From the NCBI GenBank assembly GCA_037893245.1, contig JBAIAA010000605.1, positions 1-64,000 of the forward strand: a stretch of DNA of 64,000 bases, given 5' to 3'. A program made the translations under genes and the position numbers. The notes beneath the pieces were generated by a model. The model was not told the DNA's origin, did not search any database, and saw only the letters and a program-made list of their open reading frames with translations. Positions 1 to 64,000 of this stretch are shown here, piece after piece (within the stretch, counting starts at the first letter, position 1; each line of letters starts with the position of its first letter). The DNA is from Crossaster papposus. Its lineage: Eukaryota > Echinodermata > Asteroidea > Velatida > Solasteridae.

Positions 1-160
1 CACCCAAAACTGATAAGAAATGGAAATATAAAGACCAAGACAATAATCTAATCTGTTTGATAAACCCCAGTGATGTTGGTTTGCATGAAACTTGGCCCTG
101 AACTTTGTTGATTTTAAACTGTTTTCAATGGGGCTTGAATTATGATAGTGCACCCTTAGT
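1..160. repeat. Dispersed repeat, copy 1 (pair with 12786-12950)
   Basis: About 150 bp here is nearly the same as 12786-12950, including the shared stretch around 'aaaccccagtgatgttggt' and 'cttggccctgaactttgttg', in the same orientation. It has no coding capacity. It continues left out of the window, so its full length and class are unknown; the second copy sits in intron 3 of the SDR9C gene. Confidence 0.7.
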
Positions 161-240
161 GGCTACGTTATAGACGAATCCAACGAAGGCCTTTTTTCAT
201 GCATCATTGGCGGCGGCGGCGTTTTACTTTTGGGGGGGCT
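156..240. repeat. Short dispersed repeat, pair with 3508-3590
   Basis: The block with 'gttatagacgaatccaacga' and a GGC-trinucleotide run followed by a G tract recurs at 3508-3590. In the second place the G tract and 'ggcttt' lead straight into the ATGGTGG end of a foldback element, so this copy looks like the uninserted version of that target site. Confidence 0.55.
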
Positions 241-264
241 TTGCTACGTTAATCTATTATACAC

Positions 265-428
265 AGCGCGATATGTGGCAGAGGGGTACCCCCTCTTATC
301 CCTATACTTTATACGCACTCAACACTATTGTAACCTAACCCATCCCCCCTTGAAACCTAAAAGATTACAATAAATAGGTTCTGGCAACACAAAAGAGGGG
401 GGTGGTTTTCTCTGCCACATATCGCGCT
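265..428. mobile_element. Small inverted-repeat element (MITE)
   Basis: The left end GCGCGATATGTGGCAGAG is inverted at the right end (CTCTGCCACATATCGCGC). The interior is about 130 bp, non-coding and C-rich. No transposase is present and the superfamily is not assignable. It lies just upstream of the first copy of the duplicated SDR promoter block. Confidence 0.6.
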
Positions 429-741
429 TCATATGTAATCTATAGTGATAGGGCTGGCCCCACACAATGTCCGTGTGCGCGTGCTCCACTGTCGAGTGTG
501 ATTGAATGTGTCTAATAAAAAGCTGCCGAAATTCGCGCTGCGTTGTGACGTTAGTCTGCGGGTATTACCAGAAAATATATAATTGACGAGGTTACACGGG
601 TCGCTAGAGGGGTCTATTCTTGTCTTTGTTATGCTCTGAATATGTGGTATGTATCCTACCAGAGAACGAGTTCCAAATTAAGGTCAGTCGTGGTGCAACC
701 ACGACACACACAAAACAGACACGTTTACAAACTTGAGGGAT

Positions 742-825
742 TAACTCAAGTGGTAGAGCGCTCGCTTTCTGTTTTGCTTGTGAGAGGTACAGGGATCGAT
801 ACCCAGATCTTCAAAATTGTCGTTC
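742..825 (+). repeat. tRNA-derived (SINE-like) sequence, copy 1
   Basis: An A-box-like stretch (AACTCAAGTGGTAGAGCG) and a B-box-like stretch (GGGATCGATACCC) sit at tRNA-like spacing. Acceptor-stem pairing is not convincing and the copy has drifted in the B box (AGGGATCGATACCCAG). I read it as a tRNA-derived SINE head or tRNA pseudogene rather than a working tRNA. The matching copy at 6585-6665 has a better-paired T arm. Confidence 0.5.
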
Positions 826-1039
826 TCTCTTTTTGCTGAAGAAATTCACTGGGATTACAACAGAATTCTCACCAGGGGGAATGAGCAGTGTACCTACTAC
901 TGTCTTGGTTCTCATTGGTGAACTTGTTGAGCAATTGCTGTTAACAATGAGATTTGATAGTTTGCTTGGCAAAAAGGCTTAGCGAGTTGCGTGGTTCTGA
1001 AAGGAACCGGAGGGAACTCAACGTTTCGGACAGTATGCT

Positions 1040-1179
1040 ATGGTGTTCCAAAGACGACAGATCGCCGTCGCCCCCGGCGTCGACGTCGCCTCTTCAGGGG
1101 CGACGTCGACGGCGACGTCGACGGCGACGGCGAGGTCGACGGCGACGGCGACGGCGATCTGTCGTCTTTGGAACACCAT
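1040..1179. mobile_element. 140-bp foldback element with perfect 8-bp TSD
   Basis: The terminal inverted repeat begins ATGGTGTTCCAAAGACGACA and the ends are exact complements over more than 30 bp. The flanks AGTATGCT (1032-1039) and AGTATGCT (1180-1187) are a perfect 8-bp target duplication, the size typical of hAT or P superfamily insertion. The interior consists almost only of CGACGG/CGTCGC triplet-like repeats and can fold into a long hairpin. It is absent from the second copy of the duplicated block, so it inserted after the duplication. Confidence 0.85.
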
Positions 1180-1566
1180 AGTATGCTCTTAACAATCTCA
1201 ACCCCAATGTTAGATCGCAAAGTATTCTGAAGAGTTTCATTTGTTTTGAAAGAAACAGAATAGACGACAAAGATTTTCAGAAACTTTATCAACTTATTTT
1301 ATATCAGAAAGTCCTGAGAGCCATGGAATTTGGTAATTGAATAAATCTGGCCCAGACTCGGGGCTTCCAATTCTGAATGTTTTGGCCGCGCACGCGCACA
1401 CCCGCTAAACATTGATGAAAGCAACCGTAATGCCTTTTCAATATGCAGGTGCAGTGTGTTGACCTATACCAATTGAACGCTATTTCACCTGTGCCTGAAG
1501 TGGTGCTATACGGTACACACCTAAAGTCGGTCTATTCGCCGTACTTCCTTCTTTCTGACGATCAAG

Positions 1567-1753
1567 ATGTACAAGGCACGTTTACTCTCAGTATGCTTCG
1601 CTCTTCTTTTTCCCACTGCTTGGTTTATATGGAAGGTGTCGGTTAAAGACTTGTTCATCGGGTTAGTTTTGGCCGTTGCTTTCCTGGTGTATCTTTGTTG
1701 GCGCGCGGGAGCACGGCTGCTACCAGCTCAAGGGAAGTCTGTATTAATCACAG
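1567..1753 (+). CDS. SDR9C-type oxidoreductase, alternative coding exon 1A
   Basis: This exon encodes the first 62 residues plus one base of the SDR9C enzyme described at 7825-14586: two hydrophobic segments (about residues 6-22 and 27-46), then the strand and turn leading into the cofactor-binding glycine motif (GKSVLITG). It starts at the ATG of MYKARLL and ends in the 5' splice site CACAG|GTAAAA, phase 1. It differs from exon 1B by only two residues (Gly instead of Leu at position 48, Val instead of Ile at 59) and shows no stop or frameshift. It can join exon 2 (11097) in frame, so it is a usable alternative first exon or a very young duplicate. An ATG 124 bp upstream is out of frame here but in frame in copy 2; the shared MYK start is therefore preferred. 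Confidence 0.8.
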
Positions 1754-1763
1754 GTAAAAGCAC

Positions 1764-1927
1764 AAAGTGTTGAATCCAACACTTACATGAGTTTGGAAGT
1801 GACCGCACTTTAAAGTGTTGAATCCAGCATTTGAAATGTTAAATCCAACACATAATTTAAACTGTTAATTTAACATTTTAAATGTTGGTCATTCACCGAA
1901 CTCATGTAAGTGTTGGATTCAACACTT
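1764..1927. mobile_element. Palindromic MITE just inside SDR intron 1 (copy 1)
   Basis: The end GTGTTGAATCCAACACTTAC is inverted at the other side (GTAAGTGTTGGATTCAACAC), and the terminal repeats are themselves short palindromes. It starts about 10 bp after the exon 1A donor. The corresponding copy after exon 1B (8022-8187) is decayed at both ends, so this element was already present before the block duplicated. Confidence 0.7.
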
Positions 1928-2370
1928 AGGTTTGCAGGTTATATGTTGATTATATAGAGGGCCTGTAGTCGGCATGCTATCCAGGATCCAACTAGTCTTG
2001 AATTAAGACTGTGTTTATCGTTAATTGTGTCGATTCTGCCGATCCTCGTTTAGTTGCAACAAGTACACCAATATAGGGGACTAGTGTAGTGTATACAGTA
2101 CACACTATATACACTCTTAACATCACCGAGCCGAGGGGCGGGATTATTTTTAACGAAACTCGATCCGAAGCGGGTTGAGGCCGATAGTGCCGGGAAGCAC
2201 ACCCACGCATTTCCGGCTTTGCTCGCTGCTGACAGACATTTCCGAACTTGAACTTGGCGTGTTTATGCGTCATCCGTTTTGAATTTGGGGAAATTTGCGT
2301 TTATATACGTCATCCGGCGCGAACTGGTTAACCCAGTCTTGACGCAAATCCTATGCCAGAAAAAGACCCC

Positions 2371-2371
<1 letters not shown>

Positions 2372-2401
<30 letters not shown>
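2372..2401. repeat. Poly-C tract
   Basis: An uninterrupted run of about 29 cytosines, after a short C-rich lead, sits where copy 1 of the duplicated block joins the 2403-2594 segment. Copy 2 has a shorter C tract at the same place (8646-8654) followed by 2.1 kb of unrelated elements, so the tract marks a rearrangement point. Confidence 0.8.
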
Positions 2402-2402
<1 letters not shown>

Positions 2403-2599
2403 TGACGTGCAAATCAAGTTTCCTCTAAAACGATGAGAGAATTATACATTGTTTCTGGTGAACTTTGACCCTGCATGCAGGATGTTAGCACCTCATGTTT
2501 CTGTCTGTGAACTTTGTATGACTATTAAGTTGACTGAATAACACCCATACACTGACGTTCCAGTTAGGGCGAATAATCTCGACCCAAAGAACACTTTGT

Positions 2600-2950
2600 A
2601 TAGGTTTCAGTTCGATTGCCTCGTGGGGGTTTTGAATAGCTGCATGCTTTAGAATTCGGTGTGACTCTAGAACGCTAGCCTGCAGGGGTGTAGAAATCCG
2701 GGGGAGGTGTATATCTCCCACAAACACGCGCGTTTTTTTACCCCTTGTGGTTAACACAATGGGCAAAGTGATCTCGTAACTTTCCATCAATAATCAACTT
2801 TAGGGAGAACAAATTCTACAAAAGCTTAAAATCATGAACAGCGTCATATATGCATTGTGTCATCTGCATGGTGTCAAATAGAAGCTCACCCTAACCCCAA
2901 CCCCTACTATCACGTTGTTTCTACGGCCGTTTGTTTTGTTTTGCCCTCCC
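2600..2950. other. No gene seen
   Basis: Unique-looking non-coding sequence between the duplicated block and the C-rich minisatellite. Open frames here have no recognisable protein features. Confidence 0.5.
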
Positions 2951-2954
2951 CGCA

Positions 2955-3236
2955 ACCCCCCCCCCCCCTTTTTTTCCCTCCCTTCCCTCAACCCCCACCC
3001 CCCTCTCAACAACCCCTCAACTCCCCTCAACACCCCCTCTCAACCCCCCCCCCCCCCCCCCCCCCTCTCAACCCCCCCCCCCCCCCCTCTCAACCCCCCC
3101 CCCTCTCAACCCCCCCCTCTCACCCCCCCCCCCTCTCAACCCCCCCACTCAACCCCCCCCCCCCCTCAACCCCCCCCCCCCCCCTCTCAACCCCCCCCCC
3201 CCCCCCCACCACCTCTCAACCCCCCCCCCCCCCCCC
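2955..3236. repeat. C-rich minisatellite (CTCAAC plus C runs)
   Basis: The stretch consists of CTCTCAAC-type units separated by runs of 6 to 20 cytosines. All three frames translate into Pro/Ser/Thr-Gln strings, which is composition rather than a gene. The C runs could form i-motifs, with G-quadruplexes on the other strand. Confidence 0.85.
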
Positions 3237-4089
3237 GAGGAGTCACACCACATGGCCAGTAGAACTGGATTCAGCTACTGAACCGTGCTCTACAGCTGGG
3301 ATACAACAGCGTGCATATTCGAGTATGCGCGGTAGAACGTGGGCGCAATGGGCTGGCTCCGCGATACGAGCAGAATTTCCCTGATTTCATAATGGGTCAC
3401 AGGACCAACATTCTTGCGCTAGCAGGCTCGCCTTTTAGCTGGCGCAACAGTCACCTGAATAGTACTTTTGCCGGCTCGCATGTTAGCATTTAATGATGGC
3501 TTCATCGGCCTTAGTGGCTGCGTTATAGACGAATCCAACGAAGGCCTTTCCATTCATCAGTGGCGGCGGCGGCCTTTTTACTTTTGGGGGGCTTTGTATG
3601 GTGGCCCTGAAGGGACTCCGCAGATCGTGAATATTGACGTCAATATTCACGACAAATTTCACGACTTTCCCAAAAAGTCGCGAATATTGACGTCAAATTT
3701 GACGTCGATATTCGCGTCAAATTTCACGAATTTCCCCGAAAGTCGCGAATATTGACGTCAATATTCGCGACAAAATTCACGACTTTCCTCAAAGTCGCGA
3801 ATATTGACGTCAATATTCACGTCAATATTCACGACTTTCCCAAAAAGTCGCGAATATTGACGTCAAATTTGACGTCAATATTCGCGACTTGCCCCCAAAG
3901 TCGCAAATATTTTGACGCGAATTTTTTTCCAGAAAGCTAGGTTTTAGCTAGTCTTGTTTCGGGGCGCGCACCGTCCGTCTAGTCTAGTACAGTATGCATG
4001 CAGTTCATCAATCATCAATACTCCGAAAACGGGCCTATTGAGGGCGCCCTCGATTGTCACGAGAGATCAGTGGATTTGTTTCAAGTGTA

Positions 4090-4477
4090 AAGGTAGGATA
4101 CACCATTGGTAATTGCTTGAATTATCATGAATGGGTGGATTTGGGGGGTTGTATTTTATAGTAAATCTCGTTTAACTGACCTGTCCGACGTTTTACAATA
4201 ATTTATGGATGGCGAAAAAATCACGAAAAAATGCGTTTGTTTTCAACAGCCGTCGGGCAGTTGAATATTCTTATGTTATTAAGTGTTTTTGGCGATCGCC
4301 ATCCGGCGATCGCGAATTTATTTTTATAAAATTATATTTTTCGGAATAATTACAGGATATCTAGCGCGATCATTTTGCTGGATGCCTAGAATCATAATTT
4401 ACCTTCGAATAAGTAAGATATTTCTTAATAATTCGGTAGTAAATATTTTTGATGTCTGCAAATGGTGTATCCTACCT
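4090..4477. mobile_element. MITE, AAGGTAGGATACACCATTGG family
   Basis: The terminal repeats AAGGTAGGATACACCA and TGGTGTATCCTACCTT bracket 390 bp of A/T-rich sequence. Relatives occur at 33661-34047 (inverted, full length), at 46247 onward (one end) and as a tandem array of ends at 52018-52225. It sits in the loop of a larger palindrome whose arms (about 4008-4085 and 4495-4590) share CGAGGGCGCCCTC. Confidence 0.8.
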
Positions 4478-4594
4478 TGAGTTCAGTTCACGAGATTTGT
4501 TTCTGAACTTGAAACAAATCCACTGATCTCTCGTGACAATCGAGGGCGCCCTCAATAAGCCCGTTTTCTGAGTATGGATGATCGATGAACAACT

Positions 4595-5034
4595 GGGGTG
4601 CGTTCCACTTACGCGAACGTTACCAACGTTGGCCAACGTTAGCGTTGTTCGCGTGAGTGGAACGCAATGTGCTCCAATTATGTTGGCCAACGTTAGCGAA
4701 AACGGCGAACGACATTCCGAGCTGTTCGCTGTTGGCCAGTGACGTATTTTAATGATGGCGAAGCGGTTAGCAGACGGCAGGGTTCTTTTCACAGTTTTTA
4801 TTTACGTTTTATACTTTTCCTTATAAACGGTGGATTGTTTTGAGCATTCACAGGGATCTTTTAAAGAAAAATAGTGAGTTGGACAAAAAGCAGCGAACCA
4901 AACAATGTCACTTTTACTGGGCGCCGCCATTTTGAAAACGTAGTTTTTAAAATATCGTTTCACTTCAACTAACGCCAACTCAAAACGTTGGCGAACGTTC
5001 GCGCAAACAGTTCGCATAAGTGGAACGCAGGCCC
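4595..5034. mobile_element. 440-bp MITE, GCGTTCCACTTACGCGAAC family, copy 1
   Basis: The left end starts GGGGTGCGTTCCACTTACGC, and the right end is its imperfect complement (GCATAAGTGGAACGCAGGCC). The interior is rich in GTTGGC/GCGAACG motifs. An inverted copy of exactly the same length lies at 8834-9273. Both carry short open frames only. Confidence 0.85.
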
Positions 5035-5388
5035 TGTATAGACGGACGGCGGGCCCCGGACAAATGAAATACTCGGTCTCGGAGCAAGACTAGCCAAAAC
5101 CTAGCTTGTGGAAAAAAATTCGCGTCAAAATATTTGCGACTTTGGGGGCAAGTCTCGAATATTGACGTCAAATTTGACGTCAATATTCGCGACATTTTGG
5201 GAAAGTCGTGAATATTGACGTCAATATTGACGTCAATATTCGCGACTTTGGGGAAAGTCGGGAATTTTGACGCGAATATCGACGTCAAATTTGACGTTAA
5301 TATTCGCGACTTTGAGGAAAGTTGTGAAATTTGTCGTGAATATTGACGTCAATATTCACGATCTGCGTAGTCCATTCAGGGCCACCAT

Positions 5389-5934
5389 AGCTTTGCGACG
5401 TAACCTATAGTGATAGGGCTGGCCCCACACAATGTCCGTGTGCGCGTGCTCCACTGCATGTGATTGAATTTGTCTAATAAATATATATATATTTAAATGC
5501 GCGCCCCGAAACAAGATTAGCTAAAACCTAGCTTACTGGGAAAAAATTCGCGTCAAAATATTTGCGACTTTGGGGGCAAGTCGCGAATATTGACGTCAAA
5601 TTTGACGTCAATATTCGCGACATTTTGGGAAAGTCGTGAATACTGACGTCAATATTGACGTCAATATTCGCGACTTTGTGGAAAGTCGGAAATTTTGACG
5701 CGAATATCGACGTCATATTTGACGTCAATATTCGCGACTTTGAGGAAAGTCGTGAATTTTGTCGCGAATATTGACGTCAATATTCGCGACTTTCGGGGAA
5801 ATTCGTGAAATTTGACGCGAATATCGACGTCAAATTTGACGTCAATATTCGCGCCTTTTTGAGAAAGTCGTAACATTTGTCGTGAATATTGACGTCAATA
5901 TTCACGATCTATGTAGTCCCTTCAGGGCCACCAT
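5389..5934. repeat. Extra right arm of the ATGGTGG foldback family plus 100-bp scrap of the SDR block
   Basis: Bases 5389-5490 are a truncated copy of the start of the duplicated SDR block. Bases 5495-5934 are a second right arm of the 3598-5388 element, ending in the same GGGCCACCAT and followed by the same AGCTTTGC flank. The arrangement looks like a local tandem duplication of 'right arm + flank'. Confidence 0.65.
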
Positions 5935-5970
5935 AGCTTTGCGACGTAATCTATAGTGATAGGGCTGGCC

Positions 5971-6286
5971 CACTGACCTCTACACCTGGACGGACCATTG
6001 TCTATATTCTGCTGTGCTAACACTTGAAGTCGGCGCGAACTGGAAGTGCAACATGGCGGACCCGAGACGTCACTGCTGTGAGCCAATGAAATGTCCAGGT
6101 GTGGAGGACAGCGGATTTATTCTGTACATTTTGTATTTATAAACATTACGTAATACGTATCGTACCAACACCTGGACATTTCATTGGCTCACAGAGTCAC
6201 GTCGTGGGTCCGCCATGTTGCACTTCTCCGCATGCCGACTTCAAAATGAAACAATGATGATCTGTCCATATGTATAGAGGTCAGTG
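5971..6286. mobile_element. MITE with perfect 8-bp TSD, CACTGACCTC family
   Basis: The ends CACTGACCTCTACACCTGG and TATAGAGGTCAGTG are inverted. The flanks GGCTGGCC (5963-5970) and GGCTGGCC (6287-6294) are a perfect 8-bp target duplication. Further inside are two inverted halves around ATTTCATTGGCTCACAG. Same family as 47188-47450, and related at the tips to 60173-63126. An 8-bp duplication fits hAT or P superfamily. It interrupts the SDR block where copy 1 (about 455) is uninterrupted. Confidence 0.88.
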
Positions 6287-6584
6287 GGCTGGCCCCACAC
6301 AATGTTCGTGTGCGCGTGCTCCACTGCATGTGATTGAATTTGTCTAATAAAAAACTGCTGAAATTCGCGCAGCGTTGTGACGTTTATAGTCTGCGGGTAT
6401 TACCAGAAAATATATCATTGACGAGGTTACACGGGTCGCTAGAGGGGTCTATTCTTGTCTTTGTTATGCTTTGAATATGTGGTATGTATCCTACCAGAGA
6501 ACGCGTTCCAAATTAAGGTCAGTCGTGGTGCAACCGCGACACACACAAAACAGACACGTTTTCAAACTTCTTTGTGCTTTGTGG

Positions 6585-6665
6585 GATTAACTCAAGTGGT
6601 AGAGCGCTCGCTTTCTGTTTTGCTTGTGAGAGGTACCGGGATCGATACCCGGATCTTAAAAATTG
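6585..6665 (+). repeat. tRNA-derived (SINE-like) sequence, copy 2
   Basis: The A-box stretch AACTCAAGTGGTAGAGCG and T-arm ACCGGGATCGATACCCGG are at tRNA spacing; the T stem is perfectly paired here, unlike in the copy at 742-825. The acceptor stem does not close, so this is more likely a SINE head or tRNA relic than a functional tRNA gene. Confidence 0.5.
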
Positions 6666-6731
6666 TCGTTCTCTCCTTTTGCTGAAGAAATTCCCAGAAT
6701 TCTCACCAGGGGAAATTAGCCGTGTATCCAC

Positions 6732-7015
6732 CAGGGATGTAGTCGAGTCCATCACAAGTCCCTGCAAGTCCCTGTAAGTCCCTGTAAGTCCCTGTAAGTC
6801 CCTGTAAGTCCCTGTAAGTCCCTTTAAGTCCCTGTAAGTCCATCACAAGTCCTTCAGTTCCAGATCAAATCACAAGCTATTTCAATCAGCTTTGACAAAG
6901 GCATTCCTTTGTCATTGTTCATCCAGTTACTTGTGACTGCCTTTATGAAGGGACTTGTGACTGTCTTCACGAAAGGACTTGTGAAAGGACTTGCAGGGAC
7001 TCGACTACAACCCTG
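6732..7015. mobile_element. hAT-like MITE with 10-bp repeat arms
   Basis: The ends CAGGGATGTAGTCGAGTCC and GGACTCGACTACAACCCTG are inverted, and CAGGG-type tips suit hAT. The flanks GTATCCAC and GTATTCAC (7 of 8) look like an 8-bp target duplication. The left arm contains a tandem run of the 10-mer GTCCCTGTAA; the right arm has inverted, diverged versions (GGACTTGTGA). Copy 1 of the SDR block has the empty site at about 888, so it inserted after the duplication. Confidence 0.82.
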
Positions 7016-7328
7016 GTATTCACTACTGTCTTGGTTCTCATTGGTGAACTTGTTGGGCAATTGCTCTTAACAATAAGATTTGATAGTTGTTTGCGGTAAC
7101 ACTATGTAAGTTTATTTAGTGAGTTGCGTCGTTAGGATCTTAACAATCTCAACCCCAATGTTAGATTGCAAAGTATTTAAAAAAGTTTCATTTGTTTTGA
7201 AAGAAACAGAATAGACGACAAAGATTTTCAGAAACTTTATCAAATTATTCTATATCAGAAAGTTCTGAGAGCCATGGAATTTGGTAATTGAATAAATCTG
7301 GCCCAGGCTCGGGGCTTCCAATTCTGAG

Positions 7329-7622
7329 GGGGAGTCGGGTTGGTGTAGCGGTTCTTTCCTCGCCTTCCACCACTATGACCCGGGTTCGAATCCGGCCTGG
7401 GCCAATATGTGGATTGGGTTTTCAGTCCCTGCCTGACTCCGTGGGTTTTTCCCCAGGATATTCTTCTGGGGTTTTCCTCCCACCTCTAAAACTGTAACTT
7501 CTTCACATTAATTGTTGAATGAAATACAAAATTGTTGAATGAAATTTGTTCCCGCCGTGAATATGGCCATTGATGCTGGTACGGCGTCAAACCCTAAAAA
7601 CCCACTCACTCACTCACTCACT
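7329..7622 (+). mobile_element. tRNA-derived SINE with 11-bp TSD
   Basis: The head contains GTTGGTGTAGCGGTTC (A-box-like) and GGGTTCGAATCC (B box); the tail is (CACT)n. The flanks CCAATTCTGAG at 7318-7328 and 7623-7633 are a perfect 11-bp target duplication. The corresponding place in copy 1 (about 1366-1378) is uninterrupted. This gives a clean filled/empty pair. Confidence 0.9.
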
Positions 7623-7824
7623 CCAATTCTGAGTGTTTTATCCGCGCACGCGCACACCCGCTAAACTTCGATGAAAGCAACCGTAATGCCTTTTCAATAT
7701 GCAGGTGCAGTGTGTTGACCTATACCAATTGAACGCTATTTCACCTGTTCCTGAAGTGGTGCTATACGGTATACACCTAAAGTTGGTCTATTCGCCGTAT
7801 ACTTCCTTCTTTCTGACGATCAAG

Positions 7825-8011
7825 ATGTACAAGGCACGTTTACTCTCAGTATGCTTCGCTCTTCTTTTTCCCACTGCTTGGTTTATATGGAAGGTGTCGG
7901 TTAAAGACTTGTTCATCGGGTTAGTTTTGGCCGTTGCTTTCCTGGTGTATCTTTGTTGGCGCGCGTTAGCACGGCTGCTACCAGCTCAAGGGAAGTCTAT
8001 ATTAATCACAG
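7825..8011 (+). CDS. SDR9C-type oxidoreductase, coding exon 1B (proximal)
   Basis: This is the proximal version of exon 1, 187 nt, with start MYKARLLSV and donor CACAG|GTAAAA. Compared with exon 1A it has Leu at position 48 and Ile at 59. The reading frame is open further upstream (from 7699), but in copy 1 the same region is shifted by a 2-bp difference near 7798, so the MYK methionine, common to both, is the likely start. Its closeness to exon 2 makes it the default first exon. Confidence 0.82.
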
Positions 8012-10618
8012 GTAAAAGCACAAAGTGTTAAATTAAACACTTACATGAGTTTGGAAGTGACCGCACTTTAAAGTGTTGAATCCAGCATTTGAAATGTTAA
8101 ATCCAACCCATAATTTAAACTGTTAATTTAACATTTAAAATGTTGGTCATTCACCGAACTCATGCAAGTGTTGGATTCATAACTTAGGTTTGCAGGTTAT
8201 ATGTTGATTATATAGAGGGCCTGTAGTCGGCATGCTATCCAGGATCCAACTAGTCTTGAATCAAGACTGTGTTTATCGTTTGTGTCGATTCTGCCGATCC
8301 TCGTTTAGTTGCACCAGGTACACCAATATAGGGGGCTAGTGTAGTGTATACAGTACACACTGTACACTCTTAACCAGTTCGCGCATGGATTATTTTAACA
8401 TCACCGAGCCGAGGGGCGGGATTAGTTTCAACGAAACTCGATCCGAAGCGGGTTGAGGCCGATAATGCCGGGAAGCACACCCACGCATTTCCGGCTTTGC
8501 TCGCTGCTGACAGACATTTCCGAACTTGAACTTGGCGTGTTTATGCGTCATCCGTTTTGAATTTGGGGAAATTTGCGTATCATACGTTATCCGGCGCGAA
8601 CTGGTTAACCCAGTCTTGACGCAAATCCTATGACAGAAAAAGACCCCCCCCCCCTTTCCCCTCCCCCGCAAGGTATAGGTATCTGAATAATGTATATGTA
8701 TTGTAACGTTTGTGTCGGTTGGCCGATAGAGGGCACTAGAGCGATTCTATGGTGGAATTGCCTGGTGCTCCCTGACGATACGCCTGGGAGACCCGTTCTA
8801 GATAGCGCATATACGCCGAACCGGTTTATACCAGGGGTGCGTTCCACTTACGCGAACTGTTTGCGCGAACGTTCGCCTACGTTTTGAGTTGGCGTTATAG
8901 TGGAAGTGGAACGATATTTAAAAACTACATTTTTAAAATGGCGGCGCCCAGTGACAGTGTCGTCGTTTGGTTGGCTGCTTTTTGTCCAACTCATTATTTT
9001 TCTTTAAAAGATCTCTGTGACTGCTCAAAACAACCCACCGTTTATAACGAAAAGTATGAAACGTAAATCAAAACCGTGAAAAGAAAACCGTCGGCTGTTA
9101 ACTTCTCCGCCATCTTTAAAATACGTCACTGGCCAACAGCGAACAGCTCGGAATGTCGTTCGCCGTTTTCGCTAACGTTTGCCAACATAATTGGCGAACA
9201 TTGCGTTCCACTCAGGCGAACAACGCTAACGTTGGCCAACGTTGGCAACGTTCGCTTGAGCGGAACGCACCCCAGTTCCAGTGCCGCATGATAGCGGTTA
9301 TTAGCTTCATGTTACTTGTTTTGACCGGAGAAGTGTGCATTAAAACTGCCTAAGAATTACCAGAAAACACAGAATACCTGTCCGAGTTTCCTTTCTGTGT
9401 GTGTCCACCCCAGAGAACGGTTTTCGTTACAGTATTAAGCTTTAAAAAGCTTAGAGGTCAATAAAGTTTAATGATAAATTTCCAAATTGGTTTGACATTG
9501 AATGCGAGAGTTGAATAAAAAGTTCTGGAAAAAAAAATATGTAAAACATGCTGACTTTAAAAGGGACATCCGTCCTGGAAAGTGCCCAATTAAATGGGCA
9601 ACAAAACGCGATTTTAACGAGAAAGTGCACTGAACTATGGAGTTCTATATCTGCCACCTCGCGTCGCGGATCTCCCCTCGCGGATCTCCCCTCGCGGATC
9701 TCCCCTCGCGGATCTCGCGTCGCGGATCTCGCGTCGCGGATCTCGCGTCGCGGATCTCGCGTCGCGGATCTCGCGTCGCGGATCTCGCGTCGCGGATCTC
9801 GCGTCGCGGATCTCGCGTCGCGGATCTCGCGTCGCGGATCTCGCGTCGCGGATCTCGCGTCGCGGATCTCGCGTCGCGGATCTCGCGTCGCGGATCTCGC
9901 GTCGCGGATCTCGCGTCGCGGATCTCGCGATGCGAGATCCGCGACCCGCGGGGCGAGATCCGCGACGCGAGATCCGCGAGGGGAGATCCGCGATGCGAGA
10001 TCCGCGGCGCGAGGTGGCAGATATAGAACTCCATACTGAACAGAGCATTTAAACAATTATAAACGTCCACACAGCCACCCTTTAAAAAGATACCGGGTTT
10101 GTGTCAATTGCGCAAGTTCTCCCTCAGAGGTCAAAATTGCAGAAACTCTCACAATTGAGCTGAGTTTGGGTGCTATACTTGTGATTGCATTCGCACATGT
10201 TGCACCTCTCATGCCCACGGGCATTTGTTGGGAATGTTTCATATGTTTCATTGTGGAGTGTCGTGGCCGAGCGGTTAAGAGCTTGGTTTTCTGTTCCGCA
10301 GAGCGTGAGTTCGAGTCTCGGTGTGGACACGTGTGTCCTTAAGCAAGGCAATTAAACCACTATTGCTTCGTCCTTCGGATGGGACGTAAAGTTGTAGGTC
10401 CCGTGTGTTGTATAATTTATAATGTGTGTATATATCTTTCCCATTATAACATTATAAAATTGTATAATGCACGTAAAAGAACCCAGAACACTTATCGCTA
10501 AGAGAAGGGGTTTGCCCCGGTGTTCCTGGCTGACACAGCCTCTGTCTACGGGTTTCTTCAGGCTTACGAGCTACAGTGCCTTGAGCACTTTTGAAGGATC
10601 CTTGGTTTCATTACCAGA

Positions 10619-10649
<31 letters not shown>

Positions 10650-13600
10650 TATGTAGGCCTAAACTGTGCTCTTTCCAAAACAGGGGTCACTATCAAATCA
10701 GTCAGTTGTTGTGCAGCGATCATCGCTGATAATCGCCCCAGTTATTCCCTCATGGAGAAGTCTCCAGGAACTGGGATTTGTTTTCAGCGTGCAAATCAAG
10801 TTTCCTCTAAAACGATGAGAGAATTATACATTGTTTCTGGTGAACTTTGACCCTGCATGCAGGATGTTTAGTACCTCATGTTTCTGTCTGTGAACTTTGT
10901 ATGACTATTAAGTTGACTGAATAACACCCATACACTGACGTTCCAGTTAGGGCGAATAATCTCGACCCAAAGAACACTCCCCTGAACACCCCCACCCTTC
11001 AACCCACCCTCCCCCATAGATTTTTAAGCCACTATACTAGTCTGAAACAGAGGTAAGTTGGTCATTTTTCACTTTGGTTTGTTCTGTGATTCTAAGGTTG
11101 TGACAGTGGTTTTGGCCATGCGACTGCCAAGTATCTCGACGCTCTTGGCGTGCAAGTCTTTGCAGGCTGTCTGTTTCCAGACGGTGAGGGCGCTTCTCGG
11201 CTAACAGCTGACTGTTCGGATAAGCTACGTGTCATCCCATTGGACGTCACTAAGCAGGAGGCTGTTGATGCTGCCATAGCAACCATCACGTCATCTACTG
11301 GCGATGAGGGTAGGACACCGATTTTAATAGTACTCTTCAAGTTATCCTAACCCTGTAATTACTGTAACCCACCAACTGCAAACCCAACCCGAACTAACAT
11401 AACCAGTTCGTGTCGGATGCCGTGTATACACGCAAAGTTTGCTGGTGTTCAAAACGGTACGGATAAACACGTCACGGGCAAGGCCGGAAATATCTGTCAG
11501 CGACCGATTTGCAGTGAGCGAGGCCGGAAGGTGTGCTACCCACAGATGCCAGCCTGAACCCGTCTCCGGATCGAGGTTCGTAAAAACAAAAACAAAGGCT
11601 GAGCCAGGTCAATGTCAAAAACAATCCCGGCTCAAGCTGGTTTAATGTTAGAGAAAATGCTAATTATTATACACGTACATTTATATTTATTCGTTTCTCA
11701 ATTACAAAAGCACATCAATATAACACGACAATTTATTATGATATAATACAATTCTCGCAGAGTTTGTACACTAAATTATTCACCAAAAATTTAAACAAGG
11801 ACAGATATTGGATACTGTTAAGTTGAATACATTTATATGCGAAGTGAACGGTACTCAAAATACCACAACATATCTGACCTAGCAGGAATATTTATGAATC
11901 CATTTATGTGTTTATGGCTGAGTTGGGTCAAACGTGTACGTATGCGCCCTCTTGCAGGTTTATGGGGTGTGGTCAATAACGCAGGCATTTTGTTGTGTTC
12001 CGAGTTGGAGATTACGTCCATGGAGACTTTCCAACGACATCTTGATGTGAACCTACTCGGTCAAATCCGTGTCGTCAAGGCAACATTGCCTCTACTGCGC
12101 AAGTCCAGAGGCCGAATCGTCAGCATCAACAGTGCAAATAGTACGTTTTAATTTGTATAGTAATAGGCGTTAGATTATCCCGTTTCAAACTGTTGGACTA
12201 TAAGGTTTAATACACCTAAAACAAGTCAACCAAAGTCACTTCATGAGTCAATCAGTCTGTCAGGTATACAAACAAACCTACAATTTGTACACGTGGCCAT
12301 TATTTTTGAATTACTCACACAAACATAATAGTTTTTATTTGGGATGGGTATAGACGAACTTACGTGTACTTTGTCTTCCGCGGCCCCGCGGTAACTTATA
12401 CCGGGACATTCTTTCGTGTAATTCTACCGTGCTTTGCCACTTTTATACCGCGACTTATGTATGCACTACCCTAATTGGAGGGAGAATTTCTCCGCGAGCT
12501 CATTAGCATGAAATGTGCCCCCCACAAAAAAAAAAGGGAAAAAAGAGGCTGTTTGCTTACAAAAAATGGTGGGATTGTGTAAATATAGCCTAGGAACAAC
12601 TCCCCTGTTTTTGAGCTTCAATCTGAGGGCAGACTTGATAAAATTACGGTTGAAAAATGGGTCCTAATTGCCCTAGAACGTGGAGGGATGCCATTTGTAA
12701 AACGGCTGTTTGCAGGCTCGAAAAGTATTACTGTTTGGGAAGTGAGTTTCTTTTGGTGTGAATATTAACAAATTGAATTAGCTAACCCACCAAAAATTGA
12801 AAAGAAATGGAAAGATAAAGACCAAGACAATAATTTGATTGTTGTTTGAGAAACCCCAGTGATGTTGGTGTGCATGAAGCTTGGCCCTGAACTTTGTTGA
12901 TTTTACATTGTTTTCAATGGGACTTGAATTAGGCTGGTGCACCCTTATACGTTTTATTCTTTGTGCAAGACTGGCAGAATGTCACACATTGTGGGCGCTG
13001 TGCACACTCACATTATTTGGACCTTATGACAAAGCAGTTTGCGCGTGGTCGCAGTACTCCTCCACAGGGGGGCGAGGTTGTTCTTATTGAACTTTTTAGC
13101 GTCCTTGATGACTTGCCGCAGCTGAGCGAAAACTTTCGGCCACCAATTTTCGGCCTGGTAGTTTTACATCACCGCCGCGGTACGTTGACAGGAACGTAGT
13201 TAGACTACCGCGCGTTCCCATTGGATTTAATGTTGTCATTCTTCAGAAAAGTCGCGGTACGTTAACCAACAAAAGTCCAATGGGAACACGGCTTTAGCTT
13301 CTTGATCTTCTCCATACCGCCAGACTCTGGACACGAACAAATATGAAGACAATGCATCTCCTACAGAAGTATTTCTTGAGGATTGCCCAAATATCCCTTC
13401 AATTTCTCTCCCTGCTGCGTCCAATGTTAAGTTAATGGTACCTATGTAATCGGGGGAAAAACTTAAATCGCAGATACCCATATCAATGAGTAGATACATT
13501 GTACCCTAACAGAGACCACTTTGACCGGCAGGTCATTTCTACATGCCTGTTTTGGGAGCATACGGCATCTCTAAAGCAGCTGCTGAGATGTTCAGTAATG

Positions 13601-14586
13601 TCTTGCGATTGGAAATGAAGAAATGGGGCATTATGGTGATTACCATTCATCCAGGAGGTTTTAAAACTGGTAAGAATCAACACTGGCTATCCGAATCAAA
13701 TTCTTGGCAGACGACATAAAATACCACTGTTTACGTTGTAGCATTGAGAAAGACGATTTGAAGCGAGACTCTGAGGCGTGATAAGACTCCACAAAAGATA
13801 AGATTTTCTAAAGAATGTACGTTTTCTTTTGCACTCATTAGAAGTCACGGCGCTGCCATGCAACCAGGTACTATACATTCAAAACCTCCACACGGTTCAA
13901 CAGCAATTTTACACTGAGCAAAATAATCCCTGAAACGGCATTATTTAAAGCATATTGTGCATTTGTCTCAAAAGTACATACTTAAAGTTTTCTGAGTTCA
14001 AACCAAGAATGAATCTGCCTCCCAACTATATACCGACATTGGCAATAAGTTTAGGAATCCTGCTAACATTATTCACTGTACTGCTGCCCCCAAACCCTCT
14101 ATCAGCTGTTTGAGTTGTGGGAAAGGTAAACAACTGAGACAATTTAGGCTAACCTTTAGAGAAACTATCCCCTTCAAATTGGAAGCGAGAAGGCCAAGTT
14201 TAAAATGTACTGATCATTATTCTCTGCATGCATTTGTTTGGACAGATATTTTATCCAACCTTCGTTCCTCACAAGAAAAGTGTTACGAACAACTCACTCC
14301 AGACCTCAGGAAGTATTATACACCGGAGTACTTTCAGACATTTCTGAACAAGATGGAGTCGAAGACGGGATACTCTCCTCCATCGGATCTGACGCCAGTG
14401 TGCAGCGCAGTGACTAAAGGTTTATTGGAGCAAGTACCAAGTACCAATTACCGATGTGGCATGTTGGCTGGTACAATGGTCAGATCTGCACAATGGTTAC
14501 CAACCAAGCTCTTTGAATACCTTGTATGTAAAAGCGATTTTAACAAAGAACCGGATTTGATTCTAGATGGGGCTAAAGACTGTTAG
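7825..14586 (+). CDS. SDR9C-type short-chain dehydrogenase (BDH1/HSD17B2/RDH-like), five coding exons
   Basis: Coding exons 7825-8011, 11097-11309, 11958-12140, 13532-13669 and 14246-14586 join in frame (every junction phase 1) to give 353 residues. Residues about 6-22 and 27-46 are hydrophobic and should anchor the enzyme in the ER or mitochondrial membrane. TGCDSGFG (62-69) is the NAD(P)-binding glycine motif typical of this branch; NNAG is at 140-143; the catalytic set is Ser192, Tyr205 and Lys209 (YGISK). The C-terminal part aligns in character with BDH1 and HSD17B2 (PVCSAVTKGL). Members oxidise or reduce hydroxyl groups on steroids, retinoids or hydroxybutyrate; the substrate here cannot be told from sequence. 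An intact alternative exon 1 lies at 1567-1753. Acceptors end in CTAAG, TGCAG, GGCAG and GACAG. I see no canonical AATAAA before the Harbinger element at 14725. Confidence 0.9.
8022..8187. mobile_element. Palindromic MITE in SDR intron 1 (copy 2, decayed)
   Basis: This is the counterpart of 1764-1927. The terminal palindromes have lost symmetry here (AGTGTTAAATTAAACACTTA on the left, GTTGGATTCATAACTTAGG on the right), while the middle is nearly the same. It shows which positions have changed since the block duplicated. Confidence 0.65.
8834..9273. mobile_element. 440-bp MITE, GCGTTCCACTTACGCGAAC family, copy 2 (inverted)
   Basis: The ends GGGGTGCGTTCCACTTACGC and GCTTGAGCGGAACGCACCCC are inverted. 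It is the reverse complement relative of 4595-5034 and the same 440 bp in length. The copies differ by scattered substitutions. No coding capacity. Confidence 0.85.
9637..10034. mobile_element. 398-bp hairpin element with 14-bp minisatellite interior
   Basis: The ends ATGGAGTTCTATATCTGCCA and TGGCAGATATAGAACTCCAT are exact inverted repeats. The flanks ACTGAACT and ACTGAACA match at 7 of 8 positions. The interior is about 20 tandem copies of a 14-mer (CGCGGATCTCGCGT) that then switches to the opposite orientation near 9930, so most of the element can fold back. Every frame on both strands is open across it, giving arginine-rich false ORFs. Confidence 0.85.
10252..10650 (+). mobile_element. tRNA-derived SINE (Leu/Ser-like head) with (AAT)n tail
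   Basis: The head reads GTGGCCGAGCGGTTAAGAGC (A box of a class II tRNA type) and GAGTTCGAGTCTC (B box), closely followed by a body and a (AAT)n run at 10621-10648. The tRNA-like stems at 10253-10328 pair partly. It lies in the 2.1-kb stretch that separates the two halves of SDR block copy 2. Confidence 0.7.
10791..10977 (+). repeat. Detached end of the duplicated SDR block
   Basis: This matches 2403-2594 in direct orientation, including TACATTGTTTCTGGTGAAC and AGTTGACTGAATAACACCC. In copy 1 it is separated from the exon-1 block only by the poly-C tract; here 2.1 kb of SINE and foldback elements lies between. SDR exon 2 starts 120 bp downstream. Confidence 0.8.
11310..11957 (+). other. SDR9C intron 2
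   Basis: GT-AG intron (donor GATGAGG|GTAGG, acceptor CTTGCAG). It holds a short stretch at about 11430-11540 that resembles 2160-2240 of the duplicated block; otherwise A/T-rich with nothing recognised. Confidence 0.7.
12141..13531 (+). other. SDR9C intron 3 with repeat relics
   Basis: The intron runs from donor AAATA|GTACG to acceptor CCGGCAG. It contains the second copy of the window-start repeat (12786-12950) and, at about 13085-13296, a truncated inverted relative of the element at 40979-41346 (ends CCATTGGA...TCCAATGGGAACACGGCT). No other coding exon is needed to keep frame. Confidence 0.7.
13670..14245 (+). other. SDR9C intron 4, nothing recognised
   Basis: Donor AACTG|GTAAGA, acceptor TGGACAG. 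The 576 bp between contain no repeat or gene I recognise. Confidence 0.6.
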
Positions 14587-15045
14587 AATTTATCAATAAG
14601 GGAAATAATTAAGGTACGTATACAAATGACTTCTAATGACCCCTACGTGACCTGTGACCTCAGTAATCCAATAATCACTTACATACAAAAGTGACCTCTA
14701 ATCTCAAACTTTAACTCAATGTTAAGGCGCTGTCACACTGTTGCGTATGGCACCAGTGTATGATTTGCGTATTAAAATTCAAAAAATATTTTGCATACGC
14801 ACAACAAGCCCTTGAAAATACAGAATTGTGCTTATACTTACCGTATTGAACCTATTTGTAGCGTATAAGTAGCGTATGAGTAGCGTACGGCCAGCGTATA
14901 GCCTGCGTATAGCCTGCGTATGACCAGCGAATGTCAGCAAATGTCAGCGTCTGCCAGCGTATGACCAGCGTATGTCAGCGTATAACCAGCGTATGGGCTG
15001 CGTATGGCCAGCGTACTATGCGTATGGATAGCGTATTAGTAGCGT

Positions 15046-15840
15046 ATGAGTAGCGTATTCACAGCGCATGCCCAGCGTGCCGCCTATCACGTGACAAGTG
15101 GCTATAAGCGGCGGTATTTTCACATTGCAAGATATCTTGATGCTGCCGAGAATGCCTGCGCTGACCTGGAAATTGGCCTGGATGAGCTCACCCCTACCCC
15201 CTCATCCCCCCCTTCAGCCTCACGCAAGTGACCTCAGGAACCGGACGGCGCCCTCCTTGAGTCCCTACAGAAGAGAGTTGCTGAGTCACGCACCATCCTC
15301 AAGGACCTTTCCAAAGCCCAGAAGCAGCCCATCACAGCCCGAACAGCCTTTGCCAACTACGTTCGAGACAGCCTGCTGACCATGTCCAAGGCCAAGTACA
15401 AGAAGACAAGGTCCACCATCAACAGGTTGCTGTCTGACCTGGGGCCAATTTCATAGAGCTGCTTAAGCATAAAAATTGCTTAAGCACAAAACATTCTTGT
15501 TTAGTAAAACCAGCTTACCAGCCACAACTCCATGTGATGTATTTTTTGTGTGAATAGTATTTAGCTGTTGTTAGCTTAGCATAACTATCACATGGAACTT
15601 TGGCTCTTAACTTGATTTGCCAAGCAAGGGTTTTTGTGCTTAAGCAAAGTGTTTTGCTTAAGCAGCTCTATGAAATTGGCCCCAGATGGATGAGGACAGT
15701 GATGATGACATTCCAAGTGCCATGGGAGCTCCCCCATCCAAGAAACCCAGCAAGCCCGCCACTCTCAAGCACCTCACCAACTGCGGCCCAGTCTAGCACC
15801 GTCCTTTGGCTCGTACGGCTCCTCAGCACCATCATCTCAC
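15046..15840 (+). pseudogene. Harbinger accessory (Myb/MADF-BESS-like) protein, broken
   Basis: The frame encodes RYLDAAENACADLEIGLDEL, a Ser/Pro stretch, then, after an in-frame TGA at 15229, a basic helical region ending FANYVRDSLLTMSKAKYKK and NRLLSDL, which has the look of a BESS-type dimerisation domain. A MITE breaks it at 15441; after the MITE the text resumes as DEDSDDDIPSAMGAPPSKK. PIF/Harbinger elements usually encode such a Myb-like partner, which carries the transposase to the nucleus and to DNA. Domain naming is by eye; the location between Harbinger ends is the stronger argument. Confidence 0.6.
15441..15683. mobile_element. MITE nested in the Harbinger accessory gene
   Basis: The ends GGGGCCAATTTCATAGAGCT and AGCTCTATGAAATTGGCCCC are perfect inverted repeats, continuing into GCTTAAGCA motifs. 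It interrupts the accessory frame just after NRLLSDL. A relative of the tip is visible at about 63170-63222 ('gtgcttagcagctccgtgaaa'). Confidence 0.85.
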
Positions 15841-15845
15841 GATAA

Positions 15846-16520
15846 TATGTTAAACAAATGTCTCAAAAGAGCCGCGCGGATAATCCTTAAATGTACCTTC
15901 CTCACCCCTTCAGAGGATATGTTTGCTCGTCTTAATTGGGCCCCTTTTTCAAAAAGAGTCAAGTCAAAAAAGGCTATTCTTGTCTTCAAAAGTATCAACA
16001 AAATGACTCCTTTGTACATGACAAATATTTTCAAACCACTTCGCGAAACAAGGCAATCAACCCACACGGCACTGAAAGTTCCTTTCGCCAAAAAAGAATG
16101 CTACGCCACAAGTTTCGCTGTGAGTGGTGCAAATATTTGGAATAATCTGCCCGAACAATTGCAAACATTGGACTCATTAAGCACATTTAAATCAGAGCTC
16201 CGACATGCCATCTGAGTGTTAGATATTATGCCAATTGCGCTGATCTACGGAGTTAGAACTTGGTTGCCACTATAATGTGGAGCCGGATAGGAATTTCCCC
16301 TTCTTATTTTTCACCTAAAAGGGTTTTTTATTTGGCGGGTTTTCGCCTATCTCGTAAATCAGAATTAGTATTAATGTTTAGAATTCCTGTAATATCCTTG
16401 TATTTATAATATGTACTGTTATTTTATTTGATGATGTATGCAGGGCCCCAATGAAAACCAGTTTTAAACTGTTTGGGCACACCCTGGGTAAAGAAATGGA
16501 ATAAATAAAATAAATAAATC
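15846..16520 (+). mobile_element. LINE 3' fragment (ORF2 C-terminus plus tail), copy 1
   Basis: The open frame 15847-16215 reads KCLKRAARIILKCTFLTPSE and later ANIWNNLPEQLQ, typical of the post-RT C-terminal region of CR1/Jockey-like LINEs. It is followed by a 3' tail ending in an (AATAAATA)n run at 16497-16520. It is 5'-truncated and sits inside the Harbinger element. The fragment at 19200-19855 belongs to the same family. Confidence 0.75.
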
Positions 16521-16539
16521 AACCTCCGAGCAGTATCAG

Positions 16540-16800
16540 CCAGCTCCCCACATGTGGAGAAACGTGCCTCCAGCATCATCAGTGTGAGGTTCACAATCTA
16601 TGGAGTACAATGAGCAGTACCACCAGCAACCCTTACATAATACACATCAGCAGATGCCTCCACATCCTTCTCTACATCACATGATGCCTTCTCCCCAGCA
16701 ACCTTCTCAGCAAACTCAGCAGCAGCAGCAGCAACAGCGCACCCCACCGCCACCACAGTGTCTGCCGCCTTGGGTTCTGCTGCCCAGTTACTGAGGAACC
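16540..16800 (+). pseudogene. C-terminal Gln/Pro-rich tail of the Harbinger accessory protein
   Basis: The frame reads SEQYQPAPHMWRNVPPASS, one stop, then MEYNEQYHQQPLHNTHQQ followed by a poly-Gln run and a stop at about 16793. It continues the same strand and style as 15046-15840 on the other side of the LINE insertion. Confidence 0.5.
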
Positions 16801-16879
16801 AGCCCAGTCCAACCCAGCCTAGTTCAGGCACAGCCTTACAGACCAGCTTCCCGAACATTTCCGGTCTGTCCAACATCTA

Positions 16880-17045
16880 AGGACTTAGTGGCTACCTGGA
16901 TTCTCCGCATGAAGTTCTTGAATGGTCTTTGGTCTTCGTTTCGGAGCTCCACCAAAAGCTTGTCGTAGATGTCAAACTGCCGTCGCCTGCCGATCCATGG
17001 TCTCACCCAAACTTCACGTCTTCTTCTTCTTCTCCTCCTCCTTTT
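16880..17045 (-). pseudogene. Harbinger transposase, N-terminal remnant
   Basis: The reverse strand translates as RRRREVWVRPWIGRRRQF, then DIYDKLLVELRNEDQRPF, then KNFMRR. The W-V-R-P-W and 'ED..F.NF.R' pattern is the standard start of PIF/Harbinger (HARBI1-like) transposases. The DDE catalytic part is absent, so the element cannot mobilise itself. Confidence 0.75.
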
Positions 17046-18016
17046 TCAGATTATGTTCTGTTGGATCTGGTGAACTGCAAAATTGATCAGATCATGCTAG
17101 TGCTGGAGAAGAGCTAGCTCCATCCTCTCTGGTCTGGGGTCAAAGAAGAACTGAAGAAGAGCTAGAAATAGGAGCCTATATACATGTATATACTTTCTCA
17201 AAACGCTGGCAATACGCTGGTATATACGCTGGCCATACGCCAATAATACGCTAGTTGTACGCTAAATACGTTACTCAATCGTCAGGCATACGCCAATATG
17301 TCTATATACGTTGCAGATACGTCAGACATACGTTAGAAGTACGTTACTCATACGCTATCAATGCGCTATCAATACGCTAGCTGTATGGTAAACCTTCATG
17401 CCAACCTATGGCAACTTATGTCCAGCGTACTCGACCTATGCGTAACCTACCTCTGGCGTACCTCTGGCGTATTCAGCGTATGCATAGCGTATGCCTAGCG
17501 TATGCTTAGCGTATGAACCATACGCAGGCATACGCACACAATTTTTAAGCAGGCTTACAAAATTAGTTCGGCCTCGGCGTATCCCAGCGTATATCAGCGT
17601 ATGCCACCGTGCTTGTAACGTATACAACCTATCCCTAACGTACCCCTACCGTATGACAGCGTATAGGCCTGCGTATGAGTGATATTTTAATACGCAACTC
17701 ATACGCTGGTGCCATACGCAACAGTGTGACAGCGCCTTTAGTGGGGATCATTACGTTACAAGTGCATTGAAAGAAATTTGATTTATTTTAAAAGTCTGTT
17801 TATATAAGGGAACAAATATCAGCTAAATGATGTAAACAATACCCTCGGGATTGGAAACAATTGTCATACTTTAGTAACACCAATTTACGAAGGAGGAGAT
17901 AAATGTAGTACAGGTAACTATCGGCCTATTTCTATACTGCCAATTATATCTAAGATTTTAGAAAGATGGGTGCACTCATCAGATTCCTAGTTGCCAGTCA
18001 GGATTTAGACCCTTGC

Positions 18017-18755
18017 ACTAATGGCCCAGTCACAATGTCGGCGATCTGTCGGGGATTAGTTTGGCCGGGGGTCGTCGTAGAAAATAAAGAATCCTTGAAC
18101 AATCCTAGCAATAATCCTAATAAAAGTGGAGCAGTCACATTGTCTGAGATTTGTTCAAGGATTTTGACCCGGTTTTGTCGAAAAATTGTGGGATTAGCCT
18201 CCGATCGCCTCCGATTGCATCGGAGACGATATCTGCAGCAAGAGCGTCTCAAACTTTTAGCGATCCGATCGGAGGCGCCCTTATATACACGGCGATTTAC
18301 TACGATTCCACCGTACGATTCGTCGGAGACGATCACAGAAAGCGTACGAATCGTCGCAGGGCGCCCCCGATTCAGTCGGAGGGCGCCGGAGACCACTCGC
18401 AGACATTGAATCTCAACCTGAATTTCCAATCCCACACAGAATCTTGCGACTAGTCTCAGATTATTCGGAGGACGCCTCCGATTAATCGGAGGGCATCGTA
18501 GGTCATCGGAGATTGTGTCTGGGATGCCCAAAATGCGTGAAAAATCTTGCGAGCAATCTTAAAATTTTAAGTTCAAAGTTGGGGACCGCGACGGGTGTGG
18601 CGATGCCTAAAAAATCTGCGACAAGCCGCAGGCGTCCGGAGAGCGCCTCCGACGGGTGCAAAATCGTGAGATCTGTCTCAAGATTTTGTTCAAATTTCCC
18701 GGTTTTACCCATCGCCGACGCATCGCAACTGATTTGTGACTGGCCCATTAACTGA
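18017..18755. mobile_element. Inverted-repeat element inside the LINE, CTCCGAT-motif interior
   Basis: The ends TAATGGCCCAGTCACAATG and TTGTGACTGGCCCATTA are inverted. The interior is dominated by CCTCCGAT/ATCGGAGG variants in both orientations. There is no coding capacity. Terminal sequence resembles the elements at 23098-23967 and 14725-17737 (GGC-C-GTCACA). Confidence 0.75.
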
Positions 18756-19039
18756 AAACTCCCTACACGACTTAACAAACAATGGAGAAGTTACAGGCAG
18801 TGTGTTTATAGACCTCAGTAAAGCATTTGATTGTGTTGATCATTCTATCCTACTTAAGCAACTAGAAACGATGAACATGTCATCTTCTGTAACTAATGAT
18901 TTAAGTTGTAATAACCCAGATGGATCTTGTCTTAATACATTTCCGAGCTGTGTACACTTTTGTTAAAACTTGTGTACAATGTATGTGTAAAGTTAATAAT
19001 GTGGTACAGTATAAAACGTGTTTTTCTTTAAACCTTTGT

Positions 19040-19858
19040 TAACTTATTAGGGCGAGCGCACTCATTCAATTATGACTCGATATTCGATCACCCGGGTATG
19101 CTGTCCCAAAATACCGTATTAAACATTGGAATTCGCAAAATGCCCAAAATGCCTAGAATTCGGGATTCGCTATATATGATGAGGCGAAGCTGAGACTCCG
19201 GGGCGCTCTTCTTAATTGTTTGCTTGTCTTAATTGTTTGCTTGTCTTAATTGGGCTCTTTTTTCTAAAAGAGTCGAGTCCAAAAAGGCTATTCTTGTCTT
19301 CAAAAGTCTTAACAAATTGACTCCTTTGTACGTGACAAATATTTCCACACCACTTACATTGAATCGCGAAACGAGGCAATCAACCCACACGGCACTGAAA
19401 GTTCCCTTCGCCCCCCAAAAGATTGCTACGCCACAAGTTTTGCTGTAAGTGGTGCCAATATTTGGAATAATCTGCCTAAACATTGGACTCTTTAAGCACA
19501 TTTCAATTGGAGCTCCGTAATGCCAATTAGATATTATGCCAATTAAGCTGATTTAGAAAGTTATAACTTGGTTGCCCCTATAGTGTTGGAGTCAGATAGG
19601 AATTTCCCCTTTTCTTTTCCCCCAAAAGGTGGGGGTTTTGCCGATTTTCGCCCGTCCTGTATATCTGAATTGGCCTTAAACAAGTCTTTTCTAAAAGTTA
19701 ATGTACAGACATACCTAAGTATCAATGTTTTGTATTCCTGTAAATATCCTTGTACGTCTGAAAATATGTTTGTCTTTTTGTGTAAATGTTGTATTTATAT
19801 GTACGGTTATTTTATTTAATGATGCATGCATGTCCCCAATGAAAACTAGTTTTAAACC
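19040..19858 (+). mobile_element. LINE 3' fragment, copy 2, nested in the LINE above
   Basis: The frame 19233-19448 (FACLNWALFSKRVESKKAIL) and the following text match 15900-16500, including the tail word CCCCAATGAAAACTAGTTTT. The left boundary is less certain than the right. The host LINE frame restarts at about 19860. Confidence 0.65.
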
Positions 19859-20799
19859 CTTGTTATCGATACTTTATGTCAATGACCTGCAACTCCATAA
19901 TACATCTTATTTAACTCAATATGCTGATGATATTGTTTTGTATAGGAACATTAGCTCAACTGATCCCGATCCTGTATTGCAAAGAAACTTGGATACAATA
20001 GTGAACTGGGCTGACCATAATTCTCTCCATCTTAACCATTCAAAATGCAAGACAATTTGTTTCACGTGGAAACGATGCCCAAATCCTGCATACACACTAT
20101 CTGGCAATCTGCTAGAGTGTGAGAACTCAATCAAATTGCTTGGTTGTTATTTCCAGAGCAATTTGTCCTGGGATCGCCAAGTCAATGAAACTGTCTCTAA
20201 ATGCAGTCGGATGATTGGTCTCATGAGACTGGTCACTAGCGACACTTCGCGAAACGTTGCCTTGTACCTTTATAAGACCTTAGTAGTACCTCTGTTAGAA
20301 TATTGCTCTCCAGCTTGAATCAGTACAAGGAAGGGCTACAAGGATGATTCTTCGGCAGAGGTATCAAGAACAATCTTACCCAGATCGCCTTAACTCTTTA
20401 TGACTTATGTATCTAGACAATAGACGACAATATCTTAACTTGTGGGTTTTTGTTGCCAACGTTCTTGTCACCCCGTCTATGCGTTTCAAGTTGGAAGTTA
20501 CTAAATATTTTTAAGCTAATTGTCGCCATTCAGAGGCACTTACATTTCACCATGTCTGTTATAGGGTTGATGCTTTCAAATATTGCGATGTTGTTGTTAG
20601 GTTTTGTTCGAGTAGGATGTAGATTTGAGAAAATGTCTGGCCACTGAACGTTGTGATGTTTTTTAAAGTACTTTGCGTAACCATTTTTTCTCTTTTTAGC
20701 TATTGGGGCGGTGCTTTCTAGTCCTTTAAGTCATTGTATCGACTAGCCACTTTACAACTACAGGTGTTTGCTCTGTTCTGTTCTGTTCTGTAAAATCAC

Positions 20800-21780
20800 T
20801 TTTTTCCTTTAGCGTTTTTTTATTGTTTTTTTTTCTCCTAAAATCAAAGGAATATCATATAAAATTGATTAAAGAGCTTTATATATAACATGTATATATG
20901 TTGGGTGTTTCTTTGTTACTTTAAGAATCAGATTTGGGTTGGAACGTTTTTGGGTTTTTTTATATGCAAAATATGCTCATTTCTTTAAAGTTGTGACACG
21001 CTCCCAAAAGCGAACAAAATATGCTCATCTTGACAGGTAGATATTGTGCCCATCCCTGCTCAATATATTGGCTGAAATATTTTGGATGTTTAAAGTAGAT
21101 ATTCTGCTTTTGGTTTTCCGCCACCTACTTTTGTAAAATGTGGCCCCACCACAAATATTTGGGATTTTTTTCTCTCTAACAGTGCAGTATTTGGTCAGCT
21201 GTCCAAATGTAAAAAGAAAACTAAAATTGTCGAAATTGGTTTTTGGACTACAAGCCAAAAAAGGCAGAAAAACATTGCACCAAGTGGTTTTGAACTTGTT
21301 AATGTATCCATGTGTGACCCTGATCATTTCAAAGAGTGGATCCAAAAATATATATAATCAGGCTTTTTAATAAGCATATGTTCCCCATGAATCTGTTAAA
21401 TGTTATGCCACAATATACACATTAAATTATAAATTGTAACTATGAATTTTTTACTTTATATCATTAATTACGAGTATAAATTGTACAAGTCAAATGATTA
21501 AATGTTCGAATAAGAATAACCAAAATTAGGTGAAAATAATAATTCTCTCGTACCGCCAATAATTGTCTCCTCTGTACGTTTAGAATGAAAAGCCCAATAA
21601 AAAAAAGATGGGATCAAGATAGGTTAAAGGGCCTGGGTAGGAGGATTGTAACTCCCGTTCAGCTGCTGACTAATGCTCAGAAACTAGTAAACTGAGTCAA
21701 AAATAATCAAATGGAATGCTGAAGTTCATCAATTCATTCTTTAATTTCATTAGGTGCAAGATAAATCATTGTTGATTTCA
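20800..21780. other. No gene seen
   Basis: A/T-rich intergenic sequence with short homopolymer runs. The open frame at 21025-21345 has no recognisable feature. Confidence 0.5.
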
Positions 21781-21784
21781 AAAT

Positions 21785-22490
21785 TGTCTGGGGTTTGCCC
21801 TTGTGGTATGCCCCGCACCCCAAGCAGGGCGTGCATTCGTTACGTCTAAAGATTCAACCTGCACTGATATTTGTGAGGTGCTTAGCATTCCGCCCCTCAC
21901 TGAAAGACTTGAACAGCTTTCTTTGAATTTTGGTAATTCGCTTCTGTCGTCAACCAAGCATAGAGAGTGGCTGCCTCCTGCAAAAAACAATAACCTTAGG
22001 AATTCCGACTCTTTGTCTACCATCAGGCGCAGAACCAACCGATACAGGTCTAGCCCCATTCCCTACCTAACCAGTATTTTGAACATGTAAAGTGATTTAA
22101 TAGGCCTCCAATCTTTGACCATGTAACATTTCTGTTGGTTGTCCTTTGTGGGTGGGTGTGGTTGTTAACACTTTTATTATCTGTATGTTTAGTTTGTTTT
22201 TTGATTTTCTCTTCCTGTTTGTCTGTGTGTTTTTGCAGTGTTGTCCTGTCCTTGTTTGTTTGTTTGTTTGTTTGTTGTTCTTTGTATGTGTTTTTTTTGG
22301 TTGTCTGTTTGTCTTTTGGGCTGTCTTGGTGTATGTCTTGGTGTCTGTTTGTTTGTCTGTTGCTTTTAAATTTGTAATGCTCCTATTGTATAAATATTTT
22401 GCTGTACTTTTATATTTTTATTGTAAATCTGTATTTTAATTCAGCCTGCCGGCTGCGACGAGCAGATTTGAATAAACCAGTAATAATAAT
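21785..22490 (+). mobile_element. LINE 3' end (ORF2 C-terminus, T/G-rich 3' UTR, AAT tail)
   Basis: The frame up to 22090 ends NRYRSSPIPYLTSILNM-stop, a typical C-terminus of CR1/L2-type ORF2. It is followed by a G/T-rich 3' UTR with TTTG repeats, then GAATAAACCAGTAATAATAA. 5'-truncated. Confidence 0.65.
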
Positions 22491-22589
22491 ATATCAACCG
22501 CCCCCCGTTTCCTGAAAGTTGTTTATTATATCAACATAAACCGATTTTCATTCTAAAGTACACGGAGGAGACTGACAATTATACTAAAG

Positions 22590-22590
<1 letters not shown>

Positions 22591-22633
<43 letters not shown>

Positions 22634-22636
22634 CCC
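22591..22636. repeat. Poly-C tract (about 40 C)
   Basis: An uninterrupted run of 40 cytosines followed by TCCCCC. The neighbouring sequence to 23097 contains no recognised gene. Confidence 0.85.
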
Positions 22637-23097
22637 GATGGTGACACAGCAATACCAGCTCAGAATCAGTAACAAAGTCCAATTTATTGCGTAGCAATAT
22701 ACCATCTTCATACAGTCTTGTTTCAGGCCGAAAGATTATGGCTAGTGTTGAATCATAGGTCAGGTAGCAAGCAAGACAAAGCAAGGCCCCGCCTCTACCA
22801 TTAATGCATCCTGCAGGTGTATATCGAACATACCACAAATGACAGGTTGTACGTATGGAATGAAGGTTTGAACGCAAGAAATGATTTATGAAATTAAAAC
22901 GTGTAAACTGATAACAAACATGACAGGTCCAAGGCTATTGCGAACATAATCTGAGTTTTTAGCAAATGTTTTTGGTGAACATATCGGTGCAGAATTCTTT
23001 CCATTTTTGTTCATATTAATATTAATAATCGTAACGGCTAACTGTCCAAAGTTTGTCAGAATAGTGGGCATTTTGAACCAGACTACTTCGTAAAGTA

Positions 23098-23967
23098 ATG
23101 GCCCTGTCACACTAGAACGTTTTAGGCCAACGCGTGAGTAGCGCGTTAAAAATAGTTGATACGCTGGCAAACGCTGAACTTCCACAGAAAAAGTCAAGTG
23201 GAACCGTGATTTCAGCGTGTCCATAACGCGTTGTTAACGGGTTCAATGCGTTCGCCAGCGCGTGAGAAACGCGTTAGTAACGCGCTCGACGACTGATGAA
23301 CGACTGCCCAGCGCGTGAGTAGCGCGTTCCAACGCGCGCCAGCGTACTGCAACGACCACATGGTTAGTTGTATAAAAAGCCGACGCGCTACTACACTAAT
23401 GGCCCTGTCACACCAGAACGTTTTAGACCAACGTGTTGGAATTTCGGTAACACGCGGGTAAACGTTGACCAACGCTAGGCCAGCGTTCGCAACACGCTAA
23501 GCGCGTTACCCACACGCTGGAACACGCTGTCACACGCTGAGGCAAAAATACATTTTTCAACATACCTAAAATTTTCAGCGTTTGCCAGCGTGTGCCTGCA
23601 TACGCTGGCGGCGCGCAGGGTGGTCGTTAATCATGCGTCGAACGCGCTAGACGATCACGCTGGCGACCCGCTGTCGTATTTTTACTATAAATCAGTGATA
23701 CGTTCCTCACACGCTGAGCGCGTTCCTCACACGATACTCACGCGCTGGCATACGCTATGAACCCGTTATCAACCTGTATAGACACGCTGAAATCACGGTT
23801 CCACGGTTCCTCAGCGTGTGACAGCATGTCTCAGCGCGTGAGTAACGCGCTCAGCGTGTTGCTAACGCTGGCCTAGCGTTGGTCGGCGTTTGCCAGCGTG
23901 TTGCCAAAATTACAACATGTTACTCACGCGTTGGCCTAAAATGGTCTGGTGTGACAGGGCCATTAGC
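23098..23967. mobile_element. Composite inverted-repeat element, GCGTT/AACGC-motif interior
   Basis: The terminal sequence TAATGGCCCTGTCACACTAG occurs at 23096, again in direct orientation at 23397, and inverted at the right end (GGTGTGACAGGGCCATTA). The interior is a field of ACGCGT, AACGCTG and GCGTGAG variants. The structure suggests a complete element (23397-23967) plus half of a second copy (23098-23396). It lies 26 bp from the stop codon of the SDR7C gene, so it forms or replaces its 3' UTR. Confidence 0.8.
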
Positions 23968-23992
23968 TCCAACAGTGTAAGTGCCGACGTTG

Positions 23993-24095
23993 TTACTGTT
24001 TTTCCAGTCCCACCATCTCAGCACTCATGTCCCACAATCTCCTTGCTGCATCATCATCCAAGGCCTGAGGAGCTGGCTTCTTCTGGGCGCAGTCA
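23993..24095 (-). CDS. SDR7C gene, last coding exon
   Basis: The exon is 103 nt, begins after acceptor CTCCCAG and completes the split Ser codon of exon 4 (TTCAG|T GAC). It encodes [19 protein letters not shown] then [14 protein letters not shown] and TAA at 23995-23993. It is too short and low-scoring to show as an open frame, and was found by looking for the conserved ending of the family. Confidence 0.88.
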
Positions 24096-27000
24096 CTGGG
24101 AGCAATTCAGATTGAGAAAGTTGTCTTATAATTGACATAATTCATTAATATTCCACAATACGAAATATTCGCGAGGAAGACACGAGGTAATAATGTTTAT
24201 CAGGAAATTCAACTATTTATCAGGAAAGAACAGCATAGTAAAATGGCGTCAATGTAGATAAACATGCATGCGTCGATCGCAAAGGGTTAAATGTTCCTTC
24301 TTTGGGAAATACAAATCGAGAATATGCATGAGTTGCCCCAGAACTGTTTAATACAATTTATTATCTTAGTGAGATCCCCTACTTGCAATGAATGTTGTTT
24401 TGTCGAATGCTCTCCGGTAAATGCTACAGTTAATGCTAAGCCCCTCCTGTAATAAAATCCCAGCCACGCCTATTTGGAGCACGCCCCTTTATTACGGATG
24501 GTAGCTATGAATGTTCCCATCCCTTACACTGCAAACAATTGTGTTTAACGAGTAAACACTTTTCTAAACACTTTCTTGCTTATCAGTTAGTAAACATGTT
24601 ACATGCTCAACATATTCAGCATGAGGATGGATAGTGTTTAGCCATTGAACATTGACGTTTAGGAATTGGACAGGTGCGTTTATATTAGCTTCTGAACATG
24701 TTTACAAACTGATAACTTTACTCGCTAAACACAGTTTTTAGAGTGGAGTCGTTTATTATACCTGAAGTATAAACCAGAGAAGTGCATGAGTTCCGGAGTA
24801 GCAGCACAGTAGATAGTGGTTTGTGCGCCCTGTACAGGGTTCTTCAAGATCAATTTAAAGAAGGGGTATAAGACTTTCAGAAAGATCCACATCATCGACC
24901 CGCCTTGGTTCTGAAGATACCTGCCAAGCTCCGTTTGCACAGAGCCAGGGTGTACAGCATTGACAGACACCCCGGTACCTGCATCAAAAAAAGAGAAAAC
25001 TCCAGACCTGTTTAATAAGAATTGTAATTCACGAACAAATTCACCCCCAAATAAATAACTTATTCTGGTAAAGCCGTCATGAAGAGAAGCAGTTTGGATA
25101 TGAGCATGTAGCATGTTATGCTTTATAAACTTGAAATTAGTTTGTTTACGTACACTTGCGTTTCATTCGTCTACTCAGCTCTCGCGTGAATAAGACGTTG
25201 GCCAGCTTGCTCTGACAATAGGCCATGTTGCCGTTGTATCCTTTCCTCATGTGAAAGTCTTCCCAGTTCATCTTGCCGTAGACATGAGCCAGGGAAGAGA
25301 CGTTGATGATGCGTGCTGGGGTGGAAGACTTGATGAGATCCAAGAGGAGGTTAGTCAGGAGGAAGTGACCCAGATGATTGACACCAAACTGCATCTCAAA
25401 CCCGTCTTCTGTCTGCCACTCGGGGCACATCATGATACCTTAATCAAGGCAATCAAACATTAGGAAGCATTAAGAGACGTTGACGATGCGTGCTGGGGTG
25501 GAAGACTTGATGAGATCCAAGAGGAGAAAAGTACAACAACTTTCAGGTTGCCACCAACAATCACGAACAAACTTTATTTTCTAGGCGACATAGGATTTCT
25601 GGCCCACCGTCTATTTCGACACACAAAGGGCATCTGGTTCTAAACTGGTTGCGTTGTCCGGAATATTTACATTAAATAACATCAGCATGAACAGTTACAA
25701 TGGCTCTCTAAATAATTTCTTTTCAACCAGACAAATTCTCCAGAATACCTGCATTATTGATGAGAATATCCAGCCTGGATTCCTCTCTTTTGATCTTTTC
25801 TGCACATTCTCTGACGGAGGCTAGGGAAGCCAAGTCTAGTTTGACTACCGCTAAATTGCTGTTACCAGTGTCTTCACGGATGTCTACAATGGCTGCCTCT
25901 GCCTTGGCTAGATCACGACACGCTAGAATCACTCGAGCACCTGAAGGAAAGAACAAATCCTCGAATTCAAACCCGCGACCTCCGAAATAGCATACTCTCA
26001 ATAAAAAAGAGTGAAAAGATCATTCTCAAAAAGAGTGAGTCTCTCCCTAAACTACTCAACAAAATTAAAATGGAGGGGGGGTTAAAAGTGAAAGCAACAA
26101 AAAGGAAGTGAAAACCACTCAAAAAGAGTACATTTTTACTCTTCCGAAAAGCTATATAAAGGACGACTAAAATAAAAAAGAGCTGTTCTTCGAATCATTG
26201 CTCCTCGAAAAAGTGGAACATTACTCTTTTGGAGTGATTTTATATGAGACTCAATCTTCTTGAGTGTGAGCTTTCACACCTGTATTAGATTAGAATGGAC
26301 TGGTGATAACTGTTCTTTGTTCAGAAACCATTAAATATAAAACTATAGGGAATATTAACCACAAAGTCACAACACTAGCTACATAAAATGTTGCAATCGT
26401 GAGAATTAGCTTAGCAAACGGGGATCACTCATCAGAAAGGATAAGCACAGTCCAATATTCGACTTCAAGGTTGAAACTGTTTTTTATTTGTTTCGGAGAG
26501 GGAGATCCTTGCATATAAATATCCTGAGTGAAGAGATAGTTATAGTATACCTAAACATTTTATTATAAAACCCCGTTCATCCTTTAACAAGTTTAGCCAA
26601 CGCAAAATGTATATTCACTTATTTAGGGGCGGTTCTAGTTTTAGGGGGGGGTTTAATTTACTTCCTATTTACCGATGGCGTGGGGTCTCTCGGATAATTT
26701 TAGATTCTAGATGCTCTGTGCCTGTGGTGAAATCTGAGGTCATTCCTGGACAGTTCCCTCTAAAATTACGTAATATACTGTGCATCGATACTACCGATTT
26801 TGGAAGGCTTTGGTTTTTTTGCAATGAATTAAACTGTGCTCGGCACCCCGGGGGGAGGGAGGGGGGTGTTCTAAACTCAAAAATACCCCCTCCCCCCCCC
26901 CCCCCCCCCTCTATCTGCCACTGAAAAATAAACATTTATTTCGTTGAATTAAAGGCGCAGAGTATGCAACGCCTACGCTATGTAAATCTGCCGTACCTCT

Positions 27001-28591
27001 CCTGTCAAGATATTGTCTCAGCATCCATACCAGCCTTGCTATAACACCATCCTCCTTCAAGGTATCACATCATAAGCCACAAGACGCCAACACCAATTTG
27101 AAGCAAACCGCCTCTCCTGGCAAGATCTCTAGCCCTCTTTTTTCCTATTCCAGTGTTTGCTCCCGTGACGAGGACCGTTTTACCATCCAGACGAGCCGTG
27201 CTATAACCCCACCCCCCTTCAAGGTATCACCTCATAAGCCACACGACAACCAACACCAACTTGAAGTAACTCACCTCTCCTGGCAAGATCTTTGGCCGTC
27301 TCCTTGCCTATCCCGGTGTTTGCTCCTGTGATGAGGACCGTCTTACCGTCCAGACGAGCCTTGCTATAACCCAATCCTCCTACATGTTATCGCCTCATAA
27401 GCCACAAGACACCAACACCAATTAAGTACCTCACCTCTCCTATGGCAAGATCTCTAGCCTTCTCCTTGCCTATTCCGGTGTTTGCTCCCGTGATGAGGAC
27501 CGTCTTACCGTCCAGACGAGCCTTGCTATAATCCCATCCTCCTGCAAGGTATCGCCTCAGAAGCCACAAGACACCCGTTTAACTACCTAATCCATTAGAG
27601 TATGCCATCCCCGCACTACATTTTTGGAATGTTTGATTGTTGAGATTAGTGACTACGCGCGAGTAAACTCCACCCTATAAAAGGACTGACCACCTATTCG
27701 CCCTCATTTAGTGTTCAGGTACACATGGATTCGTTGTGTGCGACTTTTAGTAGCGCAGCGTTGGTCCAGCATCTCGTGGGGCTCTACCCGCCTTCGTCAT
27801 TGCTGGATTGTGGCCGAAGTAAATGGTGCTAGCTGGGCGGACTACCGGACTGTCGTGGCCCTATTGGCTGAAGTCGCTGGGGTTTAACGCTGACCTACCT
27901 GCCTTTGCTGATCCGGTGAACGTGCAGAGATGCTTGGCTCAACCGCTGCGCTATACCATTATGGGCACTGGCTGGGCGGGGCCTGTCCTGCGGGATCCTT
28001 ATTAAAGGTATTCGGCCGAGCATAATCTGTCTTATACTTTTGCTCATGCCGGCTCTTGCCGGCTTTTTAAATTCTGTCTGCTTGTGTGTTTTGTGCTTTA
28101 TTAATAATCCATTTGCTTTGCCTGTATATGATGCCATAATGCTGTGTTTATTGAATTATTTAAATTTTGTTAACTAGATTTGATTGGCGTGACATTTGTT
28201 CTTTCTTTTAATAGTCATGATTCCCGTTTTCTTCTGCCGTGCAATCGCCGTACGTAACAACACCAACACCAACTTGAAGTAACTCACCTCCCCTGGCAAG
28301 ATCTCTGGCCGTCTTTTTGCCTATCCCTATGTTTGCTTCTGTGACGAGGACTGTCTTACCGTCATGGTGAACCTTTGCTATAACACCATCCTCATACAAG
28401 GTATCGCCTCAGAAGCCACAAGACACCAACTTGAAGTAACTCACCTCTCCTGGCAAGATCTTTGGCCGTCTCCTTGCCTATCCCGGTGTTTGCTCCTGTG
28501 ATGAGGACCGTCTTACCATCTAAACGAGCCTTGCTATAACACCATCCTCCTGCAAGGTATCGCCTCATAAGCCACAAGACAACAACACCAA
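23993..28591 (-). CDS. Retinol dehydrogenase 11/12/13/14-like SDR (SDR7C-type)
   Basis: Exons 28591-28445, 25940-25749, 25438-25154, 24978-24762 and 24095-23993 join in frame with GT-AG junctions. From the first methionine in exon 1 there are 306 residues. TGANTGIG (24-31) binds NADP(H); NNAG is at 103-106; NVSS (Ser153/154), Tyr179 and Lys183 (YCQSK) are catalytic; HPGSVQTEL follows. The C-terminus ([20 protein letters not shown]...W) is the usual ending of RDH11/12/13-type enzymes, which reduce retinal or lipid aldehydes at ER or mitochondrial membranes. The first exon has an acceptor (CTTGTAG) and is phase 1 at both ends, so a short upstream exon with the true start probably exists; I could not place it. 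Five decayed copies of exon 1 lie between it and exon 2. Confidence 0.9.
25471..25526 (-). pseudogene. Fragment of SDR7C exon 3 repeated in intron 2
   Basis: About 50 bp repeats 25293-25345 of exon 3 in the same orientation (shared text GCGTGCTGGGGTGGAAGACT), just upstream of exon 3 in the direction of transcription. It encodes the [14 protein letters not shown] region only and lacks splice sites. Confidence 0.75.
25941..26990 (-). other. SDR7C intron 1, distal part
   Basis: Non-coding; contains repeated AAAAAGAGT-type words at 26000-26270 and a short poly-C run at 26887-26909. No exon recognised. Confidence 0.55.
26994..27085 (-). pseudogene. SDR7C exon 1, decayed copy 1 of 6 (core deleted)
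   Basis: Only the two ends of the exon unit remain (ACCTCTCCTG... and TGCTATAACACCATCCTCC); the stretch coding for the TGANTGIG motif is gone. Confidence 0.75.
27110..27245 (-). pseudogene. SDR7C exon 1, decayed copy 2 of 6
   Basis: Encodes [20 protein letters not shown], so the cofactor motif survives, but a TGA replaces the Arg codon in the MRR- segment and the donor GAGAG|GT has become GAGAG|GC. Confidence 0.8.
27270..27415 (-). pseudogene. SDR7C exon 1, decayed copy 3 of 6
   Basis: The 3' half is identical or nearly so to the intact copy ([20 protein letters not shown]) with a good donor GAGAG|GTGAGT, but the Tyr codon after MRR has become TAA and the acceptor AG is lost (CTTAATTGG). 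Its closeness to copy 6 suggests gene conversion or a recent block duplication. Confidence 0.82.
27430..27575 (-). pseudogene. SDR7C exon 1, decayed copy 4 of 6
   Basis: The frame is open through [20 protein letters not shown] and [16 protein letters not shown], but a 2-bp insertion before the donor (GCCATAGGAGAG) shifts the exit phase from 1 to 0, so splicing to exon 2 would be out of frame. Confidence 0.82.
27576..28258. mobile_element. 683-bp insertion of unknown class between exon copies 4 and 5
   Basis: The exon repeat unit is interrupted after 'gccacaagacacc' and resumes with 'acaccaacacc' at 28259, giving a possible ACACC duplication that is ambiguous because the unit itself repeats ACACCA. 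Inside are a TATA-like word (CTATAAAAGG, 27676) and no protein. A solo LTR is possible (TGTTGAG...TAACA) but not shown. Confidence 0.4.
28266..28416 (-). pseudogene. SDR7C exon 1, decayed copy 5 of 6
   Basis: The cofactor motif reads TEANIGIG instead of TGANTGIG, removing the first essential glycine. The N-terminal part is frameshifted ([18 protein letters not shown]). The donor GTGAGT is kept. Confidence 0.82.
28445..28591 (-). CDS. SDR7C exon 1, the only intact copy (copy 6)
   Basis: 147 nt, phase 1 on both sides (49 codons), so the unit can be duplicated or skipped without breaking frame. It encodes [17 protein letters not shown], a membrane-type N-terminus, then [20 protein letters not shown]. 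The acceptor is TTTCTACTTGTAG, the donor GAGAG|GTGAGT. Confidence 0.85.
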
Positions 28592-28599
28592 CTACAAGT

Positions 28600-29540
28600 A
28601 GAAATCAATGTAATGAAAGTTTATTCGGGTAATGGTATCCTAGATCAATAATAAAACCTAAATTTCAACGGCTATTCCAAACCCAAAGCCCCTCCTTTTC
28701 CAATCTATAAACTTACCAGGAACTACCGTACAAACGATAGTAAAATTCAAACTGTCAAACCATGAAGATAGCGGTACCATTTTTGTTTAGTATTTATATT
28801 ATTGTTATTCCAATTTGATCAGTCAAACGAAGCGTAAAGACACTTTACGGCAGCCCCAACTGACATCGGATGACGATTACAGCCAAACACCCACAGTCAT
28901 TGGTGCGCGTTTTGAAGGGTAACAACCACAAGGCGCCCTACGATCTTTGGTAACAACGGGGTTCGTTCGATTAGCTTCCCTGATATTAACACGGGGTTAC
29001 ACCAAAAGGAATCCACGAAATGGGCCTAATCGAACGCTGCCGTGTATTCGCCGAGACTTAATTTGTTTAATAAGGCCAAAGGTTGTTTTAGGAAGGGACT
29101 TTATTAAATAGTAAACATACTACCCGTAAACTGGAGTAACATTGGCATTTTGTTTACATAATGCATAATTAGTTTAAAACTAAAACTCTATCAGTTTTTG
29201 CCTTGCATTATCTCAAACTGGAGGCTACTTTATTCTTTCACGTTGAATAAAATATAATACAAATACTCTGCGGTTCAGGGCAACTTTGGCAGACCTTAAT
29301 AATTTGTATTGACCCAAAAAAAAGTACTCACATTTTGTTAAATGACCCTCAATTCCCCATTAAATGACATTTGTTGTACTGTTGACCTTTAATGATATAA
29401 TTATAATTAAATTGCTTTAGACATTTTATACAATATTTTGCCAAACCAAATTCAGTTTGTATACAGTTTCCAGACACAAATTGCTAAAACTCTGGAGGAT
29501 ACGCTCTAAAATATCGAAACTTTGCCTTCCAGTTCAACAC
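28600..29540. other. No gene seen; short inverted motif at 28958-29034
   Basis: Expected to hold the missing first exon or promoter of the SDR7C gene, but I cannot point to it. GGTTCGTTCGATTAGC (28960) is inverted as GGCCTAATCGAACG (29022), and related text recurs at 30993-31047, so it may be the edge of an element that includes the palindrome below. Confidence 0.4.
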
Positions 29541-30815
29541 CGTTAATAATTTGCAATATAGTCCAGGAAAAATAGGTTTTGACCTCAAACAAATTGCAAC
29601 AAATTGTTTTTCACCACAGTGCACTTCTATAAGGTCCCTAGAATTACATACTAAAAGTCGACAAAAATCCAAGTGGTGGAAATATGACTAATTTGCATAA
29701 ATCGTTAATCCCTGCCGCGTAATATATTTATTCCCATATTTGGGTATATATATATATTTTAAATTTTTTGAAAAGTTTATTTTGGTGATTCTACTTACAT
29801 ATCCTTACATCAATAACATTTGCTAAATCATATAGGTGACTGAATAATTATGGGAACATAGTAAATATCAAAAATGACAACTTCGTGACCCTATAAATGT
29901 GCGCACACTACACTGTCTCTAGATATCATCAAGTAGTCGGTATTTGTGAGCTTCAAATTCACCAAGTTGCTTACTGGCACAGTTATCATATTAAAACCTT
30001 ATGAAAAATCATAGGAACAATGATAACATTGTGATATTTAGCCCAGCAAACAAACACTGGAGGAAAATGGTGTGTCCATAAATTGGGCGAAAAAGTAGTT
30101 AAAGGGTTGCCTAACATGGGAGACGTGAACAAGTTCAAGGAAATCCCCAAAATACATTTTAACGTAGATAGGATTATTGTAAGCAACAACAATCTTTAAT
30201 TTGGGAGGTTTCCTTGAACTTGTTCAAGTCTCTCACCTTAGGCAACCCTTCACCTACTTGTTAGCCCAATTTAGGGACACACCATTTTCTCCCAGTTTTT
30301 GTTTGCTGGGCTAAATATCACAATGTTAACATTGTTTATGTGATTTTCAATAAGGTTTTAATAGGATAACTGTGCCAGTAAGCAACTTGGTGAATTTGAA
30401 GCACGTCAATACTGACTACTTAATGATATCTGGAGACAGTGTAATGTGCGCACATTTATAGGGTCACGAAGTTGTCATTTTTGATATTTACTATGTTCCC
30501 ATAATTATTCAGTCACTTATATGATTTAGCAAATGTTATTGATGTAAGGATATGTAAGTAGAATCACCAAAATAAACTTTTCAAAAAATTTAAAATATAT
30601 ATATATACCCAAATATGGGAATAAATATATTACGCGGCAGGGATTAACGATTTATGCAAATTAGTCATATTTCCACCACTTGGATTTTGGTCGACTTTTA
30701 GTATTTAATTCTAGGGACCTTATAGAAGTGCACTGTGGTCAAAAACAATTTGTTGCAATTTGTTTGAGGTCAACAAAACAAAATTATGTATTTTGCCTGG
30801 ACTAATAATTTGTGC
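29540..30815. repeat. Near-perfect 1.27-kb palindrome (foldback element)
   Basis: The left arm (about 29540-30150) and right arm (about 30205-30815) are inverted copies over roughly 600 bp with only scattered mismatches, separated by about 55 bp. Checkpoints: GCAACAAATTGTTTTTCACC/CAAAAACAATTTGTTGC, CGCGTAATATATTTATTCCC/GGGAATAAATATATTACGCG and TGCTTACTGGCACAGTTAT/ATAACTGTGCCAGTAAGCA. No protein is encoded. A diverged relative is at 46975-48010. Confidence 0.9.
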
Positions 30816-33660
30816 CACAAACATGTCCATCCACTCCCTTTATATCAAATTTTCCGTAACTTGTTATCTTTCTGTCTGTCTACGAAGTTGTCCTAGAAAT
30901 GTCATTCACCCGGGCATCCACCAGCCCTCATGCGGGATGGGACAGTGGGGGTTGAAACCGAGGCGCTAGGTAGACACGAGGATCACGTGATGGCTAATCG
31001 AACGGTCTTGTGTAATATTTGCATAAACGTGTAAGCTAAACGAACACACCCATTGTAGGTGTAATTGCACAATGATTATGCTGTACGAAGATAAACACTC
31101 TTGAAGTAGAACTTTGACCGATAGTATCGATTTTTGGTTTTCTGTCCGGCGTACAGATGTATATGTATGGTTATGTACGCTTCTGTTCTTGCCTCGCCCA
31201 ACATCGGCTATGTGTGTGCACGAACCGCACCGATTATGTTCTAACGCCGTATGCTGTTTATCGACGCCAAATTGTGAGCCAAATTTTCAACAATAAAAGA
31301 ACAACCAAACATGAATATTTCATTTAATTCTTTTATTCTTGTTTACCCTGATGGGTTAAATCAGATCAGTACATTGTACTGTTCTTCCCTGGTGCCAGCA
31401 AACTTACAAAAATAAACAAAAATAAACAAACAAAAATGCACTGCGTAAGGCGCGCGATTCAAAGCATATAAAAGGGGCACATTTTGGTGAATTGGGGTTC
31501 TGGTTGGTCTGGTTGATCTGGTTGGTTTGGGGGTTGCTTTGGGTTGAGCTGAGAAGCTGAGGAGCAGGAGAGAAGTGAACCATACGAGTTGTAGTGGGAA
31601 CAAGTTAACGGAGGAAGGGGGAAGATAATATAATTGGAGGAACTAAGACAAGCTGAGGAGGAGAATAAAGTGGAGGGGTGAGTTGAGGAGCAGAGGAGCG
31701 AGTTAAGGAGCTAAACCCGAATTTCGGGGATACATCGTGAGTTATCCTGCTTATTAATGGAATGGAAGAGTTGGATACAATAATCTAAGGTCATCTAAGT
31801 TATTCCAAGTGCTAATTAATGTGGTTAATTTATTCAAGCTGTTTAGAGGAATAACTTGGAGAACTGATTATTTTCCTCCCAGTACAGAGAGCACTATCTT
31901 TGATGGCATCCTCGACTTGGTGAATTAATTCTGAGATTTAGGCTCGTTCTAATAATAGCCAGTGCAGAGAGCATTGTATTTCCTCAGCCTATATTTAAAG
32001 TCATTGTGTATAGGTGAACTTGACTGAGCTTTAGTTCTTGTATCGTATTACGATCGAGGATCGAAACACAAAAGAGAACAAAGGGAACAAAGGATCCTCG
32101 AAGAACGGTTTGCTTGTCCGAATTCGGTCCTCGATCGTTGGGGCAAGCGCTAAGTAATGGGGTTAGGGTATAGTAAAGGAACAAAGGAAAACACAATATC
32201 GATCCTCGGTCGTTATGTGGTTCACGACTGTATGCACATCTGTGGTTATAATTAAATCATTATTATTTTTGAGTTGTGTTGAATATTTGCCTGAAGAGTG
32301 AATTTCTTTTAGTGTCATAATTGTCCTTAGTAAAATAGAGACTGTTTAGTACTGCACTTAATACTTCTTCACTGGGTCATATGTTGCGACTACGAACCAG
32401 AGCCTGAGGTCGAGAAATACTAAACCAGTGAGGCGGAACTCCGGGGGTTTAGTGCCTATAAATTGTCCGCCTGGTGGCAGCGTTATCTTGGACCGTATAA
32501 TATAAGATTGGAATGTTTCTCCGGAACGCGTAGGCTTATTAAATTATTATTTAGCCAACTCACGAGACGTTTCAGGTCGGGACCAAGTCAATTACAATTA
32601 TAATTACACAGCCCAACACTTTTACTATTTTCCGCCACAAATATAACAAAAGTATTCAACATTCAAGGGGTTAAATCAATGGCAAAGTTATTTATTTTGA
32701 CAATCTACATAGAAACTCCTCAGCTTTCCATCGATGCCAGCTGTCGTCATTCCTGTCACACATGACCGAGTACATTGGGCCGTGTGAATAAAAATTAGCA
32801 TTTGCTTTTACTACAAATTTTTAAGCTTTTACTAGCATCTGCATTCTGCATGAATAAAAATGAAGCAAAAGGTTTTACTGGAAAGTGTTTGCTAAAGACT
32901 AAAAGTATTTACTTTTTAGTTTCAAGCATTTTTTAGAGTATTAGTATTTGCTCCATTTGGTATGAATAAAGATGAGTAAATGCTTCAGATTTGCAGTATT
33001 TACTCGTAATTTTTCAAGGTTGGGTCGGGGCTACCTTGAAAAAAGAGAAGCAAATACTAATATGAAAAATAGGAGCTTTCGTATATGTGGTTAGGCAGGA
33101 AAAGGTATGAACATGGAAGATGGATTGTCTAGGATTAAAATACAGGCAGTTGTACTGAATTTGAGGAAGGAAATGAGACGTAAATGGCCGACAATTTCTT
33201 GCAATATTCCTTAGACAGAAAAGGGCATCATGGCTGCGAAGCAGCAACTTGAGGTTCCGATTTCATCCAAACACCCCTGTCAGCGCATGTACGTTTGTTT
33301 ATGGTGTAAATCGAGGAGTTTCTTTTGTTCCTCTCGATAATTTCCTTTGTTTGTACATGTACTCCCAACTTTTTCCGACGGCTCTCATTGTGGTTTTGTA
33401 CACGAATCTCAATCGAGGACGTCTTCGATTCTAATCCTAACCCCAATTCACCTTCGTGTCGCCAGGCATGTGTAGTCCTGTATTTACACCATAAACAAAC
33501 ATAAAGTCATTACAATCGGTGCAAGTCAGTAATGAATAAATTCACATTTTACGTTTACCAACTTAAAATGATACAAGATTGTAATTCTTCGGAATGATTG
33601 GACTTTATTCAACAAGAATTTTGTTCTAATCTTGCCTTATTATGCATCATATGTCTTTAA
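30816..33660. other. No gene seen
   Basis: Non-coding, A/T-rich, with a purine-rich stretch at 31560-31720 and a short inverted word (ACGATCGAGGATCG at 32050, CGATCGTTGG at 32133). Open frames are short and featureless. Confidence 0.5.
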
Positions 33661-34047
33661 AGGTTGCATACACCATTTGCAGACCTCGACAAATTGTAAT
33701 ACCGAAGTATTAGGGAATATCTTACTTATTTGAAGTAAATAATGATTTTAGGCATCCAGCGAAATGATTGCGCTTGATATCCTGTAATAATTGTTTCGAA
33801 CAAATTTAATTGTATAGAAGAAATTTACGATCGCCAAAACAACTGCACGACGCTGGTTGACAACGAACGCTGTTTTTCTTGCTTTTTTTCTAGGTATCCA
33901 AAACGGATGTAGAACGTCAGAAAGGTCAGTTAAACCATAGAGACAGGAACAGTTAAACCATGGTTAAACGATATTTACTATAAAATTAAACCCCCAAATC
34001 CACCTATTCCTGTTAATTCAGGCTATTACCAATGGTGTATCCTACAT
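33661..34047. mobile_element. MITE, AAGGTAGGATACACCATTGG family, inverted copy
   Basis: Ends AGGTTGCATACACCATTTG and CCAATGGTGTATCCTAC are inverted; the interior matches 4090-4477 in reverse complement (AATTCAGGCTATTACC vs GGTAATTGCTTGAATT region). Confidence 0.8.
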
Positions 34048-34049
34048 TT

Positions 34050-35129
34050 AACAAGCACGTCCAATGGCCTCCCCTTTCAACACAAAGCTTGCATCAGCGA
34101 CAGAGCATGTCCTATATTAAACTTTTCATCACATCATAGCCGAATCGTCAATGTAGATACCCATCTTTAAATAATTGAAAGGATTACGTAACTGGTTACA
34201 TGTATTAACAATAACAGACCAGCTTAAAATAATTACATATTCGACCTGACAGTCATGCGTCCATTTTAGACCAGATTGCACCGATATCCCGACTTGCACC
34301 GATTACCCAAGTTTTCTTAATTGGCAAACCATATAAGATTGTCAAACTATAATATCCTTCCCCAAAAAAATACCCCTCGAATTTGGTTTACCTTTTTTGA
34401 TAAGCACTACGCGCCAACTTCTAAAATTTGTTCAGCACTATACAGGCGGATATCGGATGGGGGCGCTATATAATTCTTCGTGGCCATTTTATATCCGCAA
34501 ACGGTGTAGACTTTCCGTCGCCCCCAAACCAAGTAAGTTTTTGCATTATTGACTCCGTTTATTATATTTATGGCATGTGTGAAGAATAATAAAAAGTAGT
34601 GGGAATCATACCTCAATTTTGTGGGTGCTCTGTTTGTTTGTAACCGACGGGACATGATTTAGCGACAAAATTGCTAACGCCACGGCCCGTTTTTGATTCC
34701 GGACAATGATGGTTAAAGATGTACCTTGCTTTGGATTGGGTGTTTTCATTTATAAAAATGAAATGGATATGGTTGGGAAGCTTTTTTTAAGTAGAATATA
34801 AAAAACTATGTTGGAGCATGGAGAAAGGACTAGACAGGAGTTAGAACGACCATCATGACCATAACTTCAAGATCAAAGACTGAGCCAAGGGCAGGCTTCG
34901 GTGCCGCGGTCGTAAAAATACTGCTGTTAGTGTTAGATTTAATTTAAGCATTAAAAAGGCTAGTACTAACCTGGAGCAAGTTAGTCAGTCAACCAAGTCG
35001 GTCTCTGGCTCTGCTTTACCAATGCGCATGCTCAAATGCAGTTTGCTCGAACAGCTCTGGTCGAACTATTGTTGAAAAGATGGCGACCGCTTTGTTTACA
35101 TTCCTGGAATTGTATGATGATGGCACGAC
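34050..35129. other. No gene seen
   Basis: No recognisable coding exon or repeat. The C-rich open frame on the minus strand at 34407-34655 lacks protein features. Confidence 0.5.
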
Positions 35130-35131
35130 TA

Positions 35132-36099
35132 CAGACGTTTTCCTAGTTCCGGATCGCAAAAACAATTCAGGCTGTTTTCGGCAAGTCTAATCCTCGAAAT
35201 TCAAATGAAATAGGTTTAGTAGTTTACCTTAAGTAATGGAGAAACTACAGTTTTTGTTTCGATATTTATGCACTTCTTAATTTGAAAATACGACAAATAT
35301 ACGTCAAATATACCGACATCATTTTTCCTAGTTTCGGATCGGTTTAACCAATTCCGGATCGGGGAAAAAAACTGCTTCGTACATGAAAAATAATCACGCT
35401 AGAACCAACCCGAATCAAGCCTGTATTTCTGATAAAGTATTCATTAGTGTATATAAATACAGTTTAAAATACATTTCAAATACTTCCACTTCCAATAAAG
35501 TTAAAAAAGAAGACTTGCAAGGAAATGTTTTGAAATGTTTTGTCCGTGTAGCGTGCGCGACCGGTACGTGTGTGGCGCGGCAACGAGCCGATAAACGTTG
35601 ACCGATCACATCGCAGAACACGTCATATGAAAACGCTTGCGCGCGTGCAGTTGAATGCATGTATTTTACGCGCGATCCGGAACTAGGAAAAGATATACGT
35701 TCAGTCTTTGGCAGATTTTTTATTACTGGAGACTTTTAGACTTATTTTTACTCAACAAATAATCGATGCATGAGTTTTATACAAATGTAGACTACAAAAT
35801 GGCATAAATGAAATCAAACGTTTTGAGTGACATGTCGCAGAATATTTGTTCGCGGTTTTGCGGCTCCCGTGATTTCTACAAACCGTCCAAACATGTCAAA
35901 GTACGAGTCGAAAATCTAGCCAAAATTTCTTTTCTGGATATTTTATGGAAAAGATATTTATGTATCAAGAAGCTTGTATGTTTCTTCTCAAAATGCACTT
36001 CATCTAAAACAATAGTATTGGAGACCAAGCCATAAAGAGGTAGGTTTTTATTTGAAGCGATCCGGAACTAGGAAAAATCCGGAACTAGGAAAACAACTG
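35132..36099. mobile_element. Mariner-like non-autonomous element, TSD TA
   Basis: The ends CAGACGTTTTCCTAGTTCC and GGAACTAGGAAAACAACTG are inverted with TA on both sides, as for Tc1/mariner. The motif CCTAGTTCCGGATC recurs at 35325-35362, 35672 and 36058-36090, making repeated subterminal boxes. The interior (968 bp) has no transposase. Confidence 0.8.
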
Positions 36100-38287
36100 T
36101 AATACGCCTGTACGTCTCATTTCGATGTAGAAATGACAGATCTAAGAGTATTCTTTTTTAGGCTACATAAAAAAAATGAATTGTTTCTCATCAGAACCTT
36201 TTTGAAAAAAATGGTCCGTCAGGGCATTTTATATTTTATATTTTATAGAATAAAAATGTCGGAGATTGTGCACAAATACTCAAACGACGTTAACAAATAC
36301 CTCCCCTAAAAAGGGCAATAATAATCGATAAATTGTGAAAAATCGTGCTTCGACCCCACTCATTTTTTTCCATGGATACGTTAAAAAAGGATGTAGCAGT
36401 GATATACTGAATTTTAAAAAAAATCTGCCTGTGACCCCCTTGCGTTTTATCGTGTTGTTTTCGAACGAAAATGGCAGAAAATGACATCGCCCCAAACAAA
36501 ATCCGTGTAGATCGTGCCTGCGTACCTGGCTTTGCGGACGTTGTATGAATCACTGAATTCGGGGAGCGATACACGGAGCAAATCTGTACGTGTTTCAATG
36601 GTGCGCTTCGCGGTAGCGATCTATACGTATTTACTGTGTGAGATGTGTGGCTCATGAGCGTGGAAGAACGAATGAGATACATTTCAACGTTGGTGGCGCA
36701 CTTTCTTGGGCCCCCCCTCCGTCCCCCCCCCCCCCCCCCTGGACTGTGCATACATGTACAGTACATGTACATGTTGATGAACCGGGCGTTGGTGGTAAGC
36801 GCTGATGTGCATTTAGCTCTGATTGGATAATTGTTGTTGCGACCTGCGAGCGTAGGTTACTACTTCTGTGGCTCAGCTGCGCGGCAGAGCATGTACGCTA
36901 CCCAGAATGCCGTGCGTTTTTTTACACATAAATTTATGAAGCTCGTCAGGTGTTTTCCAGCGCCCAGTTATAGTATGGGCGCCACCGCGTGCGGGGGTGA
37001 AAGCGCTAGTTGACAAAAACTTCGTTGGGACATTGCATTCTTTATCTAAATTACAAATTGTTTTCGTTGATTTACTTTCCAAAACTGACCAATGCACACA
37101 TTTCATATAGAATAAAAACTCAAATAATGTTGGTAGAAACACAAAAATATAGTTAAGTCGATTTATTTTCCCATATAATTTTGAGCACCCCAGGTTTTTT
37201 TAATGAAAGAGGCACACAGACACCGTTCTCACTACTATTATACTCGGCTTCTCCGATCTCCTGTCCGCCGTCGATTTATATTTGTTCGGCTTGCTTCTGC
37301 TGGAACATGTATGGCCACTAAAACATTCACTTGGCCTGCGTGAGTTTTAACTGTTATTGCTTTCAACAGGGTGTTTTTACAGCATATACAAAATAAAAAA
37401 AATAAAAATCTCGGAATTTTCGGGCGTCCGGTACATTTATATTTTGTTTATAAAATATAAAAAAATATCCACCCGGCACGAAAAAATTGGCCCGACCGCT
37501 GATGAGAAACAATCAATTTTTTGTATGTAGCCTTATAGAGTTTACAAAAAGCACCACCACTGCCACTGCCGACTCCCGCCATGTTTTCCACGTCACTGGT
37601 TCTTTCTGAGATTTCTTATGGAAAGAGGCTATTGTCAACCAGCGGCAACCGTGCCCCTGGGTCTGGTTCCAAATAGTCGACGTTCGAGTGACGTTAGTCA
37701 AACTATGGTTAACTATAGTTCGCGCCCGAACTTGCTCATTTGGTCGAAAAAGGGGTGACGGTTTGGAAAACGGCCTTGTGACGTCACCCCATTTTTGACA
37801 CTAGAGGGCGCTAAGGCAGCTCATCTTACACAGTTAGAACTGGAAGTAGGCCAGGGAGGTACCGGTAGTATTTGAGAGGGTATAACACCCTTGAGGGTTA
37901 AGGTTAAAAATGTGATAAAAAAGAATCACATCAACTTTCTGACCTTTGCCGTGCTTGGACTTCAAAATTAAAAGGTTTGGTAACCAAGCTGTGAATCATT
38001 TACTAATAAATTGTGCGACATCACAGAAATTTGCTTAGACATGTGTGATGTTCCTTCTGGGCCACCATAGTATCCGGATTGGGAAAGCATCCATTTGCGA
38101 ATATGTTCGGTTTGTGAAAACTTTACAAAAAGTATCGGAATTAGGAAAGCATCTGAATTAGAAAAGCAAACGTCGTATAAAATCACGACGTTTAGAAAAA
38201 CATGCGTACATCTTTTTGCCACTAATTCTGCTTCACACTCATTTGACTAACGTTTTCTTTAAGATAACGAACCCAATCTCAAGAAAG
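36100..38287. other. Upstream region of the ATP5MJ-like gene, no gene recognised
   Basis: Contains a poly-C run (36722-36739), a short A/T repeat near 36225 and, at 38050-38075, a relic of the ATGGTGGCCC element end. A 5' UTR exon of the ATP5MJ-like gene is expected here but cannot be placed; TTTCTTTAAG at 38258-38267 could be its acceptor. Confidence 0.45.
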
Positions 38288-41200
38288 ATGCCGACTGTGT
38301 GGCCCAAGCAACCGATGACTCTCTTGAAGCCTTACATCCGAGAGATTGGACCGTTTCTCATTCCCTGTATACTGTTCACAGGCTACCTAATGGGCAAAGC
38401 TACTATGATTGGATGTAAGTCATTACCAATACTGATCACAGGCTACCTCATGGGCAAAGCTACTATGATTGGATATAAGTCATTACCAATACTGATCACA
38501 GGCTACCTCATGGGCAAAGCTACTATGATTGGATGTAAGTCATTACCAATACTGATCACAGGCTACCTCATGGGCAAAGCTACTATGATTGGATGTAAGT
38601 CATTACCAATACTGATCACAGGCTACCTCATGGGCAAAGCTACTATGATTGGATGTAAGTCATTACCAATACTGATCACAGGCTACCTCATGGGCAAAGC
38701 TACTATGATTGGATGTAAGTAATTACCAATACTGATCACAGGCTACCTCATGGGCAAAGCTACTATGATTGGATGTAAGTCATTACCAATACTGATCACA
38801 GGCTAACTCATGGGCAAAGCTACTATGATTGCATGTAAGTAATTACCAATACTGATCACAGGCTACCTCATGGGCAAAGCTACTATGATTGGATGTAAGT
38901 AATTACCAATACTGATCACAGGCTACCTCATGGGCAAAGCTACTATGATTGGATATAAGTCATTACCAATACTGATCACAGGCTACCTCATGGGCAAAGC
39001 TACTATGATTGGATATAAGTCATTACCAATACTGATCACAGGCTACCTTATGGGCAAAGCTACTATGAACAGATGTAAGTCATTACCAATACTGATCACA
39101 GGCTACCTCATGGGCAAAGCTACTATGATTGAATGTAAGTCATTACCAATACTGATCACAGGCTACCTCATGGGCAAAGCTACTATGATTGGATATAAGT
39201 CATTACCAATACTGATCACAGGCTACCTCATGGGCAAAGCTACTATGATTGGATATAAGTCATTACCAATACTGATCACAGGCTACCTCATGGGCAAAGC
39301 TACTATGATTGGATGTAAGTAATTACCAATACTGATCACAGGCTACCTCATGGGCAAAGCTACTATGATTGGATATAAGTCATTACCAATACTGATCACA
39401 GGCTACCTCATGGGCAAAGCTACTATGAACAGATGTAAGTCATTACCAATACTGATCACAGGCTACCTCATGGGCAAAGCTACTATGATTGGATGTAAGT
39501 CATTACCAATACTGATCACAGGCTACCTCATGGGCAAAGCTACTATGATTGGATATAAGTCATTACCAATACTGATCACAGGCTACCTCATGGGCAAAGC
39601 TACTATGATTGGATGTAAGTAATTACCAATACTAATCACAGGCTACCTCATGGGCAAAGCTACTATGATTGGATATAAGTCATTACCAATACTGATCACA
39701 GGCTACCTCATGGGCAAAGCTACTATGATTGGATGTAAGTAATTACCAATACTGATCACAGGCTACCTCATGGGCAAAGCTACTATGATTGGATGTAAGT
39801 AATTACCAATACTGATCACAGGCTACCTCATGGGCAAAGCTACTATGAATGGATGTAAGTCATTACCAATACTGATCACAGGCTACCTCATGGGCAAAGC
39901 TACTATGAATGGATGTAAGTCATTACCAATACTGATCACAGGCTACCTCATGGGCAAAGCTACTATGAATGGATGTAAGTCATTACCAATACTGATCACA
40001 GGCTACCTCATGGGCAAAGCTACTATGATTGGATGTAAGTCATTACCAATACTGATCACAGGCTACCTCATGGGCAAAGCTACTATGATTGGATGTAAGT
40101 AATTACCAATACTGATCACAGGCTACCTCATGGGCAAAGCTACTATGAATGGATGTAAGTCATTACCAATACTGATCACAGGCTACCTCATGGGCAAAGC
40201 TACTATGAATGGATGTAAGTCATTACCAATACTGATCACAGGCTACCTCATGGGCAAAGCTACTATGATTGGATGTAAGTCATTACCAATACTGATCACA
40301 GGCTACCTCATGGGCAAAGCTACTATGAATGGATGTAAGTCATTACCAATACTGATCACAGGCTACCTCATGGGCAAAGCTACTGTGATTTGACGTAAGT
40401 CATTACATTTAACAAATACATGTAGCAGCTTCTGTTACAACTGATACCAACGATAATGACACAAATTGACCAATCACTAACCGATAATATAAAAAGAAAT
40501 GACCGATAGTGTAGTAACTTTTACTACACTCTCGGTAAATTTATATTACATGATCAGTCAGCACCGATAATGTAATAACGATTGACTATTAGTGTAGTAC
40601 ATTTTACTACACGATTGGTCATTTGTTGTTAAATTATCGATCAGTAATACAGTATCGGTCAATTTGTGTGATATTATCAGTTGGTGATACTGTCCATTGG
40701 GAATACAACATTTGTAAACATCAAAAAACAAAAATACCAAATTATTATGAAATACCCTAATTTTATACTGGACTGTTAGTGAATGACAGTCCAAAACATC
40801 CTGTGAAAGTTTGGCACCTGATTTTGTACGTAAACTGCAACAAAATAATGGAAATGGACAAATAACATGAAATCTCCTCTTTTTTTCTGTTTCCCTAGTG
40901 AGAGAAAACAAGAAGCAGGCGGCACTACAATGTAAGTCATTTTTTTAACACTACACTCAGTTAGACAAAAGCAGACTAAAGCTGTGTTTCCATTGGACTT
41001 TATTTTGTTAACGTACCACAATTTTTCTGAAGAATGACATTAAATCCAATGGGAATGTGCGGTTGACTAACATCCCTGTCAACTTACCGCGACGTTTATG
41101 TAAAACTACAAGGCTGAAAGTGGTCGCGGATAGTTTACACTTAGCCGCGGAAAGTTTCCGCTCGGCTGCGGAAAGTTATCAGTGCCAGTAATATGAGACA

Positions 41201-44014
41201 TTATAAAGCCAGCTTTGCAAGGGTAATAACCATGCCATCGTGGTAAAACAAAGTCTCAGTGGGAACGCATGGTAGGATTACGCGAAGGCATGTTGCGGTA
41301 AGTTTCTGTGAGGCCTCGGAAGAAAACGTTCAATGGGAACACGGCTAATGAAAACAATTATACTATCAGGCATGTGAGAAAAACTCTGGCAACATGCACA
41401 AAAGACACTGAACACTACGGCTGTTCCAAATACACTGTATTTAAATATTCGATCATCAACTCAAATTTCAAATAGTTTTTGATTGTTTTTTAAATAAAAA
41501 AAACATGCACGTGCACACAAAAATGACAAGTGTTATTTTGTATTGTCGAATGGCACTTTTTGGTCAACAGTAACTTCTTTTGTCGCTTTATTGGTTCCAT
41601 TTTGTTTGTTTTTACGTAGTTGTTCTCGTGCCCCACCTGGGATTAGTTTGTAATACTTGCATGCTCCCCTCTACATCTAGTACACTCATTTCTCAGTTTT
41701 ACCTGTTGTCATCATGTTCTCTAGTTAACTTTCTGTCTGTTTATATTGTTCATTCAATTTTGTCTAGGTTTCTTTTTTTCTAAGTAAAATTTTTCTTTTT
41801 TGGCTTTTTCGCAAGTGCGAAAAAGCCTTTGTTTTTGTTCTGATTTTTTTTTGTCTTCTTCTTCTTTTTTCTTTTCTTTTAGTAACCTAAACCCCATAGA
41901 CTTTGTACACGTTTTTTCTGCCCGTCACTTTTAATAGAAAATAAAGTCGTATTTACATAAAACTTAACCCAGGTGAAGGCCATATAGTGAACTCGTGTCT
42001 CGCAGACATACGTAATGATGACGTCATCAGAGGTCATGTGACGTCATCTTAAAGGTGCAATTGATTTAATCTTTGAAAATCAATACAAAATCAACCGCAA
42101 GAGACCAACACTTGATGTTTGTGGCAATAGATATAATAATTCATGATCTTTATTTTATCTCGTGTGCGTGAAATCACGTGACCCTTCCTTCCGGTCTAAA
42201 CCGGAAGTGCCTTATAATTTGAAAGTGAAAAATGATATGAACTTACTTTCAACGATGTTAGTGTCTGGCTAGAATAAACTTTTCAAAACAAAATTCCGCG
42301 ACGTCATAACATGTTATAGCGCCCTCTAGCGGCAGGTTGAAAAATGATTAAAATGAATAATCTGTTGATGTGTGTGGCGAAGTTTGCTGAAACCACTTTA
42401 TAACCGGTGTATATAATCAGCTTCATGCTTAGCCCATATTGGGAATGAGAAATATTTATGACGTCACCAAACCGGAAGTTACAATGAAAAATCTTTCAAA
42501 CCTTAAAAAATAGCTGAAAAATCAACCGCTATAGATATAATTCAATTTTTTGCTTCAAATAGCAAAGTTAAGACAGCTCTCGAGCTTTCTTTTAATTACG
42601 TCACGATGACGTCATCAAGTGTCAGATTACAAGCAACCAAATATTTCTAGATTTAATCTTTAAAAATCAATACAAAATCAACTGTAAGAGATCTGATTTA
42701 GTTTTGTAAGGGGATTGATAGATTAATCCATGGTCTTCATAATTTGTATTACATGCAAAAAGACCTGACACTTCCTTCCGGTCCTAACCGGAAGTGCATT
42801 ATAATTGTAAAGTGGAAAACGATGTGAACTTACATGTACTTTCAACGATGTTAGGCGATGGCTAGGTTGTAAGTAACGAACAAGTTAACGGTGACTTCTT
42901 AAAATGTTATAGCGCCCTCTAGCGGCATGGTTGACAAATGTTACACCATATTACGATTATATTTAAATGATTACGTTTTTCGACCTTTAAGCCATATCTC
43001 AGCAACGGAACGTGCTAACATAACAAATCTGTTTGAATTGTTAGGTGATAGATAGTTGCACAAAAAGTTCACAAACGTGTGACGTCATCGTTTTAATCAG
43101 TTTGAATTCATTTTAATCTGTTTAAATTAACTTAAATTTGTTTTCAATGATTTTAAATTGTTTTGATGGCATACAAGTTCAATTTTTGAAAAATTGTATC
43201 TAAAAAATTGCGAATGCGAAAAAGCCCTATGTTCTGTTCCTCGAACAGACGTAGTTCTAGTTTATGTTATTGGTTTCTTAATGTTTTATATTCCGATTTG
43301 TTTCTGATTTATTTGTGTTTTGTTTCTGTAATTGTATTGTCGAGGTCAAATAAATAATAATAATAATATTAATATTTTTCGGTAGCTGGGTAAAGTAGCC
43401 CATATATCCAGTGCAGCATGCATATTTTAACCAGTGCACTTTGTATACAACTTTTGACCAGCAAGGAAGGCAGCAGTAGCTGGTGTCTGTAAATCTTGAA
43501 TTGGAATATTCGGTCAATGTTGAAAATTTGGTACAAATGTGATTTTCATTTTTTGTCTTAAATGACATCTTTAATACCTACAGTTTTATTCACAGAAGTG
43601 TTGATTTTGCTAAATAAAGTGGGGGAAAATGACCAGGAGGTCTACGGAGCTCTATTATATACCAATTGAAATCTTACGTTGCGGGCTTTTAAGCATACTG
43701 TACAAGATTGGAGTTTGGCACATAGTCACAGTACATCATAATAAGGCCTTCACAGATGTCTCCTTTGAATAAGTAAAATAACAAGCAATTTTATAAATTT
43801 TCAAAATGGCTGCCATTGCTTGTTATTCCACCATATTTAGTCGAAGGACAAATCTGCGATGGCCCTATATCTAATATTATTTTCTGACTGTGTGCCGAAT
43901 GTCATGCTTTTATCATCTAAGGCTCGATTCTCCCAAATATTTCCCCAAGTATCTGTCCGCTATAATAAGTTTTTTATTTTTTCTAATTTGTTTTCAGCAT
44001 CTGGCCACCATTAA
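38288..44014 (+). CDS. ATP5MJ: Mitochondrial ATP synthase 6.8-kDa proteolipid-like subunit (ATP5MJ/MP68)
   Basis: Exons 38288-38414 (MPTVWPKQPM... to ...ATMIG), 40899-40931 (RENKKQAALQ) and 43998-44014 (SSGHH-stop) join in phase 1 to a 58-residue protein. It has a basic N-terminus, a KPY motif (residues 14-16), one hydrophobic segment (about 20-35), a charged Lys-rich tail and the ending GHH. Vertebrate ATP5MJ is also 58 residues, with KPY at the same distance from the C-terminus, one membrane span and the same GHH ending; that is the basis of the call, made by eye. The protein sits in the inner membrane at the dimer region of the F1Fo complex. Donors are all GAT|GTAAGT or AAT|GTAAGT; acceptors are TTCCCTAG and TTTTCAG. 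An AATAAA lies at 44129. Intron 1 begins with a 60-bp tandem array, intron 2 holds a Helitron-like element. Confidence 0.75.
38371..40410 (+). repeat. 60-bp minisatellite made of exon 1 end + donor + acceptor, 34 units
   Basis: Each unit is GCTACCTCATGGGCAAAGCT ACTATGATTGGAT (33 nt, same as the 3' end of coding exon 1), then GTAAGTCATT and ACCAATACTGATCACAG (27 nt, donor plus acceptor-like). The first unit is the real exon end; 33 more follow at an exact 60-bp period, the last one degenerate. Twenty-six units keep GTAAGT; eight have ATAAGT (38461, 38941, 39001, 39181, 39241, 39361, 39541, 39661 rows). Eight units have GTAAGTAA, which is an in-frame TAA on readthrough. Read through, the unit encodes the hydrophobic 20-mer SLPILITGYLMGKATMIGCK. 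The variants recur in blocks, a sign of unequal exchange. Confidence 0.95.
40438..40690. mobile_element. Inverted-repeat element in ATP5MJ intron 1, CGATAAT-motif interior
   Basis: AACTGATACCAACGATAATG at the left is inverted imperfectly at the right (ATATTATCAGTTGGTGATAC). Inside, ACCGATAAT/GATTGGTCA and TAGTGTAGTA words repeat in both orientations. Confidence 0.6.
40979..41346. mobile_element. MITE, TCCCATTGGA family
   Basis: The left end AGCTGTGTTTCCATTGGACT and right end TTCAATGGGAACACGGCT are inverted. GCCGCGG/CGGAAAGTT words repeat inside. A truncated inverted relative is at 13085-13296. Confidence 0.7.
41794..43260 (+). mobile_element. Helitron-like non-autonomous element with internal duplication
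   Basis: The 3' end has TCTGTTCCTCGAACAGA, a 7-bp-stem hairpin, followed 8 bp later by CTAG at 43257-43260 and a T, the standard Helitron terminus. The 5' end is less clear; a TC at 41794 precedes a hairpin GGCTTTTTCGCAAGTGCGAAAAAGCC-like stretch whose words recur near 43210. Inside, 42010-42330 and 42595-42925 are diverged direct copies (shared AACCGGAAGTGC and GTTATAGCGCCCTCTAGCGG). No Rep/Hel protein is encoded. Confidence 0.6.
43261..43997 (+). other. Rest of ATP5MJ intron 2
   Basis: Begins with text that looks like a LINE 3' tail (GTCGAGGTCAAATAAATAAT and an AAT run at 43350-43370), possibly the target the Helitron-like element landed in. No exon besides the acceptor at 43997. Confidence 0.5.
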
Positions 44015-44128
44015 CCCATCAGAGTGGAGTGTCAGTAGCATCCTGATTCATCATCTGTGCTCTCCTTTTCCACTGTCTCAACCCAACTCTAGCTAGCTTC
44101 ACTTACCACCACATCAAGACCATCTAAT

Positions 44129-44134
44129 AATAAA
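44129..44134 (+). terminator. Polyadenylation signal AATAAA of the ATP5MJ-like gene
   Basis: AATAAA occurs 115 bp after the stop codon at 44012-44014, a normal distance for a short 3' UTR. No downstream element was checked. Confidence 0.55.
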
Positions 44135-44356
44135 TTCAATGTCAACTCTGATACACAGCACCCAACATTAAGATCTTCATTAATTAAGCCAGGTTTTCTT
44201 CAATGCAGGATGTTATCTTAGTCATACCTAACACAAATTCTTGAATTTGTCAGATCATAGCACTTATCTGCATGTTACAGTGCAAATGTGTTGTGACTTC
44301 ATAGTTTGCATAAATTCGCATTCACGTCAAATTTGAAGTGACTTTTGAAGTGGTTT

Positions 44357-45295
44357 TTAACCCTGGCCTAACGTCACCCAATTCTACAAAATATTACTAC
44401 ATTTAGTTATACAATGTAGTACATAATGCAGTATTACTACACTTCATAAATATTTATGAGCAAATTGGAGCACGTCATTAGCTGATTCCATCGCGTTTCC
44501 GGAAAGTAAAAATGATACGCTGCTAGGTGACGTCATCCCAGTGAGTATTCAGCTCGCTGCCTGTGCGGTATTCTTTCTGATAGCACCAACAATTACCTCT
44601 GGAACACGCCTCGTAGACATATATATTCTGTGGCATGTAATCTTTACGAAACCAGTCTCAGTAACGTTACTAGATTTCAAGTATTTGAATATCTTGTGTT
44701 GAATTAAGATGCAAAATCTACGAAGGCCGTTATCGACGTGGCAATAAATATTTATGAGGTGTAGTAAAACAAATACAGCATGGTTTATTAGCGTCGGGAG
44801 GTAGTCGAGCTGACCTACACCGAGGGACTAGTAATAACCACTACTTTCCCTCAAACCATGCTGTATTTGTATACTCTTACCTACTTGTGTGCAAAGCCTG
44901 TAGTAATTTGTAGTATTTGTTACTTCACCCTAAATACTGTATATAGTATTAATACCATATGTACAAGTAGTACTAGTTTGCTGGATGTAGATAGGTTATG
45001 TGTATCTGAACCAAACAAAAAGCCCAATGCTAAAACATACTATTACAATTTGGGTTAAAGTTCCAAATACTAACAAATACTACCCCATATTAGTAAATGG
45101 TAGTAGCCAGTAAATGCTTACCTGTATTACCACTATTACATACAAGTATATGTAGTATCTCTACTGCTGTCGTTACACATGCAATCATCAGTCATACAGA
45201 CCCAGTACTACAAAATACATGTACTAATAAGTATTCTGTAGTACTCGGTTCTTTAGCCCCAAGTATTGCCTACGACGTTACTTGGGGTTAAACGA
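44357..45295. mobile_element. Inverted-repeat element with TAGTA-motif interior (tentative)
   Basis: TTTAACCCTGGCCTAACGTC at 44357 and GACGTTACTTGGGGTTAAA at 45275 are imperfect inverted ends. The interior is rich in TAGTAC, TAGTATT and ACTACA words in both orientations and includes an inverted pair around CAGCATGGTTTATTA / CAAACCATGCTGTA. Ends are not certain. Confidence 0.5.
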
Positions 45296-45299
45296 GTTG

Positions 45300-46240
45300 A
45301 GTATATTTCCAAGCCTGCATGGGAATTTTGTTTAAGGAGTTGCTAAAAATTGGTTAGATTTTTACTTGGAGATCCCCCCCAAATGGACAACTTTTCGGAA
45401 ACTTTCTCACTTTGTGTACATTGATAATACAAAACAAAAGAGGAAATGATGTTGGTAAGGGAGATCACAGTATAGTCAGGTTTAGTTCTGTTTTTCAAAT
45501 GTATTTGAGTAGAGATGTTTATTTAAAAATTGCCGTTGCATGGTTTTCTTAATTCAATTATTAAGCACAAAATATCCATCAAAGGTAGTACATGTTGGTA
45601 GCCTTAAAACGATGTTATGGCCATTTCCATTTAATTTGAAGCGAGATTCACAATTCCCAATTTTACAAAAACTTCCAATCAAACCAACTCCCAGTAGCAA
45701 ATACAAGTATGTGGATATATTTCTTAGTTTAATGATCTCTTAAAGATGCAGGGCGAAAATGTATGTGTCTCTCTGCATTTATTTAAAAGAATAACGGGTT
45801 TTTCCTGTAGTAGAAATTCAGGTAATTTGCATACTCTGTTTCCAAGTTATGTTTAGGTTTATTTTAAATAAATTACAAAATTCAGCTACAAAATAATGAA
45901 TACCCAAGAAATACAATATAACCTGTGATGTTTTCCCACCTCCATGAATGAATAAAAACTTGCAAAGGAAAACAGACAAAAATCGTCATCATATTTCAGA
46001 AAAAAAAGGTTGACTTGTTCCTCAAATTTTAAACGAAAATAATGTTCCAGTCTGGACTCAAAACGATTAAAATCTCATTTGTATTTTAATTTCTGTGTGT
46101 TATCTGTATTTTTAACTATAATATAATTAACTTGTAATTGCATTAATCAACTTAAGTACAATTTTACTTGACTTGATCACATTTGATTGCTTTTTGACTC
46201 GCCCTGTACAGTACATTAGTACAGGAAAAATACTTCATTT
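45300..46240. other. No gene seen
   Basis: A/T-rich intergenic sequence. Open frames are short and without protein features. Confidence 0.5.
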
Positions 46241-46245
46241 TGTTA

Positions 46246-46790
46246 AAGGTAGTATACACCATTGGTCATTGCTTGAATTATCATGAATGGGTAGATTTGG
46301 GGGGTTGTATTATAGTAAATATCGTTTAACTGAGCTGTCCGAAGTTTTAGAGTCATTGATGCCGAGAAAAGCGCGAAAAACAGCGTTTGTTTTCAACCGG
46401 CGTCAAGCAGTTATTCTTATGTTATCTTTGTTTTTTCGCGATCGCCGTCCGGCGATCGCAAATTTTTCATTATAAAATTCAATTTTTCGTAATAATTACA
46501 GGATATCTAGCGCAATCATTTTGCTAGATGCCCAGAATCAACATTTACTTTCAGATGAGTAGGATATTTTTTAATAATTCTGTAGTAAATATTTTCGATA
46601 AGTAAACCTTGGACAAATTGCAACAGATTTTTTTTCACTACAATACATTTATATAAGGTCCCTAGAATGACATACTAAAAGTTTTAAAATTCCTCCGAAT
46701 TTTACGGGTCTTTTCGACTCTTGGGTCAAGATTGACTTCAGAAACAAATTCGTGACAATCGAGGGCGCTATCAATAAGCCCGTTTTGGAG
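46246..46790. mobile_element. Relic: one end of the AAGGTAGGATACACC family fused to palindrome debris
   Basis: 46246-46610 matches the 4090-4477 MITE without a matching right end. 46620-46700 matches the outer arm of the 29540-30815 palindrome (CATTTATATAAGGTCCCTAG), and 46745-46790 matches the CGAGGGCGC palindrome around 4050/4540. Confidence 0.6.
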
Positions 46791-47116
46791 CTTAATGAAA
46801 AAGTAGGTCTTGAAGCAAGACTAAATCCACCCCTGCAATCTGTTGCATTTAGCGGCAGGGTAGGTACTTGATACCAAGACTAGTGCATTTGAGTTCACTG
46901 CACAGTGCAACATAATTCATTGCTGTAATCTGTTGCATTATAGTACAGAACAAAATATGGTTTTACCGTGCACAAATTGCAACATCATTTGTTTTAACAC
47001 AATGCATTTCTATAAGGTCCCTAAAAGTGGTGGAAATATGCCAAATTTGCATAAATCGTTAATACCTGCCGTGTAATATATTTGTTCCCATACATGTATA
47101 TATTTTGGTGACTCTA

Positions 47117-47629
47117 CTTATAGACGATGTGCCCTCTGACGTCACGTGTTTACATCTGTATTCAAATGTGCCCGGCAGTGATGCACCCACTGACCTCTAT
47201 ACATGGACAGATCCTCCATTGTTTCATTTTGAAGTCGGCATGCAGAGAAGTGCAACATGGCGTCACTGCTGTGAGCCAATGAAATGTCCAGGTGTAGAGT
47301 TCAGTTGGTTGGTAAATCCACTGACCTCTACAACTGGACATTTCATTGGCTCACAGCAGTGACGCCATGTTGCACTTCCAGTTCGCGCCGACTTCAAGTG
47401 TTAGCACAGCAGAATATGGACAATGATCTGTCCAGGTGTTGAGGTCAGTGGATGCACCCATCGTGTTTTACATAACATTTGCTTAAAGAGTGACGTCGCA
47501 GGTCAGATCGCCTTTGAATTATGTGACCTCTGATGTCATCTCTTAACCAAATTTATGTAAAACATGATGCGTGCGCATATTGACGGGCACATTTGAATAC
47601 AGATGTAAACAGAGGCACATCGTCTATAA
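47117..47629. mobile_element. MITE with TATAGACGATGTGCCCTCTG ends, itself carrying another element
   Basis: The ends TATAGACGATGTGCCCTC and GAGGCACATCGTCTATA are inverted, followed by the inverted pair GTTTACATCTGTATTCAAAT. It is inserted in the palindrome relic and is interrupted by the 47188-47450 element. Confidence 0.82.
47188..47450. mobile_element. CACTGACCTC-family MITE with perfect 8-bp TSD
   Basis: The ends CACTGACCTCTATACATGG and GTTGAGGTCAGTG are inverted; the flanks GATGCACC (47180-47187 and 47451-47458) are a perfect 8-bp duplication. The interior is two inverted halves, with a second CACTGACCTC near 47318. Same family as 5971-6286. Confidence 0.9.
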
Positions 47630-48059
47630 ATTCCTACTTTAATAACACTTTTTAATAGATTAACTTTGCCATTAAGCAACTTGGTGAATTGAAGCTCGTC
47701 ATTACTTACTACTTGATGATATCAAATCTGGAGACAAGGTAAATGTGTGCAAATTATAGGGTATAATTGTAGTCATAACTATTCAGTCGCTTACTTATAT
47801 GATGTAGAAAACGTTACTAAAGTAAGGATGTGTAAGTGGAATTACCCAAATAAACTTTTTCCAAAAAAAATAAAATAATAATAATATACCCAAATATGGG
47901 AATAAATATTTTACACGGCAAAGATTAACGATTTATGCAAATTAAGCATATTTCCACCGCTTGGATTTTAGAAATTTCAGAAATGCATTGCGGTGAAAAA
48001 AAAAAAACTGTTTCAATTTGTGTGAGGAATAGGCCCTATATTTAGCAAAATGGAGTATT

Positions 48060-49520
48060 TTGCCTGTAGCAGGTTTCTCATTTGGGTGTGTTGCATTCTG
48101 TTGCATTTATCAGGGTTCTTAGAAAATACCTCTTGGGGGTAAGGGTGGACCGATTCTCCTCTTAATACAAAATTGTAAAACTGACTGAGTTTGTATAAAC
48201 AAAAGTCGACTGTACGTGTAGATGTAGTAGGAACACTACAGACACTTACAACAAAATTCTGTGTTTGCTGTGCAAGTCTAACAAAATATACATGTACCTA
48301 CAAGTACGAGACAATAAAAAGAATATTTCGAAAGTTGAAATAATTCTCACTCTGTTATTGATTTCCGCAGGCTTTTCAATGCTAGTGCCACAGTCTTACA
48401 ATGGTCATAGAAAACCACGCACCGTAAACAAATTAAATAAAAATCTTTTCAAATTTACACCCGGGGCCAATTTCACGGAGCTGCTAAGCCCGAACTTCTG
48501 TTCCTTTCTCTATGCTTATATACAAACAAGTCTTGCTCGGTTAACAGGTTACTACGGAAGCCCGATCGTGCCAGGTTTTATAAACAGTGTAAACAATATT
48601 TTTATTGCGAAATAACGCAATACTAATTATTTCGCAATACTATTGCAAAACAACGCAATATTTTTGTGTACAAATCCTAACCCTGGCATAATTAATCGTG
48701 AAAATACGCTGTTCTCAGGTTGTTTGGTTTGAAAGGCGAGGGGGCCAGAGGTTGCTGAAAACATTTGTTTGATCTTTTTCAAATGTTCAAGGACTGAAAT
48801 TGATCAAAGAAACGTACATGTATATTATTTAGATGAATTTTTTGAGTGGCGTTTTATTTTTGTATAATTAACGAGTGGGCTGACAGAATATGGGAATGGG
48901 TAAAGGGGAAGATAGCGGCATTGGGTAAATAAGGTAACTTTCCCATAGACGCATGCACACAATCTGTCAATCTTTACCATCACCTAACCTGTTTTCCCTA
49001 GTGCTTTTTCTACTAAATTGTATACATTTTGGATCCTGCTCACAAATACCTACAATTGTTGTTTCCGTCTGTTAGCTAAATCAATGGAGACACCTCAAAG
49101 TTGCAATTGTCAGCCCTAGTACTGAAATACCTATTATTAGATGATTTAACAAAATAATAATAATAACAAAAACAAATCGAACTTTCATGGGTTTGTTCCA
49201 CCAATTTCAACCCCCCCCCCCCCCCCCCCCCCTCCTCTTTCAGAATGAAAAAACAACTAATTGGTCGAATAATTTCAATTTCAATTGATAATAAAACGGT
49301 GTCTTGCATCAAGAATCACTTTTAAAACCGTCTTTATGATTTTAAAAACAATATTGCTTCAGTTAAAACGCATTGTAGACGGAAACTGAACAATATTTTA
49401 AAAGTTGGACAAAAACCTACTTTTCAACCCGTTATTTATTTCATGTTTACGCAATCTTCTGATCAGACAAAAGTTATTCTTTTAAGTGGAGAAAATTCAA
49501 ATGTTCTTCTAGATTCCCTA
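48060..49520. other. No gene seen
   Basis: Non-coding; contains a poly-C run at 49210-49232. The 116-codon open frame at 48265-48615 has no recognisable protein feature. Confidence 0.5.
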
Positions 49521-49524
49521 AATA

Positions 49525-52010
49525 ATGTTCGTCTAAGATAAGATAAGACTTTATTCAATCAATGCAAACAGTTACAAATAGTTTATCGGAAATTGAATTA
49601 TTTCTCCAGCTCAATTTTTTTTTTTTTTTTTAAATGTATAAACTAATTACACATACTAGACACACAATAAAAACCTAAATAAAAACAAACTAAGATTAAG
49701 TCCTAGTATACACGAACTGCAGAAGGATAAAAATCTTTGTAAAACGCCGACTACCGTAAAAAGACCTAAGACGTCTGTTGGAAGGGAGGAATGTAAAATA
49801 ATCAGTTGCTGGATGGAACTCATCCTCCATGATAGATTTGACCCGTTATCCATTCTGTCATTGTAAATAGATTCCAGTGTTGGTAAGGTTGTGCCGATGA
49901 TCTTCTCTGCTGTTCGAACAACATAGTTGAACTTCTGCAGATGTTTTACAGAAGCCCGTCCAAACCAAACAGTGACTGATGAAACTATTACGCTCTCAAT
50001 GATAGCCCGGTAAAAATTGACTAAAATACACTGACGAACCCCAAATGAATTCAATTTGCGTAAAAAGAATAAACGCTGACGAGCCTTCTTTAAAATTTCC
50101 TGGCAATTTATATCCTAAGTGAAGCAATTTAAACCTGTCAACCTGCTCTACAGCCTTTCCATCGATATAAACAGGCTCTTTAATATTCTTGTGTTTTCTA
50201 CGGAAATCTACTATCATCTCCTTGGTTTTGTCTACATTTAATACAAGATTGATATCTTCACACCATTTGACAACATATGTAATATGTGAGCGATAAGCAC
50301 TTTCATCATTATTTTGAATAAACCCAATGATGGTGGTATCATCTGCAAACTTCACAACAAGAGAGCTAGAATTGACAGCTTTACAATCGTGTGTGTATAA
50401 AGAATATAACAGTGGTGACAAAACACAACCCTGAGGGTCCAAGTATTCACCATTAGAGAACCCGAAGTGCAACTGCCAATGTGTACAACCTGTTGAGGTT
50501 CTGAAAAGAAAATGTAAAATCCAATTTGAAATTGAAACAGGGAGCTCGAGGTCATTGATGCAGTTATGAAGGCAAAATTGTATTAAAAGCGGAATCGCTA
50601 AAACAAATCCTAGCATAAGACCTAGCCTGTTCAAGATGACGCAGGGTTTCATGAAGGCAAAGACAAATAGCGTCCTCTACACATCGATTGGTTCTATAGG
50701 CAAATTGATATCGGTCTAAACCTGAAGGTAAAATCGATTTTAAAAACTGTAGAACAAAACACTTGAAGATTTTCATTGGGACCGAAGTAAGTGCAACCGG
50801 TCTGTAGTCATTTGAACATGAAATATAATTTTCTTTCGGAACTGGAATTATTGTGGATCATTTAAAACAAAGAGGCAGTTTGCGTTGAATGAGAGACAAG
50901 TTAAAAATCTTTGTGAAAACTCCAGCTAACTCAGTAGCACACCTTTTCAGTATAGCGTGGGCTGATTCCGTCCGGACCTGCTGCTTTATGTTCATTGAGA
51001 CCAGAAAACTTGCATTAAACATCCGACTCCTAATGCTAGGTTCCCACTGTCGTGCGATCCGTTACAAACGCCACGATTGGCCATTCGTAGCTGATCGTGG
51101 AATTTGTGTTTCCTTTTCTGAAATGTCACGTTAGGATACGAGTTGATGCGAGTCGATATGTTCTGGTACGATTAGGTGGGCTTGGATGCAGTATAGTCAC
51201 GATTGGTCAATTTCAAGAGACACGATCTGTCACGATCTGGTCTCCCGGTCAGATACGATCAGATACGTTCCGATAGGATTGTCCCGATTGAGTCCACGAT
51301 TAGGTTCCGATCTGACACAATCAGCACGATCGGGGTTCCCGATTTGGGACAATCTAGTACGTGCAGATACGTTCCGATACGTTTCGATTCGATCATCACG
51401 AACCGATGCGCTCTGTTGCGATCAGATACAATTGTGCTCCTGATGTCTTTCACGATCGGGATCGAGAGTGATCACGATTTAAGCCACGATTGGACCCCGA
51501 CGGTATACAGCCCGACTGACCATGGACTTAATTGTTTCTTGAACTTCTACAGAGTGAAGACTACAACCCACAATCAGATCGCAGCGCATCTCAACAGAGG
51601 TGGTGTTTGTCTTGTCTAAGGTTGATCCCGATCACCACGATTTGGAAGCACGATTAGATGCGATATGTCGCGCTTTGTTACGATCCATTACGATCTGATA
51701 CGATTACAAATTAATCGTGTTAATCGTAGAACATTTTTGAACCGTCCAAACATTTTCTACGATCAACACGATTGCCACGACTGACCTCAACATCTGATAA
51801 GATCTGATAGGATCACCACGATTACTCCACAATTAGGACCACGATTTCAATCGTGGCGCGAATCGTGATAGTGGGAACCTAGCATTAATAATGAATGGAG
51901 TCGCTATCGTCAGCTGCAGGTGCTGATGAACTGGTATTTGCTCTGTCAAAGCGACAATAAAAGTCATTTAGTCGACCAGGCAGTGTTGCATCACCTAGAT
52001 CATCTGACTA
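49525..52010 (-). mobile_element. LINE (Rex1/CR1-like), minus strand, broken
   Basis: From the 5' side (high coordinates) the frame shows the RT region NDYRPVALTSVPMKIFKCF (near 50800), PQGCVLSPLLYSLYTHDCK and KFADDTTIIGF (near 50330), then the C-terminal part TVWFGRASVKHLQKFNYVVR (near 49950). Several frameshifts and stops divide it. The 3' end carries repeats of TCTTA (49537-49552), the kind of microsatellite tail these LINEs use. A MITE (51031-51887) interrupts the 5' part. Confidence 0.8.
51031..51887. mobile_element. MITE in the LINE, CGATC-motif interior
   Basis: The ends TAATGCTAGGTTCCCACTGT and ATAGTGGGAACCTAGCATTA are inverted. Almost all the interior is made of variants of ACGATC, CGATTG and GATACGATC, in one orientation on the left and the other on the right. 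Confidence 0.85.
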
Positions 52011-52017
52011 ATTCAAG

Positions 52018-52225
52018 GTAGGATACACCATTTTTAATTGCTTGAATTGTCGTGAATGGGTGGATGTAAAGGTAGGACACACCATTGGTAATCGCTTAAA
52101 TTGTCAGGAATGGGTGGATGTAAAGCTGGATACACCATTGGTAATTGCTTGAATTATCATGAATGAGTGGATGTAGGCCCTAATGGTAGGCTACACCATT
52201 GGTATTTGTCTAAATTATCATGAAT
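52018..52225 (+). repeat. Tandem array of one MITE end (about 4 units)
   Basis: Four units of roughly 55-65 bp, each starting with a version of AAGGTAGGATACACCATTGG and ending GAATGGGTGGATGTA. They correspond to the first 60 bp of the 4090-4477 family; the rest of the MITE follows only after the fourth unit. Confidence 0.85.
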
Positions 52226-52741
52226 GGTTGGGTTTGGGTGGTTGTGTTTTATAGTAAATATTGTTAACTGACCTGTTCGAAATTTTACAATCGTGGAAGC
52301 CGAGGAAAGCATAGCCTTGGTCAAGGCGTTCATCGTTACCCGTCCGTATGTACAGCGCAGCGGTAATCGGAGCTCAAACAACGACCTCACGCGGCCACTA
52401 TTAATATTATATGCAAATTAACTGAAGATACTTGAACGCCTTGGATCAATGGTTAAGTTGAGGTTTTAGGGGCGATGCTCACTATGCTAATAGATTAAGC
52501 TGACCTTCATAGTCGTTTTATTATTGGTCGAGCGTTCACCCGTAGAAACTGCATAATTTGAGCTAGCGGTGAAAGGTACGTCATAGCTATAGCTCGCGCA
52601 ACCCAGTCTCCTTAAATTGTGTACATATCACAATTAACCAATTGTGTATATATCACAATTTAAGAAATTGTACATGCGCAGTAATGCTGGCAAACTGAGT
52701 TGGTTCTTAAAGAGTGAATAAACAAGTGTAAAACGTTCTTA

Positions 52742-53110
52742 ATTGTGGAGTGCCGTGGTCTCGTGGTCTGGAGCATTGAATTTGTAATCTGTAGGTAAAG
52801 CTGCAGGTTGTGGGTTCGAGTCCGGCCTGGGACTATGGTGCGTGTGCCCTTGGGCAAGGCACTTTGTCACTCATTGCTTCTCTCCACCCAGGAGTAAATG
52901 GGTACCTGTGAGGGCAGAGATGGTTATTGTGGTTGATTTAGCTGCTTTGCGCCGAAATGGCAGCATCGAGCTGTATACTCCCCAGGGAGCTGAGATGGTA
53001 TTTGGAATGTTTCATGGGCCCAATGACCGGGGTAATAATAAAGCGCTTTGATACACCCACATTGTGGGAGTCTAAAAGCGCTATTTAAAGAACTAGCATT
53101 ATTATTATTA
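52742..53110 (+). mobile_element. tRNA-derived SINE with (ATT)n tail
   Basis: The head contains GTGCCGTGGTCTCGTGGTCT (A-box-like) and GGGTTCGAGTCCGGCC (B box). The body ends with AATAAAGCGCTTTGATACAC and AAAAGCGCTATTTAAAGAAC, a 3' domain shared by many deuterostome SINEs and their LINE partners, then (ATT)n. Confidence 0.8.
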
Positions 53111-53114
53111 TTAC

Positions 53115-54672
53115 TTGAATTAGTTGGTTTAAGTTTGGGGTAAGATAAGAAAAAAGGCGGTTAGGGTACAGAAAGAAAGAAAAAGTCGGGTTAGGGTACA
53201 GAAAAATAAAAACAAGTTCATATTACCGCATTAACAGCAATTCTGACACGCCAGATATGTACATGTACAATAGCGGGAATTGTAATGGTTTTTTCAACAT
53301 GCAGGTTGTCAGGATCAAACCATTTAAATGCAGGGAACACGACTGCTCGTTGCTCACGCAGTGTCAGTGTGTGGTGGACTTTGTACAGTAAAATGGGAAA
53401 CCTTAGTCAATATTTTCAGACAATTTACAATATATTTCTGCATATTAAACAATAATGTTATATTTTCCGTGTTATGTTTTACAATAGAGTTGGGTTTGAG
53501 CCAACAAACATTTTTGACCGTAAAACAAAATCCGTTTGCACACAAAAAAACTACAAATAAAAATCGATTTGATTGCTCAAACACCCCAGACTTTTCTGAA
53601 AAGCTAAAATTGACGATTGCCCTTTTTAAACACAATGAGTTGAATAAGTTTCCGGAAGCGTATTGTACGTTTTATAATCATTTAAAGAAATTCAGGGTTA
53701 GGGCAACTTTCGTCAGATCGTTTTGAGAAAAACATTTCTAAAAAAATCACATAAAATCCAGTTTGATGTTATTTTTCAACTCTTATTTACATAAATAATA
53801 AAAACGAAATACAAAAATACAAGTAAAATCATCAACAAAAGATTGTTTTTTGCATGTATTGGCCAAAGTTACCCAGCGTGAAAAAGTTGCCCCATTTTAC
53901 GTTATGTTTGGGGGTGGGTCACGGTGCACGTTTATTGGTTCTGATGTGAGAGTTAATATACCCCTTTTCTATCTCTGGGGTGGAAATATAATACACCAGT
54001 TAAGGCATCCGCGTTTTGGTATGTCTGACCATGGAGCAATCTGACGGTAATAAAAAAAAAATTGCGTGGACGGCACTAATAATCATTAGGGACAAACATC
54101 CCCTCTGGAAGCTGGTTTATATACTCTATACTTGGTGTAAGTAATTACCAGGCCTATGTGTTTTCTGCATTTAAAGTGGTTTGATCCTCACAATTACAAC
54201 CCGCATGTTGAAAATACCCCATTGAAATTCCCGCCATGTACAGTAGGCCTACATGTATACGTATCCCATTGAACCTTTTAACAATAGAAGCGGGCCGGGC
54301 GTCATTGTAAGCGCCATTGTACACATCTGGCGTGTCAGTCACCATGAGGAGGGCGTGTATATACTAATAATTATAATAATCATGTATATCGTATGCCAGG
54401 CCTCATTACGAATAACAACAAGCCAAGGTACAGTGCCGACAGTTCATTGGATGGAACGCAAGCACCGCTGACCTCATGAACACTCGCAAGTGCTGATTGG
54501 CTAGGCTTGCGTACGACGGTTATTGACGGTCTAAAACGCAAGAACTCTACTACAACGTTAACAAACAAAAGTTGTAAACCAACCTCTGGCAAAAAAAAGA
54601 AAAAAATTGGCAAAAACAAGGTTACAGACCAAATTTTCCCGGGAGCTTTGTTGTTTTTGATTGATAATCAAA
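53115..54672. other. No gene seen
   Basis: Non-coding intergenic sequence with two short GGTTAGGGTACAGAAA repeats near 53160-53205. The 132-codon frame at 53328-53726 overlaps an equally long antisense frame and has no recognisable domain. Confidence 0.5.
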
Positions 54673-55265
54673 GATTATGCAAAGGTAATTACCTGCAGTA
54701 TAATCGAGATTATATGAGTCCTCCGGAGGTGAGAATCAACTTGCGTCTGTTACCTGTTAGGGCGCCATCACCAGTCTTGAAAGAATTAGCCCCACTTCCC
54801 GCTCAACTCTCTGACCTTCGACCTTTTTGAAAGTACTGTTAGGAAACTGGGTAGGGTCTCCTCATGAAGATACAGTGTAATGACAAACACTATCAATATA
54901 AAAACAGGTGGGCTAAACTCTGAACAGTAAAAACATAACTGATGAACAACCTGTTATAACAATGGCTCTAAACGTAACAAGAGCAACATGAAAACATACA
55001 AGTAGTCATAACAAACAACTGATAAGTTGGGACTGCCAACCTAAGAACTGGGTGCAGTACCAGAACAGTAAGAACATAACTTAAATAGAAAATACTGTAC
55101 TAAAATGGGAATCGGAGGAACTCATCTCCGATCCACCACAAACACGATTTAAGTGTTCTGTCTTAATAGAAAGTAACTATAAGCAATTACAAGAAAAACC
55201 CCTGTTAAAGGTTAAATGAGAATCATGGGCCAGGGTCGTCTGGCATGAGAACATGACTCGGGTGG

Positions 55266-55376
55266 GAGTTGATTCTCACCTCCCGAGGACTCGTATAATC
55301 TCGATTATACTGCAGGTAATTACCTTTGCATAATCATTGATTATACTTCGCCTCCTTCGGTTTCGAATCAACTTGC
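55266..55376. repeat. DIRS internal complementary region
   Basis: The first part (GTTGATTCTCACCTCCCGAG ... TTTGCATAATC) is the complement of the element's left tip (54673-54745). The second part (GATTATACTTCGCCTCCTTC ... AATCAACTTGCG) is the complement of its right tip (60104-60145). The two tips meet at about 55331. Confidence 0.9.
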
Positions 55377-56500
55377 GATTTTGAAGCTGCTTGGAGAATA
55401 ACTTTTGCCATTACAGAATTTGCTGATGGCTTGTTATAAAACCTGCTAAACATCGACTCAGATGCCCAGTCAGCCGACTCCAGAATATCCTTCATGGACA
55501 CTCCCAATCGGAATGAAGCAGATGTGGCTGCCCCACGAGTGGAGTGGGCTTTAAACTTTTGCGTGTCAACGCCAGCACTCTGTAAAAGTGCGACGATCCA
55601 TCGACTCACAATAGAAGACACAACTTTCCCATGTGGCTTCAGATAACTTATAAGAAGCTGCGTCTCAGTACCCCGCACAGCTGCTGTGCGATCCCGATAA
55701 CACGAGACAGCTTGAACCGGACAAATGGATTTGTCTTCAAAGGCCTTAATCTCAACCACTCTCATTGTATGGCCTGGTCGACTTTGTTTCAGTAACTGAC
55801 AGGGAACAAATTTCAGTGAATGAGGTGTCACCACCAAGTGGTTTATATTTAAATGAACCAGCGAAGACACCCTTCCTGTTGTGACCAAGGCTAACAGAAG
55901 GACCATTTTCAGTTTCAACATTCTCAAGGAAAGGGAAGACCACGACCCTAGTTGTGAGAGAAAAACAAGAACTGACTCCACATCCCAAGTCACCATATAC
56001 TTTGGCTTGGGTTGATTACGGTTAAAAAAAACCTTTCATGAGCTGGACTACTGCCTCACAGCGTCCCACTGGAATACCACCAACTGGGTCATGGTATCTT
56101 GAGATTGCTGACCTGTAAACACCGAGAGTTCTGTAACTCAACCCTTTCTTCTCGCATGTGACCAAGAATTCAAATATATCCGTCAAAGGTGCTGAAAGTG
56201 TATTAAGTGATCGTTCACGACACATATCCCAAACTTTCCAGGATGATTGGTATTGTTTGTGAGTTGAAACTCCGAGTCTACAGCTTGCAAGCATAACTTG
56301 GGCAACATTGCTTGAAAAACCCTCTGCTTGGTAACGATTCCGGAGACACACCATGCCGCTAGATGCAGGGATTGCGCCAAGGGGTGCCCCTGACCCGAGT
56401 CGGGCTGTGTCAGTACCTGATCCCCTTGTGGAAGTAAAATTGGTGAAGCTATTGCCAGTCGCAATAGCACAGGGTACCAGACCTGGGTCGTCCAAGTTGG
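55334..56500 (-). pseudogene. DIRS tyrosine recombinase (YR)
   Basis: The C-terminal catalytic part shows a first Arg in TTGRVSSL, the H-x-x-R motif in KAHSTRGAATSASF, and a Tyr in ESMFSRFYNK, the expected R-H-R-Y set. The N-terminal core-binding part (STHKQYQSSWKVWDMCRER) is in another frame (56022-56888). The two parts are separated by a stop or frameshift near 56022, so the product is split. Confidence 0.88.
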
Positions 56501-56699
56501 GGCAACTACTAGCAAATCTATCTTCTCCAGTTGTACCTTCTGCAAAACCTGAACCAAGAGACAGAAGGGCGGAAACGCATACCCTAGTTCGCTCTTCCAA
56601 GTTATCGAGAATGCATCGATTGCGATTGCTATTGCTATTGCGGGTCGGGTTTCCATCAACTGCCCCGGTACATGGTACCGGGGCAGTTGATGGTTTATC

Positions 56700-58113
56700 C
56701 GGGAGGCAAATAAGTCCACTGTCGGGCGTAGGCCAAATCTTCTGCACACCTGTGCAAGGAGACTGGGATCCAACATCCATTCTAGTCTGTCCATAAACAC
56801 CCGAGAGTGATGATCCGCAAGGACATGGTCGACTCCTGGTACATGACAAGCTGTTATGGTTATGTTCCTCATCATGCACCATTTCCACATGGACACCGCT
56901 AACTTGGACAGGCTGTCGGTATGCGTGCCCCCTTTGTGCTTTATGTACGACAAGGCTGTCCTATTGTCCAACTTCAACATTATGTGACAGTCCTTTTTGC
57001 CCTTGGCAGATGTCTGTAGGGCCAGGAAGGAAGCCAGAAGTTCCAGGTAGTTGATATGTTGGGTTTGCTCTGACAGAGACCAACGACCTCCTGTCTGACC
57101 GAGCGGACAATGAGCCCCCCAGCCTTGCGGGTGTGGTAAAATTAATGGTTTGCCATTCCACTGTTTGAGGCAATGTTTCCACCACTGACACCAGGCTTTG
57201 ATAAGAGGGATCCCTGTGAATTGACTGGATCAGATCCGACTGTAATGCCCTCAGAAGGACTGGGGCAGGAACTACATCGTCTGAAGTTGCTGTCATTTTC
57301 CCAATGACACTCGCTAATTTCTCCGCAGTTAGGCGCGGGGTCAAGGCCACTTTACTGCAAAGCTTCTCCAAACTGCTGACTTTTTCGTCTGGGAGACTCA
57401 AAGTCATTTGCTGGGAATCGATAATATGACCTAGATATCTGATTCGAGTTGTCGGTGTGAGTTTGGACTTGTCCCTGTTTACTAATAACCCAAGGTTGTG
57501 GAGCATGTTGAGAATGTAGTTCATCTGCCTGTAGCATTCTGCTTCGGATTGTGCTACCAGAAGTAAATCGTCCAGATAAATGACCACCTTCATTGATCTG
57601 TGTCTCAGGTGGGACATCACCGGCTTCATTAGCTTTGTGAATACCCGTGGTGCTGGGGACAATCCGAAGGGGAGTACTTGGAACTCGAATATGGTCTTCT
57701 CCCACTGAAAACGCAGGAACTTCCTGCTGTCCTGCTAGATAGGAATCATGAAATATGAATCTTTTAAATCTATCGAAATCATGGAGTTCCCTTTCTGAAC
57801 AATATTCTTTGCATGTTGTATTGACTCCATTTTGAAATGCTCTGTCTTGATGAACCAATTGAGATTCTTGAGATTGAATACTAGTCGGAAGCCCCCTGAG
57901 GCTTTTGGAACAACAAAAAGTGTTGAGATGAATTGACCCGGTGAGTTGTGAACTTTGATGATCGCTCCTTTGTTGAGCATCTTTTGTATTTCGTCGGAAC
58001 ATGTCGGATGTTTTTGCTTGTCCATATGTATCGGGCTTGAGTTGAACTGGCTGTCTGAAGAAAGGGATTCTGTACCCAACCACAATCTGTAGTATCCATG
58101 GGTCACTTGTCAA
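56700..58113 (-). pseudogene. DIRS reverse transcriptase and RNase H
   Basis: RT motifs: FVVPKASGGFRLVFNLKNLN, ISIDLKDSYFMIPI, then an in-frame TAG at 57735-57737, then LPFGLSPAPRVFTKLMKPV and the catalytic YLDD (in KVVIYLDDLLLV). RNase H follows after a +/-1 shift near 57120-57160 (KLDNRTALSYIKHKGG, then HVPGVDHVLADHHSR). Downstream is the DIRS-typical VDLFASRINHQLPRY. Confidence 0.9.
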
Positions 58114-58202
58114 TCTTTCCCATGCCTGTAAATGCCATTGTATTTGTCCGGCATAACAAAGACCATAATCTGGTACAGAATCGAATTCTCCCCGGAGATG
58201 AA

Positions 58203-59789
58203 TTAGGTTTTTGAGAAACTTTGGGGGTTTTTCTTTTCGTGACGAAAAGAACTCCTCTTATCTGTCCCCTGTGCACTTTGATAGCGGCTTCGTCCGTTAA
58301 AGGATCGGTCGTTTGATCGGTTTTGGTAGGGCTGATACCGAGACCTATATTTCTGACTCTTGTCCTTGCGAGACCAGGATTGGGAGTATGACCCTTTGTC
58401 TTTGGCTTTGTTTTTCAAAGTTGACGAAGAGTCTTTACCAGTGGATTTGACAACTTTTTGGGTGACTTTATTCATTTTATCATCTTCATCCACTTTCTGA
58501 GCCCATTCTTTGCCATATAGGCAAGTCATAGAAGGCTTCACGTCTTGAAGGTAGCCGTCTTGACGGATGAAGGGTTCAGCTCGGCGAAGCCGATGGACAG
58601 ACAAGCGCTGAATGGCTGAACCAAGTAGACTACCTGCTGAGGTGAGAAGAGGTTTCAGCTCTTTGTTTTGGATTGACTGATTCAACTCTATGGCCTTAAT
58701 CAAGGGTAAAGCCGCTCGGAGGCAATCTTCTTGTATGGACCACATAGAATTATCATTCTTCCATGCGTCCACCTTTGTCTTCTTCATTGAAGCACGGATA
58801 GGCTTGGGCATGTCCGGAGCCTTAACATATTGCCCGACCGAGGCATCGGGAACTAAGTTCTCCACCAGTTCATCCCTTTTGGCCTGATCGAGTGTGTGAG
58901 TCCTTTGCTCTTTCCACCAGTCTAATACAGACTGTTCAAACATGGCTCCCTTTGCCTCCGCATGAGGGTTTGTGAGCGATGATGCAATAGCACATGGGGT
59001 ATCGCTTCGGACTGTAGGACCATCTTTTGGGGCATTGAGGTCATTACCCAGAGACAGCGGCCGATTTCACCAATGTTAGGATTAATCCTAGGAAGAGTAA
59101 CTCCTCCTAACTTGCAATAGATCCAATGCAAGTTAGGATGAGTTACTCATCCTAACTCGAGATAGGATTAATCCTAGCGTTTCGTGAAATCGGCCGCAGA
59201 TCTTGCACGCTACCCGCATGCATGGACACAGCATCGTCATCAGCCTCGATGTGTCTTCGTTTTGGTGATGATCAGGAGGGCCACTCCGATCATCATCAGA
59301 CCCAGAACCTGAGCTGAAGGAACTGTGCGCCTACTGGAACGAGATCGAGATCTGTATCTTGGTCTGTGGCGATGAGCTCTCGTAAAGGAACGAGATCTGG
59401 AACGAGAATGCCTTTCACCAAAGCTATTGAGGGCTTCAGCTAGCATAATGCCTCCGTCTGCTGTTGCTGCATGCCAGCAATTGTGGCCAGTTGCAGGCTT
59501 GAAAAGGCCTTATCGTGTGATGGGCCAGACCTTCGGCACTAGCACTACTAGCAGTGGCAGATGCTTTTGTATGTCTGTGACTAGTAGTAGTATGATTATC
59601 CCGAGTATCACCCTCACAGTGCAAATCACGGCCCCTAAACGGGAGGCGTGAAAGGTCTGGATCAGTGTCACGGTCCCGAACTAAGGGGAAGCGTGAGTTA
59701 GACCTGGAAGTCGAACTATTATCTGTCATGTCTGGCACCAAGGCGACAGGGACAGGGACAGAGACAGACTCGCTAGTTGAAGTCGACAT
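58203..59789 (-). pseudogene. DIRS gag-like ORF1, interrupted
   Basis: The N-terminal half (59789-59240) is Ser/Arg-rich and frameshifted near 59440. The C-terminal half (58943-58203) reads EQSVLDWWKEQRTHTLDQAK and ends with an Arg/Ser/Tyr-rich tail. A palindromic insertion (59062-59196) and several stops lie between. Identity rests on position in the element. Confidence 0.65.
59062..59196. mobile_element. 135-bp palindromic MITE in the DIRS gag
   Basis: The ends CGGCCGATTTCACCAATG and GTTTCGTGAAATCGGCCG are inverted, with TAGGATTAATCCTA boxes inside. CAG occurs on both sides, a possible 3-bp duplication. The insertion sits in coding sequence, so the DIRS copy was already or thereby inactivated. 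Confidence 0.8.
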
Positions 59790-60172
59790 GACGGCTCAAT
59801 CAGAGAGTCAGACTCAGAGTCAGACTCAATGACAAGAGAAAAACCTGTAAAAACAAGTCAATAAACTACACAAATAGGTAGAGTGAGTCCTCAAAAGGAC
59901 TGCAAAATCGAGGTAAAGATCAATACAAAATTGAAACCTCGACAAGGAAACGTATATATCACTAAGGGGAAAAACAATCCCTGTGAAAATACTCACGTTC
60001 GCGACGCCCGTCGTAGTAAGCAGAAGAGGTCGAAGATCAGAGAGAGTGAGCGGGAAGTGGAGCTAATTCTTTCAAGACTGGTGATGGCGCCCTAACAGGC
60101 AGCAGACGCAAGTTGATTCGAAACCGAAGGAGGCGAAGTATAATCAGCTGTTTTTTTGCTTATCATGAAAAA

Positions 60173-63126
60173 CCACTGATCTCTATAACTGGATAGGTCG
60201 AGCGTACATTGATGGGATAGCGAGCCGTGAAGTCACCGGCGGCCATGTTGGGGTATTCAAAACATTGCCTTCGTGCATGCAAAAGACGCGTATACACGTC
60301 GAAAGTGAGACAGTGGCAGTAGCGATGGTGGGTAAAAATGCATTAAAATCTTTTGTAAATAAGTAAATTTATTAAATAAACTCGCAGACTGTGCGATCAG
60401 TATCTATCTTTGTAAAAAATGTCAGGACTACGGTTTTAAAAGAGATTTAGGAGAACATTGTTGGGCGAAAACGATATTTTCGTTTCCACATGAATTCCAG
60501 CGGGATTTTTTCATATTGTGGTCCTATCCATCATTTTATTGGAAATAAAAACTGGGATATTTCGAAAGAACAGTAGATTTATAGAATCAGTTGGTCTATG
60601 ATACCCTTACAATATGATTGAATTCCACAATACAGGTATTTTGCAGACCAATTTTGTACCCATTCCATAAGGTTGTTTCACGTTCCGCGGCCATCTTGGA
60701 TTCAGCGCAAAAAGGGGTACGCAACTTACCCGGATGATAGCGTGTTTATATGGGTGTTCCCCTCTCCTACATGTAGTAGGCCTACAGAGGGCGCTCTACT
60801 GAGCATGCGCAACTGGAACGTGAAACAACCTTATGAAGACTGTCCCGTTGACTTGCACGTCAAACAGTTCATGGTGGTAATTTGTGTACACATTCGTACA
60901 CAACATATTGTGTCATGAACTATTTGACGTGCATAAATTTAATGTTCTGTAGAATTATCCCAATATCGCAATGATCACAGTTTTTTCTCTCACAATTCTG
61001 GAAGTGTAGAGCCACCTATTAATAACAATAATAGTATTATTAAATGCATGGTGTAGGCCAAGGCTATCATGGTGGAACTTAGGATGTAGACACGTATTTC
61101 CAATACTTCAGAACAATTTCATTTTCGCCCACAAATCTCTCTTAAAAACGTAGTCCTTATGACAATTGACATTCCTTACAGTGCTCAAATGAAATTTCAC
61201 TCTCTGAAGAAATGGGTATGCCAAATAAATTGAGAATTTTGTGTTTTTAAAATAGCGTCATGTTACAACATTCTTTCCTTGGCATTTAATTTATACCTGT
61301 ATATTTTTTTCTTTGTACACTACAGCTAATTGGTTTACCCAAGTCCACTTCTTGCTACTAAGATGTCAGTCTGTACAGCTTATTACGGCTGGACAAGTCA
61401 TAGGACGAACTGCTCCCACCACAGAGGGACAACAGATGACAGCGAATGTCAAAACTTATTTTGTTTAACCATCAGTAAATACGGTAGCATAATTGACCAA
61501 CTACGTTTTCCAAGATAAGCTATCTCGGTGTTCCACATTTCTTAGATGTGCTGCAAATATATTGCAGAACTCTGCATCTTGGCATTTCATGTTTCAACAA
61601 TATAAGTACAGATAATAAAACAGTCGCAACAGTCACAAACCTATCTTTGTAACATGGAAATATATTGAACATGTGTTTTATGAAAACTGACAAATCTGGT
61701 TAAAATTGTATTGTTAATATTCAAAGCAAATTATACAGATGTTAAAATGACATGGATTTACCCAGTCAGTGTTCTCCACAATCACTGGGTAGCGGCCGCC
61801 CTGTGTACATGTTACGCTGTTCTGTCATATTTTTATGCTGCCCTGTTAAAATGTTATGCCGCCCTGTCAAATTGTGCTTTTCAATCATGGTTTTATTTTG
61901 CTTTGTTACAAAACAAAAATTGTGGTGTACAAATCTTTAATATTGTGTTCATATCGCACAAATATCTAGAAACACTCACAATTCAAAGTTAAAGCCGTAC
62001 AAGGGTGTCCTATTAAAATTTGGTCTGTGAAGAATGCTGCCAAATGTATCTTTGCATAGTATCAACAATTATTATTCTAAAATGACATCGCAAGTTTTGT
62101 TTTGGTTTTAAATTCATAAACAGTCGGGGTTAATTGTTTTTTATTTGGTTTTATAACATCAGTAAACAATACATAATAAGCATATTGTTACTATGGCAGT
62201 AGTTATTACATGTTATATGTAGTGTATCAATGTAAAATAAAAGCATAAAGCAAAATTGAATCCATTGTGTGACTTATGTCATTATTTACACATGTGATTT
62301 ATATTTTTAATTGTGATTTATTTCAAGTTTCTCAAGTTCATACCGTAGTTTAAGCCATAGAGGTGTATCTTTATTATACAGCTCTATGGTTTAAGCTCAA
62401 AACCACATAATAATTTTTTTCTGTCCACTTGTCCAGCAAGAATTTTTGGGACCCTTTCTAAAAAATTTACTAAACATTAGGTTGATTCCAAATCTGGACA
62501 CTGCCTTTAAAACCCCACGAACAAACCATGATGTGCCAATTAAATTTTCCTGAAACACACTGACATTTTTTCAATTTTTTCAACATTTTTTTATTTTATC
62601 ATAAAACTGGCACTTTTTAGTGTCTGGATATAAAATTAAACCAAACATTTCAAGAATTTCCTTAATCCAAAAAAATTAGTTTTGCCTTTTCCTTGTTCCA
62701 GTTTGTGCATAAGGTTATGATGTGGAATTTTCCCCAAAAAAAAACACAAAAAAAACACCAAACAAATAATTTAGAAGTTGGAAATTCTTGAAAATACTTG
62801 TCCGACATATCCCATAGACTTTGCACTGTATTGCATCGTCTCACACGAATGTCTCATATCTTTTCCCAAAAATGGGCCTATTTAACATTGAAACTTGGCG
62901 TATACATATAATTCTTGGGTGTTATTATGTTTAACTTAATTTTCCTGATCAAACTGGATTGCTTTTGTGATGTTAACTTCGTTTCCTGTGATATTATGTA
63001 CATTCGTTTTCTCGGTCTTGCGCTATACAAACGTGTGTACGCCTGCAATGTTTTTAATATCCCAATATGGCCGCTGATGGCTTCACGTGCAGAGCCGCTC
63101 GACCTATCCAGTTATAGAGATCAGTG
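60173..63126. mobile_element. 2.95-kb DNA element with perfect 8-bp TSD (hAT or P type), no transposase seen
   Basis: The ends CACTGATCTCTATAACTGGA and CCAGTTATAGAGATCAGTG are perfect inverted repeats continuing to GGTCGAGC. The flanks TGAAAAAC (60165-60172 and 63127-63134) are a perfect 8-bp duplication. Subterminal text (GGCGGCCATGTTGGGGTATT / AATATCCCAATATGGCCGCT) is also inverted. Inside are a palindrome (60669-60837) and otherwise A/T-rich sequence without a recognisable open frame. Confidence 0.9.
60669..60837. mobile_element. Nested inverted-repeat element
   Basis: The ends AAGGTTGTTTCACGTTCCGC and AACTGGAACGTGAAACAACCTT are inverted. It contains ATGCGCA/TTGGATTCAGCGC-type text and no frame. 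It lies inside the 60173-63126 element. Confidence 0.7.
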
Positions 63127-63351
63127 TGAAAAACACGTAGAATTTTGGCTGGTAACCTGTTTTTAATGAGCAAGACTTTTTTGTGCTAAGCAAATTGTTG
63201 TGCTTAGCAGCTCCGTGAAAACGGGAAATCCCGCGGAAAGGAACGCGTTGCACTCGTTGCGACATCACACGATGTTGCGACATCACACGATGACGCGATG
63301 AGTGCTACGTACGTGTGCAACATGTTCCTTTCTACGAAAGCCCGTTAGTGC

Positions 63352-64000
63352 CATCTTTATTTATATTTTCAATGCATTTATTTATATTTTCACTGCATTT
63401 ATTTATATTTCCATTGCATTTATTTATATTTTCAATGCATTTATTTATATTTTCACTGCATTTATTTATATTTTCAATGCAGCTAATTATATTTTCCACA
63501 GCAGTTAATTTTGTTTTCATGAACTTTACGAAACCAAGTTTGGGTCGCGCGCCTGAGTACAACATCGAATACAGGCCTGATAGTTCAACGACCCCGTTTC
63601 ACAAAGGCCGTAGGACGCGCAGTCTATTTTTAGTAACTTTTGGCTCTCTGCATTTATTTATTTTGGCTCTGCATTTATTTATTTTGGCGAGTGCATTTAT
63701 TTATATTTTCACCTCATTTATTTATATTTTCACTGCATTTATATATATTTTCACTGCATTTATTTATATTTTCAATGCATTTATTTATATTTTCAATGCA
63801 TTTATTCATATTTTCACTGCATTTATTTATATTTTCAATGCATTTATTTATATTTTCACTGCATTTATTTATATTTTCAATGCATTTATTTATATTTTCA
63901 ATGCATTTATTTATATTTTCACTGCATTTATTCATATTTTCAATGCATTTATTTATATTTTCACTGCATTTATTTATATTTTCAATGCATTTATTTATAT
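63352..64000. repeat. 21-bp minisatellite (ATTTATTTATATTTTCAATGC), runs off the window
   Basis: Two blocks (63352-63500 and about 63690-64000) of a 21-bp unit with two main versions (TTTTCAATGC and TTTTCACTGC). Both strands stay open because 21 is a multiple of three, giving false repeat proteins. The middle (63500-63690) is mostly unique. Confidence 0.92.

Follow-up and report, generated by a model that had tools for sequence, protein, structure and literature searches.

Tandem repeats that straddle an exon boundary have been described in human genes, and the best parallel to the locus reported here is the 31-bp variable number tandem repeat (VNTR) of CBS, designated c.1444_1467+7(16_21), a name by which each unit holds 24 exonic and 7 intronic nucleotides. 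It occurs in 16–21 copies, with single-base substitutions between units (PMC2630376), and is placed at the exon 13/intron 13 boundary (PMC5188458; PMC1395315). Larger numbers of units go with lower enzyme activity, according to a review that terms their location "non-coding sequence" (PMC5188458). The CBS insertion 844ins68 duplicates an exon boundary, and with it a splice site, and the protein remains normal (PMC2630376). In primate-specific paralogues, tandem repeats at exon–intron boundaries are described as able to alter splicing and to form new introns (PMC2812944), and human UBC carries an array of dual-specific AGGT splice sites (PMC10809524).

We have analyzed a window of 64,000 nucleotides from the starfish Crossaster papposus that contains 34 copies of a 60-bp unit at the end of a predicted coding exon. 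Like the CBS VNTR, the unit spans the 3' end of an exon together with its donor, here in register with the predicted coding exon, and the copies differ from each other by single bases (10 distinct changes among units 2–33). The CBS unit is 31 bp long, no multiple of three, and its number varies among people, whereas here we find an in-frame unit of 60 bp in 34 copies in one assembly, with 33 exonic coding nucleotides per unit as against the 24 exonic nucleotides implied by the CBS name. The duplication of an exon boundary, and with it of a splice site, is also shared with 844ins68. The primate repeats belong to recently duplicated gene families, in contrast to the single locus found for the gene described here. 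A splice-site motif recurring at an in-frame interval is common to UBC and our array; however, the UBC units are whole coding domains in which one AGGT acts as both sites, whereas in every unit of the array AG and GT lie 33 nt apart. On this count, and with an in-frame stop in 9 of the 34 units, a dual-specific array of the UBC type was rejected. The kind of structure, a tandem repeat across an exon boundary, is already known from human CBS, which weakens the novelty claimed in the original prediction; what stands is that our literature search retrieved no report combining ATP5MPL/ATP5MJ with alternative splicing and a tandem repeat.

The array and its predicted host gene

The main features of the locus are collected in Table 1. 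Tandem Repeats Finder recovered the array with 97% matches and 0% indels, in agreement with the period and copy number first proposed, and its 60-bp head-to-tail units of high identity place it among the minisatellites (units of 10–100 bp). The unit consensus, read in register from 38381, is GGCTACCTCATGGGCAAAGCTACTATGATTGGA followed by TGTAAGTCATTACCAATACTGATCACA, which bears out a composition of 33 nt of exon end, the GTAAGT donor and 21 nt ending in CACAG. Unit 1 is the coding exon end itself. The other units had been taken to repeat these 33 nt without change, and they do not, position 38389 being A in unit 1 and C (32 units) or T (one unit) in the remaining 33. Unit 1 is preceded by TTCACAG, and the unit joints read ATCACAG. 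At the other extreme, unit 34 is the most decayed, matching the consensus at 49 of 60 positions, and adjoins the native intron.

Table 1. Features of the array locus, in window coordinates (a slash separates exon and intron)
Feature	Position	Strand	Description
First coding exon (predicted)	38264..38414	+	ATG at 38288; 127 coding nt; exit phase 1
Array, 60 bp x 34.0	38369..40406	+	GTAAGT in 26/34 units, ATAAGT in 8/34
Donor 1, GAT/GTAAGT	38415..38420	+	read from sequence; predicted to be used
Unit 2 donor position, ATAAGT (dead)	38475..38480	+	read from sequence
First in-frame stop, TAA, GTAAGTAA variant of unit 6	38720..38722	+	donors past 38715 give a 144-aa truncation
Unit 34 (last, degenerate)	40361..40420	+	in-frame TGA before donor at 40395; grades into intron sequence
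Exon 2 (predicted)	40899..40931	+	33 nt; entered and left in phase 1; acceptor CTTTTTTTCTGTTTCCCTAG; donor AAT/GTAAGT
Exon 3, coding part (predicted)	43998..44014	+	ends SSGHH-stop

The first coding exon is probably internal, with a putative 5'UTR exon further upstream, because it is preceded by the acceptor-like TGACTAACGTTTTCTTTAAG, read by eye and 67% pyrimidine. The gene had been taken to extend to 43998, where exon 3 is predicted, but the 33-nt exon 2 located between it and the array had gone unnamed. Joined through donor 1, the three predicted exons encode 58 aa, MPTVWPKQPMTLLKPYIREIGPFLIPCILFTGYLMGKATMIGLRENKKQAALQSSGHH. Over 12 bases (ATGTAAGTCATT) the donor region of exon 2 (40930–40941) is identical to the array donors, and exon 2 has the same 33-nt length as the repeated exon end; the 12-base likeness is probably due to chance.

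Residues 13–58 of the product align with human ATP5MJ without gaps. The alignment scores 18.5 bits (E 0.002, counted for a single pairwise comparison) with identity at 10 of 46 positions, and both proteins have a length of 58 aa, a KPY and a GHH end. The human query agrees with a solved chain at 58 of 58 residues. A Pfam scan of the product gave no family at E up to 1, PF08039 (Mit_proteolip) included, a model against which human ATP5MJ, our control, scores 131.8 bits; nor did the first coding exon alone match any Pfam family. When the whole assembly was searched with PF08039 at E up to 10, the gene of the array was not among the matches. Two other places (18.4 and 16.5 bits, below the cut-off of 25) outscore it by this model, which also matches 1 of 14 control genomes, that of a bacterium; the outcome weighs neither in favor of the assignment nor plainly against it. 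Among solved structures the exon had no match, and the product retrieved one irrelevant photosystem I chain (E 1.3). The assignment originally made to an ATP5MJ-like gene is thus backed by size, gapless similarity and the GHH end and not by a match to the PF08039 model. We regard the name ATP5MJ as plausible but not proved and prefer "ATP5MJ-like", since there is pairwise similarity but no Pfam match.

Splice donors, reading frame and differences between units

The strength of the GT donors is nearly constant because 23 of the 26 units with GT read GAT/GTAAGT. In the remaining eight units (2, 10, 11, 14, 15, 17, 20, and 22) the donor is replaced by ATAAGT. The first donor had been placed at 38414, one base before its GT begins. 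As had been pointed out, 60 and 33 are both multiples of three and exon 1 exits in phase 1. Joining donors 1, 3, 4, 5, and 6 computationally to exons 2 and 3 gives proteins of 58, 98, 118, 138, and 158 aa, that is, with 0, 2, 3, 4, and 5 added 20-mers, all in frame to the native stop. The expected series of zero to five 20-mers from donors 1 to 6 therefore keeps its frame but lacks the value of one, unit 2 carrying ATAAGT. The stop-bearing variant does appear first in unit 6, and by the same joining every donor from unit 7 on leads to the truncated 144-aa product. This variant is present in 8 of the 34 units, one of which (unit 8) has a second in-frame stop besides it, and together with unit 34, where TGA stands just before the donor, accounts for the nine units with a stop. 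The inclusion of one 33-nt cassette would insert CYLMGKATMIG and not, as proposed, GYLMGKATMIG. In hydropathy the native segment reaches a maximum of 1.56, and neither it nor any window of the repeat passes 1.6, so that this measure does not set the two apart.

The 10 distinct changes among units 2–33 comprise three silent, five missense, and two nonsense, compared with 43 silent, 127 missense, and 10 nonsense if every single change that the unit could undergo is counted. We see no sign that either the frame or the donors are protected in the array, 10 changes being too few for a real selection test. A functional, frame-preserving ladder, as originally put forward, is unsupported by these data, with seven of the 10 changes altering or interrupting the protein and stops in more than a quarter of the units. 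Preservation of the frame is a by-product of a period divisible by three, for which a one-in-three accident suffices.

Mean pairwise difference among units 2–33 is 2.9%, so the array is young or recently homogenized. Three variants (Ile to Asn, donor loss, and the stop) are each found in 8 of 33 units and never in the same unit; the probability that no unit is shared by the three is 0.00011 under independent placement, although placement is not independent. The pattern fits variants that each arose once and then spread by the copying of whole units, donor loss being one of those that spread.

Origin of the array and choice of donor

The reading we favor, and hold to be probably correct, is that of a young minisatellite seeded by duplication of the exon end, in which donor 1 would be used and the other units removed with the intron. 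Its youth is most likely, judged from the units of one array in one assembly. The left flank (exon ...CTGT/ATACTGTTCACAGG), the right flank (intron ...GTAAGTCATTAC/ATTTAAC) and the unit joint (GTAAGTCATTAC-CA-ATACTGATCACAGG) align as one duplication, which points to a single tandem duplication with a 2-nt filler, followed by expansion; in this respect the original proposal, that the exon end was amplified together with its donor, holds. The intron just after GTAAGTCATTAC would have been joined to the exon at ATACTG(T/A)TCACAG with some 2 nt of filler (CA) at the joint, producing a unit made of the exon end and its donor, and the anatomy suggests that the array later grew to 34 units by slippage or unequal exchange. 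Splicing of donor 1 to exon 2 at 40899 would excise the other 33 units with an intron of 2484 nt and yield the 58-aa protein. If donors 3–6 were used now and then, 40–100 residues would be added; with later donors a stop would precede the next junction and presumably expose the RNA to degradation. The decay of unit 34, with its TGA, fits a working donor at the opposite end of the array.

The prediction for donor 1 draws on minigenes assayed in human cells, in which, of two identical strong donors with 365-nt flanking introns, the upstream one was used exclusively (PMC9225289). The same source describes that between long introns the upstream of two near-equal donors is favored and larger exons are disfavored, and that over all events, with strength unmatched, about 60% use the downstream donor. 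The minigene donors were CAG/GUAAGU, stronger on the exon side than the GAT/GTAAGT of the array, and when they were weakened the larger exons were skipped (PMC9225289). In the array, donor 1 defines an exon of 151 nt and donor 34 one of 2131 nt. As near-equal donors favor the upstream one and large exons are disfavored (PMC9225289), donor 1 is the donor most likely used. Exon definition would depend on the upstream acceptor read by eye, with its 67% pyrimidine, and this exon-proximity rule may fail if the first coding exon is also the first exon of the transcript. Folding of 477 nt of RNA from the exon into the array revealed nothing unusual: the structure fell a little short of the average over 100 shuffled sequences (z 0.94), 86 of which folded equally well or better. 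A retrocopy revealing the donor used was not among the 36 matches to a 350-nt joined query, all of which were exons or units of the array gene. With near-identical donors behind one acceptor, the choice made by the spliceosome can be tested cleanly at constant strength, setting exon-proximity against intron-proximity.

A copy-number rheostat, in which the donors compete, downstream use leads to a stop and decay, and the number of repeats tunes the amount of protein, is unlikely, although it comes next to the reading we favor. It would be served by the 25 GTAAGT sites beyond donor 1 and by the truncation common to all donors from unit 7 onward, and it has a parallel in the CBS repeats, where more copies go with lower activity (PMC5188458). 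However, under the exon-proximity rule downstream donors should seldom be used (PMC9225289), and 8 of the 34 donors are dead with no sign of selection. If copy number does vary, this could be a natural rheostat like CBS in a gene of energy metabolism. Less likely again is a more specific version, with the array as a hypervariable bank of 26 near-identical U1-binding donors whose length would set the productive mRNA, and so the amount of the subunit, in each individual.

We think it improbable that the copy number in the assembly is wrong, through a mis-joined or expanded repeat, and that the true array is shorter or longer. Tandem arrays often cause trouble in assembly, and one locus was found in the assembly and hence no second haplotype for comparison; on the other hand, the variants are irregularly placed among the units and a 2.27-Mb contig suits long reads. 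The productive ladder of donors first envisaged, with donors 1, 3, 4, 5, and 6 giving proteins of 58 to 158 aa, we rate lower still. Five donors do lead in frame to the native stop, but unit 2 is missing from the ladder, and stops and missense changes between units occur without a visible discount (in a small sample). ATP5MJ-type subunits have one helix, and several 20-mers behind the membrane segment of such a protein are an unlikely gain. Least probable, the inclusion of 33-nt cassettes as micro-exons would find CACAG before the 33 nt in each unit and GTAAGT after it in 26 of 34, in phase, but the 27-nt spacers are below the usual minimum size of animal introns, as already suspected (longer jumps across several units being possible), pyrimidines make up 59% of the acceptor tract of the unit but 94% of that of exon 2 and 83% of that of exon 3 (the accepted upstream acceptor having only 67%), and the first spacer contains a single match to CTRAY, CTGAT (38432–38436), whose A lies 6 nt upstream of the final G. 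Intron gain by tandem duplication, with every duplicated segment removed as a working intron, would likewise have to act on spacers of 27 nt.

Comparable arrays and other elements of the genome

With two units as the query, the assembly DNA returned 16 matches, none of them outside the array locus, and the 58-aa protein gave 24, of which 23 were at this locus and one was weak (contig C659, E 1.08), in surroundings where no gene could be recognized by eye; these searches, and that with the 350-nt joined query, score the best candidates only and skip very common words, so that absence is no proof. Three GTAAGT spaced by 36–66 nt have 1448 + 1874 placements in the assembly versus 3997 + 3856 for the reversed pattern (3322 versus 7853 in total, both strands, overlapping placements counted), and ladders of this type therefore show no enrichment of GTAAGT. 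Sampling the same contig at 20 evenly spaced stretches of 10 kb each (200 kb), we counted 18 arrays with a period of 20 or more and three or more copies, four of which reached at least 10 copies. From about 20 large arrays per Mb (one contig), an assumed 150,000 exon ends and 1.02 Gb, some 100–200 arrays crossing an exon end would be expected by chance before selection, a rough and assumption-laden figure. By this rough reckoning, an array of this kind is expected now and then in such a genome, and as genome anatomy alone the locus is an attractive yet ordinary accident. Counting against the "ordinary" reading, GTRAGT appears in the consensus of none of the 18 sampled arrays versus 2 of the 11 in the window.

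The second GTRAGT array of the window (27024–27575, minus strand, 162 bp x 3.4) contains, by eye, an SDR-like exon in at least three units, and the one unit scanned resembles adh_short (E 5.3e-05; 23.2 bits, below the cut-off of 26.6). GGAGAG is followed by GTGAGG or GTGAGT in two of three units and by GCGGTT in the remaining one. Additional copies are present at C605:28267-28391 and 28424-28547 and twice on contig C490. Elsewhere in the assembly (G000:C6:260784-262110, minus strand), a GTAAGT array with a spacing of about 57 nt has TTCTTAG-like words inside its units, and thus donor-like and acceptor-like words together.

The window gave no Rfam match at gathering thresholds and no tRNA. On the minus strand outside it, ARAGORN detected 170-bp arrays of tRNA-Phe (GAA), with eight genes at L040:8566-9835 (C605, about 1.41 Mb) and at least 56 at L041:389-10000 (about 1.50 Mb). 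Just after the 60-bp array, the segment 40459–40700 contains inverted, partly palindromic copies of a ACCGATAGTGTAGTAA-like motif, resembling the ends of small mobile elements. Among 19 window ORFs scanned against Pfam, three scored above the curated cut-off, all with RVT_1. At 55334–57734 (minus strand) an RVT_1 match (1.1e-17) is found near a Phage_integrase-like ORF (3.2e-05, below the cut-off), a pairing as in tyrosine-recombinase retrotransposons.
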